DNA from: Patescibacteria group bacterium
Lineage (GTDB): Bacteria > Patescibacteriota > Patescibacteriia > Patescibacteriales > JAQTRU01
Reading direction: 5' to 3'
Assembly (NCBI GenBank): GCA_028716725.1
Contig: JAQUPG010000001.1
Span: 1-47,659 of the forward strand
Length of the DNA stretch: 47,659 bases
Shown here: positions 1 to 47,659 of the stretch, in pieces
How positions within the stretch are numbered: the first letter of the stretch is position 1
Layout of the letters: each line of letters begins with the position of its first letter
Position numbers and translations under genes: made by a program
Notes under the pieces: model-generated
What the model was told of the DNA's origin: nothing
Database searches by the model: none
What the model saw: only the letters and a program-made list of their open reading frames with translations

Positions 1-1338
1 AAGGGAGCGGACCAGGCCACCCAGCAGGCGATGCAGCCGGTTACTTTAAATTACTGGCGGGTTTGGGACGGTCCGGACGCTTTTTCCGAAATAATAGCTA
101 ATTATAAGGCTCTCCACCCCTATATAAACATTAACTACCGCAAATTGCGCTATAGCGAATATGAACAGGCGCTCCTGGAAGCATTGGCCGAGGATAAGGG
201 GCCGGATATTCTTTCCCTGCACAATACCTGGATAAAAAAATACCAAAACAAACTGGCGCCCTTGCCGGCGGAGATTACTATGGTTTATCCGGTGGAAAAG
301 GGCACAATTAAAAAAGAAATTGTGCAGGAATTAAGGACAACGAAAAGTTTGACCTTCCGGGATTTAAAGAATAATTTCGTTGATGCGGTTTATGATGATG
401 TCGTTCTGCCGGCTACAGACTCAAAGACCGGTAAAACCAGCGAACAAATATTCGGGCTGCCCCTGGCGCTTGATACCTTGGCTATGTATTATAATCGGGA
501 CCTTTTTAATAATGCCGGGATAGCCGTGCCGCCTTCTTTTTGGAACCAGGAATTTCAGCAGACCGTTAAAAAATTAACTAAGCAGGATACGACGGGAAAG
601 ATTATCCAGTCAGGCGTGGCCTTAGGGGGGAGCAAAAATATAGAGCGCTACAGCGATATTTTGTCTGTTTTAATGATGCAAAATGGCGCGGTTATGGCGG
701 ATGAAAACGGCAATGTTGTTTTTAACCAGATTCCCCCGGCCCTGAAGGAGCAAAAATACAGCCCCGGTCTGGAAGCTTTGCGCTTTTATACGGATTTTTC
801 CAATCCGGCCAAAGAAGTTTATAGCTGGAACAGCAGCCTGGGCAATTCCCTGGAAATGTTTATTGCCGGGAAATTGGCCATGATGTTCGGCTATGCCTAC
901 CATTTGCCGACCATAGAGGCGGGAGCGCCTAAATTGAATTTTGCCGTGGCTCCTTTGCCGCAGATAGAGGGCAATTTAGGCAATACAAATTTTGCCAATT
1001 ACTGGGTGGAGACGGTGTCTAGTAAAAGTAAATATATAAATGAAGCCTGGGATTTTGTCCAGTTCGCCACTAAAACCGAACAGGCGAAATCATATCTGGC
1101 CAGGACAAAAAAGCCGACGGCTCTGCGCTCCTTGGTCAGCCAGCAGATTGAAGATGAGGATGTGGGTATTTTTGCCAATGAAGTTTTGACCGCCAAAAGC
1201 TGGTATCATGGCGAAGACGCTAATGCGGCCGAATTGATTATGGGTGAAATGATTGATTCGGCTTCTTCCGGTGAAGGCAAAATTGAAGACGCCCTAAATT
1301 TAGGGGCGAGAAGGGTCCAACAAACGATAGTGAAATAA
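1..1338 (+). CDS. ABC-type extracellular solute-binding protein, 5' truncated
   Basis: The reading frame is open to the first base of the window, so the true start and signal peptide lie upstream; the ATG at 31 is only the first internal methionine. About 445 residues are visible, close to a full mature family 1 solute-binding protein. The N-terminal VTLNYWRVWDGPDAF strand, the GLPLALDTLAMYYNRDLF segment and the AGKLAMMFGYAYHLP segment are typical of sugar-binding lipoproteins of ABC importers. It would act outside the membrane, delivering a substrate (often an oligosaccharide) to a permease. No permease or ATPase follows, so the partner genes are upstream or elsewhere. The stop is followed by a 56-bp gap that carries the ribosome binding site of the next gene. 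Confidence 0.85.
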   Translation, partial: KGADQATQQAMQPVTLNYWRVWDGPDAFSEIIANYKALHPYININYRKLRYSEYEQALLEALAEDKGPDILSLHNTWIKKYQNKLAPLPAEITMVYPVEKGTIKKEIVQELRTTKSLTFRDLKNNFVDAVYDDVVLPATDSKTGKTSEQIFGLPLALDTLAMYYNRDLFNNAGIAVPPSFWNQEFQQTVKKLTKQDTTGKIIQSGVALGGSKNIERYSDILSVLMMQNGAVMADENGNVVFNQIPPALKEQKYSPGLEALRFYTDFSNPAKEVYSWNSSLGNSLEMFIAGKLAMMFGYAYHLPTIEAGAPKLNFAVAPLPQIEGNLGNTNFANYWVETVSSKSKYINEAWDFVQFATKTEQAKSYLARTKKPTALRSLVSQQIEDEDVGIFANEVLTAKSWYHGEDANAAELIMGEMIDSASSGEGKIEDALNLGARRVQQTIVK

Positions 1339-1394
1339 GAATTTAGAATTAAGATTTATCCTCCTGCGCCAAGGCTTCGGAGGACAAGAGAATT

Positions 1395-1841
1395 ATGGGT
1401 TTTATTAAGAATAAAAAATTAATTTGTTTTCTTATCCTGTTGTTTTTTTGTTTTCTTGTCTTGTCTGCCAATATCTGCTGGGCCGCTAACGATTGTGTTA
1501 ATCGGCCGGATGTAAAAGGAATATGGGATAAAATAGAAATGTGCCAAAAATGCGGTGATTGCCAACTTAATGACTTTATTCAGTTAGCTGTTAATGCCTC
1601 TCAGTGGATTTTAGGGATTGTGGGCTCTCTGACTTTGCTTATGTTTATTTATGGCGGGCTGATGTTCATAATTTCTTCCGGCAGCAGCGAAAAAGTAACG
1701 AAGGCTAAAGAAATAATTATTGGAGCGGTAATAGGGCTGGCAATAGTTTTTACCGCCTATATAATTATTGGCTTTGTTTTTTCCGCTTTTGATGTGCCGG
1801 GCAAAGAAAGTTGGGCAAGTTCCAACTGGTTTAAAAAATAG
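1395..1841 (+). CDS. Type IV secretion pilin-like membrane protein (isolated copy)
   Basis: This 148-residue protein has a signal peptide (about residues 1-30, ending in CWA) and two hydrophobic helices at about 69-92 and 107-131. Between them lies the polar loop SSGSSEKVTKAKEI. This is the same plan as the seven proteins at 11281-14635 (T4SS_pilin / TrbC-VirB2-like family), although the WMxAxGN loop motif is weaker here. A mature-end segment with five cysteines (C35 and the MCQKCGDC cluster) is not found in the other copies and may form disulfides outside the membrane. A GGAGGA ribosome binding site at 1379-1384 sits 10 nt before the ATG and is partly enclosed in a small inverted repeat (1359-1384). 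The role is inferred from family resemblance. Confidence 0.7.
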   Translation: MGFIKNKKLICFLILLFFCFLVLSANICWAANDCVNRPDVKGIWDKIEMCQKCGDCQLNDFIQLAVNASQWILGIVGSLTLLMFIYGGLMFIISSGSSEKVTKAKEIIIGAVIGLAIVFTAYIIIGFVFSAFDVPGKESWASSNWFKK

Positions 1842-1887
1842 ATTAGTGAGATGGTTTTAAAACTATCTTAATTATTGATTTGACCTT

Positions 1888-2586
1888 ATGAATGAATTCA
1901 GGCCGAATAAAATATTATCTGCCTCCGAAGTAGTGGCTGAAGAGCTCATCAAGCGCCGGCAGGAAAAGAATTTAAATCTTAAAGATGTTGCCAAAAAATT
2001 AAATATAAAGCATGAATATCTTGAAGCCTTGGAGAACGGAGAATATGCCAAATTACCGGCCGGAGTGTATGGGAAAAATTTTTTAAGGGAATATGCCGTT
2101 TATTTGGGGCTTGATTCCAGGAAACTGTTGAAAGAACTTGAGGCGGACAGGAGTTTCGGCGGAGCGGCAAGGGGAAAAGAAATTTTTTCCCAGCAGGTTG
2201 TGAAGAAACATAATTTTTTAGTTGTCCCCAAGATAGTGCGAAGCTTTGTTATAATAATTGTCGTCCTCGCCCTTTTTGTTTATTTGGGCTTTTGCCTAAA
2301 AAAAATAATCTCCCCGCCGATGCTTCTCATAATTGAGCCGTTGGACAATTCGGTCACTAATAATAATTTTGTGGTTGTTTTCGGAAAGACGGAACCGGAA
2401 GCTCAGGTTGAAATTAATGGTGAGCCGGTCGCTTTAAACCCGGGAGAAAATGAGAGTTTTTTTACGGAAAGAATCAATCTGAAGTTGGGATTAAATACCA
2501 TAACCATAACTGCCCAAAAGAAATATGGCCGCGGAATAACAATCTTCAGGCAGGTGTTAGCAAACGGAGGAGCCCAGCAACCCTGA
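1888..2586 (+). CDS. RodZ-like helix-turn-helix membrane protein
   Basis: This is a 232-residue protein with three parts. An N-terminal Xre-type helix-turn-helix of the RodZ kind (about residues 8-85) has the family hallmark KDVAKKLNIKHEYLEALENG and YLGL segments. A single membrane helix lies at about 112-133. An extracellular beta-rich domain (about 140-232) ends in LGLNTITITAQ, as in Ig-like domains. RodZ proteins link the actin-like MreB to the cell wall machinery; no mreB is in view. The start ATG at 1888 gives a short cytoplasmic lead into the helix-turn-helix. The gene is 46 bp after the pilin-like gene and just before a methyltransferase with its own promoter. Confidence 0.75.
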   Translation: MNEFRPNKILSASEVVAEELIKRRQEKNLNLKDVAKKLNIKHEYLEALENGEYAKLPAGVYGKNFLREYAVYLGLDSRKLLKELEADRSFGGAARGKEIFSQQVVKKHNFLVVPKIVRSFVIIIVVLALFVYLGFCLKKIISPPMLLIIEPLDNSVTNNNFVVVFGKTEPEAQVEINGEPVALNPGENESFFTERINLKLGLNTITITAQKKYGRGITIFRQVLANGGAQQP

Positions 2587-2605
2587 TTGCGGGGTATTGC
2601 CAGGG

Positions 2606-2618
2606 AGTTTGGTAAAAT
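2606..2618 (+). promoter_or_regulatory. Extended -10 promoter of the methyltransferase gene
   Basis: TGGTAAAAT (TG-N-TAAAAT, 2610-2618) lies 14 nt before the ATG at 2633, so the expected transcript start is only a few bases before the start codon. No clear -35 box or Shine-Dalgarno sequence is seen. The same TGGTAAAAT core is found at 6060 and 8654. Confidence 0.45.
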
Positions 2619-2632
2619 ATAAATTTAATTTT

Positions 2633-3187
2633 ATGTTTAGAATTACAGGAGGAAACGCTTTGCTTGATGCTGATTTTATACTAAGCAAAGCGCAAATTAC
2701 GGAAAATATAAGAATAGCCGATTTAGGCTGCGGCGCTTCCGGGCATTTTATTTTTCCCGCCGCAAAAATGGTCGGCAAGAGAGGCGTGGTTTATGCCGTT
2801 GATATCTTAAAAACGGTTTTGGGCGGGATCGATAAAAGGGTAAAGCAGGAAAATATAGAAAACATCCGGACGGTTTGGAGCGACTTAGAAGTTTTTAAGG
2901 CCACTAAAATAGAATCGGGCAGCCTTGACGTGGTTTTGCTTATAAACACCCTATATCAGTCCCGCAAAAGAGTGGAAATTTTGCGCGAAGCCATAAGGAT
3001 GCTGAAAAAAGGGGCAAAATTATTGGTCGTAGAGTGGAAGAATGTGTCTTCGCCTTTCGGGCCGCCTCCGGAAGAAAGGGTTAAGCCGGATCTCTTAAAG
3101 ATCGGAGCTAAAAAGCTGGGGCTAGAGATAGAGGACGAATTTGAAGCCGGCCAATATCATTATGGTATTTTATTTATTAAATTATAA
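2633..3187 (+). CDS. Class I SAM-dependent methyltransferase
   Basis: This 184-residue protein starts at the ATG at 2633; a TTG 36 nt further upstream would overlap the promoter. Motif I is IADLGCGASGHF (about residues 29-40). Motif II follows as VVYAVDI, an acidic residue after a beta strand, and the post-motif region is LDVVLLINTLYQS. It ends without an extra domain. The family transfers a methyl group from S-adenosylmethionine; UbiE-like and PCMT-like members are the closest by eye, but the substrate cannot be told. It is followed 2 bp later by a small membrane protein, so the two are probably co-transcribed. Confidence 0.75.
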   Translation: MFRITGGNALLDADFILSKAQITENIRIADLGCGASGHFIFPAAKMVGKRGVVYAVDILKTVLGGIDKRVKQENIENIRTVWSDLEVFKATKIESGSLDVVLLINTLYQSRKRVEILREAIRMLKKGAKLLVVEWKNVSSPFGPPPEERVKPDLLKIGAKKLGLEIEDEFEAGQYHYGILFIKL

Positions 3188-3189
3188 AT

Positions 3190-3576
3190 ATGGCGAATCT
3201 TTTATCACTAAAATTTTGGTTTAATCTTAGGCCAGACGCGCTGCTGCCAGTTTACCAAAAAACTTTTATTATTTTTGTTTTAGTTTTGATCATCTTTTTT
3301 CTTTTCCACCGTTTTTTTATAGCTAAAAGAGGCGGCCTTTATGCTTTTTTCTGGCGGCAGCTTTCTTCCTTTTCTCTGGCCAATGCTTTTATCGGTTTGA
3401 TTTTGCTTTTTTTCAATTACGAATTTATCCCCTTCCTGTCTGCCCGTTTCTGGCTTCTTCTTTGGGCGGTTTTTATGCTGGTCTGGCTTATTTTTATCGC
3501 TAAATCTCTTTTAAAGATTCCGGAAAAGAAAAAAAAGTTTGAGGAAGAAAAGGAATATAAGAAATATATACCTTAA
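3190..3576 (+). CDS. Small membrane protein, function unknown
   Basis: This 128-residue protein has three predicted membrane helices at about residues 25-45, 64-84 and 86-108. The C-terminal tail (KKKKFEEEKEYKKYIP) is highly charged and probably cytoplasmic. I do not recognise a family. It begins 2 bp after the methyltransferase stop, which suggests translational coupling. An AT-rich hairpin at 3600-3639 ends this unit. Confidence 0.6.
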   Translation: MANLLSLKFWFNLRPDALLPVYQKTFIIFVLVLIIFFLFHRFFIAKRGGLYAFFWRQLSSFSLANAFIGLILLFFNYEFIPFLSARFWLLLWAVFMLVWLIFIAKSLLKIPEKKKKFEEEKEYKKYIP

Positions 3577-3599
3577 ATAAAATAATAAAATAAAAAAAT

Positions 3600-3639
3600 A
3601 ATAAAATAAAAAGGCCGGTCAAGGTCTTTTTATTTTATT
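3600..3639. terminator. AT-rich terminator hairpin, possibly bidirectional
   Basis: A 17-bp stem (3600-3616 against 3623-3639, one G-U pair) closes a six-base loop GGTCAA. The arms end in A and T tracts. It sits between the membrane protein gene and yraN, six bases before the yraN start, so it could also affect yraN translation. Confidence 0.6.
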
Positions 3640-3645
3640 AAGTTT

Positions 3646-4005
3646 ATGAATTATAGGCAAAGGGTCGGAAAATTCGGCGAAAATATCGCTAAAAATTATT
3701 TGTTGAGGCAGGGCTACAAAATTATCGGCCTTAATAAAAAAATAAGCTTTAAGGAAATAGATATTATGGCCCGGGACGGGGAAACCCTGGTTTTTATTGA
3801 GGTTAAAACCAGATTATCTTCGGTTTTTGGCAACGCCGATGATGCTTTTGACTTAAAAAAAGTTAATAATTTGAAAGAGGCTATAGGCCGTTATATTTAT
3901 GAAAATAATTTTGATGAAAATCTGGTCAGGCTGGACTTCATTTCCCTGAATATCAGCCGTTTAGAAAAAAGGGCTAAGATTAAACATTATAAGGATGTCG
4001 TTTAA
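3646..4005 (+). CDS. yraN: YraN / UPF0102 family nuclease-fold protein
   Basis: This 119-residue protein matches the UPF0102 plan from end to end: GKFGENIAKNYLLRQGYKI at the N-terminus, then EIDIMARDGETLVFIEVKTR, the E-x(n)-D-x(n)-ExK pattern of Holliday-junction-resolvase-like nuclease folds. The catalytic-type residues E57/D59 region and the EVK triad appear intact. YraN proteins are widespread and usually sit near rnhB or rsmI; their biochemical role is still unclear. Here the neighbours are unrelated. Length is normal for the family. Confidence 0.88.
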   Translation: MNYRQRVGKFGENIAKNYLLRQGYKIIGLNKKISFKEIDIMARDGETLVFIEVKTRLSSVFGNADDAFDLKKVNNLKEAIGRYIYENNFDENLVRLDFISLNISRLEKRAKIKHYKDVV

Positions 4006-4140
4006 GTATATTATTAAAATATTGGAATGTTTATCCCCGCCTTATCCACATTTTTTTACACAATTTTTTCCAGCTTTCCCCCAGCTTATAAACCAGTTAT
4101 TTACTTGACGGGTAAATAGGAGCCGGATAAAGTGAAACTA

Positions 4141-4215
4141 TCATTAGTTATTAGGGCTAAAAAGGTCAAATCGGCCCCGCTGGTCTGCACCCCCTTAGCC
4201 CTAATTAACCAATGA
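4141..4215. repeat. Long inverted repeat (about 20-bp arms)
   Basis: The arm TCATTAGTTATTAGGGCTAA (4141-4160) pairs with 4195-4215 with one mismatch and one bulged base. The 34-nt loop is GC-rich. It has no T tract, so it is not an obvious terminator. Confidence 0.65.
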
Positions 4216-4230
4216 TTAAATATAAGAAGA

Positions 4231-4329
4231 CCCCATTAGAAATACGGCGTTTGTCCGTAAGCTTTAAAACACCAACTGCGACCGAACTATCTGCTTTTGT
4301 CTCTATCAAAGAAGGTGTTTCTAACGGGG
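4231..4329. repeat. CCCCATTAGAAA / TTTCTAACGGGG inverted-repeat element, copy 1
   Basis: Arms lie at 4231-4242 and 4318-4329, with one mismatch. The 75-bp interior holds a small ACGG/CCGT hairpin. The right arm lies where the -35 region of the TATAAT at 4338 would be. Related elements occur at 35641-35802 and 46642-46672, both also touching a promoter. Confidence 0.65.
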
Positions 4330-4337
4330 TAAATTAA

Positions 4338-4343
4338 TATAAT
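4338..4343 (+). promoter_or_regulatory. -10 box upstream of the Ig-repeat surface protein
   Basis: TATAAT lies nine bases after the right arm of the inverted-repeat element. The -35 position falls inside that arm and is a poor match. Confidence 0.4.
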
Positions 4344-4421
4344 TTAATAATTAAAGAGGAATAATTATTGTTTGCAGAGAATGAAAAATAAAGTAAAGAA
4401 ATTAAGGAGGAAAATAATTTT

Positions 4422-5774
4422 ATGATTTTATTAAAGAAAGCCGCCCTCTTTATTTTTTTTGCCCTTTTATTCCTCTCCTTTGCCAAGAGCGCTGCGGCCA
4501 GCCAGGTTAGTTCCCCGACCATTATTCAATTAGGGGATAAAAGAGGCCAGGAATTTTCCCGCCAGCTTTTTATAAAAGGTTTAACTCCGGCCAACACCGA
4601 AGTTTTAGTTTATATCGACGGGGTTTATGCCGATTTTGCCAAAGTGGGGAGCGAAGGAACGGCCAGCGACAGTTTTTATTATGAGCATCCGACGGCCTTG
4701 GCCGGGGGAAATGAAATAATGCTTATTGCCCGGGATAAAACTTCTTTGGTTTTATCTCCGCCGGTGGAAATTAAATATATAATCCCCCCCTTGCCGGCTC
4801 CGACTTTAATAAGCCCGGCCTCCGGGAAGATAATAGGCGAGCCCAAGCCCTATATAACCGGTTTAGTAAGTAATTGGAGTTTTGCCCATGTCTATATTGA
4901 CGGGGTTTACAACGGGCGGACAAAAATTTTGTCCCATGAGTCGGGCACGGCCAATTTTGCCTATAAGCCATTTTTGGATTTGGAGGTTGGTTTGCATAAA
5001 GTCTGGGCAATAGCCGAAGACGATTCAGGCCGAAAAAGCGGGGTTTCTAACATTTTGGAGTTTTTAGTTCAAAAACCGATGCCGGCTCCGACTTTGTTTT
5101 CTCCGGTAGTAAATAGCCGCACTAAATATAATCAGCCTTTCATTGTCGGTTTGTCTAAAAATGATTCTTTCATAAAAGTTTTTATTGATAATGAGTTGAA
5201 TGGCCAGTTTGAGGTGGACAATCATTCTTCCGGCACGGCCAATTTCGCTTTTAAGCCTCCGGTTTTGGCCAGAGGAAACCATTCCGTCTACGCCACAGCT
5301 ACTGATAATCGCGGTAAAGAAAGCCGGCGGTCAAATACGGTTTATTTCTCGGTGCGCCAGCCGGTTATTAGCAAGGGAGCCGGAGAAGAAAAGGGCGGAT
5401 TAATAGGCAAGATTGAAGAGCCGGTTTCCGGAAGCGGGCAGGAATTGCCGCTTTCCATTTCTCCGACCGGAGATATAGAAAGGGGGAAAAGCATTTCCGG
5501 AGAGGAAACTGCCGGCGTGGGCAGCCGAATAACGGGTGAAGAAAAAAAAACGGCTGACTTAATTGATGAAAGCGAACAAGCGCAGGGGAAATTAGGCGTT
5601 AATTTAATTGTATTTATTGTTTTTATATTAGGCGTAATTGGCTGGATATTCTGGGTAAACAGGGAGTTAGTAAAGGAACAGCGGGCGGGCGAGAAAAGCC
5701 AGGAAGATTTTTTTTCCGAGGGGAAAAAAGAAGATAATTCTTCCGATAATTCAGGAGAAAATAAGTTGTTTTAA
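4422..5774 (+). CDS. Cell-surface protein with three Ig-like repeats and a C-terminal membrane anchor
   Basis: This 450-residue protein has a signal peptide (about 1-27, ending SAAAS). Three beta-rich repeats of about 90-100 residues follow, at about 30-118, 125-214 and 220-312. Repeats 2 and 3 both open with PAPTL-SP and contain VYIDG/VFIDN and SGTANFA(Y/F)KP; all three share the I-DG-Y core. A low-complexity linker (about 315-385) leads to one membrane helix (about 390-411) and a charged cytoplasmic tail. The plan fits a surface-exposed adhesin or stalk protein. The start is supported by an AAGGAGG site 12 nt upstream. No partner is evident; the next gene has its own promoter after a terminator. 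Confidence 0.75.
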   Translation: MILLKKAALFIFFALLFLSFAKSAAASQVSSPTIIQLGDKRGQEFSRQLFIKGLTPANTEVLVYIDGVYADFAKVGSEGTASDSFYYEHPTALAGGNEIMLIARDKTSLVLSPPVEIKYIIPPLPAPTLISPASGKIIGEPKPYITGLVSNWSFAHVYIDGVYNGRTKILSHESGTANFAYKPFLDLEVGLHKVWAIAEDDSGRKSGVSNILEFLVQKPMPAPTLFSPVVNSRTKYNQPFIVGLSKNDSFIKVFIDNELNGQFEVDNHSSGTANFAFKPPVLARGNHSVYATATDNRGKESRRSNTVYFSVRQPVISKGAGEEKGGLIGKIEEPVSGSGQELPLSISPTGDIERGKSISGEETAGVGSRITGEEKKTADLIDESEQAQGKLGVNLIVFIVFILGVIGWIFWVNRELVKEQRAGEKSQEDFFSEGKKEDNSSDNSGENKLF

Positions 5775-5822
5775 TTAACTCCAAAAATCAAAAATTATTT
5801 TATTGTTGAAACCTCTTTGTTT

Positions 5823-5925
5823 ACCCCGCACCTTAGAGATGTCTTATGGTTTTTAGTTGTAAGGTTCTATAATTTCGATCATTGCCGCAGGGTTTAACGT
5901 GCCGTGGTGAAGCAAGGTGCGGGGT
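5823..5925. repeat. CCCCGCACCTT inverted repeat, copy 1
   Basis: ACCCCGCACCTT (5823-5834) is perfectly repeated in inverted form at 5914-5925 around a 79-bp interior. Related arms form tighter hairpins at 11724-11801 and 16806-16833. Confidence 0.65.
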
Positions 5926-6008
5926 TTATATATTTTGGTGTCGTGCCTTTTTACTGCAGGGCATAAAGACAGGATAACTAGGATAGGCAGTGACAGGCCC
6001 CTTCTTTT

Positions 6009-6042
6009 AATCCCGCCCCTAACCAGGGGCGGGATTATTTTG
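6009..6042 (+). terminator. Rho-independent terminator
   Basis: AATCCCGCCCCT (6009-6020) and AGGGGCGGGATT (6025-6036) form a perfect 12-bp stem with an AACC loop, followed by ATTTTGTT. It shields the downstream module from upstream reading. Confidence 0.85.
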
Positions 6043-6081
6043 TTAAATTTTAAGAAATATGGTAAAATATAGGAAATGTTG
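6038..6081 (+). repeat. 44-bp promoter segment, copy 1
   Basis: This segment is identical to 8632-8675. It contains the extended -10 TGGTAAAAT (6060-6068) and follows directly after a GC-rich terminator in both places. It marks the left edge of the duplicated lipoprotein/FN3 module. Confidence 0.85.
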
Positions 6082-6158
6082 GTAACCATCCTATGGTTTA
6101 TCAAATATAATATAAATAGCAAATCAAAAGTGTTAATAGTCTAATAATTCAAAAATAT

Positions 6159-6542
6159 ATGCCCAATAAAAAATTTCTTTTATCATTTCTCTTCCTGCCT
6201 TTTTTGATTTTTGGTTTGGTTGGTTGCGGTAAAAAACAGCCAGCAGATACGGGTATTTTGCCAGAGGGCAAAAGCCAGGAAGACCAGCCTGCGCAAAGAG
6301 GTTATTTGCAATCTGATACGGGAGAGGGGAATATTGAGGAGAATACCGGGGCCATAAAGGAGATTCCTAAAAATAAAGAAGATCTTAAAAAATATTTAGA
6401 GGATTTAGAGAAAGATTCTGACAAAATAGACATAAATGCTGAGGAGGAAGACGCAGTGATTGACGATTCGGGAATTGATGACAGTGATGTTAATATAGAA
6501 GAAGATAATGATGTTGACGATAGCGATATTGACGCCCTTTAA
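6159..6542 (+). CDS. Small acidic lipoprotein (module copy 1)
   Basis: This 127-residue protein has a lipoprotein signal: positive MPNKK, a hydrophobic stretch, and the lipobox LVGC (Cys at about 23). The mature part is very acidic and probably disordered, ending in runs of Asp and Glu with the terminal DDSDIDAL. The paralogue at 8721 ends in SDIDSL and shares the middle segment E(I)PK(N/S)KEDIKK-LE-LEKD. No known domain is seen. It would be attached to the outer face of the membrane. The next gene begins 44 bp later and is duplicated with it, so the two probably act together. Confidence 0.75.
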   Translation: MPNKKFLLSFLFLPFLIFGLVGCGKKQPADTGILPEGKSQEDQPAQRGYLQSDTGEGNIEENTGAIKEIPKNKEDLKKYLEDLEKDSDKIDINAEEEDAVIDDSGIDDSDVNIEEDNDVDDSDIDAL

Positions 6543-6586
6543 GATTTATAATAAAAGAGATTTTGATAGATATTTAAAATAAAAAT

Positions 6587-8545
6587 ATGAATTTTTTTAA
6601 ATTTTTATTTATTATTGGATTTTTTTTCCTCGCCTCCCCCCTCCTGATGGCGGAAGCGGCGGCGCCTGCCAAACCCTCGGCTGCATGCGATAATAGCGCG
6701 GCTACACGAAGCTCTATAAAAGTGACCTGGGCCGCGGTTACCGGTGTTTCATCTTACGGATATAAAATCGGAAGCGATGGAGTTGTGGCCAGTACAACTA
6801 CAACCTCGGTCAGCCTAGATAATTTAGAGTCTGGTCAGGGATATAATATTAATATTCAAGCTTGTAGCGCCAGCGAGTGTTCTGGTTTTGCTGTAATTAA
6901 TTGTTTGACTAATCCGGCTAAACCGGAGTTAACTTTTTCAAAAACTTCAGCTTCCATTATTTTGGAATGGAGCCGTATTGACGGGGCAAGTGTTTATCAG
7001 ATTGGCTATAAAAAGGATGGCGAAGAGGCTTATACTTATGAAGAAATTGCTAACAAATTTTTTCCTGGAGCATATACGATCAAAAATCTTGCTTCCAATA
7101 CTTTATATAATGTCAAAGTTCAGGCGTGTAATGCCAACAAAAAAGATAATGATGGCAATAAGGAGTATGACGAGGGATGTTCTGATTTTATCCCTCAAAA
7201 GATTACTACTACCAAAGAGCAGGGAATTGAGGATTTAAGGAATGATTATGAAAAGAAAAATTTAAGAATGCAGAAGACTTTAAACGGATATAAGAGTTAT
7301 ATGGAGAAAAGCGGGGAATTAGAGGAGGCAACGCGTAATGATTTTACCAGCGAAGTTGAATCGATTTCGCAATCATTAGCGTCAGATTTAACTTATGTTA
7401 AATCTGAAACAAATATAGATAATATAAACGGCAAATTATCCACCCTAGATTCTACTTTTAAAGTTCAGGTTGAGTTATTAAAATATAAACTTAAAATTTA
7501 TAAAAAGTGCGATGGATACTATACAAAGTTTAAAGATTATAAATTTAAGGTGGAAAACTTTTCACAAATCCCCGGAGACGCAAAAGGTAATTTTAACGAC
7601 AGCAATGGGCATATAGATAAAGCTATAGACCACTATAGGGTCAGTTACGAAAGGGCAGTTTTATCCAATAAGTTACCAGTGACAAATTCGGTTAGCAATT
7701 TAGTAATAATAAAGAGTTTATATAATGACTTAGGCAAAGACGGCCAGTATAAATTAACCAAACTAATTTATACTTCTTTGTATTACGTAAATAAAGTAAA
7801 TGAAAAATTAGTTAAATTCAAAGAATATTCAGATAGTACGAACAAAAAATATTTAAGCGGAGTTTTTACAGATACAGCCATAAAGACGGCTTATGATAAA
7901 ATAATAGATGATTTTATTATTTATTATAAAGGATATGTAGGAGCAAAAAGTTGGAATGATTTCGCTGCGGTTTCTAATGATAATAGTTTTTTAAAAAAAG
8001 ACGGTAGATATAAAAGAGCAGCCAAAATATTAAAAGGTTTAAGTAACATTAATTCCATAATTGCCAAGGCCGAGAAATACAAAAGTGAAATTGACGGTTA
8101 CGGCGGGGTTACTTCCAGCATAAAGGGAAAGGCGGATGAATTGGAAAATAATGTAATAATGTGGTTACGGTACGGCCAGCTTTCATTAGGCAAAAGAATT
8201 ATTAATTTAGATGAAGATTCGGATAAAATCTATAAAGAAATAAAAAGTTATTTCGTTCATAAAATTTTTTATTATCTTTATAGCGGGTCTAAATCATTGA
8301 ATAAACTGAATATCAATATAAATAATATCGAAAAAGTCATAGAAGTTATAGGAAGTTGTCCTGAGGCAACGGGGAATATAAATTCTGCTAAAGGTAAAGT
8401 TGCTGATGCTTCAGGAAAGTTAGAAAATATCAATTACGATAATCTTGATTCAGCCAAAGAAAAATATTCGGAATTTAAAAATTTCTATAAGGAGGCCTTA
8501 AATTACTATAAAACGGCAATTTCTGAGTCTAAAAAATGTTTATAA
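6587..8545 (+). CDS. Secreted FN3-like and helical protein (module copy 1)
   Basis: This 652-residue protein has a signal peptide (about 1-25, ending AEAAA) and two fibronectin type III-like domains (about 27-108 and 110-206). Both have the VTWA / LEWSRIDGASVYQIGYKK and YNVKVQACNA strands. A long helical region (about 212-652) carries segments such as DYEKKNLRMQKTL and KLKIYKKCDGYY. It ends in SESKKCL with a conserved terminal cysteine. No C-terminal membrane anchor is visible, so it is probably secreted or held by a partner. The 692-residue protein at 9113 is a clear paralogue along its whole length. The helical part matches no family I know. The function is unknown; FN3 plus helical rods suggests adhesion or scaffolding. 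Confidence 0.75.
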   Translation: MNFFKFLFIIGFFFLASPLLMAEAAAPAKPSAACDNSAATRSSIKVTWAAVTGVSSYGYKIGSDGVVASTTTTSVSLDNLESGQGYNINIQACSASECSGFAVINCLTNPAKPELTFSKTSASIILEWSRIDGASVYQIGYKKDGEEAYTYEEIANKFFPGAYTIKNLASNTLYNVKVQACNANKKDNDGNKEYDEGCSDFIPQKITTTKEQGIEDLRNDYEKKNLRMQKTLNGYKSYMEKSGELEEATRNDFTSEVESISQSLASDLTYVKSETNIDNINGKLSTLDSTFKVQVELLKYKLKIYKKCDGYYTKFKDYKFKVENFSQIPGDAKGNFNDSNGHIDKAIDHYRVSYERAVLSNKLPVTNSVSNLVIIKSLYNDLGKDGQYKLTKLIYTSLYYVNKVNEKLVKFKEYSDSTNKKYLSGVFTDTAIKTAYDKIIDDFIIYYKGYVGAKSWNDFAAVSNDNSFLKKDGRYKRAAKILKGLSNINSIIAKAEKYKSEIDGYGGVTSSIKGKADELENNVIMWLRYGQLSLGKRIINLDEDSDKIYKEIKSYFVHKIFYYLYSGSKSLNKLNININNIEKVIEVIGSCPEATGNINSAKGKVADASGKLENINYDNLDSAKEKYSEFKNFYKEALNYYKTAISESKKCL

Positions 8546-8597
8546 ATTTTAATAAGATTAATTGTCTTAGAAAATTTTTGTGGTTTAAACTTATAAC

Positions 8598-8636
8598 AAA
8601 ACTCCGCCCTTTAGAGAAGGGCGGAGTTTTGTTTTG
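8598..8636 (+). terminator. Rho-independent terminator
   Basis: AAAACTCCGCCCTT (8598-8611) and its exact complement (8617-8630) form a 14-bp stem, followed by GTTTTG. It ends module copy 1 and directly precedes the second promoter copy. Confidence 0.88.
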
Positions 8637-8675
8637 TTAAATTTTAAGAAATATGGTAAAATATAGGAAATGTTG
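8632..8675 (+). repeat. 44-bp promoter segment, copy 2
   Basis: Identical to 6038-6081, with the extended -10 TGGTAAAAT at 8654-8662. The perfect match contrasts with the clear divergence of the genes it drives. This suggests either selection on the promoter or recent gene conversion. Confidence 0.85.
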
Positions 8676-8720
8676 ATAAGCAGATTGGGGCGGGGAATAT
8701 TAATCATAAAGACAGCAGAT

Positions 8721-9098
8721 ATGGCCAAGAAAAGATTTTTTTTACCAATGTTTCTTCTTTTATTATTGCCTTTTATTCTGGCCGGCTGTTTTGAAAAAAA
8801 AGAAGCAGATACGGATATTTGGTCAGGCGATAATGTTTTAGATCAAGAAGAAAATGCTCCCGGCGGGAGACTGCAGCCAGACACAAGCGAAAGGGAAATT
8901 AAGGATATAGGGGAAATCCCCAAGAGCAAAGAGGATATTAAAAAGCTGCTGGAGAGTTTGGAGAAAGACGGAGGGGAATCGGATTTAGATATTGACGAGA
9001 AAACTTTGGAAGTCGACGATTCCGGTCCAGAAGAAAGCGATGTTATTACCGAACCGGAAGATGAGGATATTGACGTTTCCGATATTGACAGCCTTTAA
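8721..9098 (+). CDS. Small acidic lipoprotein (module copy 2)
   Basis: This 125-residue protein starts at the ATG at 8721 rather than at the in-frame ATG at 8670. The 8721 start gives a proper lipoprotein signal (MAKKR, hydrophobic stretch, lipobox ILAGC) that lines up with the copy at 6159, whereas 8670 overlaps the promoter repeat. The mature part is acidic, with the shared motif EIPKSKEDIKKLLESLEKD and a Glu/Asp-rich end closing in SDIDSL. It is followed 14 bp later by its FN3 partner. The function is unknown. Confidence 0.75.
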   Translation: MAKKRFFLPMFLLLLLPFILAGCFEKKEADTDIWSGDNVLDQEENAPGGRLQPDTSEREIKDIGEIPKSKEDIKKLLESLEKDGGESDLDIDEKTLEVDDSGPEESDVITEPEDEDIDVSDIDSL

Positions 9099-9112
9099 CT
9101 ATTTTTTTAGAT

Positions 9113-11191
9113 ATGACTAGAAGAAAAATATTTTTTGTTATTTTGCCTTTTTTATTTTTTCTTCCTTTTTTAGTTGAGGCTCGTATTAACTATAGCCCGA
9201 ACTTAAGAGCAAACGATATAATTACTTCGGATACCTTGGGAATAAATTGGTATGCGACCAGGAACGAGCAATATGGTATATATCTTAAAAAAGAAGGAAC
9301 CTATGAGTACGCTTTTGTTATGGCCACGGGCACGCCGCCGAATTTAACTCTGCCGATTGTTTATTATAAGTCAAATTTGGATGCAGGCACTCTTTATAGT
9401 TTTAAAGTTAAGGCCTGCGATGCGGAATATGCCGATTCTATGGATTGCTTTGCCTCGGAATCTAAATGTTTAGAAACGGTGGAATGCTTATTTTCCGACC
9501 CCCTATCCTTAACCACCTATCCGGGAAAACCTTCATTGGATTATGAAAAATCCGCCACTTTAGTTAACTTATCCTGGACGGCGGTAAAGGGAGCAACTTT
9601 ATACCAGATCGGGTATAAAAAAGCGATAGAAGATGAATATGGTTACAGGGAAACGTCCCAGAGGGAATATGCGGTGAGCGGGCTAGTCCCTGATACCGAC
9701 TATAATTTTAAAATTCAGGCTTGCGGTAATGGGGTGCAGGACACAGATCTCAATAGAGAATATGACAGAGGTTGCTCGGGGTTTGGCCGGGTTATTTCCG
9801 TAAAAACTTTGAAAGAGCAGACTATAGTTGAGTTGGAGGGAAATTATGAAAAAAAGAATTCAAGATTGCAGAAGACATTAACCGGTTACCTTACCTCTAT
9901 TAATAAGTATGAAAATTTGGCTTCGGCCACTCGTTCCGATTTTATAAATGAAATTACTAATGACGGCAAGAATGGAGTTTTGGATTTATTAGCGGGGGAA
10001 CTGGCAAGCGTAAAAACAGAGACAAACGGGAGCGTTATAGAGGCTAAAATAGCGGACTTGGACGCCACTAGAAGGCCCCAGCTTGAGATATTAAGCTATA
10101 AATTGAAAATTTTAAAAAAATGCGATGGATATTATAAAAAGTTTTCTGATTGGCGGGCTAAAGTTGAAAGTTTTCTGGAAATTCCCGCAACCGCCAAAGA
10201 TGATTTTCTAAAGGCCGGGGGGTATATGGATAAAGTGAAAGAAAATTATCAGAATAATTATGAAAACGCTATTTTGGCCGGTACGGGGAGACTGCCTGTC
10301 GCCACTACTAATTTAACCGGCAGCCTTGCTTTTATTAAGACTTTGTATGAAAATATAAATAAGGATAAATCCTACAAGACGGCCGAAGTAGTATATAAAA
10401 CTTTTTATAACGTAAGTAAAATTAATACAAAACTTGAATCCTTTAAGGAATATGCGCATTTTGACAATAAAAAATGGCTAGTCAAAGCATTCAGTGGTTA
10501 TTACCCGTCAGGGGGAGAGAATGTATTATTCGCGGATAAATACGAAGAAATGCTTGATGATCTTAAGAACTACTATCAGGGTTATGTTGCTAACAAAAGG
10601 TGGGATTCTTATGATATAGTCTACGGCGATTATAAGCATCTAAGGGGGAATGACAAACTTAAAAAAGCCGTGACTATAGCGAACAGCCTTAAAAAAATTA
10701 ATTCCATTTTATTAAAGACAAACGATTATTATAATAAAATTAACGGTTTCAGTAAGATTTCCTCGGAAATTAAAACAAAGGCAGGAAGCTTTACCACAAC
10801 TATAAGTGATAAGTTAGTGTTTAACAGCAGCAACCCTTTTACCAAGAAAGTTCTTGATAACCCGGATAAAGCAACAATAGTGGAAATAAATGGATACTTC
10901 GGCCATAAAACTTTTGGTTATTTTTATAAAGGGGTCAAGGTAATAAATGATTTTAATATTAAAATAGAAAATTTAAAAAAAATAGTAACCGCAATCGGCT
11001 CCTGCCCGGCCGCGACCGGCAATATAAATCAAGCTGAGGCAAAAAGAAATTTGGCCGAAGCGAAATTAAAAGAATTCGCGGTTGATAATTTGGAAATAAC
11101 AAAATTAAAATATTCGGAATTTGCGAATTTTTATCAAGAAACTTTAAATTATTATAAAACGGCGATTACCGAAGCTCAGAAATGCTTATAA
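9113..11191 (+). CDS. Secreted FN3-like and helical protein (module copy 2)
   Basis: This 692-residue protein has a signal peptide (about 1-22). Two FN3-like domains follow (about 25-135 and 137-235), with cysteines in strand positions, SWTAVKGATLYQIGYKK, and NFKIQACG. The long helical region carries YEKKNSRLQKTLTGY, YKLKILKKCDGYYKKF and IGSCPAATGNINQA. It ends in TEAQKCL, matching the SESKKCL end of copy 1. Compared with copy 1 it has extra residues in the first FN3 domain and in the helical part. The terminal cysteine, the internal KKCDGYY cysteine and the GSCP cysteine are conserved in both. The gene ends 89 bp before the pilin array. Confidence 0.75.
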   Translation: MTRRKIFFVILPFLFFLPFLVEARINYSPNLRANDIITSDTLGINWYATRNEQYGIYLKKEGTYEYAFVMATGTPPNLTLPIVYYKSNLDAGTLYSFKVKACDAEYADSMDCFASESKCLETVECLFSDPLSLTTYPGKPSLDYEKSATLVNLSWTAVKGATLYQIGYKKAIEDEYGYRETSQREYAVSGLVPDTDYNFKIQACGNGVQDTDLNREYDRGCSGFGRVISVKTLKEQTIVELEGNYEKKNSRLQKTLTGYLTSINKYENLASATRSDFINEITNDGKNGVLDLLAGELASVKTETNGSVIEAKIADLDATRRPQLEILSYKLKILKKCDGYYKKFSDWRAKVESFLEIPATAKDDFLKAGGYMDKVKENYQNNYENAILAGTGRLPVATTNLTGSLAFIKTLYENINKDKSYKTAEVVYKTFYNVSKINTKLESFKEYAHFDNKKWLVKAFSGYYPSGGENVLFADKYEEMLDDLKNYYQGYVANKRWDSYDIVYGDYKHLRGNDKLKKAVTIANSLKKINSILLKTNDYYNKINGFSKISSEIKTKAGSFTTTISDKLVFNSSNPFTKKVLDNPDKATIVEINGYFGHKTFGYFYKGVKVINDFNIKIENLKKIVTAIGSCPAATGNINQAEAKRNLAEAKLKEFAVDNLEITKLKYSEFANFYQETLNYYKTAITEAQKCL

Positions 11192-11280
11192 ATATATTAT
11201 TAATTAAAATAAACAACTCTTGGTGATATTTTGTAATTTATGTTTACAATATTAGCCGGGATTTAGAGGGGAGGTGAAAT

Positions 11281-11694
11281 ATGAGAAAAAACCTTTATAA
11301 AAATCTGTTGGCATCGGCCATGATTATTTTAATTATGGTTCCGGCCTTCGCCCTGGCTTTGCCGGTGCAGGCGCAAGATGATTCCGATACTTTGCTCTGG
11401 GGAGGGACGCAAGGAGATGTTGAAAACACTATCGGTTTGGGAGCTAAAGACCCAAGAGAAATAGCAGCCAGCATTATTAACATCGCTTTGGGATTTTTAG
11501 GCATTGTTGCCGTGATAATAATCCTTTTAGGCGGGTTTAAATGGATGACAGCCGGCGGCAACGAAGACAAGGTGGAGGAAGCCAAGAAATTAATTTTTGC
11601 CGGTATAATTGGCTTAATTATTATTATGGCGGCTTGGGGCATTGCCAAGTTCGTCGTTAACGCGTTATACGAAAAGACTGGCGCGACTGGCTAA
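11281..11694 (+). CDS. Type IV secretion pilin-like protein 1 of 7
   Basis: This 137-residue protein has a signal peptide (about 1-31, PVQA) and a short polar mature end. Two membrane helices lie at about 65-84 and 106-126, separated by the family loop FKWMTAGGNEDKVEEAKKL. This matches the T4SS_pilin family (TrbC/VirB2-like), whose members assemble conjugation-type pili or channels. It has the best ribosome binding site of the cluster (GGGGAGGTGAAAT directly before the ATG). A bank of hairpins separates it from the other six genes, which suggests it is made in greater amount, as expected for a major subunit. Assembly genes are not in the window. Confidence 0.8.
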   Translation: MRKNLYKNLLASAMIILIMVPAFALALPVQAQDDSDTLLWGGTQGDVENTIGLGAKDPREIAASIINIALGFLGIVAVIIILLGGFKWMTAGGNEDKVEEAKKLIFAGIIGLIIIMAAWGIAKFVVNALYEKTGATG

Positions 11695-11695
11695 C

Positions 11696-11721
11696 AATTC
11701 TTAAAACCGGTTTTAAGAATT
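11696..11721. terminator. Perfect 26-bp palindrome after pilin 1
   Basis: The half AATTCTTAAAACC is followed by its exact complement with no loop, centred at 11708/11709. It begins two bases after the stop codon of pilin gene 1. It could act as a cruciform or as part of a terminator. Confidence 0.7.
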
Positions 11722-11723
11722 AG

Positions 11724-11801
11724 CCCCGCACCTTTTAGGCGATATTTTTTAGTCAAATATCTCGTATATAGAGATATTTGGTCGCCTAAAAAGGTGCGGG
11801 G
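11724..11801. repeat. CCCCGCACCTT hairpin, copy 2
   Basis: CCCCGCACCTTTTAGGCGA (11724-11742) pairs with 11782-11801 (one bulge). An inner stem AAATATCTC/GAGATATTT (11755-11763 and 11771-11779) extends it. The result is a long near-continuous hairpin downstream of pilin gene 1. Confidence 0.75.
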
Positions 11802-11831
11802 TAGGGTGGGTTCTCCGCCCGAGGCGGGGAT

Positions 11832-11873
11832 CCACTTCTCTGGGCATAATATTTTTGTGCCCGGAGAAGGTGG
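11832..11873. repeat. Hairpin upstream of pilin 2
   Basis: CCACTTCTCTGGGCA (11832-11846) pairs with TGCCCGGAGAAGGTGG (11858-11873), with one bulge. It lies 39 bp before the pilin 2 start and may be a leader structure or the last part of the terminator bank. Confidence 0.65.
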
Positions 11874-11911
11874 AAAATTAGGAGGAAAATTAAGAAATTA
11901 AAATTTTCAAT

Positions 11912-12319
11912 ATGAAAAAAATTTCTATTATAATTTTTGTCGCGGTTTTATTTTTTACGGTTTTTGCCGGGCAAATTTGCCTGACCCAGGCGGCAGATGA
12001 CAATGCCACGGGCCTGGAAAAGGCAGCCGCGGGCTTAAAGGATACGACCGAGGTAGGATTTGGCAAAGTTCCCACCCAGACTGACGTCCCCAGCCTGATC
12101 GGGAGTCTTATTGGCGCCGGCCTGTCTTTTATCGGGATTTTATTTTTTGTTTTAGTTATTTACGGCGGCTACCTTTGGATGACGGCCAGGGGGAATGAAG
12201 AGCAAGTGGGCACGGCTATTAGTATTGTTACCCAGGCCGCTATTGGCTTAATTATAGTGGCTACCGCTTATTTGATTACCAGGTTCCTTGGGGAAACGAT
12301 CTTAAACAAAGTTTTATAA
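11912..12319 (+). CDS. Type IV secretion pilin-like protein 2 of 7
   Basis: This 135-residue protein has a signal peptide (about 1-27, TQA), helices at about 66-87 and 108-126, and the loop LWMTARGNEEQVGTAISIV between them. The mature N-terminus carries the phrase TEVGFGKVPTQTDVPSLIGSLIG; related phrases appear in pilins 3 and 4. The stop is followed 2 bp later by pilin 3, so genes 2-5 form a tight operon. The weak Shine-Dalgarno GGAGGAAAATTAAG lies about 30 nt upstream, farther than usual. Confidence 0.78.
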   Translation: MKKISIIIFVAVLFFTVFAGQICLTQAADDNATGLEKAAAGLKDTTEVGFGKVPTQTDVPSLIGSLIGAGLSFIGILFFVLVIYGGYLWMTARGNEEQVGTAISIVTQAAIGLIIVATAYLITRFLGETILNKVL

Positions 12320-12321
12320 AA

Positions 12322-12756
12322 ATGACTTTTTTAAACGGTAAAAAATTAATAAGTTTGGTTGTGATATCCTTCTTTATTTTTAATTTTCTTTTGGCTGCGG
12401 GCGCGATAAATGCCGAAGAACCGTTTTTGAGCGGTTTAGAAAACACCGGCAAGGGCGTGGGCTATGAAACCGGGGCCGACGTTCCGGCCCAAAACAAAAT
12501 TGCTTCTTTCATCGGCGATGTTATCGGAGCCGTTATGGTCTTTATCGGCGTGGCTTTTATGGTTTTAATCTGGATGGGAGCGCTTGATATTGTCGGTGCC
12601 GGCGGCAATGACGAAACGGTTAAAAAAGGAAAGGATAAAATAAAAAACGGCGCTATCGGCGTTTTAGTCGTTTTCGCCGCTTATATATTCGCCTATATTG
12701 TTTTAGGCATGGCCAGCGGAAATTTCGGCGTTGGGTTTAATATTTTTAAGATTTAA
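12322..12756 (+). CDS. Type IV secretion pilin-like protein 3 of 7
   Basis: This 144-residue protein has a signal peptide (about 1-30) and two helices at about 66-88 and 112-134. Its loop is the most divergent of the array: WMGALDIVGAGGNDETVKKGKDKIKNG, where the GGN and lysine-rich parts remain but the WMxA and GN elements are split by an insertion. The mature end carries ENTGKGVGYETGADVP. It starts 2 bp after pilin 2 and ends 3 bp before pilin 4. A minor or specialised subunit is possible, but this is inference. Confidence 0.75.
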   Translation: MTFLNGKKLISLVVISFFIFNFLLAAGAINAEEPFLSGLENTGKGVGYETGADVPAQNKIASFIGDVIGAVMVFIGVAFMVLIWMGALDIVGAGGNDETVKKGKDKIKNGAIGVLVVFAAYIFAYIVLGMASGNFGVGFNIFKI

Positions 12757-12759
12757 AAT

Positions 12760-13209
12760 ATGGATAAGGCAGGCTTAGAAAAAATGATTGTTTTTTTCTT
12801 TGTTTTCTTCCTTGTTTTTGCTTTGGCTTTAAATATAAGCCGGGCGCAGACCGAAGAAGCTAAAACTGAAGTTCCTAACATCGGCAGCTGGGGGAGTAAT
12901 TTAGATAAAGGAGTTTCAGAAACGGGCGTCTACAGCACGCAGACAGTGCCGGGAGGAGTAACGGTAACAATTGCCAAGTATATCGGCGGAGTTCTTTTTC
13001 TCGCCCCCTTCTTCGGCTTTTTGTTTATGGTGAGGATTGTGATAGCCGGTTATGAATGGATGACGGCCGCTGGCAATGTTGAAAAAATCGAATTGGCGCA
13101 AAAAAGAATCAGGAACGCGGTTATTGGCATTGTAATTTTTACCGCCTTATATTTCTTTGCTTATTTCTTCGTCAGGGCTTTTGCCGGCCTGGAAGGGTAC
13201 GCAATTTAA
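12760..13209 (+). CDS. Type IV secretion pilin-like protein 4 of 7
   Basis: This 149-residue protein has a signal peptide (about 1-29, SRA) and a mature end containing GVSETGVYSTQTVPGG. Helices lie at about 70-93 and 113-136, around the loop YEWMTAAGNVEKIELAQKRI. The first helix is unusual in holding LAPFFGFLFMVRIVIAG, with a proline and an arginine, so it may pack differently from its relatives. It is tightly spaced with its neighbours. Confidence 0.77.
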   Translation: MDKAGLEKMIVFFFVFFLVFALALNISRAQTEEAKTEVPNIGSWGSNLDKGVSETGVYSTQTVPGGVTVTIAKYIGGVLFLAPFFGFLFMVRIVIAGYEWMTAAGNVEKIELAQKRIRNAVIGIVIFTALYFFAYFFVRAFAGLEGYAI

Positions 13210-13219
13210 TTTAAATTAT

Positions 13220-13660
13220 ATGGCCCATAAGACATTTTTTAAAAAAATTATTTTTATCACACTGGCTGTTTTAATAAGCTTATTCGCCCTAAGCGCGGTT
13301 CAGGCCGCGGGCGATCCCCCCACTTCTTCGGTTGGTTCTCTATTGAAAGAAGCGGCTGAATCGGCTAAATACGAAACCGCAAAAGTGGAAAGCGGGGATA
13401 TTAACACCTCCACGGTTGCCGGCGGAGTTGTAAGAATTTTTCTTTCTATTCTGGGAATTATTTTTATAGTTTTAATGATTTACGCCGGTTATCTTTGGAT
13501 GATGGCCCGGGGCAATGAGGAGCAGGTCAACAAGGCCAAAGACTTAATCAGGGATGCGGTCATCGGACTGATAATTGTCGTGGCCGCTTACGCCGTTACT
13601 TATTTTATTTTATATATGCTGGCCCGGGGTTATATCCAGTCAGAAGTTACCGGACTTTAA
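13220..13660 (+). CDS. Type IV secretion pilin-like protein 5 of 7
   Basis: This 146-residue protein starts at the ATG at 13220. The frame extends upstream to 13157, but that part overlaps pilin 4 and would bury the signal peptide behind 21 unrelated residues. The signal peptide (about 1-31, VQAA) is followed by helices at about 73-96 and 115-137. The loop LWMMARGNEEQVNKAKDLI is almost the same as in pilin 6 (LWMMARGNEDQLTKAKELI), so these two are the closest pair in the array. Confidence 0.78.
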   Translation: MAHKTFFKKIIFITLAVLISLFALSAVQAAGDPPTSSVGSLLKEAAESAKYETAKVESGDINTSTVAGGVVRIFLSILGIIFIVLMIYAGYLWMMARGNEEQVNKAKDLIRDAVIGLIIVVAAYAVTYFILYMLARGYIQSEVTGL

Positions 13661-13669
13661 TAAACATAT

Positions 13670-14179
13670 ATGTTAAAAATTATAAAGCAAATATCCATTT
13701 TAATTCTGCTGGTTTTAATTTTAATTTTTCCGTACTTTGTTTTTGGAGCCGAGACTTATAAAGGCCCGACTTTGAAAGCCGGATTACAAGGATTCGGGTC
13801 GGCTAGCGGTTATTTAACCAACGTTACCCAGACTACGGCTGCAGAAATCGCCGGCACGGCGGTTAGTATTTTTTTAAGCATTCTGGGCGTTATTTTCATT
13901 GTCCTAATGCTTTACGGCGGTTATTTGTGGATGATGGCCCGGGGCAATGAAGATCAATTAACCAAAGCCAAAGAGTTAATCCAGGCCGCGATTATCGGTT
14001 TAATAATTACGGTTTCGGCTTATGCTCTTAGCTTCTTTATCTTTAACCGGATAACCAGGCAGGCTTTAACCGCGCCGGGTGCAGGCGGCGGAGCGGGTGC
14101 GGGTTCAGGCGGAGGTAGTGGGTGTCAATACGGCACGAATCCTGACGGCAGTTGCAAGCCACAGCCAGGTGGCTCCTAA
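13670..14179 (+). CDS. Type IV secretion pilin-like protein 6 of 7, with Gly-rich tail
   Basis: This 169-residue protein has a signal peptide (about 1-25), helices at about 61-86 and 105-127, and the loop LWMMARGNEDQLTKAKELI. After the second helix it carries a tail not found in pilins 1-5: a run of Gly/Ala/Ser followed by a small region with two cysteines (SGCQYGTNPDGSCKPQ). The two cysteines, 11 residues apart, could form a disulfide loop outside the cell. The tail may mark a tip or adhesive subunit; that is inference. Confidence 0.77.
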   Translation: MLKIIKQISILILLVLILIFPYFVFGAETYKGPTLKAGLQGFGSASGYLTNVTQTTAAEIAGTAVSIFLSILGVIFIVLMLYGGYLWMMARGNEDQLTKAKELIQAAIIGLIITVSAYALSFFIFNRITRQALTAPGAGGGAGAGSGGGSGCQYGTNPDGSCKPQPGGS

Positions 14180-14200
14180 ATATAATTAAATTATGATTTT

Positions 14201-14635
14201 ATGAATTTTAGAAAAATAAAGTATTTTGTAATGTTTTTAGTATTGTCAGTTTTGAATTTTAGAGTCGCTGATTTGGCCCTATCCCAAAGTTTCGGTCCCC
14301 AGGATCCGGGGCAAACAGAAGCTTTCCAGAGAAAGGCTGGTTTCGCCGCAGTCACGGAATCGTCTTTTGCGGGAATTATAGCCGTGGCCATTCAGGCCTT
14401 TTTAGGCCTCCTGGGCGTTATTTTTTTAGTGCTGATGATTACGGCCGGATATAAGTGGATGACCGCGTCCGGCAACGAAGAAAAAATGACGGAAGCGAAA
14501 GAAACAATCTGGCGGGCAGTGATTGGCTTAATTATTACGGTTTCGGCTTATGCCATTACTTATTTTGTGTTTAACAGTTTGAATTGGTTCGGTGGAGGCG
14601 GGGGCGCTCAAGGGGGAAGTCCGAGATACCCATAA
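14201..14635 (+). CDS. Type IV secretion pilin-like protein 7 of 7
   Basis: This 144-residue protein has a signal peptide (about 1-29), helices at about 61-83 and 104-126, and the loop YKWMTASGNEEKMTEAKETI. The C-terminal tail is short and glycine-rich (FGGGGGAQGG), a reduced form of the pilin 6 tail. It is the last gene of the array and is followed by a bidirectional terminator at 14656-14688. Confidence 0.78.
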   Translation: MNFRKIKYFVMFLVLSVLNFRVADLALSQSFGPQDPGQTEAFQRKAGFAAVTESSFAGIIAVAIQAFLGLLGVIFLVLMITAGYKWMTASGNEEKMTEAKETIWRAVIGLIITVSAYAITYFVFNSLNWFGGGGGAQGGSPRYP

Positions 14636-14655
14636 ATTATCAAATAATAAAAAAG

Positions 14656-14688
14656 AAAGGCGCCTCTCTTGAATGAAGCGCCTTTTTT
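14656..14688. terminator. Bidirectional terminator between the pilin array and the repeat lipoprotein
   Basis: AAAGGCGC (14656-14663) and GCGCCTTT (14678-14685) form the stem, with A and T tracts on either side. It can serve the plus-strand pilin genes and the minus-strand gene at 14707. Confidence 0.8.
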
Positions 14689-14706
14689 GATGTTCCCATT
14701 TGGGCA

Positions 14707-15603
14707 TTATAGGTCACAGTAAGTATACCAATGGACCGATTTGCCCATATAGCTTTGGGTCTGTAATCCGACCGTGAATTTCCACGATCCGATTTTCTGA
14801 CCGTGGTAAAATGATTCAGCCACATAATCCCCCGGTATCAAATAATCTTCAACCCAGAAGCCGGGGGGGAGCAGGTAGCTTTTTGTTTCCGGTCCTCTTA
14901 TTATGGTGTTTACGGTGGCATATTCGTCTGTGTTGGCGACTATGCCTTTATAACCCATAATCGGATCAATCAGAGTCGATGATTGCCCCGCCCTTTCAGA
15001 ATCGATAACAATCATTTCCGCTGGGGAATCCAGGTGTGCGAGCCGGCCTAACTCTTTGAGATTGATGGTGACGGTTTTTATCGAGGTATCCGGGGGCGCG
15101 AGTTGGCTCAACTCTTCAAGATTGATAGTGATTTTTTCCCCTGGAGGATCCAGGTATGCGAGTTGGCTCAACTCTTCAAGATTGATAGCGGCTGTTTTCC
15201 CCGAAGAATTCAGGTGTGCGAGCCGGTTTAACTCTTTGAGATTGATAGTGACGGTTTTTATCGAAGAATCCAGGGGTGCGAGCTGACTCAACTTCGCAAG
15301 ATTAATAATGATTTTTCTCCCCGAAGAATCCAGGTGTGCGAATCGGCTCAACTCCGCGAGATTAATAGTGGCGGAAGAAGAGTTGATTTTTTCTGCCCGT
15401 GATTTCGATTTTGGGGAATCGGTTGTTGCCTCCATTTTATTAATGGCCATTACTTGCTGTGTGATTCTTGCCGCCTCTTCGGACGAGGCAAGCCCATACC
15501 AGTCTCCTTTCCTGAATCCCGAGGTGTTGCCGAAATAAGCACTGCAGCCCGCGAGATAGAGGAGAGCGACGGAGAGCGCAAGAATAACCGTGAGCTTTTT
15601 CAT
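14707..15603 (-). CDS. Lipoprotein with six 20-residue tandem repeats
   Basis: This 298-residue protein has a lipoprotein signal with lipobox YLAGC (Cys 20). A short region (21-78) is followed by exactly six repeats of 20 residues (79-198) of the form TINLxELSxLAxLDSSxKxV. Hydrophobic residues recur at fixed places. A unique C-terminal part (199-298) contains IRGPETKSYLLPPGFWVEDY and IGSWKFTV. The start is well supported: AAGGAGG sits just upstream, and a strong minus-strand promoter lies at 15688-15716. I recognise no family. The repeats look like a repeating beta-alpha unit or an expanded minisatellite. Promoter quality and codon style differ from neighbours, which hints at transfer. Confidence 0.75.
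   Translation of the reverse strand: MKKLTVILALSVALLYLAGCSAYFGNTSGFRKGDWYGLASSEEAARITQQVMAINKMEATTDSPKSKSRAEKINSSSATINLAELSRFAHLDSSGRKIIINLAKLSQLAPLDSSIKTVTINLKELNRLAHLNSSGKTAAINLEELSQLAYLDPPGEKITINLEELSQLAPPDTSIKTVTINLKELGRLAHLDSPAEMIVIDSERAGQSSTLIDPIMGYKGIVANTDEYATVNTIIRGPETKSYLLPPGFWVEDYLIPGDYVAESFYHGQKIGSWKFTVGLQTQSYMGKSVHWYTYCDL
15010..15369 (-). repeat. Six 60-bp in-frame tandem repeats
   Basis: The DNA period is exactly 60 bp. Alternate units are most alike (units 2 and 5 share the SIKTV ending; units 3 and 6 share NLKELxRLAH), which suggests growth by duplication of a larger multi-unit block. Confidence 0.85.
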
Positions 15604-15687
15604 TTCAAAACCCTCCTTTTGGGGGAATGAGTTGTTTTTATTGGTGAAACGTTATATTTCTCAAGGAACATTAAAGAATATTATAGT

Positions 15688-15716
15688 ATCATACAATAAA
15701 CAAAAATTTTTGTCAA
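15688..15716 (-). promoter_or_regulatory. Promoter of the repeat lipoprotein
   Basis: On the minus strand, TTGACA (15716-15711), a 17-bp spacer and TATGAT (15693-15688) make a near-consensus sigma70-type promoter, with a leader of about 80 nt. Confidence 0.75.
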
Positions 15717-15751
15717 GCTTTGACGATTAAACGAAAATTTTTGAAACCTCC

Positions 15752-15820
15752 CTAACCCTCCTTTAGAAGGAGGGCCTAAATATCCCCTTTTGAAAGGGGG
15801 ATAAAGGGGGTTTGGGTCCT
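15752..15820. repeat. Nested GC-rich hairpins
   Basis: CCCTCCTTTAGAAGGAGGG (15757-15775) is a near-perfect hairpin. It is followed by TCCCCTTTTGAAAGGGGGAT, and outer CCTCCCTAACCC / GGGGGTTTGGG segments can also pair. It resembles dispersed intergenic repeats and has no coding. Confidence 0.55.
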
Positions 15821-15878
15821 GGGGTTTGTTTTTTTAGGCTATTTTTGTTTAATCTTAGTAAAAATTTTAGAAATTTGG

Positions 15879-15907
15879 TTGACTTTTTTCTTTACCTGTG
15901 ATAAGAT
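15879..15907 (+). promoter_or_regulatory. Promoter of the 3D-domain gene
   Basis: TTGACT (15879-15884), a 17-bp spacer, then TAAGAT (15902-15907). Transcription would begin near 15914 and run through a strong hairpin before the start codon at 15978. Confidence 0.6.
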
Positions 15908-15922
15908 AATAATATAGATAAG

Positions 15923-15966
15923 AAAATCCCTACATTTTTCCATATTGTTGGAAAAGTAGGGATTTT
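15923..15966 (+). promoter_or_regulatory. Leader hairpin, attenuator-like
   Basis: AAAATCCCTAC (15923-15933) and GTAGGGATTTT (15956-15966) form an 11-bp stem. It continues inward as TTTTTCCA against TGGAAAA. The U-rich 3' arm makes it terminator-like, and it ends 11 nt before the ATG at 15978. Confidence 0.65.
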
Positions 15967-15977
15967 TATATACAAAA

Positions 15978-16523
15978 ATGGAAGCCTTAAAGCAAAATCG
16001 GGTAAAATTTATATCCTTGAATAATGCAAAAAAGCTTGTTTTTCTGCTAATTTTAGTTTTTTTGTTTGATTTTTTTCTTTTCCCGATGCCGGCGCTGGCT
16101 TGCGAGGCGGCGGAAGAGGCCGAAACCCAGCAGATGCTTCAGGAAATCGCTCTGGAGGAGATAAATGAGCCAGGTCCGATTATTATCAACCATTTGCCGG
16201 AAAATAACGTGTGGGCGGCCAAGAAAGTAGTTAATAGAGTTATTACGGCTTATAATTCAGAAGTCGGGCAATGCGATGACTCGCCTTGTATTACGGCTAA
16301 TGGTTTTAATGTCTGCGAGCACGGGGAAGAAGATACGATTGCCGCTAATTTTTTAAGATTCGGAACTAAGGTCAGGATTCCGGATTTATTTGGAGATAGA
16401 GTTTTTGTAGTGCGGGACAGGATGAATACCCGTTTTTCCAATAGAGTTGATATTTGGATGGTTGAAAAACAGGATGCCCGGGAATTTGGCGTAAAGTTAG
16501 CAAAAATCGAGATTTTGGAATGA
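15978..16523 (+). CDS. Secreted 3D-domain protein
   Basis: This 181-residue protein has a signal-like hydrophobic segment at about residues 19-41 (ending MPALACE), preceded by a basic N-terminus. Residues about 78-180 form a 3D (Asp-Asp-Asp) domain, a double-psi beta barrel as in MltA/RlpA-type wall enzymes. Seen are ITAYNSEVGQCDDSPCITANG, FGTKVRIPDLFGDRVFVVRDRM, and the closing NRVDIWM. The conserved acidic residues D (CDD), D in VRDRM and D in VDIW are present. Such domains are thought to act on peptidoglycan. The two cysteines flanking DDSP may form a disulfide. A strong hairpin precedes the start. Confidence 0.82.
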   Translation: MEALKQNRVKFISLNNAKKLVFLLILVFLFDFFLFPMPALACEAAEEAETQQMLQEIALEEINEPGPIIINHLPENNVWAAKKVVNRVITAYNSEVGQCDDSPCITANGFNVCEHGEEDTIAANFLRFGTKVRIPDLFGDRVFVVRDRMNTRFSNRVDIWMVEKQDAREFGVKLAKIEILE

Positions 16524-16534
16524 ATTTAAGTTAT

Positions 16535-16652
16535 TTTTTCCTTCGGGAAAAAGCCGCACTATCCCGCTTAGCGGGACGGCGCATGCGAATTTAGACAATT
16601 AATAATTTTTAGATATTTAAAGCCACCCCTTTTTAAAAAGGGTTTTTTATTT
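16535..16652 (+). terminator. Tandem hairpins and terminator after the 3D-domain gene
   Basis: TTTTCCTTCGGGAAAA and a TCCCGCTTAGCGGGA hairpin are followed by CCCCTTTTTAAAAAGGG with a T tract (about 16626-16652). The last is the likely terminator. Confidence 0.65.
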
Positions 16653-16727
16653 TTTAAAAACGGGCGGGGGTTTATTCTTGTTTTTTAAAGGAAGTTCTGA
16701 TATATTTAAAGTATCTTATTGATTTTT

Positions 16728-16801
16728 GGCCTGATAGCCAAGTGGTAAGGCAGGAGTCTGCAAAACTTCAATCGCGGGTTCGATTCCCGCTCAGGCCTCC
16801 A
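16728..16801 (+). tRNA. tRNA-Cys (anticodon GCA)
   Basis: A 7-bp acceptor stem GGCCTGA/TCAGGCC, discriminator U as expected for tRNA-Cys, and an encoded CCA end. The anticodon stem is GGAGT/ACTTC with loop CTGCAAA (one G-U pair). The T loop is GGTTCGATTCC. A GC-rich hairpin follows directly. Confidence 0.95.
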
Positions 16802-16805
16802 TTTG

Positions 16806-16833
16806 CCCCGTACCTTTTAAGAAGGGCACGGGG
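16806..16833 (+). terminator. CCCCGTACCTT hairpin after tRNA-Cys, copy 3
   Basis: CCCCGTACCTT pairs with AAGGGCACGGGG (one mismatch), followed by TTTAATTTTT. It is a short form of the CCCCGCACCTT palindrome family and probably terminates the tRNA transcript. Confidence 0.7.
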
Positions 16834-16840
16834 TTTAATT

Positions 16841-16868
16841 TTTAAGTCCACTTTCTAGTGGACTTAAA
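16841..16868. repeat. TTAAGTCCAC palindrome, copy 1
   Basis: TTTAAGTCCAC (16841-16851) and its exact complement (16858-16868) flank TTTCTA, an 11-bp perfect stem. Confidence 0.8.
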
Positions 16869-16916
16869 TTTTTTTATTATTTGTTCTCCAATTGGCAAAA
16901 TTACAATTAAAGACAT

Positions 16917-16944
16917 TTAAGTCTAGGTTTTAGTGGACTTAAGT
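16917..16944. repeat. TTAAGTCYAC palindrome, copy 2
   Basis: TTAAGTCTA (16917-16925) faces GTGGACTTAA (16933-16942), with a T/C difference between the arms. It lies just upstream of the first DnaA box. Confidence 0.7.
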
Positions 16945-16990
16945 ATAATAAAGCTGTGGATAACTTGTTATTTATGTGGATAAGTATATG

Positions 16991-17020
16991 ACTTAAGTCT
17001 ACTAATTTGTAGACTTAAGT
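16991..17020. repeat. TTAAGTCYAC palindrome, copy 3
   Basis: ACTTAAGTCTAC (16991-17002) and its exact complement (17009-17020) flank TAATTT. It sits between DnaA boxes 2 and 3. Confidence 0.8.
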
Positions 17021-17109
17021 GTGGAAAACTAAAATTTTTATAAAAGTAATGTGTATTATTTTAAATAAAATTAGCTTATTTTAGCTAATTTTTTAAAAAT
17101 AACTAATAG

Positions 17110-17138
17110 TTGACCCTTTGGTTTTTATATGGTATTAT
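17110..17138 (+). promoter_or_regulatory. Promoter of the unidentified RNA
   Basis: TTGACC (17110-17115), a 17-bp spacer, and TATTAT (17133-17138), overlapping TATAAT two bases further on. It faces a stretch of about 370 nt with no protein frame and a strong terminator. Confidence 0.65.
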
Positions 17139-17145
17139 AATAGTA

Positions 17146-17514
17146 GAACATTTATCAGGCATTCTTTGAAAATTGATATTTTTAAAGAGATTTTCCTAAA
17201 AATCAGCTTTTTAGAGAAATTTCTTTGCTTTTTACTGGTTTACTTCCTGCTAACGCCGACGTGGCAGACTTAAAAACAAAAACAAAAAACAGGTAGAGCC
17301 TGATAGTTTAAATATTTATTGGGTTTTACCACAAACCGGTAAAAAGTTGCTTTTTCTAAGTCGGCAGAAAAGTTTCATCCCCGAAGGAAAGGGATTTTCT
17401 TGTCTATCTTTTTAGATGGATTAAGGAACAGACCTTTGGGGCTGGGGCTCAGCATCGGCCTATAAATTCATTTATTTTATATAAAAGAAGGGGCCCGTCT
17501 GGGCCCCTTTTTTG
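17146..17514 (+). ncRNA. Candidate structured non-coding RNA, unidentified
   Basis: This stretch lies between a good promoter and a strong terminator and has no plausible ORF. Visible pairings are TATCAGGC (17153-17160) with GCCTGATA (17298-17305), closing a domain of about 150 nt; TTTTACC/GGTAAAA (17324-17344); and ATCCC/GGGAT (17377-17395). The terminator is GGGGCCC-GTCT-GGGCCCC plus six T (17490-17513). The opening ATTCTTTGAAAATTGAT resembles leader sequences seen before rRNA genes. It lacks the hallmarks of tmRNA, RNase P RNA and SRP RNA that I checked, so I leave it unnamed. The ends are estimates. Confidence 0.55.
17490..17513 (+). terminator. Strong terminator of the unidentified RNA
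   Basis: A perfect 7-bp GC stem GGGGCCC/GGGCCCC with a GTCT loop, then TTTTTT. Confidence 0.9.
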
Positions 17515-17765
17515 TTTGACTTTATTTTAGTTAAATCTTAAGATGAAATTACATGAATGATGATAGTTGGATTATGTTAAGTTGAATGAATTTTTGGAAC
17601 AATTTTTTAGTTATAAATATAACTATAAATTTCAAGCACTAAATTACAAATTCTAAATAAATTCAAAATTTAAATAACCAAAATTCAAAAATAACTTTTT
17701 TAGAAATTTGGATTTTGGTCGTTATTTGGAATTTGGTGCTTTGGATTTAGAATTTAATCTAAGAT

Positions 17766-18824
17766 ATGTCTTTATCTATCGGGATAGTCGGCCTGCCCAA
17801 TGTTGGGAAATCAACCTTGTTTAACGCTTTAACGAAAAATAAGGCCGAGGCTTCTAATTATCCTTTTTGCACGATTGACCCCAACGTCGGGGTCGTAAAA
17901 GTCCCGGATGAGCGCTTAGAAAAAATTGCCGCGATTTCCAAACCGGCTAAAATTATTCCGACAGTAGTGGAATTCGTGGATATTGCCGGCCTGGTAAAAG
18001 GCGCGAGCCAGGGCGAGGGCCTGGGTAACCAATTTTTATCCCATATCCGCGAGTGCGATGCCATCTGCGAAGTTATCAGAGGTTTTGTTGATGAGAATGT
18101 TGTTCATGTCAGCGGTAAAATTGACCCGGCTGACGACAAAGAAACTATCAGCCTGGAATTGATTCTGGCTGATTTGGGCACGGTTGAGAAAAGACTGGCT
18201 AAAGTTTTAAAGGAAGCCAAAAGCGGAGACAAGGAATTAGCTAAGTTAGCCGGTCTGCTTTCCCGCCTGAAAGAAATATTGGCCGCCGGCAAGCCAGCCC
18301 GCCAGCTTAGCCTAAACGATGAGGAAATGCTGATAATAAAATCTTTAAATCTTTTAACGGTTAAGCCGATTATTTATATTTTAAATAGTGATGAGGAGAA
18401 AGACAAATTAAAAGTTGAAGACGGCGATATTATAGTTTTAAACGCCAAATTAGAAGAAGAGATTTCTAACCTGCCTGAAGAGGAACAGGGGGAATATATT
18501 AAAGAGCTGGGGCTGGCCGAAAGCGGGCTGGCTAAATTTATAAAAGCTTCTTATAAATTGCTTGGTTTAATTACCTTTTTTACCACCGGGACTGACGAGA
18601 CCAGAGCCTGGACAGTTAAGGAAGGAGCCAAGGCGCCGGAAGCCGCCGGCGTTATCCATACGGATTTTTCTAAAGGTTTTGTCCGGGCCGAGGCAATAAA
18701 CTGGCAGAAATTTATTGAAGCCGGGGGAGAGCAAAAAGCGCGGGAGAAAGGCTTAATAAGGACAGAGGGTAAAGATTATGTTGTCCAAGACGGCGATATT
18801 TGCCATTTTTTAGTCAGTAAATAA
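17766..18824 (+). CDS. ychF: YchF/OLA1-family ATPase
   Basis: This 352-residue protein has the normal family length. The P-loop GLPNVGKS is at residues 9-16, with switch region NYPFCTIDPNVGVV, the DIAGLVKGAS G3 region, and ILNSDEEK in the place of the canonical NKxD G4 motif. The last accounts for the ATP preference of this family. The middle part is the helical insert, and the C-terminal TGS-like domain holds GVIHTDFSKGFVRAEAI. YchF binds the ribosome and is linked to stress responses. The gene stands alone behind an AT-rich gap of about 250 bp holding imperfect AAATTACAAATTC repeats. Confidence 0.96.
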   Translation: MSLSIGIVGLPNVGKSTLFNALTKNKAEASNYPFCTIDPNVGVVKVPDERLEKIAAISKPAKIIPTVVEFVDIAGLVKGASQGEGLGNQFLSHIRECDAICEVIRGFVDENVVHVSGKIDPADDKETISLELILADLGTVEKRLAKVLKEAKSGDKELAKLAGLLSRLKEILAAGKPARQLSLNDEEMLIIKSLNLLTVKPIIYILNSDEEKDKLKVEDGDIIVLNAKLEEEISNLPEEEQGEYIKELGLAESGLAKFIKASYKLLGLITFFTTGTDETRAWTVKEGAKAPEAAGVIHTDFSKGFVRAEAINWQKFIEAGGEQKAREKGLIRTEGKDYVVQDGDICHFLVSK

Positions 18825-18881
18825 GGGGTTAGTATTTAGCATTAAGTATTTAGTATTTTGGAGATTGGATGATTAAAATAA

Positions 18882-18912
18882 AAAAATATCGGTGTTGAGC
18901 CGGTATTTTTTT
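18882..18912. terminator. Bidirectional terminator between ychF and the RNA methylase
   Basis: AAAAATATCGG (18882-18892) and CCGGTATTTTT (18900-18910) form an 11-bp stem with one mismatch, with A and T tracts on both sides. It serves the convergent genes. Confidence 0.82.
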
Positions 18913-18920
18913 TGTTGCCT

Positions 18921-20126
18921 TTATTTTTCCAATATTACAATTTCGCGCCAGACTTTTTGGTCAGGCCGGCCGTAGACGATAGTATTCCTGTCTGTTAATA
19001 TTATTCCCTTATTTCGCCAAAATTTTTTTGGGACTGGATTAATGATTTTAAAGTTATCAATATTTGGCGTTATGCGTTGCGCAATATGCGATATGTGAAA
19101 CTCCGGCCAGATCATAATAACGCGGCCGTTTGGCTTTAAGATTTTTTTAAATTCAGATATCGTATTTGAATATAGTTGTTCTAATTCCGGAACGATTTTT
19201 TTAATATCAACCCTTCCCCTTTGCGGGCCAAGATAAGGTTCGGTAATAATAGCATCAATGGATTGGGGCGCGATAAATTTTGATAATTCTTCAGCGTTTT
19301 TATTATGAAGCTGTAATTTGTAATTGGTAACTTGAAATTTGGATTTTACCCAAGCAGTATTTTTTTCCGTGTCTTCAACGGCTTTTGGGGAGATATCGGA
19401 GCCGATTAAATTTTTATAGCCCATAAGCATGGCTTCAGTGAGAATTGTGCCGGAGCCGCAGAAAGGATCGAGAATAATGACCTCACCCCCAGCCCCTCTC
19501 CTGGCCAGGAGAGGGGGGACGGCTAGATTTATCATAATCTGCGCCAGCTTGGGCGGGAGCATACCGGAAAGGTCATCCCGAGCCGGCCGGCCGTAATCGC
19601 GGAAAGATAATTCTTTAAAGGGCTGGACCGCCAAAGTTTTTCCAATTAAGACGTGATTGTCTTTCTGGATTAAAATTATTTCCGCGCCCTGCGATATTAA
19701 TTTGTTTTGCTCAACGACTACACTTGATAAAATTTTTTCTTTGCTTGTTACCCAGCGAATGCTAATATTTTTTTCCCGCAAGCATTTTTTTACTTCCATG
19801 CCGATAACCTTTAGATTCAATTGTTTATTGCCGTAATGAGAAATCCCAAATTTTATTTTTCCATGATAATTTGTATCAATTAATTTTTCCGCTTCAGCTA
19901 TTATTTTTTGGTTATCAAAATTGAATTCGTTGGAGATTATGCCGATTTTAATCACCCCGCCTAATTTTTTAATTAATTCAGCGGGATCAAAATTATTTTC
20001 CGTTTCCAATAAAAAAATTTCCGGGTTAATGATTTCTGTTTTAGAATTGTCATCAAACCCAAAAACCGCCGAAAGTTCAGCTAAAGATAGGGTCGTATTA
20101 TTGCCTAAAATAAAGAAATATTTCAT
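18921..20126 (-). CDS. THUMP-type RNA methyltransferase (Trm11/TrmG10-like)
   Basis: This 401-residue protein has an N-terminal region (about 1-165) of the kind that precedes THUMP-linked methylases. A C-terminal Rossmann methyltransferase (about 190-400) has motif I IILDPFCGSGT, then IGSDISPKAVEDTEKN, and the catalytic-type motif TEPYLGP in place of (D/N)PPY. Family members make N2-methylguanosine in tRNA. Directly before motif I, residues VPPLLARRGAGGEV come from a perfect 24-bp palindrome inserted in frame (19493-19516). It reads like an intergenic repeat and is absent from the usual family plan. The gene ends at a shared terminator. Confidence 0.8.
   Translation of the reverse strand: MKYFFILGNNTTLSLAELSAVFGFDDNSKTEIINPEIFLLETENNFDPAELIKKLGGVIKIGIISNEFNFDNQKIIAEAEKLIDTNYHGKIKFGISHYGNKQLNLKVIGMEVKKCLREKNISIRWVTSKEKILSSVVVEQNKLISQGAEIILIQKDNHVLIGKTLAVQPFKELSFRDYGRPARDDLSGMLPPKLAQIMINLAVPPLLARRGAGGEVIILDPFCGSGTILTEAMLMGYKNLIGSDISPKAVEDTEKNTAWVKSKFQVTNYKLQLHNKNAEELSKFIAPQSIDAIITEPYLGPQRGRVDIKKIVPELEQLYSNTISEFKKILKPNGRVIMIWPEFHISHIAQRITPNIDNFKIINPVPKKFWRNKGIILTDRNTIVYGRPDQKVWREIVILEK
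19493..19516. repeat. In-frame palindromic repeat inside the RNA methylase gene
   Basis: CCCCTCTCCTGG is followed by its exact complement, giving 24 bp of perfect palindrome. It is flanked by C/G-rich sequence (CCTCACCCCCAG and GGACGG) typical of dispersed intergenic repeats. It encodes Pro/Leu/Arg/Gly-rich residues just upstream of motif I. Confidence 0.8.
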
Positions 20127-20194
20127 AGCTTAACTTTAGCAAAATAAGCCGTCTCTTGCAATTTTTTAAAAGGCGTGGTAAGGTAAGAGCACAA

Positions 20195-20306
20195 TTAATT
20201 AACCTTCCCAATATTCTAGTGATTCTAGATAATCCCTCCTTGCAACAGGAGGGAAAGGTATTCTCTAACCTCCAAGCTATCGTGAGAATACTGGGGGTTT
20301 TATTAT
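20195..20306 (+). promoter_or_regulatory. Structured region upstream of rpsF
   Basis: CCCTCCTTG / CAGGAGGG (20234-20253) and GTATTCTC / GAGAATAC (20258-20292) form hairpins. An outer AACCTTCCCAATATTCT / AGAATACTGGGGGTT pairing can compete with the second. It could be a leader from a more distant promoter, but the extended -10 at 20312 would start downstream of it. Confidence 0.45.
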
Positions 20307-20311
20307 TAATC

Positions 20312-20320
20312 TGTTATAAT
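20312..20320 (+). promoter_or_regulatory. Extended -10 promoter of rpsF
   Basis: TGTTATAAT ends 10 nt before the rpsF ATG, so the transcript would be leaderless or nearly so. No Shine-Dalgarno sequence is seen. Confidence 0.65.
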
Positions 20321-20330
20321 TAAATTTATT

Positions 20331-20828
20331 ATGTCAAAGACAAAATCATCAGAACTTTTCCGCTATGAACTCCTTTTTATCATCCCCAATAAGTTTACGG
20401 AAGAAGAAGCTAACTCAGTCACGGCCAAGGTAAAGGAAATCATTGCCGGAGAGGGAGGAAACATCACTTTTTCTGAATTCTGGGGCAAGAAGCAATTAGC
20501 TTATCCGATAAAGCAGAATAGCTATGGCTATTACAGCCTTTTGGAGTTTGATTTAGACGGGGAAAAATTGGCGAAAATTAATAAAATTTTACGGATGTCA
20601 AGCGACGTTATCCGTTTCCAGATTATTAAGAAGAAGGTAAAAACCGCCGAGCAGCTGGAAAAAGAAAAAAAGATATCGGAAAAAATCGCCGTAAAGAATA
20701 TGGCCAAGGAGCAGAAAGCCGAAGCTAAGGAAACCTTAAAGCCGGCCCAGGGAAAAGAAAAAAAGTTGGACTTAAAGGATTTAGACGAAAAATTGGATGA
20801 TATTTTAAATACCAAAGACCTTCTTTAA
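20331..20828 (+). CDS. rpsF: 30S ribosomal protein bS6 with C-terminal extension
   Basis: This 165-residue protein. Residues about 8-105 are the S6 fold: YELLFIIPNKFTEEEA at the start, FWGKKQLAYPIKQNSYGYY in the middle, and the LRMSSDVIRFQIIK strand. The remaining 60 residues are a lysine/glutamate-rich helical extension, longer than the 95-130 residues usual for bS6. In the ribosome S6 pairs with S18 on the 16S platform, and S18 is encoded two genes downstream in the classic rpsF-ssb-rpsR order. The end has several Asp/Leu (LDLKDLDEKLDDIL). Confidence 0.96.
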   Translation: MSKTKSSELFRYELLFIIPNKFTEEEANSVTAKVKEIIAGEGGNITFSEFWGKKQLAYPIKQNSYGYYSLLEFDLDGEKLAKINKILRMSSDVIRFQIIKKKVKTAEQLEKEKKISEKIAVKNMAKEQKAEAKETLKPAQGKEKKLDLKDLDEKLDDILNTKDLL

Positions 20829-20909
20829 ATCAAGGTTTTGGTTTTTATCTTTTAAATATTAATATATTTGCGGTTATTTAAGTTATGGCCGCAGATATAA
20901 AATGAGGGT

Positions 20910-21401
20910 ATGAATTTAAACAAAGCTATGATCATCGGGAACCTAACCCGAGATCCTGAAGTTAAAAACACACCTTCTGGCCAGACTGTTGCCACTTTTT
21001 CTATTGCCACCAATTTTGTCTGGACGAACCAGGCCGGGCAAAAGCAGGAGAAAGTTGAATTCCACAATATCGTGGCCTGGCGCCGGCTGGCGGAAATTTG
21101 CGGGCAGTATCTGCGCAAGGGCGCGAAAGTCTTTATCGAAGGCAGGCTGCAGACTCGCGATTGGCTTGGCCAGGACGGGGTTAAGCGGTACCGGACGGAA
21201 ATTATCGCCGAGAACATGATTATGCTTGACCGAGCCGGAGGCGGAGCTGGTTATGGCGCTAAAGCCGCTCCAACAAGGCCGCCTATGCCGGAAGAGCAGC
21301 CGTCTTATCCTAATGAGCCGATTATTGATTTAGAGCAGCCGGTCGGAGGCGGAAGCAACCCTGAAGAAGAGGAGATTGAAGTAGAGAATATACCTTTTTA
21401 A
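20910..21401 (+). CDS. ssb: Single-stranded DNA-binding protein
   Basis: This 163-residue protein. The OB fold (about 1-108) begins MNLNKAMIIGNLTRDPEV and holds VEFHNIVAWRRLAEICGQYLRKGAKVFIEGRL and the RTEIIAENM strand. A Gly/Pro/Ala linker follows, then the acidic tip EEEIEVENIPF, the protein-docking end used by replication and repair partners. Length is normal. It sits between rpsF and rpsR as in most bacteria. The 81-bp spacer upstream has no strong signal; a short AT-only hairpin follows the gene. Confidence 0.97.
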   Translation: MNLNKAMIIGNLTRDPEVKNTPSGQTVATFSIATNFVWTNQAGQKQEKVEFHNIVAWRRLAEICGQYLRKGAKVFIEGRLQTRDWLGQDGVKRYRTEIIAENMIMLDRAGGGAGYGAKAAPTRPPMPEEQPSYPNEPIIDLEQPVGGGSNPEEEEIEVENIPF

Positions 21402-21452
21402 AATAAAATATAAAAAATAAAAAATTTAAAATTTTTTATTTATTTTTTAGTT

Positions 21453-21680
21453 ATGAATAATGAAAATCCGATAAAAAAGACAAAGGAATGCTATTTCTGC
21501 GTTAATAATGTCAGTGAAATTGATTACAAGGACACCAGGACTTTGCGCCGTTTTGTAAATTTCCACATGAAGATTCTGCCCAAAAAAAGGACCGGCACTT
21601 GCTCCTGGCACCAGCGGAAATTAGCCACGGCCATAAAACGTTCCCGGACAATGGCTTTGCTTGGCTTTGTCCATAAATAA
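21453..21680 (+). CDS. rpsR: 30S ribosomal protein bS18
   Basis: This 75-residue protein has the S18 core DYKDTRTLRRFVNFHMKILPKKRTGTC and the basic end QRKLATAIKRSRTMALLGF. C13, C16, C50 and H53 make a zinc-binding (C+) form of S18. It binds S6 on the small-subunit platform. The efp gene starts 5 bp after its stop, so the two are probably translated from one message. Confidence 0.96.
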   Translation: MNNENPIKKTKECYFCVNNVSEIDYKDTRTLRRFVNFHMKILPKKRTGTCSWHQRKLATAIKRSRTMALLGFVHK

Positions 21681-21685
21681 TTTTT

Positions 21686-22243
21686 ATGTTGACTCTTAGC
21701 GAAATAAAAACAGGCAAAGTTATAAAAGTGGGAGATGAGCCCTATGTTGTTGTCAGAACCGACCATCATAAGATGGGCCGGGGCGGCGCGGTTTTAAAAA
21801 CCAAATTAAGGAATTTAATAACCGGCAATATGCTGGAAAAAACTTTCCAAGGGAATGAAAAGGCCGAGGAAGCGGGGACGGAAACGAAAAAAACCAATTT
21901 TATGTATAAGGACGAAGACCAGGCTTATTTTATGGACAATGGAAGTTATGAGCAATTCAGCCTGTCTTTAGAGCAGATAGGAGAAAAACAGAAATTTTTA
22001 AAGGAAGGCACGGATGTGGACACTCTGTATTTTAATGATAAGCCGGTGGCCATAGATCTGCCGATTAAAATGGACTTAAAAGTAGTGAGTGCCCCGCCCG
22101 GAGTAAAGGGTAATTCCGCCGGCAATGTTAATAAGCAGGTAGAACTGGAAACCGGAGCTAAGATTAATGCGCCGATGTTTGTTAATGAGGGCGATATTAT
22201 AAAAGTGAACACGGATACGGGAGAATATGTAGCCAGAGCATAA
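21686..22243 (+). CDS. efp: Elongation factor P with arginine at the tip
   Basis: This 185-residue protein has the three beta-barrel domains of EF-P: N-terminal KOW-like (about 1-63), middle OB (about 66-125) and C-terminal OB (about 130-185, ending KINAPMFVNEGDIIKVNTDTGEYVARA). EF-P relieves ribosomes stalled on proline runs. The tip loop reads KMGRGGAV, placing arginine 32 where many bacteria have the lysine modified by EpmA/EpmB. An Arg at this place is rhamnosylated by EarP in pseudomonads; no modifying gene is in this window. The gene ends at a good terminator (22263-22297). Confidence 0.95.
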   Translation: MLTLSEIKTGKVIKVGDEPYVVVRTDHHKMGRGGAVLKTKLRNLITGNMLEKTFQGNEKAEEAGTETKKTNFMYKDEDQAYFMDNGSYEQFSLSLEQIGEKQKFLKEGTDVDTLYFNDKPVAIDLPIKMDLKVVSAPPGVKGNSAGNVNKQVELETGAKINAPMFVNEGDIIKVNTDTGEYVARA

Positions 22244-22262
22244 AACAAAATATTAAGATAAT

Positions 22263-22297
22263 AAAAACCGCTTTGCTCTGCAAGGTGGTTTTTATAA
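22263..22297 (+). terminator. Terminator after efp
   Basis: AAAAACCGCTTTGC (22263-22276) pairs with GCAAGGTGGTTTTT (22280-22293) through two G-U/mismatch positions, and ends in a T run. A second weaker hairpin with T tract at about 22319-22347 may serve the opposing gene. Confidence 0.8.
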
Positions 22298-22364
22298 TGA
22301 AGAAAATTAGTAGAAGAAGCCCGAGCATTAAGCCTTGGGTTTTTTAAATTGAGATTATTATATT

Positions 22365-23210
22365 TTACTTTAGCGAGGTTATTTTTTCGGTTTTGGAAGA
22401 TAATTTTTTAGTGGAAATAACTTTTTTAACTCTGTCATTCCGGTTATATTTTTCAGTTGCTTCCCAAGCCATTTCAAACATAGCCTTTAAAATATTAACC
22501 AGATGCTTGCTGGTAATTAGAATGCCCATTCGGTTTGGTTTTTTAAGCAGGGCAATCATAACCTTATCTTCAAAAATATTTATTTCGCTGTCAAATAAAT
22601 AATTTATTTTTTCTTTTGGCAATATTCTGTATTCGGTGTATTTAAGAGTGGTGGGGTAGTTTTTAAACCAATCTATTGTTTTTTCTCCGGCCGGAATGAG
22701 AATTCTTTCGTATATCTTATTTTTTGTCCGTTCGCGGTTATATTGCCTGCCCCAGGCAATTAAATCCGGCGATTGCCATTCCTCGCAATCAGCAACTGCC
22801 AATATTTCAGTTTTGGATTTTAAAGTTTCGGAATAGATCGCTTTTAATCCCTCGGTGTCCTCAAAAAATTTAATACTGGGCCTGTTCGGTTCTTTATACA
22901 TCATTCTCAATTCAGGTAATTTTTTCCCCAGCTCTTCCAGCTGTTTTTCTTTTCGTTTTTGTTTGCGTTTTAAAAAATCAATTAAATTATGCGGGGGCAT
23001 AGCCGCATATCTCTTTTTAGCTTGTTTGCCGGAAGCGTAGGTAACCAAATTATATTTAACCAATTTTTCCAAAACATCGTAGCAGGTAACGCGGCTGACT
23101 TTTGATTTATTGCTAATTTCGGTAACCAAAGAGGGCCCAAGCTCCAGTAAAGAGAGATAGACATTAGCTTCATTTTGAGTTAATCCTAATTTGGTAATTA
23201 ATTTTATCAT
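22365..23210 (-). CDS. TrmB-family transcriptional regulator
   Basis: This 281-residue protein has an N-terminal winged helix-turn-helix (about 5-70) beginning KLGLTQNEANVYLSLLELG and with KVSRVTCYDVLEKLVKYNLV. A basic coiled-coil linker (about 80-105) leads to an effector-type region (about 115-265) that contains IKFFEDTEGLKAIY. TrmB proteins usually sense sugars. It diverges from the methyltransferase gene at 23416 across 205 bp that hold a perfect consensus promoter and two copies of a palindrome. Autoregulation and control of the divergent genes is therefore likely. The glycosidase at 25653 fits a sugar-related role. Confidence 0.85.
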   Translation of the reverse strand: MIKLITKLGLTQNEANVYLSLLELGPSLVTEISNKSKVSRVTCYDVLEKLVKYNLVTYASGKQAKKRYAAMPPHNLIDFLKRKQKRKEKQLEELGKKLPELRMMYKEPNRPSIKFFEDTEGLKAIYSETLKSKTEILAVADCEEWQSPDLIAWGRQYNRERTKNKIYERILIPAGEKTIDWFKNYPTTLKYTEYRILPKEKINYLFDSEINIFEDKVMIALLKKPNRMGILITSKHLVNILKAMFEMAWEATEKYNRNDRVKKVISTKKLSSKTEKITSLK

Positions 23211-23230
23211 ATATTTTTATCTTATTTCTT

Positions 23231-23259
23231 ATTATATACTATTTTATAATTTGTGTCAA
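23231..23259 (-). promoter_or_regulatory. Consensus promoter of the TrmB gene
   Basis: On the minus strand: TTGACA (23259-23254), exactly 17 bp, TATAAT (23236-23231). It is a perfect sigma70-type match and the strongest promoter in the window. Confidence 0.88.
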
Positions 23260-23273
23260 GTCATTTCTACAAA

Positions 23274-23296
23274 ATTTTATTATTATAATAATTTTT
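23274..23296. promoter_or_regulatory. Palindromic operator candidate 1
   Basis: A 23-nt segment centred on TATTATTATAATAAT, repeated identically at 23381-23403. It lies just upstream of the TrmB -35 box. A second palindrome TTGCTAAAATTAGCAA (23295-23310) abuts it. Confidence 0.55.
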
Positions 23297-23380
23297 GCTA
23301 AAATTAGCAAATATAATTAAAGTAAACATTAAACCAGTATAAACATAATTTTATTTATGTGTTATTTTGAAAGGAAAAAT

Positions 23381-23403
23381 ATTTTATTATTATAATAATT
23401 TTT
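23381..23403. promoter_or_regulatory. Palindromic operator candidate 2
   Basis: The same 23-nt segment as 23274-23296, 107 bp away and 12 bp before the methyltransferase start, where a bound regulator would block expression. Confidence 0.55.
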
Positions 23404-23415
23404 ATTAACAAAATT

Positions 23416-24072
23416 ATGATTGGGAAAAATAGCCGGAATCGCTGGGATAAAGTTTATGAAGATTTTAAAGGAAAAAGGTTTTCTGTATGGAAAAATGGGG
23501 TAACCCCATTTTTTGCGGATAATATACCTTTTTTAAAAAATAGGGGTGTTAGAAAAATATTAGACGGCGGTTGCGGTGACGGCAGGAATTTATTAGCTTT
23601 TGCCAAAGCCGGTTTTGAAACAATCGGCGTTGACGCTTCCGAAGAAGCTTGCCAACGGGCCCGGAGAGTAGCAAAAAAATTTCCCAAAATAAGGATTGTA
23701 AATAAAAATTTAGAAAAAATTAACTATAACAGCGAATTTGATGGGATTATTTGTGATTACGTTATGGTTCATTTAAAAAGAGGACCTTTGGTGATTAGGA
23801 ATTTTTATAGAGCATTAAAATCCAAAGGGTTCCTTTTAATAGAATTTTTGTCAAAAGATGATCCCAGTTGCGTGGAGTATGCGGAATGTTACACCAAGAA
23901 TGGCATTTTTCATAAATTTTATGATTTGGAGGACGTAAAAGAATTGCTGACGGGTTTTAAAATTATAAGAATAAAAAAAATAAAACACAAAGATCCGAGT
24001 CATGTTGAAAATTATCCGCGGAGCAAACCGCATCAACATGATTCAATTTTCGTACTTTGCCAAAAAGAATAA
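23416..24072 (+). CDS. Class I SAM-dependent methyltransferase
   Basis: This 218-residue protein has an N-terminal NRWDKVYEDFKGKRFSVWKNG, motif I ILDGGCGDGRNL (about 46-57), the acidic loop IGVDASEEAC, and IICDYVMVHLKRGP as the post-motif. It resembles the tellurite-resistance/UbiE-like small-molecule methyltransferases with the WDKxY start. The substrate is unknown. It begins just after operator candidate 2. The B12/radical SAM gene follows 9 bp later, so the two are one operon, probably controlled by the divergent TrmB protein. Confidence 0.82.
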   Translation: MIGKNSRNRWDKVYEDFKGKRFSVWKNGVTPFFADNIPFLKNRGVRKILDGGCGDGRNLLAFAKAGFETIGVDASEEACQRARRVAKKFPKIRIVNKNLEKINYNSEFDGIICDYVMVHLKRGPLVIRNFYRALKSKGFLLIEFLSKDDPSCVEYAECYTKNGIFHKFYDLEDVKELLTGFKIIRIKKIKHKDPSHVENYPRSKPHQHDSIFVLCQKE

Positions 24073-24081
24073 GGAGAGAGT

Positions 24082-25557
24082 ATGCTAGACCTGATTTTAG
24101 TTAGGCCAAGGGTGGTTACGCCCCTGGGAACATTGCCGCCGAGGGTTCAGCCACCAGACCCGATAGCTTATTTAGCCGGTTACCTCTTAAAGTTTGGCTA
24201 TACGGTTAAGATAAAGGATTTATTAGTGGAGGATTATGACAATGTCGAAATAGTTGGCAATAGGAAAATAAACGGCCTAAGTGATGTTATGGCAGTTGAT
24301 CGTATTTTGGCGCTTAATCCTTTAGCGGTTGGAATCAATTTTGAGTTTTGGACTGATACTTTATCGGTAAAATTATTAGTTGAATCGCTAAGAAAAGCCG
24401 GCTACAAAGGGGCAATAATCCTTGGCGGCACCAATGCTTCTGCCCTAAATCGTCAGATTTTAGGTGATAGTGATTTTGAACAAGAAAAAATCTTAGGCGT
24501 TGACATTGTGGTAAATAATCGTAATGTCGGAGGAGGAGAGTACAGTTTAGAGAAATTACTTTATTGTTTAAAGGAGGTAAGTAATTTAAGGGAAGTGCCT
24601 GGTATTTCTTATAAGGAAGAAGATAAAGTTATTACTACTAATAGTTTGACTCTTGAGGAAGTAGGAGGAGTTGTCAAGGAAATTACCGGGCCTGCCCGCC
24701 ACCTTTACCCGAGAAAAGACGGAATGGATATTTATTCTTATTATAATAATCCATTTTCCGGACCGGTTAAATTTCTTCCCTTTGCCTCGCTTTTTACTTC
24801 TCGTGGCTGCCCCTATAATTGCGGTTTTTGCCTCGAGGGTAAAGATACGCCTGGTTTTGTTAAGGGATGGATGCGCAGATCTTGTGAAAAGATATTTAGG
24901 GAGATTGATTTATTAGCCAAAGAAGGAATTAAGACCATTTTAATTCAGGATGAAAACTTTGGCGGCTATCAGCCAAATCATTTGGAGGAAGCTTGTAATA
25001 TTTTGGATTATATTGCCCAAAAAAGAATTAAAGCGATATATTTTCCGAATGCCGTTAATGTTCAGTCTATGATAATGGATGATTTTAAGCTTCTTAGAAA
25101 ATTGAAGAATCTTGTGGAAATGGGTCTAACAATCCGTTTGGCTGTTCCCGTAGAATCTGGGTCTGATTCTGTGTTAAAAATAATGGAAAAACCACACAGC
25201 ATTAACATGTTAAATAAGGTTTTTTATTTTGTTGAAAAGGAGGGATTATTAAGAAGAGAAAGTTTTGAGTTGGAAGCTTGGGCAATGGTTGGGTATCCAG
25301 GAGAATCTTTTGGCCAGGCCGGAAAAACAATAAAGTATATGGCAGCTTTAGCAAAAAGATTTCCCAGGATAGAACCGGCAGTTTTTTACTTTCAACCGGT
25401 TCCCGGAATAATAGCATATGAAGGGCGTGATATCCCACCGGAACCACAACTGGAAAGCCAACCTCCCAATGGTAAATTAAAGGGTTTAGTTGAACGATAT
25501 AATCGAAAGGTGAAAGATCGTTTTAAACGCCCTAATTTCAAACCGATGGATTTTTGA
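24082..25557 (+). CDS. B12-binding-type radical SAM protein
   Basis: This 491-residue protein. The N-terminal part (about 1-200) resembles the cobalamin-binding domain of class B radical SAM enzymes, starting LDLILVRPRVVTPLG with LNPLAVGINFEFWT and GAIILGGTNAS strands. The radical SAM core (about 235-450) carries the CxxxCxxC cluster motif as C243, C247 and C250 in SRGCPYNCGFC, then KTILIQDENFGG and VPVESGSDSVLKIMEKPH. These enzymes do methyl transfers and ring rearrangements. Good ribosome binding site (AAGGAGAGAG). Paired with a methyltransferase, it may modify a small molecule, lipid or peptide, but the product is not predictable. Confidence 0.88.
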   Translation: MLDLILVRPRVVTPLGTLPPRVQPPDPIAYLAGYLLKFGYTVKIKDLLVEDYDNVEIVGNRKINGLSDVMAVDRILALNPLAVGINFEFWTDTLSVKLLVESLRKAGYKGAIILGGTNASALNRQILGDSDFEQEKILGVDIVVNNRNVGGGEYSLEKLLYCLKEVSNLREVPGISYKEEDKVITTNSLTLEEVGGVVKEITGPARHLYPRKDGMDIYSYYNNPFSGPVKFLPFASLFTSRGCPYNCGFCLEGKDTPGFVKGWMRRSCEKIFREIDLLAKEGIKTILIQDENFGGYQPNHLEEACNILDYIAQKRIKAIYFPNAVNVQSMIMDDFKLLRKLKNLVEMGLTIRLAVPVESGSDSVLKIMEKPHSINMLNKVFYFVEKEGLLRRESFELEAWAMVGYPGESFGQAGKTIKYMAALAKRFPRIEPAVFYFQPVPGIIAYEGRDIPPEPQLESQPPNGKLKGLVERYNRKVKDRFKRPNFKPMDF

Positions 25558-25562
25558 TGGAT

Positions 25563-25600
25563 AATAGCAGATTGATAACATTTCAATCTGCTATTTTATT
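25563..25600 (+). terminator. Terminator after the radical SAM gene
   Basis: AATAGCAGATTG (25563-25574) and its exact complement (25584-25595) form a 12-bp stem, followed by TTATTTT. Confidence 0.85.
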
Positions 25601-25637
25601 TTAGCTTTTTTCATAAATAAGCAAAAATGTTTAATTA

Positions 25638-25646
25638 TGATATAAT
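25638..25646 (+). promoter_or_regulatory. Extended -10 promoter of the GH1 gene
   Basis: TGATATAAT ends 6 nt before the ATG at 25653, so the message would be leaderless. Confidence 0.65.
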
Positions 25647-25652
25647 ATAGAT

Positions 25653-26894
25653 ATGTCTAAGAATAATAAAAAAATCCTAAAATTCCCCAAAAATTTCCTT
25701 TGGGGGGTATCCACTTCCGCTTATCAGATAGAGGGCGGGATTATTAATGACTGGAGCCGATGGGAGAAGTCGGAAGTAAGAATTAAGAAATTAGAAAGAA
25801 AAGGTAAAAATCCCGAGGATTTTATTTGTGGACAGGCTTGTGATTCATATCATAGGTATGAAGAAGACGCGAAGCTGGCAAAAGGTTTGAATTGCGGGGC
25901 TTATCGTTTAGGGATTGAGTGGGCGAGAATTGAGCCGGAGCAAGGAAAATGGGATTTAAAAGAAGTTGAGCATTACCGAAAAGTTTTACAAAATCTAAAG
26001 GATAATGAATTAAAAGTGGTTCTGACTTTATGGCATTGGACCAATCCGGTTTGGTTCGCGGATAGAGGCGGCTGGGCCGATAAAGAATCCGTGAATTATT
26101 ATTTGCGTTATGTTGAATTTGTTGCCAACGAGCTTGGCGACTTCGTGGATTATTGGATTACCCTGAACGAGCCCATGGCCCATATCGGTTTCGGCTATAT
26201 TACTGGCAGTTTTCCGCCCAACAGAAAATTAAATATAATCGGAGCTTTTAAAACAGCAAGAAATTTAATTTCCGCCCATAATTTAGCCTATAAAAAAATT
26301 CATAAAATTATTAAAAACGCTAAAGTGGGATTTACCTCGTTGACCGATTATTTTGAACCGGCCAACAAATACAATCCCCTAGATATCCGCTTAAATTCTA
26401 TTGTCAGATATTTTCACCACCGCTATTATTTTAATCGGGTTAAAGATCAGCTTGATTTTATCGCCTTTGATTATTATTTTCATCAGCGAATCAGCTGGTT
26501 ACCGCCCTTTAAAGATAATTTAAACAAAGAAGTTAGTGATATGGGCTGGGAAATATATCCGGAAGGAATTTATTATGTTTTAAAGTATTTTGCCCGATTC
26601 AAAAAACCGATTTTTGTTATGGAAAATGGAATTGCCGATGAAGATGATAAAGAGCGCAAAAAGTTTATTATTGACCATTTGAGCTATGTCCATAAAGCTA
26701 TTGCCGAAGGCGTAAACGTAAGAGGTTATTTCTATTGGTCGCTTCTTGATAATTTTGAATGGGCGGCCGGCTGGAGCCCGAAGTTTGGGTTGTATGAATT
26801 AGACAGAAAAACGTTTGAGCGGACTGCCCGTCCCAGCGCGGAAGCTTATTCAGAAATTTGTAAAAATAATTATATAGAAATCAGTAAAAAGTAA
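25653..26894 (+). CDS. Glycoside hydrolase family 1 beta-glycosidase
   Basis: This 413-residue protein is slightly shorter than the usual 440-480. It opens with the GH1 signature PKNFLWGVSTSAYQIEGG. The acid/base glutamate is E173 in TLNEP, and the nucleophile is E324 in VMENG. The aglycone-side WSLLDNFEW and GWSPKFGLYELD segments are intact. It should hydrolyse beta-glucosides or beta-galactosides in the cytoplasm, as there is no signal peptide. It has its own leaderless promoter after a terminator and is followed by a hairpin (26898-26920). Confidence 0.94.
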   Translation: MSKNNKKILKFPKNFLWGVSTSAYQIEGGIINDWSRWEKSEVRIKKLERKGKNPEDFICGQACDSYHRYEEDAKLAKGLNCGAYRLGIEWARIEPEQGKWDLKEVEHYRKVLQNLKDNELKVVLTLWHWTNPVWFADRGGWADKESVNYYLRYVEFVANELGDFVDYWITLNEPMAHIGFGYITGSFPPNRKLNIIGAFKTARNLISAHNLAYKKIHKIIKNAKVGFTSLTDYFEPANKYNPLDIRLNSIVRYFHHRYYFNRVKDQLDFIAFDYYFHQRISWLPPFKDNLNKEVSDMGWEIYPEGIYYVLKYFARFKKPIFVMENGIADEDDKERKKFIIDHLSYVHKAIAEGVNVRGYFYWSLLDNFEWAAGWSPKFGLYELDRKTFERTARPSAEAYSEICKNNYIEISKK

Positions 26895-26897
26895 AAT

Positions 26898-26944
<47 letters not shown>

Positions 26945-26945
26945 A

Positions 26946-27914
26946 ATGTGGTTAGTCGTAGCTATCAGTTCATATTTTGTTAATGCCGGCGTGTATATCG
27001 CCGACAAGTTTTTACTTTCTAAAAAAATCCATTCTTCCATAATTTACGCTTTTTTAGTCGGCATCTGGAGCATTTTTAATGTGGTTTTATTATTTTTTGA
27101 CCCTTGGTTTCCTTCCGGGCGGGAATTAGGCATTGATTTGTTAGCTGGTTTGTTGTTTTTAGTTACCCTAGTCTTTTGGTATAAGGCTCTTCATCAAAGT
27201 GAAGCCACTCGTGTCGTTCCGATTGTCGGAGCTTTAGTGCCGATTTTTTCCTTTATCCTTTCCTTTTTATTTTTGGGGGAAGCTTTAACGGAACGCCAGC
27301 TCTTAGCTTTTTTAGTTTTAATTAACGGCGGCATATTAATTTCCGTGAAACATACGAGGTTTTATAAGACCGGGGAAATGTGGAACAGGTTTAGAGAAGT
27401 TTTTGGCAATGTTTTGGGCGGAATCCATGCCCAGTACCGGCCGACCCGCCGGCTAGTTTTAAATTCAATCGCCTCGGCTTTATTTTTCGCCGTTTATTAT
27501 GTTTTAATAAAATATATTTATCTTGAGCAGCCTTTTATCGGAAGTTTTGTCTGGTCAAGGTTCGGGACTTTTATCGGCGCTTTGCTTATTTTATTCATAC
27601 CCGGCTGGCGTCATTCAATTATTGAATACCAGAAAGGCGTTAAGACTCCAAAAAACCTGGCCTTCTTTATTTTTATAAGGCTTTTGGCCGGTCTGGCTTT
27701 TTTAATGATTAACTGGGCAATCAGTCTGGGCAATGTGGCTTTAGTCAATTCTTTGCAAGGGGTGCAGTACGTATTTTTATTTTTTATGGTTCTATTCTTG
27801 TCGAGAAAATACCCCCGTATCTTAGATGAAGAACTCGGGGGCGGAGTGATGCTTCAAAAAATTATCGGGGTTTCTTTAATAAGTATTGGTTTGTATATGC
27901 TGGTTGTCGCGTAA
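26946..27914 (+). CDS. EamA/DMT-family transporter
   Basis: This 322-residue membrane protein has about ten helices in two halves (about 1-130 and 170-322), split by a charged cytoplasmic loop (about 130-165). The motif FWYKALHQSEATRVVPIVGALVPIF and the matching second-half INWAISLGNVALVNSLQG are the typical drug/metabolite transporter repeats. It would export or import small metabolites. The gene starts 26 bp after the terminator hairpin. An ATACGAAT-rich repeat region begins right after its stop. Confidence 0.82.
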   Translation: MWLVVAISSYFVNAGVYIADKFLLSKKIHSSIIYAFLVGIWSIFNVVLLFFDPWFPSGRELGIDLLAGLLFLVTLVFWYKALHQSEATRVVPIVGALVPIFSFILSFLFLGEALTERQLLAFLVLINGGILISVKHTRFYKTGEMWNRFREVFGNVLGGIHAQYRPTRRLVLNSIASALFFAVYYVLIKYIYLEQPFIGSFVWSRFGTFIGALLILFIPGWRHSIIEYQKGVKTPKNLAFFIFIRLLAGLAFLMINWAISLGNVALVNSLQGVQYVFLFFMVLFLSRKYPRILDEELGGGVMLQKIIGVSLISIGLYMLVVA

Positions 27915-27952
27915 CGCGAATGTACGCGGATAAATGCGAATGATGCGAATGG

Positions 27953-27989
27953 AAGATACTAATATACGAATTATACTAATGATACGAAT
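27953..27989 (+). repeat. 37-nt ATACGAAT repeat, left arm
   Basis: This segment reappears in inverted orientation at 30022-30058 with 36 of 37 matches. The pair encloses the O-antigen ligase-like gene and the GxxExxY gene. Similar TACGAAT words are scattered through 27914-28010. Confidence 0.85.
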
Positions 27990-28057
27990 AAATACTAATC
28001 GTTAGACTGAGCTCACGACGAAGTCTACAAATTGTGAATGCCTAATTTATTACTATT

Positions 28058-29581
28058 ATGGACTTGTTAATTATTCTATATTTGATATTTTATTTGGTTT
28101 TGGCGAAAATCAGGCTGGACTGGGCGGTGATGTTAATTTTAGCAGCGTTGCCTTCTTATTTAATCAGGTTTAAAATTTTAAGCATTCCTTTTACTTTATT
28201 AGAAGCCATGATTTTGGTTTCTTTTTTTATTTGGTTTGTTTTCCGGACGGAATTTAAAAATTTCATCCGTGGCCAGTACGGCTGGCGCGAATTTAAAGAA
28301 AACAGAAAAAAAAGAATGAAGTATCCTTTTGGCTTAGAAATTATTTTACTCTTAGTTATTTCTTTTATTGCCGTAGCCGTAGCTGGGTTTAGTAATAGCG
28401 CTTTAGGAATATGGAAAGCTTATTTTTTTGAGCCCGTACTATTATTTATATTAATGCTTAATTTATTTAAAGATACTAATATACGAATGAATGCGAATGA
28501 TACGAATAATACGAATTTGGGAAAAATTTTATGGCCGTTGGCGGTCTCGGCTTTGGCTGTGTCAATTCTGGCGATTTATCAGGGGGTTTCCGGAAATTTA
28601 ATTTTTAACGATTTTTGGGCGGCAGCCGGGCAGCGGCGGGCGGTCTCCTTCTTCGGTTATCCGAATGCCGTGGGATTGTATTTGGCCCCATTGATTTTAG
28701 CGATGTTCGGATGGCTATTTGACCAAGTTGGCGGTTGCATCAAGGGAGGAGCAAAAATTTTCAATTTTCAATTTTCAATTTTAAAACAATTTTCAATTTT
28801 CAATTTTAAAACTTTAAAATTATTTTTTATTTTTGTAACGATAATTCTATCTTTTTTAGCCATTTTTTTTGCCAAGTCTAAGGGGGCGTTGATTGGGATA
28901 ACGGCCGGATTGTTCCTTTTTGTCTTTTCAGCCAGCGGGAAAAAAATAAAATGGGGAATGATAATTTTAGTTTTAGTTGCGGCAATTGGAATTTCAACCT
29001 GGCCTCCCCTGCGGGATTATGCTTTAGATAAAACTATCTATAGCAAGTCATATCAAATCAGGCGGATAGGGTGGCAGGAAACCTGGAAGATGCTTAAAGA
29101 CGGGCGTTTAATCAGCGGGGCCGGTTTGGCTGATTATCAAAAGACCGTTGCTCCTTACCATCAGGAAGGAGTTTTTATAGAAGATTACCGCGACTCGGAG
29201 TGGCTCGCTAAAATCAGAGCCAGTGCGGAATTCCGGCAAAAAAATTGGCAGCCCTTGGAAATTTATTTGTATCCCCATAATATTTTCCTAAATTTTTGGT
29301 CTGAATTGGGGCTGGCTGGGACGCTGCTTTTTATCTGGATTATTGGGAAATATTTAGTGTTGGGTTTTAGGTGTTGGGTTTTAGGTGTTGGTAATAAATA
29401 TTTGGTTATGGGATTAATTGGGGCGATGGTGGTAATTATTGTACATGGATTGGTTGATGTGCCGTATTTTAAAAATGATTTAGCGGTGATGTTTTGGACA
29501 CTAATAGCACTGATGAGTTTGGTGGACTTTAATGGAAGATACGAATATACTAATAATGCGAATGATACTAATAAATACTAA
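28058..29581 (+). CDS. O-antigen ligase/polymerase-like membrane protein with repeat insertions
   Basis: This 507-residue protein has about 11-12 membrane helices and a large outside loop (about 320-410) containing SKSYQIRRIGWQETWKMLKDGRLISGAGL and YPHNIFLNFWSELGLAG. These are Wzy_C/WaaL-type features. Such proteins join or polymerise surface glycans. Three stretches look like intergenic repeats read in frame: TNIRMNANDTNNTN (from ATACGAAT words, 28470-28515), FNFQFSILKQFSIFNF (from TTTTCAAT words, 28760-28810), and LVLGFRCWVLGVGN (from GTTGGGTTTTAGGT, 29355-29395). The C-terminus EYTNNANDTNKY is again repeat-derived. These insertions avoid stops and fall in loops or helix ends. Confidence 0.75.
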   Translation: MDLLIILYLIFYLVLAKIRLDWAVMLILAALPSYLIRFKILSIPFTLLEAMILVSFFIWFVFRTEFKNFIRGQYGWREFKENRKKRMKYPFGLEIILLLVISFIAVAVAGFSNSALGIWKAYFFEPVLLFILMLNLFKDTNIRMNANDTNNTNLGKILWPLAVSALAVSILAIYQGVSGNLIFNDFWAAAGQRRAVSFFGYPNAVGLYLAPLILAMFGWLFDQVGGCIKGGAKIFNFQFSILKQFSIFNFKTLKLFFIFVTIILSFLAIFFAKSKGALIGITAGLFLFVFSASGKKIKWGMIILVLVAAIGISTWPPLRDYALDKTIYSKSYQIRRIGWQETWKMLKDGRLISGAGLADYQKTVAPYHQEGVFIEDYRDSEWLAKIRASAEFRQKNWQPLEIYLYPHNIFLNFWSELGLAGTLLFIWIIGKYLVLGFRCWVLGVGNKYLVMGLIGAMVVIIVHGLVDVPYFKNDLAVMFWTLIALMSLVDFNGRYEYTNNANDTNKY

Positions 29582-29592
29582 TAGAAATAAAT

Positions 29593-29967
29593 ATGGAGAG
29601 GAGGGAACTAATTTATCCGGAATTGTCATATGTTATAACCGGAATTTTATTTTCCGTTCATAACCAATTGGGCCAGTATGAACGGGAAAAGCGGTATTGT
29701 AATTTAATAGAAGAAAAATTGAAAGAAATTAATATACCCTACTGGCGAGAGCTTCGTATAGGCGACAGCGGTAATATTCTTGACTTTATAGTTGATAATA
29801 AAATAATTATAGAAGCAAAGGCGAAAAGGGTAATTACCAGGGAAGATTATTATCAGACCCAGAGATATCTGCAAGAGACAAATATTAAACTGGCCTTGCT
29901 TGTTAACTTTAGAAATAAATATTTAAAACCAACTAGAGTTATCCGTATAGAAAATTTTAAAAAATAG
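29593..29967 (+). CDS. GxxExxY family protein
   Basis: This 124-residue protein carries the name-giving motif (here GQYEREKRY), followed by LDFIVDNKIIIEAKA and the region ITREDYYQTQRYLQ. The (L)DF...IEAK pattern is that of PD-(D/E)XK nuclease folds, to which the family is thought to belong. It is preceded and followed by ATACGAAT-type repeats that face each other. A compact gene inside inverted repeats is the layout of a mobile or hitch-hiking cassette. Length is normal. Confidence 0.85.
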   Translation: MERRELIYPELSYVITGILFSVHNQLGQYEREKRYCNLIEEKLKEINIPYWRELRIGDSGNILDFIVDNKIIIEAKAKRVITREDYYQTQRYLQETNIKLALLVNFRNKYLKPTRVIRIENFKK

Positions 29968-30021
29968 ATTAGTAAACATTCGTATCATTAGTATAATTCG
30001 CTTCATAATAAATTCGTAGCC

Positions 30022-30058
30022 ATTCGTATTATTAGTATAATTCGTATATTAGTATCTT
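30022..30058 (-). repeat. 37-nt ATACGAAT repeat, right arm
   Basis: Inverted copy of 27953-27989. It ends exactly where TATAAT (30058-30063) begins, so it also provides upstream promoter sequence for the next gene. Confidence 0.85.
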
Positions 30059-30063
30059 ATAAT
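30058..30063 (+). promoter_or_regulatory. -10 box of the pseudouridine synthase gene
   Basis: TATAAT ends 5 nt before the ATG at 30069; expected to give a leaderless message. Confidence 0.55.
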
Positions 30064-30068
30064 CTTAT

Positions 30069-30770
30069 ATGTTAGTTTTGCAAAAATATATTGCGCAATC
30101 CGGTTTCTGCTCCAGGCGAAAAGCGGAAGAATTAATAAAACAAGGCAGGGTTTTTATTAATGATAAATTGGCCGAACCGGGTGTCAAAGCCGAAGAAGAA
30201 GATGAGGTGAAGATTGATGGTAAAAAAATAAACTTGCCAAAAGAAAAAATTTATATAAAAATGAATAAGCCAATCGGCTATACCTGCACCAGCCGGAGGT
30301 TTTCAGCAGAAAAGAATATTTTCAGTTTAATCGGCCGGAAAGAGCGGCTTTTCGTGGCGGGCCGATTAGATAAAGACAGCCGGGGCTTGATTTTACTCAC
30401 TAATGACGGAGATTTGACGCAAAGGATTACTCATCCGAAATTCGGGCATGAGAAAAGATACGTTGTAAAGATAAAAAAAACAAAAATAAAAGACAAGGAT
30501 ATTGAGAATCTTTTTAGGCGGGGGGTTGATATTGGGGAGGGAGATGGGATTGTTAGAGCTAAGGACATAAAATATATTGGCGATAATAAATTTGAAATAA
30601 TTTTGGCTGAAGGGAAAAAACGGCAGATAAGAAGAATGTTTAAAGCCATGGGATTGGAAGTGGAAGATTTAATAAGAGTTTCTATTGGTAGATTAAAGTT
30701 GGGTGATTTGCCCGAGAAACAATGGCGGCCTTTGAAGAAAAAAGAAATTGATGAATTATTGAATTGTTAA
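30069..30770 (+). CDS. RsuA/RluB-family pseudouridine synthase
   Basis: This 233-residue protein has an N-terminal S4 RNA-binding domain (about 1-58, QKYIAQSGFCSRRKAEELIKQGRVFIN). The catalytic domain contains GRLDKDSRGLILLTNDGDL, with the catalytic aspartate in the RLDKDSxGL motif, and EGKKRQIRRMFKAMGL near the end. It converts specific uridines in rRNA to pseudouridine. It cannot be assigned with confidence to RluB, RluE, RluF or RsuA. It stands alone between the repeat cassette and tRNA-Ser. Confidence 0.93.
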   Translation: MLVLQKYIAQSGFCSRRKAEELIKQGRVFINDKLAEPGVKAEEEDEVKIDGKKINLPKEKIYIKMNKPIGYTCTSRRFSAEKNIFSLIGRKERLFVAGRLDKDSRGLILLTNDGDLTQRITHPKFGHEKRYVVKIKKTKIKDKDIENLFRRGVDIGEGDGIVRAKDIKYIGDNKFEIILAEGKKRQIRRMFKAMGLEVEDLIRVSIGRLKLGDLPEKQWRPLKKKEIDELLNC

Positions 30771-30856
30771 ATTATCAAATTGCTAAATTGTTGCGTTGCC
30801 GGGATGTAGAAATTAAACCCTAATAAAGTGGAGTGAGAATTATTAAAATAAAGATT

Positions 30857-30944
30857 GGAGAGGTGGCTCGAGTGGTTGAAGGTACCGCTCTCGAAAAGCG
30901 GCAAGGGTGAAAGCCCTTCGAGGGTTCGAATCCCTCCCTCTCCG
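30857..30944 (+). tRNA. tRNA-Ser (anticodon CGA)
   Basis: An 88-nt class II tRNA. The acceptor stem is GGAGAGG/CCTCTCC with discriminator G, and the anticodon stem is CCGCT/AGCGG with loop CTCGAAA. A long variable arm (CAAGGGTGAAAGCCCTTC) confirms serine. CCA is not encoded here (GCACTT follows), although a duplicate of the 3' end 90 bp downstream does carry it. Confidence 0.95.
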
Positions 30945-30953
30945 CACTTATGG

Positions 30954-30985
30954 CGGAATGAGACTTAAGGTCTCATTCCGGCGTA
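30954..30985. repeat. Hairpin between the two tRNA-Ser 3' ends
   Basis: CGGAATGAGAC and GTCTCATTCCG form an 11-bp perfect stem with a TTAAG loop. Confidence 0.75.
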
Positions 30986-31027
30986 AGGGGAAAGGGAGTT
31001 GAAAGAATCCTCTCCCCGTTTCGGCAC

Positions 31028-31060
31028 CGAGGAGTTTTCGAATCCCTCCCTCTCCGCCAA
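31028..31060 (+). pseudogene. Duplicated tRNA-Ser 3' fragment with CCA
   Basis: CGAGG and then 21 identical bases from TTCGAATC through CTCTCCGC repeat the T-arm and acceptor end of tRNA-Ser (30919-30945). The duplicate continues GCCA, giving an encoded CCA tail absent from the intact gene. There is no matching 5' half. It is probably the displaced original tRNA end after an insertion. Confidence 0.75.
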
Positions 31061-31220
31061 GACAATTTATTATTGGAGTCAACCCATTTGTCTATGACGA
31101 ATGTGCGACCCGAGTACATAAATAGTTAAACAAAGACAACGACTTTTGGTCGCTGTTTTTGTTTTTGCTATAAGGATCAGCCATTCAATAAAACCGATTT
31201 TTGAGCTATAATATAATCAA

Positions 31221-31403
31221 ATGAACTACCCTGATGTAAAAAGCAAACTTTTATACTGGATCCCTAAAATTCTAGCAATCTTGTTGGGAGTATTTTTTAT
31301 CATTTTTGGCAGATATGATGACAGTCCAGGATTACAAGGAGTTGGCCTTATTCTAATTATTGCCACTGTCGTTACTGTGATCAGAGGTAGAAAGAAAAAA
31401 TAA
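31221..31403 (+). CDS. Small membrane protein, two helices
   Basis: This 60-residue protein has helices at about residues 12-29 and 37-55 and a basic tail RGRKKK that should face the cytoplasm. No family is recognised. TATAAT at 31209-31214 lies just before the ATG, so it may be leaderless. The next gene begins 5 bp after its stop. Confidence 0.55.
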   Translation: MNYPDVKSKLLYWIPKILAILLGVFFIIFGRYDDSPGLQGVGLILIIATVVTVIRGRKKK

Positions 31404-31408
31404 TCACT

Positions 31409-32218
31409 ATGATTTTTGAACACTCATCAAAAAATAAAAAGGTTTTATTGCTCATATCCGTCACTATTTTAGTGCTGGGTATTTTTGTAATTTTTTATTC
31501 TCCAGTTGTTTTTCAAGAAGGTAATCCTTGGCTACAGATTAAAGGAATTGTTCAGTTAACCTTTGGTAATAATGACGTTGTTAAATTAGATATCGGAGAA
31601 AATAAATACATTACCAAAAGCGATAATCCAGAGATAATCAAGTCTTTTATGAAAGAAAGGGGCTATGATTTTACTGAGCAAATGGGTTCGGGTTATTTTT
31701 TCAAATCGCAAACAGGAATGAGTGCGGTTGCTACTCACAGATATTACAGCCGTTATTACTCGCTTTGGACTATTTCCGAAAATAACAATAATGCCAATAA
31801 TAATCTCTGGACGACAATTACCAATGACGATGGAATAACATATCAGTATCCCAAGGAATTACTTGCGAAATATATTAGCGTTGTGGAGTGGCCACCAGTT
31901 ATAAAAATAGAAACTGGAATATATTCCTGCAAAATTACGCCGATAGAAGTAAGTAGCTTAGCGGATATAACTTATCAGAGGTTGGTTGATGATAGAACTT
32001 ATTGTATGAATATCAAAAACGAAGGTGCGGCTGGCAGTGTTTACTCGTCATACACCTATACTACCACTAAGAACGACAAACTCGTTAGTGTCAGTTTTAT
32101 TTTGCGTTATCCTAATTGCAATAACTACGATGAAGAACAAAGCAAGGCTTGTGCCAACGAAAGAGAAACTTTTGATCTTGATGCTACGGTTGATAGGATT
32201 GTGCAGACAATTAAATAG
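31409..32218 (+). CDS. Membrane-anchored exported protein, unknown
   Basis: This 269-residue protein has one N-terminal membrane helix (about 11-31) and an extracellular part of about 235 residues. The latter includes a cysteine pair near YSCKITPIEV and YCMNIK, a GYDFTEQMGSGYFFKSQ segment and SCNNYDEEQSKAC-like cysteines near the end. No family is recognised. It lies in a tight group with small membrane proteins upstream (5 bp) and downstream (6 bp), so the three probably form an operon. Confidence 0.6.
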   Translation: MIFEHSSKNKKVLLLISVTILVLGIFVIFYSPVVFQEGNPWLQIKGIVQLTFGNNDVVKLDIGENKYITKSDNPEIIKSFMKERGYDFTEQMGSGYFFKSQTGMSAVATHRYYSRYYSLWTISENNNNANNNLWTTITNDDGITYQYPKELLAKYISVVEWPPVIKIETGIYSCKITPIEVSSLADITYQRLVDDRTYCMNIKNEGAAGSVYSSYTYTTTKNDKLVSVSFILRYPNCNNYDEEQSKACANERETFDLDATVDRIVQTIK

Positions 32219-32224
32219 CAATTT

Positions 32225-32692
32225 ATGACTTCATATAAACGCACACAAATCGGATATCTGATGATAATAGTCACATTGGCCGTGCTGGTTCTTTTTGCAT
32301 GGGCTCAAATTACGGTTAGATCCGAGCCGCCATCTGTCGATTCTGGCGCAAATCTTCTCGTTACAGCCATAATGGTTTTAGTTCTATTTGCTCTTTCCTC
32401 GGTTACAACGCTGACAACATCTATTGATGATAAATATCTTCGGGTTAAATTTGGTTATGGGATTTTCAAGAAAAGTTTTCTGCTTAGTGAAATAGCATCA
32501 GCCAAGCAAGTAAAGAATCATTGGTATTACGGTTGGGGTATAAGGTTTTGGTTTTGGCCTCGTAAGTGTATTTATAATGTTTCTGGTTTTGATGCGGTTG
32601 AAATAGTGATGAAGAATGGAAAAATTTATCGCATAGGAACAGATGTTCCTAGTGAACTGGAAACCGCAATTAAACAGACTATAAATATCTAA
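32225..32692 (+). CDS. Membrane protein with PH-like domain
   Basis: This 155-residue protein has two helices at about 12-30 and 42-65. A soluble C-terminal part (about 70-155) has DDKYLRVKFGYGIFKKSFLLSEI and FDAVEIVMKNGKIYRIGTD, the strand pattern of bacterial PH-like (bPH) domains. The tryptophan-rich WYYGWGIRFWFWPR loop may lie at the membrane surface. Function unknown. Third gene of the small membrane operon. Confidence 0.6.
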   Translation: MTSYKRTQIGYLMIIVTLAVLVLFAWAQITVRSEPPSVDSGANLLVTAIMVLVLFALSSVTTLTTSIDDKYLRVKFGYGIFKKSFLLSEIASAKQVKNHWYYGWGIRFWFWPRKCIYNVSGFDAVEIVMKNGKIYRIGTDVPSELETAIKQTINI

Positions 32693-32998
32693 GATTACCA
32701 AACAAAACATACGATCATCTCGTGTATTTTTATTATTCCTCAATCAGAGTTAACTGTTTTTTTGTATATTATTCTCAATTTTAGATTCGCTAACCCCGAC
32801 TCACATGCATTGAAGCGATGCCTAAAATCGTGCTAAAATACCCCTATAACACTTGTAATCCCGGGTACTTAACCCGACTACACCGCCAAAAGTAAATTAG
32901 TTCGCCCGCTCATCTCGCTAAAGCGAGTGAGCGGGTCTGCTCAAACCCGCAGGGTTATGAGCGGAAATCCCTATCCCACCGCCAAAAGTATAAAGACT
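32693..32998. other. Gene-free region with hairpin and direct repeats
   Basis: Contains a strong hairpin CCCGCTCATCTCGCT / AGCGAGTGAGCGGG (32905-32935) and two copies of ACCGCCAAAAGTA (32882-32894, 32978-32990), 96 bp apart. Frames reading through it to the kinase start at 32999 look non-coding. Confidence 0.6.
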
Positions 32999-33880
32999 AT
33001 GTCTATTGGCATCGGCAAGGCAAAATCAATTTTTTTAGGAGAACACTTTGTTGTGTACAGAGGCAAAGCGATTGGTTTTGGGCTAGACAAAAAAATTGAG
33101 GTGGAGATTAAAAAATCAGAGAAGTTAAGGTACGAATTTTCCGCTGACAAAAAAGTTAGATTTGCCATTAAACTACTCCAAAAGCTGCTAAAGATCGGGA
33201 ATTTTAAGATAAAGATAAAACAATCGGAAATCCCCGTAGCGAGCGGTCTTGGTTCAAGCGCGGCGTCTTTAGTGGCCGTAATCCGAGCTATTTCCGCCGA
33301 ATTTAATTTGAATTTAGACGATAAAAAAGTTTGTAACCTTGCTTATGAAGCAGAAAAAATTTTTCATGGCAGCCCTTCGGGCATAGATAACGCTTTAGCT
33401 ACTTATGGCGGTTTCATTTCCTTTCAGAAGAAAGCTCGCGGAAATTTCATAAAGCATCTGAAAATAAAAAAACCCATCCATTTTGTTTTTATTGATACTG
33501 GTAAAAGGGGGAACACTAAAATAATGGTAGCAAAAATTAAGAGATGGAAAAAACTTAATGAAAAAGTTTTTTACAAATTTTTAAATCAGGAATCGGTAAT
33601 TATAACTAAAGCAATTAGATGTTTAAAAGCTGGAAATTATAAAGAACTTGGTGAACTTATGAATCTGAACCAAAATCTTTTGAAGATTATTGGGGCGTCT
33701 GGCAGGGAAAATAATAAAGTAATTTCGGCTGCCCGGGCAGCTGGCGCTTTGGGGGTAAAGCTAGTAGGAGCCGGGGGAGGAGGATTTTGTCTCGCTTTAG
33801 TTAAAAATAAAAAAGAAGCTGTAAAATTTACTAAATTGTTAACGAAAGAATATAGATGTTTTTATTGTTTAGTAAATTAA
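32999..33880 (+). CDS. mvk: Mevalonate kinase (GHMP kinase)
   Basis: This 293-residue protein starts at the ATG at 32999 (MSIGIGKAKSIFLGEHFVVY). The frame is open further upstream, but that part translates a repeat region and is unlike the family. The GHMP ATP-binding motif is IPVASGLGSSAASL. GSPSGIDNALATYGG follows, and the C-terminal motif KLVGAGGGGFCLALV closes the active site. It phosphorylates mevalonate in the mevalonate route to isoprenoids. No other pathway gene is in the window. The length and motif order fit archaeal-type mevalonate kinase. Confidence 0.88.
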   Translation: MSIGIGKAKSIFLGEHFVVYRGKAIGFGLDKKIEVEIKKSEKLRYEFSADKKVRFAIKLLQKLLKIGNFKIKIKQSEIPVASGLGSSAASLVAVIRAISAEFNLNLDDKKVCNLAYEAEKIFHGSPSGIDNALATYGGFISFQKKARGNFIKHLKIKKPIHFVFIDTGKRGNTKIMVAKIKRWKKLNEKVFYKFLNQESVIITKAIRCLKAGNYKELGELMNLNQNLLKIIGASGRENNKVISAARAAGALGVKLVGAGGGGFCLALVKNKKEAVKFTKLLTKEYRCFYCLVN

Positions 33881-33993
33881 TTTTGTCTTAGCCCCTTGGC
33901 CGAAAACTGCGATGGGGCAAAAATAATAAAGGTCGATTTAAATATTTATAATCCCCCTACCCCCTTTTTGAAAGAGGGTAAAAAACAAAAAAT

Positions 33994-34446
33994 ATGACAA
34001 ACAATAAAATTTTGTACATAGTTATAACTGTTTTAGTTTTAGTTATTGTCAGCGGCGGGTTATTTTTCCTTTCCAACAATAAGGGTGCGCAAGAAGAAAC
34101 CGGGACTAGCCAGCCGGAAACTGCGGTAGAGACGCCTAAGGCCGAGGAAGAAATGGTGGATTGCGGACAAGCACAGGATCCCGGGTGTTTTTTAAACAGG
34201 ATGAATCAATGCTTGCCCGTAACTGCTAAAATGATGGGGTCAGACGGCACAACCGCTATTGATATTACAATTCTGGGCGTGGAAAATGAGAAATGCCATT
34301 TTCAGAGAAAGTTAAACAATGCTTTAAATCTTGATTGTTATTTTCCAAAAGGAACTTTAAATACAGATACTCTCGACCAGATGTTTGGAAATGACAGGGG
34401 TCTGCAGAAAGTGGTTGATGATGCCTGCACGCCGGCGGGATGGTAA
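33994..34446 (+). CDS. Membrane-anchored exported protein, unknown
   Basis: This 150-residue protein has an N-terminal helix (about 6-28), a short Glu/Thr-rich linker (about 32-52), and a compact region with six cysteines (DCGQAQDPGCF, NQCLPVT, EKCHFQ, LDCYF, DACTPAGW). The cysteine spacing suggests disulfides outside the cell. No family is recognised. It is adjacent to the glutamine synthetase gene, with no sign of functional linkage. Confidence 0.6.
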   Translation: MTNNKILYIVITVLVLVIVSGGLFFLSNNKGAQEETGTSQPETAVETPKAEEEMVDCGQAQDPGCFLNRMNQCLPVTAKMMGSDGTTAIDITILGVENEKCHFQRKLNNALNLDCYFPKGTLNTDTLDQMFGNDRGLQKVVDDACTPAGW

Positions 34447-34547
34447 CCAAAGTTATCTTATTAAAATTAAATAAACTTTGCGCCGATTTCTGTTGGAGGC
34501 AGGATTTGGGCGACAAAAATAAAGAATTTATGCTGCAAGGTAAAATC

Positions 34548-35600
34548 ATGGCCGAATATATCTGGATTGACGGCCGGAAGCCAACATCCAAACTAAGATC
34601 AAAAACCAAGGTTATTAACGGTCCGGCCACAGGTCTGTCAGAAATTCCGGCCTGGGGTTTTGACGGTTCAAGCACAGAGCAGGCCGAGGGCCATTTTAGC
34701 GACTGTCTGCTTAAGCCGGTTTATTACATCTCCGATTTAATCCGGGGAGGAGATAATATTTTGGTTTTGTGCGAAGTTTTTAACCCGGACGGCACTCCCC
34801 ATCCTTCAAATACCAGAGCAGTTTTGCGGGAGATTGCGGAAAAATACAAAGAGCAAGAGCCTTTATTCGGCGTAGAGCAGGAATATACGCTTTACCGCAA
34901 AGACTGGCCCTTGGGCTGGCCGGAAAAGGGATTTCCGCATCCGCAAGGCCGGTATTATTGCGGCATCGGCTATGACGAAGTGTACGGCCGGCCGGTAGTG
35001 GAAGCGCATATGAAGATTTGTCTGGAAGCTGGGCTGATGATTTATGGCATAAACGCGGAAGTGATGCCGGCGCAGTGGGAATTTCAAATCGGGCCGCTGG
35101 CTCCTTTAGCAGCCGCGGATGAATTATGGATGGCCCGCTGGTTGCTTTATCGTTTGGGCGAAGACCACGGCGTTTACGCCAAACTTGACCCAAAACCAAT
35201 GTCTGGAGACTGGAACGGCGCGGGCGGGCATACTAATTTCAGCACTAAAGCCATGCGCGAAGAAGGCGGGTTGGAAGTTATAAAACAGGTTTGCGAAAAA
35301 TTGAAAAAATTTCATAAAGAGCATATTCAGGTTTACGGGGCTGATAATGACAAGCGCCTGACCGGCAAACATGAAACCTGTGGCATTAATGAATTCCGCT
35401 ACGGGGTAAGCGACCGCGGGGCTTCCGTCCGCATTCCCATGGATACCAATAATAAGGGCCGGGGGCATTTAGAGGATAGGCGTCCGGCGGCCAACCTCGA
35501 TCCTTATCAGGTTTTCACGGCTTTACTGGAAACTGCTTGCGGAGACGGGTTTGACCCAATAAAATTCAAATGGCCCAATGATATTATTAAAATGCCATAG
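34548..35600 (+). CDS. glnII: Type II (eukaryote-like) glutamine synthetase
   Basis: This 350-residue protein matches GSII length. It starts at the ATG at 34548 (AEYIWIDG), with AAGG 9 nt upstream; ATGs at 34440 and 34530 in the same frame add unrelated residues. Signature segments are WGFDGSSTEQAEG, LFGVEQEYTLY, PAQWEFQIG, NGAGGHTNFSTKAM and KRLTGKHETCGINEFRYGVSDRGASVRIP. It joins ammonia to glutamate using ATP. GSII is found in eukaryotes and scattered bacteria, so transfer is likely at some point. It stands alone and is followed by an inverted-repeat element. Confidence 0.94.
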   Translation: MAEYIWIDGRKPTSKLRSKTKVINGPATGLSEIPAWGFDGSSTEQAEGHFSDCLLKPVYYISDLIRGGDNILVLCEVFNPDGTPHPSNTRAVLREIAEKYKEQEPLFGVEQEYTLYRKDWPLGWPEKGFPHPQGRYYCGIGYDEVYGRPVVEAHMKICLEAGLMIYGINAEVMPAQWEFQIGPLAPLAAADELWMARWLLYRLGEDHGVYAKLDPKPMSGDWNGAGGHTNFSTKAMREEGGLEVIKQVCEKLKKFHKEHIQVYGADNDKRLTGKHETCGINEFRYGVSDRGASVRIPMDTNNKGRGHLEDRRPAANLDPYQVFTALLETACGDGFDPIKFKWPNDIIKMP

Positions 35601-35640
35601 GTAAAGACTTATTTTAAAGGATTTCATCCCCAACCCTTGA

Positions 35641-35802
35641 CCCCGTTAGAAACATTCCCCGTAGCTGGTTGCGGTCGGGTGAAAATATAAATCTCGTTAA
35701 AGATTTATCTCTAAATGGGGTGAATAACTCGTTCGGCTAGGTTTATGTCCCGCGCAAGTCTCATTGAAATGCTATTTCTAACAGGACAAGTTTCTAACGG
35801 GG
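35641..35802. repeat. CCCCGTTAGAAAC inverted-repeat element, copy 2
   Basis: CCCCGTTAGAAAC (35641-35653) is perfectly repeated in inverted form at 35790-35802. TTGA directly flanks both sides (35637-35640 and 35803-35806), a 4-bp direct repeat that could be a target duplication. The interior has no ORF. The right-hand TTGA is also the start of a TTGACA -35 box. Confidence 0.78.
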
Positions 35803-35831
35803 TTGACAAAAAATAGTTATGGGTGTATATT
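35803..35831 (+). promoter_or_regulatory. Promoter of the DUF5320-DUF134-thioredoxin group
   Basis: TTGACA (35803-35808), exactly 17 bp, TATATT (35826-35831). The -35 box abuts the repeat element end. Confidence 0.82.
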
Positions 35832-35896
35832 CATAATAGGCAAGATAGAAAGGTCGGCTTGCCCGTAACTATTAATTAACTCTGAATAATAAATAT

Positions 35897-36130
35897 ATGC
35901 CAAGATATAATGGAACCGGCCCGACAGGCGCGGGTCCTGGCACAGGCTGGGGATTGGGCCCTTGCGGAGCCGGAATGAGAATGGGCTGGTGTGGCCGGGG
36001 TTTCGGATTAGGATTGGGGAGATCTTTTCGTTCCCCTAAAAATCAGCTTCAAACCTTGGAAGATGAAGAAAAAATGCTTGAAGAAGAGTTAGAAGCCGTC
36101 AGAGCTGAAAGAAAGGCCTTAAAAAAATAA
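35897..36130 (+). CDS. DUF5320 family protein
   Basis: This 77-residue protein opens with the DUF5320 pattern MPRYNGTGPTGAGPGTGWGL, continues Gly/Met/Cys-rich (two cysteines, GPCGAG and GWCGRG), and ends in a charged coiled coil LEDEEKMLEEELEAVRAERK. The family is small and common in anaerobes, often next to DUF134 and NifX/NafY-like genes, and is suspected to be involved in metal or redox handling. Here it heads a group with DUF134 and a thioredoxin. Confidence 0.85.
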   Translation: MPRYNGTGPTGAGPGTGWGLGPCGAGMRMGWCGRGFGLGLGRSFRSPKNQLQTLEDEEKMLEEELEAVRAERKALKK

Positions 36131-36184
36131 AAGAAGGCGTTTGGGACCGGCCTCCTGGCGGAGGCCGGGCGGCCTTCTTTTACT
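36130..36184 (+). terminator. Terminator after DUF5320
   Basis: AAAGAAGGC (36130-36138) pairs with GCCTTCTTT (36172-36180) around an inner hairpin GGCCTCC/GGAGGCC. A T run is part of the 3' arm. Confidence 0.75.
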
Positions 36185-36225
36185 GGAGTAAATAATAGCA
36201 AATTAATTATATTTTTTCAATATCT

Positions 36226-36504
36226 ATGCCCAGACCAAGACTTTGCCGACGGATAAAATTTAATCCCAATATTACCTACTTTAAACCACAGGGCGTGCCG
36301 ATGAGGGAGCTTGAGATTGTGGAATTAACCACTGAGGAGATGGAAGCTTATCGTTTAAGGCATATTAACGATCTTGAGCAGAAAGAAGCGGCCAAGAAAA
36401 TGAATACTTCACAGAGTACTTATCAGAGAATATTGTATTCGGCTTATAAAAAAATCGCCGAGGCCCTTGTTAATGGCAAGGCGGTGAAGATTATAAGAAA
36501 TTAA
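36226..36504 (+). CDS. DUF134 (UPF0251) helix-turn-helix protein
   Basis: This 92-residue protein has the family start MPRPRLCRRIKFNPNITYFKP, then the helix-turn-helix region VELTTEEMEAYRLRHINDLEQKEAAKKMNTSQSTYQRIL. It resembles a sigma-70 region 4-like DNA-binding domain. The family usually sits beside DUF5320 genes and probably regulates them. The thioredoxin gene follows 12 bp later. There is no Shine-Dalgarno sequence. Confidence 0.88.
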   Translation: MPRPRLCRRIKFNPNITYFKPQGVPMRELEIVELTTEEMEAYRLRHINDLEQKEAAKKMNTSQSTYQRILYSAYKKIAEALVNGKAVKIIRN

Positions 36505-36516
36505 TTTATTATTTTT

Positions 36517-36786
36517 ATGAGAGTCTTAAAATTTGGAGCTGTTTGGTGCCCGGGGTGCCTAATTATGAAACCGAGATGGGAGGAAATTGAAAAAGAAAAT
36601 CCCTGGCTCCTGGCCCAATATTATGATTTTGACCAGGATAAAGAGGTGGTAAAAAAATATAATATAACGAAAGAGTTGCCGATATTTGTTTTTCTTGATA
36701 AAAATGATAAAGAGTTTTTGCGCCTTGAAGGCGAAATCGAAAAAGACAAACTGGTTGGAATCATCAACGAAAATAGAGAAAAATAA
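36517..36786 (+). CDS. Thioredoxin-like protein
   Basis: This 89-residue protein is compact for a thioredoxin but has the fold pattern LKFGAVWCPGCLIMKP with catalytic C11 and C14, the YDFDQDKEVVKKYNI strand-helix, and the cis-proline segment ELPIFVFL. It would be a cytoplasmic disulfide reductant or carrier. Its neighbours (a thioredoxin-CcdA fusion at 37444) suggest it hands electrons to the membrane. Confidence 0.88.
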   Translation: MRVLKFGAVWCPGCLIMKPRWEEIEKENPWLLAQYYDFDQDKEVVKKYNITKELPIFVFLDKNDKEFLRLEGEIEKDKLVGIINENREK

Positions 36787-36808
36787 AAAAGATACGTTTG
36801 CGGCTAAA

Positions 36809-36895
36809 ATGAGCCAGAATAAGACAAAAAAAAGTAAAATTTTTTATTTTGTGCTAGCATTATTGTTTGTTGGGAGGATGATAGGAGGCGCTTAA
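36809..36895 (+). CDS. Possible 28-residue membrane microprotein
   Basis: A basic N-terminus (MSQNKTKKSK) leads to one hydrophobic helix (IFYFVLALLFVGRMIGG) and then the stop. It begins 22 bp after the thioredoxin stop. There is no ribosome binding site, so it may be chance; the basic-then-hydrophobic pattern is the only support. Confidence 0.3.
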   Translation: MSQNKTKKSKIFYFVLALLFVGRMIGGA

Positions 36896-36971
36896 TTTTT
36901 TTTGGGGCTATGTTTATTTTTTGGGTTTTTTATGCTATATTATATAGTATAAATAACTAAATTTTGAATTT

Positions 36972-37367
36972 ATGTATCCCAAGACCGCTTTAAAAATTTT
37001 ATTGGTTATTGTTCTAATAGCCGTATTAGTTTTTGCCGGCCTGTATATTAAAAAGAAATATGATTTGAAAAATGAAGAATCAAGAATCGAGGATATAATC
37101 AGTAAGAAAAGGGGGCAGCAGGAATTGTCCCAGGAGGAACAGGAAAAACTTAATGCTTATATTGACCAGAAGGTTGAAGAAAAGAGAAGCGGATTAAATG
37201 AAAAAACAGAGGAGGAGATAAAAACGCAGGGTTATACGCAGGACGAAGTTAATTTTATTTTAGACCCGCAAAGGACAGTCGAAAAGGAATTGGGCATAGC
37301 CGAAGAAAAAGAAAGCACCCAGATGACGCAGGAAGAAATAGATGCCATCCTTAATCCTAAACAATAA
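36972..37367 (+). CDS. Membrane-anchored coiled-coil protein, unknown
   Basis: This 131-residue protein has one N-terminal helix (about 6-27), then a highly charged region rich in Glu, Lys and Gln with heptad-like spacing (about 35-80). At the end are two copies of a short motif: QDEVNFILDPQR and QEEIDAILNPKQ. The motif repeat and acidic tail suggest a docking segment. A TATATTATATAGTATAAAT promoter-like stretch precedes it. Function unknown. Confidence 0.6.
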   Translation: MYPKTALKILLVIVLIAVLVFAGLYIKKKYDLKNEESRIEDIISKKRGQQELSQEEQEKLNAYIDQKVEEKRSGLNEKTEEEIKTQGYTQDEVNFILDPQRTVEKELGIAEEKESTQMTQEEIDAILNPKQ

Positions 37368-37443
37368 AATAACAGTCGGGGTAAGAGCAAGAGAAAAAAG
37401 ATAATAGTTTTATAATTTTTTTCCTTGTTCTTATTTTTTAATT

Positions 37444-38691
37444 ATGATCAGATTATTAAAAATTATTTTGCCAGTTTTTTTTGCCCTGGTTCTTATCCAG
37501 CCGATCTCGGCTCAGGATAAAATAAACCTTTATTTTTTTTATGGCAACGGCTGCCCGCATTGCGCTAAAGAGGAGAAATTTTTAAGCAAGTTAGAGAAAG
37601 AAAGAAACGACATAAAGATTAATCGTTATGAAGTTTGGTATAACCGGGATAATGCCCATCTTCTTTCTGACCTTGGGAAGAAATTGAATTTGGACGTTTC
37701 TGGCGTGCCCTTATTGATTATAGGGAATAAATCAATCGCCGGTTATTACAGCGACCGGGCAACAGGAGAAAAAATAAATGAGATAATTAACTATTATACG
37801 ATTAATGAATGCAGCGATGTGGTGGAATCGGTTTTAGCGGAAAACGGGGAAAGCAGTATTTGCCCTCATGGCTGTGAAGCCGGGGACCAGGAATGCATCC
37901 ATAATTGCGGCTGTCAGGCGGATAATTTAAGCGGGCAGGCGCCGCCGGAAACTATAAATGTGCCGGTATTCGGGGAAATAAAAATAAAAGGCATTTCTTT
38001 GCCGCTTTTTACCATTTTAATCGCGGTTTTAGACGGCTTTAATCCCTGCGCCATGTGGGTGCTTCTATTTTTAATTAGTCTCTTACTTGGCCTTGAGAGC
38101 CGGAAGAAAATGTGGATTTTGGGGTTAACTTTTATTGCCGCCTCGGCTTTGGTTTATTTTTTGTTTCTGGCGGCCTGGCTTAATTTATTTTTATTTCTAG
38201 GTTTTATTTTCTGGGTTAGGCTGGTTATCGGCATATTGGCCATTGGCAGCGGTGTTCTTCACCTCAAGGAATATTTTAAAAACCGCAAAGGAACCTGTCC
38301 GGTGACGGAAGATGAAAAGCGCCGGGCCTGGTTTGAGAGATTTAAAAAAGTCATTGCCCAGGAGAAATTTTGGCTGGCCTTAATCGGAATCGCGATTTTG
38401 GCCGCAGCTGTTAATTTAGTTGAGCTTATTTGCAGCGCCGGGCTCCCGGCTATTTACACTCAGGTTTTATCTTTATCTGATTTGCCCGCCTGGCAATATT
38501 ATGCCTATTTGGTTCTCTATATTTTTGTTTTCATGCTGGACGACATGCTGATTTTTATCATCGCCATGCTTACCTTAAAAATGAAAGGCATAAGTTCAAG
38601 ATATAGCCGTTGGTCTAATTTAATCGGCGGGGTAATTATCCTGATAATCGGCATACTTTTATTATTTAAGCCGGGGTGGCTTATGTTTTAA
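37444..38691 (+). CDS. Thioredoxin/glutaredoxin-CcdA fusion membrane protein
   Basis: This 415-residue protein has a signal-like helix (1-23) and a thioredoxin-fold domain (about 25-120) with the active site NGCPHC (C37, C40). A Cys-rich linker (about 133-165: CPHGCEAGDQECIHNCGCQ) is followed by a CcdA/DsbD-type membrane domain (about 180-415, six helices). The membrane domain carries a cysteine in FNPCAMW and another in LICSAGLPA, as in DsbD-like electron carriers. It should move reducing power from the cytoplasm to exported thiols. The order of domains and the extra cysteine cluster are unusual. The thioredoxin at 36517 is a likely partner. Confidence 0.85.
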   Translation: MIRLLKIILPVFFALVLIQPISAQDKINLYFFYGNGCPHCAKEEKFLSKLEKERNDIKINRYEVWYNRDNAHLLSDLGKKLNLDVSGVPLLIIGNKSIAGYYSDRATGEKINEIINYYTINECSDVVESVLAENGESSICPHGCEAGDQECIHNCGCQADNLSGQAPPETINVPVFGEIKIKGISLPLFTILIAVLDGFNPCAMWVLLFLISLLLGLESRKKMWILGLTFIAASALVYFLFLAAWLNLFLFLGFIFWVRLVIGILAIGSGVLHLKEYFKNRKGTCPVTEDEKRRAWFERFKKVIAQEKFWLALIGIAILAAAVNLVELICSAGLPAIYTQVLSLSDLPAWQYYAYLVLYIFVFMLDDMLIFIIAMLTLKMKGISSRYSRWSNLIGGVIILIIGILLLFKPGWLMF

Positions 38692-38720
38692 TATTTAACA
38701 CATTAGTTAATTTTAAAATT

Positions 38721-39383
38721 ATGAAAAATCCAATTGAACCAACAATAAAAACGGAAATTTTTCCGCTTCTGATTTTAGCGGCAACGATAATTTCTTCTTT
38801 TTATTTTTATGCCGGCTTTCCCGAAAGAGTGCCAACCCATTGGGATTTTGCCGGCCAGGTGAACGGCTGGGGATCGCGCTCTTTTGCCTTTATTATTCCG
38901 GGGGTAATGGTCATTATGTATTTATTGTTTATGGTTCTGCCTTTTCTTGACCCGAAAAAGGAAAAATACAGTCAATTTAAAAAAGTTTATCATATTCTTA
39001 AGGATGTTATTCTTTTATTTATGGCTGTTATTTATTTAGCCACCAGCTTGAATGCTTTGGGCTATAATCTGCCCATTGGCATTATCATCCCGGTTGGAGT
39101 CGGCCTGCTTTTTATAATTATCGGCAATTATATGAAAGAAATCAAAAGCAACTGGTTTGTCGGCATCCGCACACCCTGGACGCTGTCTTCCGAGGAAGTC
39201 TGGGAGAAAACTCATCGTTTCGGCGGGAAGGCCTTCATGATATCCGGATTCTTAATTGCTCTTGATTCTTTTCTGCCGATTAGCTGGCGCTTACCCGTAT
39301 TTATTGTTGCCATTATTTTGGTTGTGTTTGGCACAATCATTTATTCTTATATTGTTTATTTGAAAGAGAAAAAAGGAAAATAA
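38721..39383 (+). CDS. SdpI/DUF1648-type membrane protein
   Basis: This 220-residue protein starts at the ATG at 38721 (MKNPIEPTIK); 15 upstream codons in frame overlap an AT-rich gap. It has six helices. DUF1648 (about 20-70) contains PERVPTHWDFAGQVNGWGS, and the SdpI-like part holds NWFVGIRTPWTLSSEEVWEKTHRFGGK. SdpI gives immunity to the SdpC toxin in Bacillus, but most relatives have no known role. The rRNA/tRNA methylase gene starts 2 bp after the stop. Confidence 0.88.
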   Translation: MKNPIEPTIKTEIFPLLILAATIISSFYFYAGFPERVPTHWDFAGQVNGWGSRSFAFIIPGVMVIMYLLFMVLPFLDPKKEKYSQFKKVYHILKDVILLFMAVIYLATSLNALGYNLPIGIIIPVGVGLLFIIIGNYMKEIKSNWFVGIRTPWTLSSEEVWEKTHRFGGKAFMISGFLIALDSFLPISWRLPVFIVAIILVVFGTIIYSYIVYLKEKKGK

Positions 39384-39384
39384 T

Positions 39385-40170
39385 ATGAGAGAAATTATTA
39401 CTAGTGCTCAAAATCAGAAAATCAAAGAAATAATCAGACTGCGAAAGCCGAGAGAAAGGAAGAAACAGGACTTAATTATCGTGGAAGGTTGGCAGGAAAT
39501 AGGACTGGCTCGGCAAGCCGGTTTGGAAATTACTGAATTATTTTTTTGCCAGGATTTTGCCGGCAGTAAAAAAATAGAAGACCTGCCCGAAGAAAAATTA
39601 GCGCCGGTTGTTCCGACTGTTTTTACTAAAATTTCTTATCGGGAAAATCCGGATGGATTTTTAGCTTTGGCTAAACCAAAATATCCGACGCTGGAAAAAG
39701 TCAAATTAAATAAAAATCCTTTAATTATAATTTTAGAATCTTTGGAAAAGCCGGGAAATTTAGGCGCGATTTTGCGGAGCGCGGATGCGGCCGGAGTTGA
39801 TGCGGTTATCGTGGCTGACCCGAAAACCGATATTTATAATCCTAATGTTATCCGGGCCAGTCTGGGCACGGTTTTTACTAATCAAGTGGCGGCGGCCGGG
39901 GCCGAAGAAATAAAAAAGTGGCTGGCTAAAAATAAAATTAAATCTTTCGCCGCCACGCCGGAAGCGAAAAAATTGTATACCGAAGCCAATTATAAGGGGG
40001 CGGCGGCAATTATAATGGGCGAGGAGCATCCGGGCTTAAGCAAGGACTGGTTAAAAAATGCTTCAGAAAAAATAAGGATTCCGATGGCCGGTAAAATCGA
40101 TTCTTTAAACGTTTCTGTAAGCACGGCCATAATTTTATTTGAAGCCATTAGGAAGAGAAAGAAGAAATAA
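39385..40170 (+). CDS. SpoU/TrmH-family 2'-O-methyltransferase
   Basis: This 261-residue protein has an N-terminal substrate-binding part (about 1-95, ITSAQNQKIKEIIRLRKPRERKKQ). The SPOUT knot domain (about 108-258) has motif 1 ESLEKPGNLGAILRSADAAG, motif 2 IIMGEEHPGLS and motif 3 IPMAGKIDSLNVSVSTAIILFEAIRK. It methylates a ribose in rRNA or tRNA. RlmB-like or TrmH-like specificity cannot be settled by eye. The promoter of a possible RNA starts right after the stop. Confidence 0.93.
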   Translation: MREIITSAQNQKIKEIIRLRKPRERKKQDLIIVEGWQEIGLARQAGLEITELFFCQDFAGSKKIEDLPEEKLAPVVPTVFTKISYRENPDGFLALAKPKYPTLEKVKLNKNPLIIILESLEKPGNLGAILRSADAAGVDAVIVADPKTDIYNPNVIRASLGTVFTNQVAAAGAEEIKKWLAKNKIKSFAATPEAKKLYTEANYKGAAAIIMGEEHPGLSKDWLKNASEKIRIPMAGKIDSLNVSVSTAIILFEAIRKRKKK

Positions 40171-40171
40171 G

Positions 40172-40200
40172 TTGACTTTTACCCTTATTTTTGCTATATT
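40172..40200 (+). promoter_or_regulatory. Promoter upstream of tRNA-Arg
   Basis: TTGACT (40172-40177), exactly 17 bp, TATATT (40195-40200). It is more than 150 bp from the tRNA. Confidence 0.7.
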
Positions 40201-40206
40201 ATATAT

Positions 40207-40325
40207 ATCCCGAGTAATCGGGATTTATATTTGCGCCCATAGTTTCCGCCAGAGGCGGATCGGCCTTTAGCTGACAATGGATACCTGCCTGCCGGCAGGC
40301 AGGGAACACCAGCCTTTTTTGCTCG
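40207..40325 (+). ncRNA. Possible small RNA or tRNA-Arg leader
   Basis: It holds hairpins CCCGAGTAATCGGG and CCGCCAGAGGCGG, and the palindrome CCTGCCTGCCGGCAGGCAGG. GTTTCC / GGGAAC can pair around them, and the stretch ends in CCAGCCTTTTTTG. There is no protein frame. It could be a separate transcript or simply repeats upstream of the tRNA. Confidence 0.35.
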
Positions 40326-40355
40326 ACATAATATAATGCCAAATTTATTTTTTTA

Positions 40356-40427
40356 GTCCTCGTAGTTCAACGGATAGAACAGCGGCCTTCTAAGCCGCGG
40401 ATCTAGGTTCGATTCCTAGCGAGGGCA
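40356..40427 (+). tRNA. tRNA-Arg (anticodon TCT)
   Basis: Acceptor stem GTCCTCG/CGAGGGC (one G-U pair), discriminator A. The anticodon stem is GCGGC/GCCGC with loop CTTCTAA. The T arm is TAGG-TTCGATT-CCTA. CCA is not encoded. Confidence 0.95.
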
Positions 40428-40526
40428 CACGCTGTTGTTGGTTCGACTCGCCCCGCTTAAAATGAGCGAAGCGAATTTTATGTGGGGTTCCTGCTGGGCG
40501 TACGGGTTATTTTTAAATTCAATTAT

Positions 40527-41069
40527 ATGAATTATTTAAGTCTGGGTATCCAAATTATAATCATGCTCCTTTTTATCGTTTTCGCGGTTTTTTTCTTAGT
40601 CCAGTTTTATAATATCGTTTTTCGCGGCTATGCCCCGTTTATTTCTTCCAAGAAGAAAATTATTAAAAAAATCATTGAGAAGCTGGATTTAAAGGAAGAC
40701 GGGGTTATTTATGAATTAGGCTGCGGCAGCGCCGGATTTCTGCGCGCCGCCCGGGAGAAGTTTCCTAAAGCTAGATTGGTCGGCTTTGAATATTCTTTTC
40801 TGCCTTACGTAATCGCCCAGATTCAAAATAGCTTAAGTAAGAGTAAAATTATTGTCAGAAAGGAAAATATTTTTAAAATTAGTCTTAACGAAGCCGATGT
40901 CTTGTATTGCTATTTAAATATTTTGACTATGAAAAGATTAGAAGATAAAATCAAAGCCGAGGGCAAGCCGGGGTTAAAGATTATCAGCTACCAGTTTCCT
41001 TTGCCTAATATAAAAGCGGGAGAAATTTTAGAGGACGGGAAGGATAAGGTTTATTTTTACAGTTTGTAG
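40527..41069 (+). CDS. Membrane-anchored class I methyltransferase
   Basis: This 180-residue protein starts at the ATG at 40527; the frame is open to 40482, but the added part reads through tRNA-flanking sequence. A single N-terminal helix (about 6-30) anchors it. The soluble part begins about residue 48, with motif I VIYELGCGSAGFLRAAREKFP, the acidic end of strand 2 (VGFEYS), and ADVLYCYLNILTM. It resembles small Dot1-like/PrmA-like methylases common in Parcubacteria. Substrate unknown. Confidence 0.75.
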   Translation: MNYLSLGIQIIIMLLFIVFAVFFLVQFYNIVFRGYAPFISSKKKIIKKIIEKLDLKEDGVIYELGCGSAGFLRAAREKFPKARLVGFEYSFLPYVIAQIQNSLSKSKIIVRKENIFKISLNEADVLYCYLNILTMKRLEDKIKAEGKPGLKIISYQFPLPNIKAGEILEDGKDKVYFYSL

Positions 41070-41086
41070 TGAATAGATTAAAAATA

Positions 41087-41195
41087 GAATAAACCCCCAG
41101 AGGGGTGGCTATAGTACAACGGTTAGTACATCGGGTTGTGGTCCCGATGACCTGGGTTCGACTCCCAGTAGCCACCCCTTTGGGGGTTTTTGTTT
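41087..41195 (+). terminator. Extended stem and terminator around tRNA-His
   Basis: AAACCCCCAGAGGG before the tRNA pairs with CCCTTTGGGGGTTT after it (two mismatches), in line with the acceptor stem. The 3' side ends in a T run, so the same sequence serves as terminator. Confidence 0.65.
41104..41176 (+). tRNA. tRNA-His (anticodon GTG)
   Basis: Acceptor stem GTGGCTA/TAGCCAC plus the extra G at -1 facing C73, which is diagnostic for tRNA-His. The anticodon stem is CGGG/CCCG around a TTGTGGT loop. CCA is not encoded. The gene is enclosed in flanking sequences that extend the acceptor stem (see findings). Confidence 0.95.
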
Positions 41196-41202
41196 TCCTG
41201 AA

Positions 41203-41244
41203 TAAAAAAATAGACCAACCCTAGAATGTTAATAGGATTGGTCT
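41203..41244 (-). terminator. Terminator of the minus-strand orphan gene
   Basis: AGACCAATCCTA and TAGGGTTGGTCT on the minus strand form a stem with one mismatch, followed by a T tract (41212-41203). Confidence 0.8.
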
Positions 41245-41266
41245 CTTGTATGTTCCTTTTTACCTC

Positions 41267-42058
41267 TTATCTCTTAGCGATAATGGGCGTGACTGACTCC
41301 GCCGGAATCCCTGACTCAATGAGCAGCTGCTTTAATCGCTCGCAGAATTTTCCAACCTGGCCGCATTTGACGTCAACCGTGGTTTTTCTTCCTCTGCCCA
41401 GGCATTCCCGGATTGATTCCGCGGGAAGAGCATAAGATAAGACCAGCTCGTTGCCTTGATAACCGGTCATATAATGGTCAAAGGTTGACTTGGGCAATGA
41501 CAGCAGCTGAAACGTCAACGGTTCGGTTAATTTACTGCTCCAAATACCCAGGCTGACGCCGATTTGGTTCGTTTTTTTCGAGAAATAACAATAGGTCTCA
41601 AAGTCGGCGCCGAAAATGTTGACAAGGAACGATTGCAGGCCGGAAGAAACATCTGGGCCGTGAATCAATTTTGCCCTGGTTTCTTTCTGGAAATCAAAGC
41701 GGTCCCGGCCGTCATGCAGTTTGCGGAAATAATAATCCGTTAAATTTTCGTTCTTTCCCTGGTAAACGGAGGAAAAAAGATATAACGTTATCTTATCTTG
41801 TTCTTCCGGCGTTCCTCGCAGTGTGTTTTTTAATTCCAGGGCTTTCGGCTCCATTAAGGAAGGAAGATCCTGAAAAAATTTCCTCAATGCGACGAAGTCA
41901 TCGCGAAGAAGCCGGCAGTTGGCAGGCAGGCGGTCATGAAGCTTTTCCAGGTGGTGGACGCTTCTGGCTCCGCAGAGTAAGTGCCAGAAAGGTTCATCCA
42001 TCTCGCAGTCAAACAGAAACCCCAGCCTGTCTCTCATGACCTCGTTTAAAGAACTCAT
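41267..42058 (-). CDS. Protein of unknown function with a long structured leader
   Basis: This 263-residue protein starts at the ATG at 42058, supported by AAAGGAG five bases upstream; an in-frame ATG at 42094 lies inside the leader. It has no signal peptide or membrane helix. The N-terminal half is helical (MSSLNEVMRDRLGFLFDCEMDEPFWHLL), and the second half alternates strands, with LNIFGADFETYCYF and ELVLSYALPAESIRECLG. No family is recognised. The strong promoter, good ribosome binding site, position beside tRNA-His and codon style unlike its neighbours hint at acquisition. Confidence 0.65.
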   Translation of the reverse strand: MSSLNEVMRDRLGFLFDCEMDEPFWHLLCGARSVHHLEKLHDRLPANCRLLRDDFVALRKFFQDLPSLMEPKALELKNTLRGTPEEQDKITLYLFSSVYQGKNENLTDYYFRKLHDGRDRFDFQKETRAKLIHGPDVSSGLQSFLVNIFGADFETYCYFSKKTNQIGVSLGIWSSKLTEPLTFQLLSLPKSTFDHYMTGYQGNELVLSYALPAESIRECLGRGRKTTVDVKCGQVGKFCERLKQLLIESGIPAESVTPIIAKR

Positions 42059-42352
42059 TTCAACTCCTTTGGTCAAAATCGGAATTATCGCCAAAACCTT
42101 CTCCTGAAGGATTTTATACTGCTTTGACCCGGGCAGTATGAAAATGGCGCCCCAGCGTTTTTCGCTTCGCCTTTGGGGTGTTAAATTCCTAGCAGCCCAT
42201 CGCTCCGGCGATGTTTTTGCTGATTTTTCAGCAAGGCTGTTTTTCTTCCGGACGATTAGAAGAAATGGTTAGCAACAAAAAAATCTATTAATAACCATAT
42301 CCCCAAATCGTGCCGAATATATGACTGTATCATAAAATATATCCAAAGTCAA
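42059..42352 (-). promoter_or_regulatory. Promoter and about 260-nt structured leader
   Basis: Minus-strand TTGACT (42352-42347), 17-bp spacer, TACAGT (42329-42324). The leader has several hairpins: GCTGAAAAATCAGC (about 42220), a CACCCCA/TGGGGCG arm pair (about 42147-42182), ATACTGC/GCAGTAT (42116-42139) and AAAATCCTTC/GAAGGTTTT (42093-42115). The last ends 35 nt before the start codon. A regulatory RNA is possible. Confidence 0.55.
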
Positions 42353-42421
42353 TCCTAAAACAAAAAAACCCTCCAAAGGGCGGATTAGGGGATAAAACAG
42401 GGTATTATTTATTAATTTAAT

Positions 42422-42447
42422 CCCCTTGTTTGCTCCAAACAAGGGAA
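42422..42447 (-). terminator. Terminator of the winged-helix gene
   Basis: CCCTTGTTT and AAACAAGGG (42424-42446) form a perfect 9-bp stem with a five-base loop; AT-rich sequence follows on the minus strand. Confidence 0.7.
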
Positions 42448-42450
42448 TTA

Positions 42451-43065
42451 TTATTTAACCAACATATAGAAAATTTTAGGGCCGGTTTTGCCCATTTGGG
42501 TTAATTTTCCCTGCTTTTCCAGCTTGTTTAAATAAAATCGCGCTCTGTCATCTGACAATCCGGTTAATTCCCGCGCTGCCTTATTATCCACCCGGTTATT
42601 CGCTAAAGCATAATCCAAAATCTTTTTTTCATTTTCCTCAACCTTTTTTAGCCGTTTAGCATTAGCTGCCACTCGCAATTGCCTAAGCTTATCCTTAAAT
42701 TGGGTATTAAAATTTGCCTCGTCATCTTTGGATGACGGGTCTGCGGTTGGCGCGGGCGCGGGCGCGGGCGCGGGGGTGGATGGCCCGGGATCAGGCTTAA
42801 CTTCAGGCAAAGGCGTTTCAGTTTCTGTAATTTCCGCAGGTTTAACTTCCTCGGCGGGTTCGGCAAGCGGGTTTGGCTCTGTTGGAGCAGGTGAAGCCAA
42901 AGCAGGTTCAGTTGCCGTAGTCTCAGGTGGAGTCGCAGGTTTTTCTTTTATAGGTTCTGCCATAGCTCCCTCTCCCACAGGTTTATCCTCCGTAGCTTCA
43001 GCAGAAGCGGAGGAGGGTTCGCTGTGGGGGAGGGCTGGGGTGGGGGTTTTAGTTTCTTCAGTCAT
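42451..43065 (-). CDS. Winged-helix protein with disordered Pro/Ala/Glu-rich N-terminus
   Basis: This 204-residue protein. Residues about 1-112 are low complexity (Pro, Ala, Glu, Thr; PAPAPAPAP near the end). Residues about 120-204 form a winged helix-turn-helix: EENEKKILDYALANNRVDNKAARELTGLSDDRARFYLNKLEKQGKLTQMG. Residues about 11-33 (from 42968-43034) come from a palindromic repeat read in frame. It is a probable DNA-binding protein. The gene diverges from 43256 across a region holding a promoter and a hairpin. The function is unknown. Confidence 0.7.
   Translation of the reverse strand: MTEETKTPTPALPHSEPSSASAEATEDKPVGEGAMAEPIKEKPATPPETTATEPALASPAPTEPNPLAEPAEEVKPAEITETETPLPEVKPDPGPSTPAPAPAPAPTADPSSKDDEANFNTQFKDKLRQLRVAANAKRLKKVEENEKKILDYALANNRVDNKAARELTGLSDDRARFYLNKLEKQGKLTQMGKTGPKIFYMLVK
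42968..43034. repeat. In-frame palindromic repeat inside the winged-helix gene
   Basis: CCCTCTCCCACAG (42968-42980) pairs with CTGTGGGGGAGGG (43022-43034), one mismatch. Nested inside is CCTCCG/CGGAGG (42987-43013). It is similar in style to the repeat in the RNA methylase gene. Confidence 0.75.
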
Positions 43066-43099
43066 AATAATATTTTAGCATGATTACCCTGAAAAATCA

Positions 43100-43204
43100 T
43101 TGACAAAGATTTTTAAAGTGTTAAGCTAAGACTAGCAAATATATGTGTAAAATCACTTAAAAATCGTTAAACCCAAACCGGCCTGCGTCGGTTTGTTTTG
43201 TTTT
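43100..43204 (+). promoter_or_regulatory. Promoter and attenuator-like hairpin before the unknown membrane protein
   Basis: TTGACA (43100-43105) with TAAGCT/TAAGACT 16-21 bp on, then AAACCG (43175-43180) pairing with CGGTTT (43189-43194) followed by GTTTTGTTTT. The hairpin lies 52 bp before the gene at 43256. Confidence 0.5.
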
Positions 43205-43255
43205 AAAAATTTATTTTTGATAAGAAAACAAATTTAGCAGGACATAAGAAATTAT

Positions 43256-44440
43256 ATGCAAAAAATAACAAAAGAGTTTAGAATTAAACCCTCCAGTATA
43301 ACAGAAGATAGTTTGAAAGAATTAGGAAAAGTACTTGAAAAACAAATAAAGGAAAGAAGGGATGTGGAAGAAAAAGGAGGGGAAAGGAGGTCAAATTGCG
43401 GAGTTTTGTATACTATTAGATCTGAGGATGAAAGTATTGAATATGTTTCAATGGATGATTTATTGAATTCTAGCAGTAAACCCAACAAAATAAAATCAAT
43501 TTCTTTTAGGGTAAATCATTATGATGATGATTATGTGGATATTTATTTTAGGATAGGAAAATATTCTGCAGGTGAGAAGGTAGAAATATCCAGTAAAAAC
43601 GAAGGGGAGATGTTGGCGACAGAAAAAAGTTTAAAAATAATTTTTGAAAAGTATTCCCTGAGTTATGGTTGGTTTTTAAATAAATGCTATGAAATAAAGG
43701 TTAATGTTTTGGCTGTATTAGTAAGTTTGTTGGCCGTTTTTTTAATTGTAAAAACACTTACTATTTTTTATCCGCAAATACAGTATAGCAATACGATAAA
43801 TTTTGCCTTGTATTATTTTATTTTTTTTGCTTTGTATATTGTGAATTTAGTTATTTTAAAATTATACTTTCCTTTTTATATGATAGATTTGTCCGGAAAT
43901 TCGAGCAGAAAGATCTTCTTAAAGTTTTTTTCTTTTATTTTTACTATAATAATAATACCATCGATCCCTTATGGTTATAATTTATTGAAAGAGGAACAAA
44001 TTATCAAAGAATTTTCTGATGGCACAGCTATAAATGTTATTGAACATTTAGATAGCGGAAAGAATATTTGGGATGTTTCGGGAAATGTTTTTGGTTATAT
44101 TTCACCTTATTCCGTTAATTACGCCTTTTTAAATCCATATAAAAATATTTCTGTTAAAGACAAGAAGGAAGATGGCTATTTTGAAGTTCAAAAAATTAAA
44201 GATGAGTTATTTTTAATTGGTTCTATTAACGATGAGGATTATAACAAGGCAATTGAAAAAGATGAAATAAAAATAGTTCTCCACTCAAATTTGACTGACT
44301 ATTTTAAACATGAAATCGCATTAAAAATAACTGAAAGTAATTTCTTAAATATAAGAGAAATTGAAATTAATGATAAGAAGATTTATGTTTTAGATATGAA
44401 ATCACACGGTTTTGTAATTAAAAATATTAAAACTCACTAA
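43256..44440 (+). CDS. Membrane protein with soluble ends, unknown
   Basis: This 394-residue protein. Residues 1-150 are soluble and hydrophilic (strands such as KITKEFRIKPSSI and VNHYDDDYVDIYFRIG). Three helices lie at about 155-178, 185-208 and 222-240. A C-terminal soluble part (about 245-394) contains KEFSDGTAINVIEHLDSG. AT-rich codon use is stronger than in neighbours. No family is recognised. The N-terminal part looks beta-rich and could be a sensor. Possible transfer, based on composition only. Confidence 0.6.
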   Translation: MQKITKEFRIKPSSITEDSLKELGKVLEKQIKERRDVEEKGGERRSNCGVLYTIRSEDESIEYVSMDDLLNSSSKPNKIKSISFRVNHYDDDYVDIYFRIGKYSAGEKVEISSKNEGEMLATEKSLKIIFEKYSLSYGWFLNKCYEIKVNVLAVLVSLLAVFLIVKTLTIFYPQIQYSNTINFALYYFIFFALYIVNLVILKLYFPFYMIDLSGNSSRKIFLKFFSFIFTIIIIPSIPYGYNLLKEEQIIKEFSDGTAINVIEHLDSGKNIWDVSGNVFGYISPYSVNYAFLNPYKNISVKDKKEDGYFEVQKIKDELFLIGSINDEDYNKAIEKDEIKIVLHSNLTDYFKHEIALKITESNFLNIREIEINDKKIYVLDMKSHGFVIKNIKTH

Positions 44441-44515
44441 AAAATTATTTTTCCAGGCAAGATATATTTTTATAATAATATTTCGCAGTCTCCACCCGGC
44501 ACTACGACAAAAAAT

Positions 44516-44546
44516 CCCCACCTCCTCTCGGAGGCGGTTTTTTTGT
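44516..44546 (+). terminator. Terminator hairpin
   Basis: CACCTCC-TCTC-GGAGGCGG with a following run of seven T. Confidence 0.75.
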
Positions 44547-44566
44547 TTACTTTCTCTCCCTATAAC

Positions 44567-44597
44567 AAAAGCCGCGCTTTGGGCGTGGTTTTTTTGT
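44567..44597 (+). terminator. Second terminator, repeated at 46307
   Basis: AAAAGCCGCGC-TTTGG-GCGTGGTTTTTTT. The sequence TATAACAAAAGCCGCGCTTT occurs again at 46301-46320, so it is a dispersed terminator element. Confidence 0.78.
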
Positions 44598-44672
44598 TTG
44601 ACCCTTTTTAAATTTTTTGTTAAGGTTTAGCTAATGAAAAAAATGTTCTTTAATTTTCAAAGGGGGTAAATT

Positions 44673-45416
44673 GTGGGCATTGATTTTTGGCTAATAGCGA
44701 TTTTGGCCGTAGTTTTAATCGGCTTTTCCAAAGCCGGATTCGGAGGCGGGCCCGGAGTCTTGGCTACGCCGATTTTAGCCGCGGTTTGCGGGCCGACCAA
44801 GGCGATTGCGATTATGCTTCCGATTATGATCTTCTGCGACCTCTGCTGCGTTTTCATTTTCCGCAAAGGCCGGGTCTGGAAAAAAGTTTTTAATCTTTTG
44901 GGCGGTTTTTTTGTCGGCCTTCTTATTGCTACTTTTTTCTTAAAAGAGCTTCCCGGGCAGGAAGTCTGGCTTAAAAAAGCTATCGGCTCTCTGGCGATTG
45001 TTTTCGGGGCTTCGTATTTCTTTTTGTTTAAAGACAATAGGATTGAGAAATACGTGCCGCAGAAAACCTGGTTCGGGCTTGCCCTCGGGGTTCTGGCCGG
45101 AATCGTTTCCACTCTGGCGCACGCCGCCGGGCCTTTGACAACCATGTATTTCCTGTCCCAGGGCCAGAGGAAAGAAAATTTTATGGGCAGTATCGTGGTT
45201 TACGCCTTTATCGGCAATTGCCTTAAACTCCCGTCTTATTTTTTTTCCGGGATATTGACGAGAGAGACTCTGTCTTTTTCTCTGCCTCTTCTTTTAGCCG
45301 CGGTTTTCGGCATCGGGCTGGGCTGGTATTTAAACCGGCGTTTGTCAGATATGAAATTCAAAGGCGCGGTTAACGGAATTCTGGTCGCTATCGGATTGTA
45401 CCTTGTCGCGTTTTAA
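44673..45416 (+). CDS. TauE/SafE-family membrane transporter
   Basis: This 247-residue protein has about eight helices. The GTG at 44673 is preceded by AGGGGG eight bases upstream. The N-terminal repeat WLIAILAVVLIGFSKAGFGGGPG has the Gly-rich G-F-GGG pattern of the family, and a second repeat begins WFGLALGVLAGIVSTLAHAAGP. Family members export sulfite, sulfoacetate or similar anions. No sulfur gene is adjacent. A good terminator follows (45425-45462). Confidence 0.85.
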   Translation: MGIDFWLIAILAVVLIGFSKAGFGGGPGVLATPILAAVCGPTKAIAIMLPIMIFCDLCCVFIFRKGRVWKKVFNLLGGFFVGLLIATFFLKELPGQEVWLKKAIGSLAIVFGASYFFLFKDNRIEKYVPQKTWFGLALGVLAGIVSTLAHAAGPLTTMYFLSQGQRKENFMGSIVVYAFIGNCLKLPSYFFSGILTRETLSFSLPLLLAAVFGIGLGWYLNRRLSDMKFKGAVNGILVAIGLYLVAF

Positions 45417-45424
45417 TTGGATAC

Positions 45425-45462
45425 AAAAAAGCCGTTCTTGAATTAATGGGAACGGTTTTTTT
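45425..45462 (+). terminator. Terminator after TauE/SafE
   Basis: AAAAAAGCCGTTC and GAACGGTTTTTTT form an 11-12-bp stem with one mismatch. Confidence 0.82.
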
Positions 45463-45470
45463 AATAACTA

Positions 45471-45518
45471 TTGACAGATAGGTTAACATATGTTAACCTT
45501 AATTATATAAGTTAACAT
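45471..45518 (+). promoter_or_regulatory. Promoter and palindromic operator of the toxin-antitoxin pair
   Basis: TTGACA (45471-45476) is followed by a perfect 18-bp palindrome GGTTAACATATGTTAACC (45481-45498) that fills the spacer and reaches the -10 position. A further half site GTTAACAT lies at 45511-45518. This is a typical autoregulated layout. Confidence 0.78.
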
Positions 45519-45530
45519 AGTTATATTTGT

Positions 45531-45788
45531 ATGAATAATAAAGAATTTTTAACAGTTAAAGAATTGGCTGATATTTTAGGAATCAGCCGAATAGCTGTTT
45601 TTAATAAAATTAAAAAAGGCCAGATTAAGGCGGAAAAAATGGGCCGGAATTTTATAATATTTAAAAAAGATATTCCGGAGATTTTAAGCGATGATTTAAC
45701 CGATAAAATTAAAAAAGAAATTGGCAAAGGCGTGGCCAAGGTAATAAGAGAATATGGTGACACCCTTAAAATGTTAGGCAATGAATAA
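45531..45788 (+). CDS. Excisionase/MerR-like DNA-binding antitoxin
   Basis: This 85-residue protein. Residues about 5-55 are a winged helix of the excisionase type (FLTVKELADILGISRIAVFNKIKKGQIKAEKMGRN). The C-terminal part (about 55-85) is a helix that could bind and mask the toxin. It overlaps the toxin gene by 8 bp, as in two-gene toxin-antitoxin operons with the antitoxin first. The palindromic operator upstream fits binding by this protein. Confidence 0.82.
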   Translation: MNNKEFLTVKELADILGISRIAVFNKIKKGQIKAEKMGRNFIIFKKDIPEILSDDLTDKIKKEIGKGVAKVIREYGDTLKMLGNE

Positions 45789-46224
45789 GATTCAAAATAT
45801 TACAATTGAGAAGATTGAACATATCGCTCATGAGCTGGCGGTCCAGACAATGAGCTGGGATGAGCCTATTCCCGCCTTTGAGACCAGGTATCCGAATGTT
45901 TTGGAAAGCTGTATAATAGTCCCGTTCCAAAAATTTGGCGGGAAGCATTTGTATGAAGGTCTGACCGGCAAGGCGGCCATGCTTTTTTATTTATTAATAA
46001 AAAACCATCCTTTCTTAAATGGCAACAAAAGGATAGCCGTAACCACTTTATTGATTTTTTTGTATCTGAATAAAAAATGGCTGAAGTCAACCGAAGTTGA
46101 ATTGTATAATCTGGCCAAATGGGTGGCGGAAAGCCCGCCGGAAGCGAAAGAGCAAGTCATTAATTATATTGAAAAATATATAAAGAAAAGACTGGTAGAA
46201 AATTTAGCGGGAACAATCGGGTAA
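45781..46224 (+). CDS. Doc/Fic-family toxin
   Basis: This 147-residue protein has the motif HPFLNGNKR at residues 76-84. The lysine in place of the second glycine of HPFxxGNGR is the Doc-like form, which phosphorylates its target (EF-Tu for phage P1 Doc) instead of attaching AMP. The usual Doc acidic residue after HxF is replaced by L-N, so activity is not certain. The start follows the antitoxin with overlap. It ends before a terminator at 46307-46333. Confidence 0.87.
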   Translation: MNKIQNITIEKIEHIAHELAVQTMSWDEPIPAFETRYPNVLESCIIVPFQKFGGKHLYEGLTGKAAMLFYLLIKNHPFLNGNKRIAVTTLLIFLYLNKKWLKSTEVELYNLAKWVAESPPEAKEQVINYIEKYIKKRLVENLAGTIG

Positions 46225-46306
46225 ACATATAAATTACAAGATTACCACTCGTCAAAAATTTATCTTCTCCTTGAAAGTGATTTTTTTCAAAAATTTTTCT
46301 TATAAC

Positions 46307-46337
46307 AAAAGCCGCGCTTTGGGCGCGGCTTTTGTTT
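46307..46337. terminator. Terminator after the toxin-antitoxin pair
   Basis: AAAAGCCGCGC (46307-46317) and its exact complement (46323-46333) with a TTTGG loop. It may also terminate the minus-strand zinc-ribbon gene. Confidence 0.85.
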
Positions 46338-46378
46338 AAGAAGTATATTAACTGATTGAGTTCAATATAATATTACTC

Positions 46379-46549
46379 TTAGAATCGTCTCGGACGATCC
46401 TGCACTTTCTGCCTGTGGCAATCACGGCAAAATAGTGGCCTGTCTCCGCTCGGTTCGAAAGGTAATTCGGTAATAGCGGCCCCGCATTGTGAGCAGGTCC
46501 AGTTTCCCTGGTACATCTTCCGGTCGCCGGCGTTGTTTTGATACGACAT
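46379..46549 (-). CDS. Small zinc-ribbon protein
   Basis: This 56-residue protein, too short for usual cut-offs. Two CxxC pairs are present: C19/C22 in NWTCSQCGAAI and C41/C44 in LFCRDCHR. Between them lies the family segment ITELPFEPSGDRP. Such CxxC zinc-ribbon proteins are common in Patescibacteria and resemble small zinc-ribbon or DksA-like finger proteins; they may bind RNA polymerase or nucleic acid. A longer frame in the same place (46348-46623, minus) is in another phase and has no ribosome binding site or family match. A perfect promoter lies upstream. Confidence 0.85.
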   Translation of the reverse strand: MSYQNNAGDRKMYQGNWTCSQCGAAITELPFEPSGDRPLFCRDCHRQKVQDRPRRF

Positions 46550-46613
46550 TCGTTTGGTTTACGTTGATTTTTTGGTTTAAAAATTGACGTAAATATTATT
46601 AAATTATGATAAC

Positions 46614-46642
46614 AGTATAGCAAAGATAAGGATTTTTGTCAA
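46614..46642 (-). promoter_or_regulatory. Promoter of the zinc-ribbon gene
   Basis: Minus strand TTGACA (46642-46637), exactly 17 bp, TATACT (46619-46614). The -35 box abuts the inverted-repeat element at 46642-46672. Confidence 0.85.
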
Positions 46643-46672
46643 CCCTATTAGAAATCTCGCTTCTAATGAGGT
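46642..46672. repeat. CCCTATTAGAA / TTCTAATGAGG inverted repeat, copy 3
   Basis: ACCCTATTAGAA (46642-46653) and TTCTAATGAGGT (46661-46672) form a 12-bp near-palindrome with one mismatch and a short spacer. It is the compact form of the CCCCRTTAGAAA elements at 4231 and 35641. Confidence 0.65.
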
Positions 46673-46750
46673 CTATCCCTGCCAGTTTTGCATAATTTTA
46701 AGCTTTAAAACTGAAGTTTTTTTGATAAAATTTATAAAATAAATAAATTT

Positions 46751-46895
46751 TGTCATTCCGGTTTTTTTCTGTCATTCCGGCCGTAAGAGCCGGAATCCAT
46801 GTTTAGTCCATATTAAGTTTGTGTTTAAAATAGACTTTTAGAAAGCAATGTCCGTACTTTCTACCCTGGATCCCGGGTCTTTGCCCGGGATGACA
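46751..46895. repeat. TGTCATTCCGG / CCGGGATGACA palindromic element
   Basis: TGTCATTCCGG occurs at 46751 and 46770, and CCCGGGATGACA at 46884-46895, with inner hairpins GGATCCCGGG and CCGGCCGTAAGAGCCGG. This is a well-known style of dispersed intergenic repeat. Confidence 0.7.
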
Positions 46896-47002
46896 AAGAA
46901 AGTGATAAATATGGATATTATTATAAAACTAAAGCGCTGATTTGTTGTCTTGTTTCCAATTTGCTATACTAAAAATACATTATAATTATTAATAATAAAA
47001 AT

Positions 47003-47659
47003 ATGCCAAATAAAAGTATAAGTGAATTATTTAATTTAAGCGGGAAAACCGCGGTCGTAACCGGCGGGGCCATGGGTATCGGCTATGGAATCGTTAAGCG
47101 GCTTTATGAGGCCGGGGCTAATGTCGTGATTGCTGATATTGATAAAAAAACAGGGGAAGAAAAAGCTAAGAGTTTAGGAGGAAAAGAAAATCGGGCGGTT
47201 TTTATTAAAACCGATGTCAGCTCGGAAAAGGACGTGAAAAATTTAATAAATAAGACCATAAAGGAATTTGGGGGGCTTAATATTTTCGTTAATGACGCCG
47301 GCATCTTTCCCAATAAGCCGGTTCTGGACATGGACTTAGGGCTTTGGGAAAAAATTCAAGCCATAAATCTGCGCGGGGTTTTTCTTTGCTGCCGCGAAGC
47401 CGGCAAAGTGATGGTTAAAAACGGCGGTGGCAATATTATTAATATCGCTTCCATTGACGCCTTGCATCCCAGCCAGATTGGCCTGGCTTCTTACGACGCT
47501 TCCAAGCACGGGGTTTGGGGCTTTACCAAAAATTTTGCTTTGGAAGTGGCGAAGCAGGGTGTCCGGGTGAACGCCATAGCCCCGGGCGGAATTAATACCG
47601 AAGGCGTGCAGAAGATGAATTCTGGAGGGGCTGGCGACGGCCAGGAAGAAATGATAAAG
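47003..47659 (+). CDS. Short-chain dehydrogenase/reductase, 3' truncated
   Basis: 219 codons are visible and the frame is open at the window end. The NAD(P)-binding motif is GGAMGIGYG (TGxxxGxG), with the acidic D after strand 2 (VVIADIDKK) suggesting NAD preference. The NNAG motif is changed to NDAG (residues 97-100). The catalytic pair Y164/K168 is in YDASK, preceded by INIASID with the catalytic serine. It should oxidise or reduce an alcohol or sugar; the substrate is unknown. Confidence 0.92.
   Translation, partial: MPNKSISELFNLSGKTAVVTGGAMGIGYGIVKRLYEAGANVVIADIDKKTGEEKAKSLGGKENRAVFIKTDVSSEKDVKNLINKTIKEFGGLNIFVNDAGIFPNKPVLDMDLGLWEKIQAINLRGVFLCCREAGKVMVKNGGGNIINIASIDALHPSQIGLASYDASKHGVWGFTKNFALEVAKQGVRVNAIAPGGINTEGVQKMNSGGAGDGQEEMIK

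Follow-up and report, generated by a model that had tools for sequence, protein, structure and literature searches.

Contact between Patescibacteria and their hosts is poorly understood. In a cultured Patescibacterium, a fibronectin-III (FN3) surface protein and the pilins of a type IV secretion system (T4SS) are essential for epibiotic growth (PMC10633639), and FN3-bearing giant proteins have been proposed as host-recognition proteins in another member of the group (PMC13059738). Genes for VirB2-like pilins are already described as arrays in Patescibacteria: a survey of 3,035 genomes (PMC12102498) lists 441 arrays of 2-11 genes and reports no PrgB-like adhesin. VirB5, a further T4SS component, is a pilus-tip subunit (PMC12857230). 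Here we analyze a window of 47,659 nucleotides (positions 1 to 47,659, forward strand, of contig JAQUPG010000001.1, assembly GCA_028716725.1) from the 1.08-Mb genome of a Patescibacteria group bacterium, G000, in which two gene pairs, each encoding a small acidic lipoprotein and a large FN3/helical protein, lie beside a pilin array.

Like the FN3 surface protein SEML1_0890 of Southlakia epibionticum (PMC10633639), which is exported and has a proposed role in host contact, the large proteins carry a signal for export and FN3 domains; they differ, by description rather than by sequence comparison, in that their helical region has no relatives and each is paired with a lipoprotein of its own. The seven genes downstream are a VirB2-like array of the kind surveyed, (PMC12102498), and the arrays outside the genus that we examined lack the pair. 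A helical extracytoplasmic protein and a small lipoprotein beside VirB2-like genes also recall VirB5 and VirB7, from which the pair is distinguished by the lack of a profile match, by the extra FN3 domains and by its restriction to one genus. Finally, a large surface protein near T4SS-type genes, with a possible role in contact, resembles the PrgB-type conjugation adhesins of monoderms; unlike these, it has no LPxTG anchor, shares no domain that we found, and comes with a lipoprotein instead. The finding is narrow, being confined to one genus. As a genus-specific, fast-diverging, duplicated unit beside VirB2-like pilins, the pair offers a concrete candidate for cell recognition particular to one lineage, and its helical region forms a family without known relatives.

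Two diverged copies of one gene pair

The two pairs occupy positions 6159-8545 (pair A) and 8721-11191 (pair B), and the array follows pair B:

lipoA, 6159..6542, + strand: acidic lipoprotein of 127 aa, lipobox LVGC, Cys23
fnA, 6587..8545, + strand: Sec-exported protein of 652 aa, two FN3 domains, then a helical region of ~440 residues
lipoB, 8721..9098, + strand: acidic lipoprotein of 125 aa, lipobox LAGC
fnB, 9113..11191, + strand: exported protein of 692 aa, FN3, then a helical region
Pilin array, 11281..14635, + strand: seven genes of PF18895 (T4SS_pilin, VirB2-like), downstream of pair B

The start of lipoB was set at 8721 by fit to a lipoprotein signal (the longest ORF would begin at 8670), and the genes are separated by 44 bp in pair A and 14 bp in pair B. 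An initial annotation, made from the sequence alone, had described a duplicated pair with a common order and end-to-end resemblance, and the ORFs and alignments agree. The products of fnA and fnB align over nearly their full length (39% identity over 665 columns, 423 bits, E 6e-144, BLASTP), those of lipoA and lipoB are 48% identical (E 1e-19), and the large protein of copy A is 41-42% identical to that of copy B and to those of the relatives G001 (MAG STB_181, JAQTSG010000003.1) and G002 alike. The motifs quoted in that annotation (EIPK-KED, SDID-L, KKCDGYY, GSCP and KKCL) are all present and common to both copies. The GC3 of fnA (0.30) is below that of most neighbouring genes.

The lipoproteins are acidic, with a mature pI of ~4 (about 4.05 for lipoA); lipoA has a central EIPKNKEDLKKYLEDLEK segment and a C-terminal SDIDAL, and lipoB has EIPKSKEDIKKLLESLEK and SDIDSL. 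Counting the relatives, the four lipoproteins carry lipoboxes LVGC, LAGC, FTGC and LTGC, with Cys23 invariant in 4/4. A lipobox cysteine after a hydrophobic N-terminal signal is the pattern of bacterial lipoproteins, and lipidation is predicted; the large proteins have a type I signal peptide (Sec), in agreement with the first description of the two kinds of protein as lipoprotein and secreted protein.

A promoter segment shared by the pairs

Each pair is preceded by a terminator-like hairpin and a putative promoter:

Terminator-like hairpin upstream of copy A, 6008..6037, + strand: GC-rich, T tail
Promoter segment A, 6038..6081, + strand: extended -10 TATGGTAAAAT, 44 bp identical to segment B
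Terminator-like hairpin between the pairs, 8595..8633, + strand: GC-rich, T tail, 17-bp perfect arms, 5-nt loop
Promoter segment B, 8632..8675, + strand: 44 bp identical to segment A, overlapping the hairpin end

These hairpins, together with the repeat alignment, confirm an arrangement that had been noticed from the sequence. The alignment spans 54 bp at 94% identity (6035-6088 / 8629-8682), within which the 44-bp identical core (6038-6081 / 8632-8675) was counted by eye. A core, AATATGGTAAAATATAGGAAAT, is invariant upstream of all four known pairs, including those of both relatives. The 21-base promoter core occurs at exactly 2 sites in the 1.08-Mb genome, allowing up to 3 mismatches, and its reverse, used as a control, at none. 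G002 has a matching hairpin upstream of its single pair, and the sequence leading into this pair resembles that before copy A.

FN3 domains joined to a helical region of no known family

The FN3 domains (PF00041) are genuine: fnA scores 56.4 bits and fnB 41.3 bits, above the Pfam gathering cut-off of 25, with two stretches in each. In fnB these lie at about residues 24-134 and 135-233 and are followed by the helical region (234-692), whose three-helix C-terminal unit (595-692) is the part best conserved between the copies. Identity between the copies is lowest in the first FN3 domain (24%) and highest in this unit (57%). Beyond the signal peptide we found no strongly hydrophobic segment in the large proteins, and hence no membrane segment; an LPxTG motif with a membrane tail, as in PrgB-type adhesins, is also absent, the C termini being KKCL/KNCL with no hydrophobic tail.

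The helical region, 440-460 residues long, gave no significant match to Pfam, NCBIfam, PADLOC or PDB sequences. Its AlphaFold model, built from three sequences, has a pLDDT of 80 and a pTM of 0.66; a Foldseek search of the region against PDB folds returned nothing at E<=0.001, the best match (0.015) being a de novo designed bundle. With a pLDDT of 68.5 and a pTM of 0.42, the model of the whole protein is of low quality; FN3 matches rank top when it is used with Foldseek, and PHROGs matches are confined to the FN3 domains. The initial impression that the helical part belongs to no known family thus held in both profile and structure searches, and the region is an orphan helical domain in a genus-specific pair that itself falls into the known class of lineage-specific surface proteins.

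Within the helical region, an internal repeat (U3-U4) scores above shuffles, and spacings of about 95 and 192 residues separate the best diagonals. Reversed-sequence controls reach equal or higher scores, however, which leaves a chain of three-helix units as no more than a suggestion. The large protein of G002 has a pI of 6.3 and is not basic; a simple charge match between lipoprotein and large protein is therefore not general.

Occurrence within a single genus

The pair is present in 3/3 genomes of the genus examined, twice in G000 and once each in G001 and G002, giving four known pairs. It is intact in each, with a fixed order, genes 11-44 bp apart, and always directly upstream of the pilin array. 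No pair was found in the rest of the order (108 genomes), in a class sample (~380 genomes, with one weak match of 52 residues and 18.5 bits) or in a phylum sample (~380 genomes), and there was no homologue in GTDB r220 contigs besides G001 itself or in IMG/VR, phages and plasmids. By these searches the pair is genus-specific: the proposed recurrence beside pilin-like genes holds for the genus and fails in the order, class and phylum samples.

Outside the genus, matches to the lipoprotein profile are partial and mainly at the signal end, and none of the 3 loci opened has an FN3 partner beside the match. Within the genus, FN3 proteins do not generally come with a lipoprotein partner: at the 5 loci checked, none of the remaining FN3 genes has an acidic lipoprotein as its immediate neighbour.

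A probably old duplication and fast divergence

Between species, the lipoproteins are 48-58% and the large proteins 52-69% identical, compared with 75-87% for the neighbouring solute-binding protein, RodZ and 3D-domain genes. The three species lie at roughly equal distances from one another in these neighbours, and the pair is more diverged: it evolves faster than its surroundings. In maximum-likelihood trees of four taxa (A, B, G001, G002), copy A falls outside B+G001 for the lipoprotein and the large protein alike, and copy A probably predates the split of G000 and G001. A recent duplication within this species is disfavoured by the AU test (p 0.035 for the concatenation, 0.079 and 0.18 for the genes taken singly), which rejects it only in the concatenation; with four taxa and a long branch, this is weak evidence. 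The dN/dS of the pair is well below 1 (about 0.11-0.18, with dS saturated), from which we argue that both copies have been kept as functional proteins; both look to be under selection.

A small acidic protein with a large partner, joint rapid divergence and duplication would fit an effector-immunity pair, in which the secreted helical protein hits neighbouring bacteria, the acidic lipoprotein protects the producer, and two pairs provide two specificities. We regard this as highly improbable, however, given that there is no toxin, pore-forming or PADLOC match, that no stretch beyond the signal peptide reaches the hydropathy of a membrane segment, and that the C terminus, far from being a variable end domain, is where conservation peaks.

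A variable slot beside an order-wide pilin array

As initially annotated, the pairs directly precede a seven-gene pilin array, in which 6/7 genes exceed the PF18895 cut-off of 26.6 bits and the seventh scores 25.9. Genes of this family occur in 60/60 related genomes. At the loci inspected, arrays of about 6-8 pilin genes are usual and recur in the order with a 3D-domain gene beyond; in several families the array follows the set of genes found in this window, namely those for a solute-binding protein, a pilin, a RodZ-like protein, a methyltransferase, a small membrane protein, and YraN or an Ig-like protein. In all three species the variable slot begins at the latter:

Ig-like (Big_13) gene, 4422..5774, + strand: C-terminal hydrophobic segment, upstream edge of the slot

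Between this gene and the array lie two pairs in G000, the pair alone in G002, and a glycosyltransferase, a large membrane protein and the pair in G001; other families have large membrane or glycosyltransferase genes there. Because the array is order-wide and occurs without the pair, we take the pair to be genus-specific cargo in a variable slot, and the array to be a neighbour that does not need it rather than a part of it. The initial annotation is thus upheld for the duplicated unit, the signals, the FN3 domains, the orphan helical part and recurrence in the genus; a necessary tie to the pilin genes finds no support.

This slot bears on two other readings. The pair could be a genus-specific envelope component (a scaffold, or S-layer- or wall-associated) that takes no part in host contact and adjoins the array only incidentally, since envelope genes gather in this slot. 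The array is indeed complete without the pair, and the slot or array flank elsewhere carries a PBP, an M23-LysM peptidase, a glycosyltransferase or large membrane proteins, the PBP or M23-LysM gene flanking the array where the upstream synteny differs. Fast divergence against stable neighbours and a diverged second copy would nevertheless be unusual for a structural housekeeping part, and we consider this reading somewhat unlikely. The position directly upstream of the array in all three species would also suit a complex that is accessory to the VirB2-like pilus, at its tip or base, and belongs to the secretion machine, with the lipoprotein akin to VirB7 and the helical protein to the tip subunit VirB5. 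This is improbable, as the pilin arrays of every other genome examined lack the pair and it has no profile match to VirB5, VirB7 or VirB8. More broadly, T4SS subunit profiles gave no match (E up to 1-5 in Pfam and 0.1 in NCBIfam), a weak test for VirB7, which is without a profile; the signal region matched an EexN-family lipoprotein at E 0.099 (NCBIfam), far below the family cut-off.

Other features of the locus vary as well. The second pilin (11912-12319) is 88% identical to that of G002 and 67% to that of G001, with 60-75% for the other pilins; by these identities the history of the array is mosaic. Between the array and the 3D-domain gene lies a convergent lipoprotein gene (14707-15603, - strand) with 60-nt tandem repeats (15026-15370); many other genomes have a different exported or lipoprotein-like gene at this position, and those tested had no Pfam match. 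At 31-2586 stands a trio conserved in other families of the order: a solute-binding lipoprotein gene, a lone T4SS_pilin gene in the middle, and the gene of a RodZ-like HTH_25 membrane protein.

A candidate complex for cell contact

In favour of one complex per pair, the two genes are kept together in 3/3 members of the genus, have a common promoter core, and yield the same preferred tree. The published findings on FN3 proteins and T4SS pilins in other Patescibacteria (PMC10633639, PMC13059738) lend outside support to a role in cell contact. Our favored explanation, whose probability we place slightly short of even, is that each pair forms a lineage-specific surface adhesin complex for cell contact, the partner lipoprotein holding the FN3 protein at the membrane; pairing and function, including co-transcription, a physical complex, anchoring, surface display and host contact, are what we infer. 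Both proteins would probably be made from one transcript under the dedicated promoter. The large protein would be exported by Sec, its two FN3 domains pointing outward on a rod of bundled helices, and the acidic lipoprotein, anchored by its lipid, would retain it at the membrane. The likeliest contact would be between the lipoprotein's short helix (EIPK-KED-KKLLE-LEK) and acidic DID-L tail and the conserved helical region. The complex, encoded beside the VirB2-like pilus genes, may bring this bacterium, which has a reduced genome and is presumably epibiotic, into contact with a different cell, probably its host, and the second, old and diverged copy may supply an alternative version. A bolder variant, in which the pair caps or docks the VirB2-like pilus, replacing a missing VirB5/PrgB function in the genus and varying host specificity through its diverged copies, appears to us decidedly improbable.

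FN3 proteins and the pilin domain are linked elsewhere too, as on another contig of G000 (C5, locus L078) a 1896-aa protein (7836-13526, - strand) couples a T4SS_pilin domain at its N terminus to TIG, Ig-like and FN3 domains further on. It adjoins a 683-aa pilin + Big_5 protein (13543-15594, - strand), and T4SS_pilin matches in frames of about 830-2180 aa recur across the order. Giant adhesin-like proteins thus seem to use the two-helix pilin domain as their base, an arrangement unmentioned in the passages on fusions that we found in the survey (PMC12102498). Elsewhere in the window, an ORF at 43256-44440 has a GC content of 0.27 (GC3 0.23) against 0.39 for the window and is possibly foreign.
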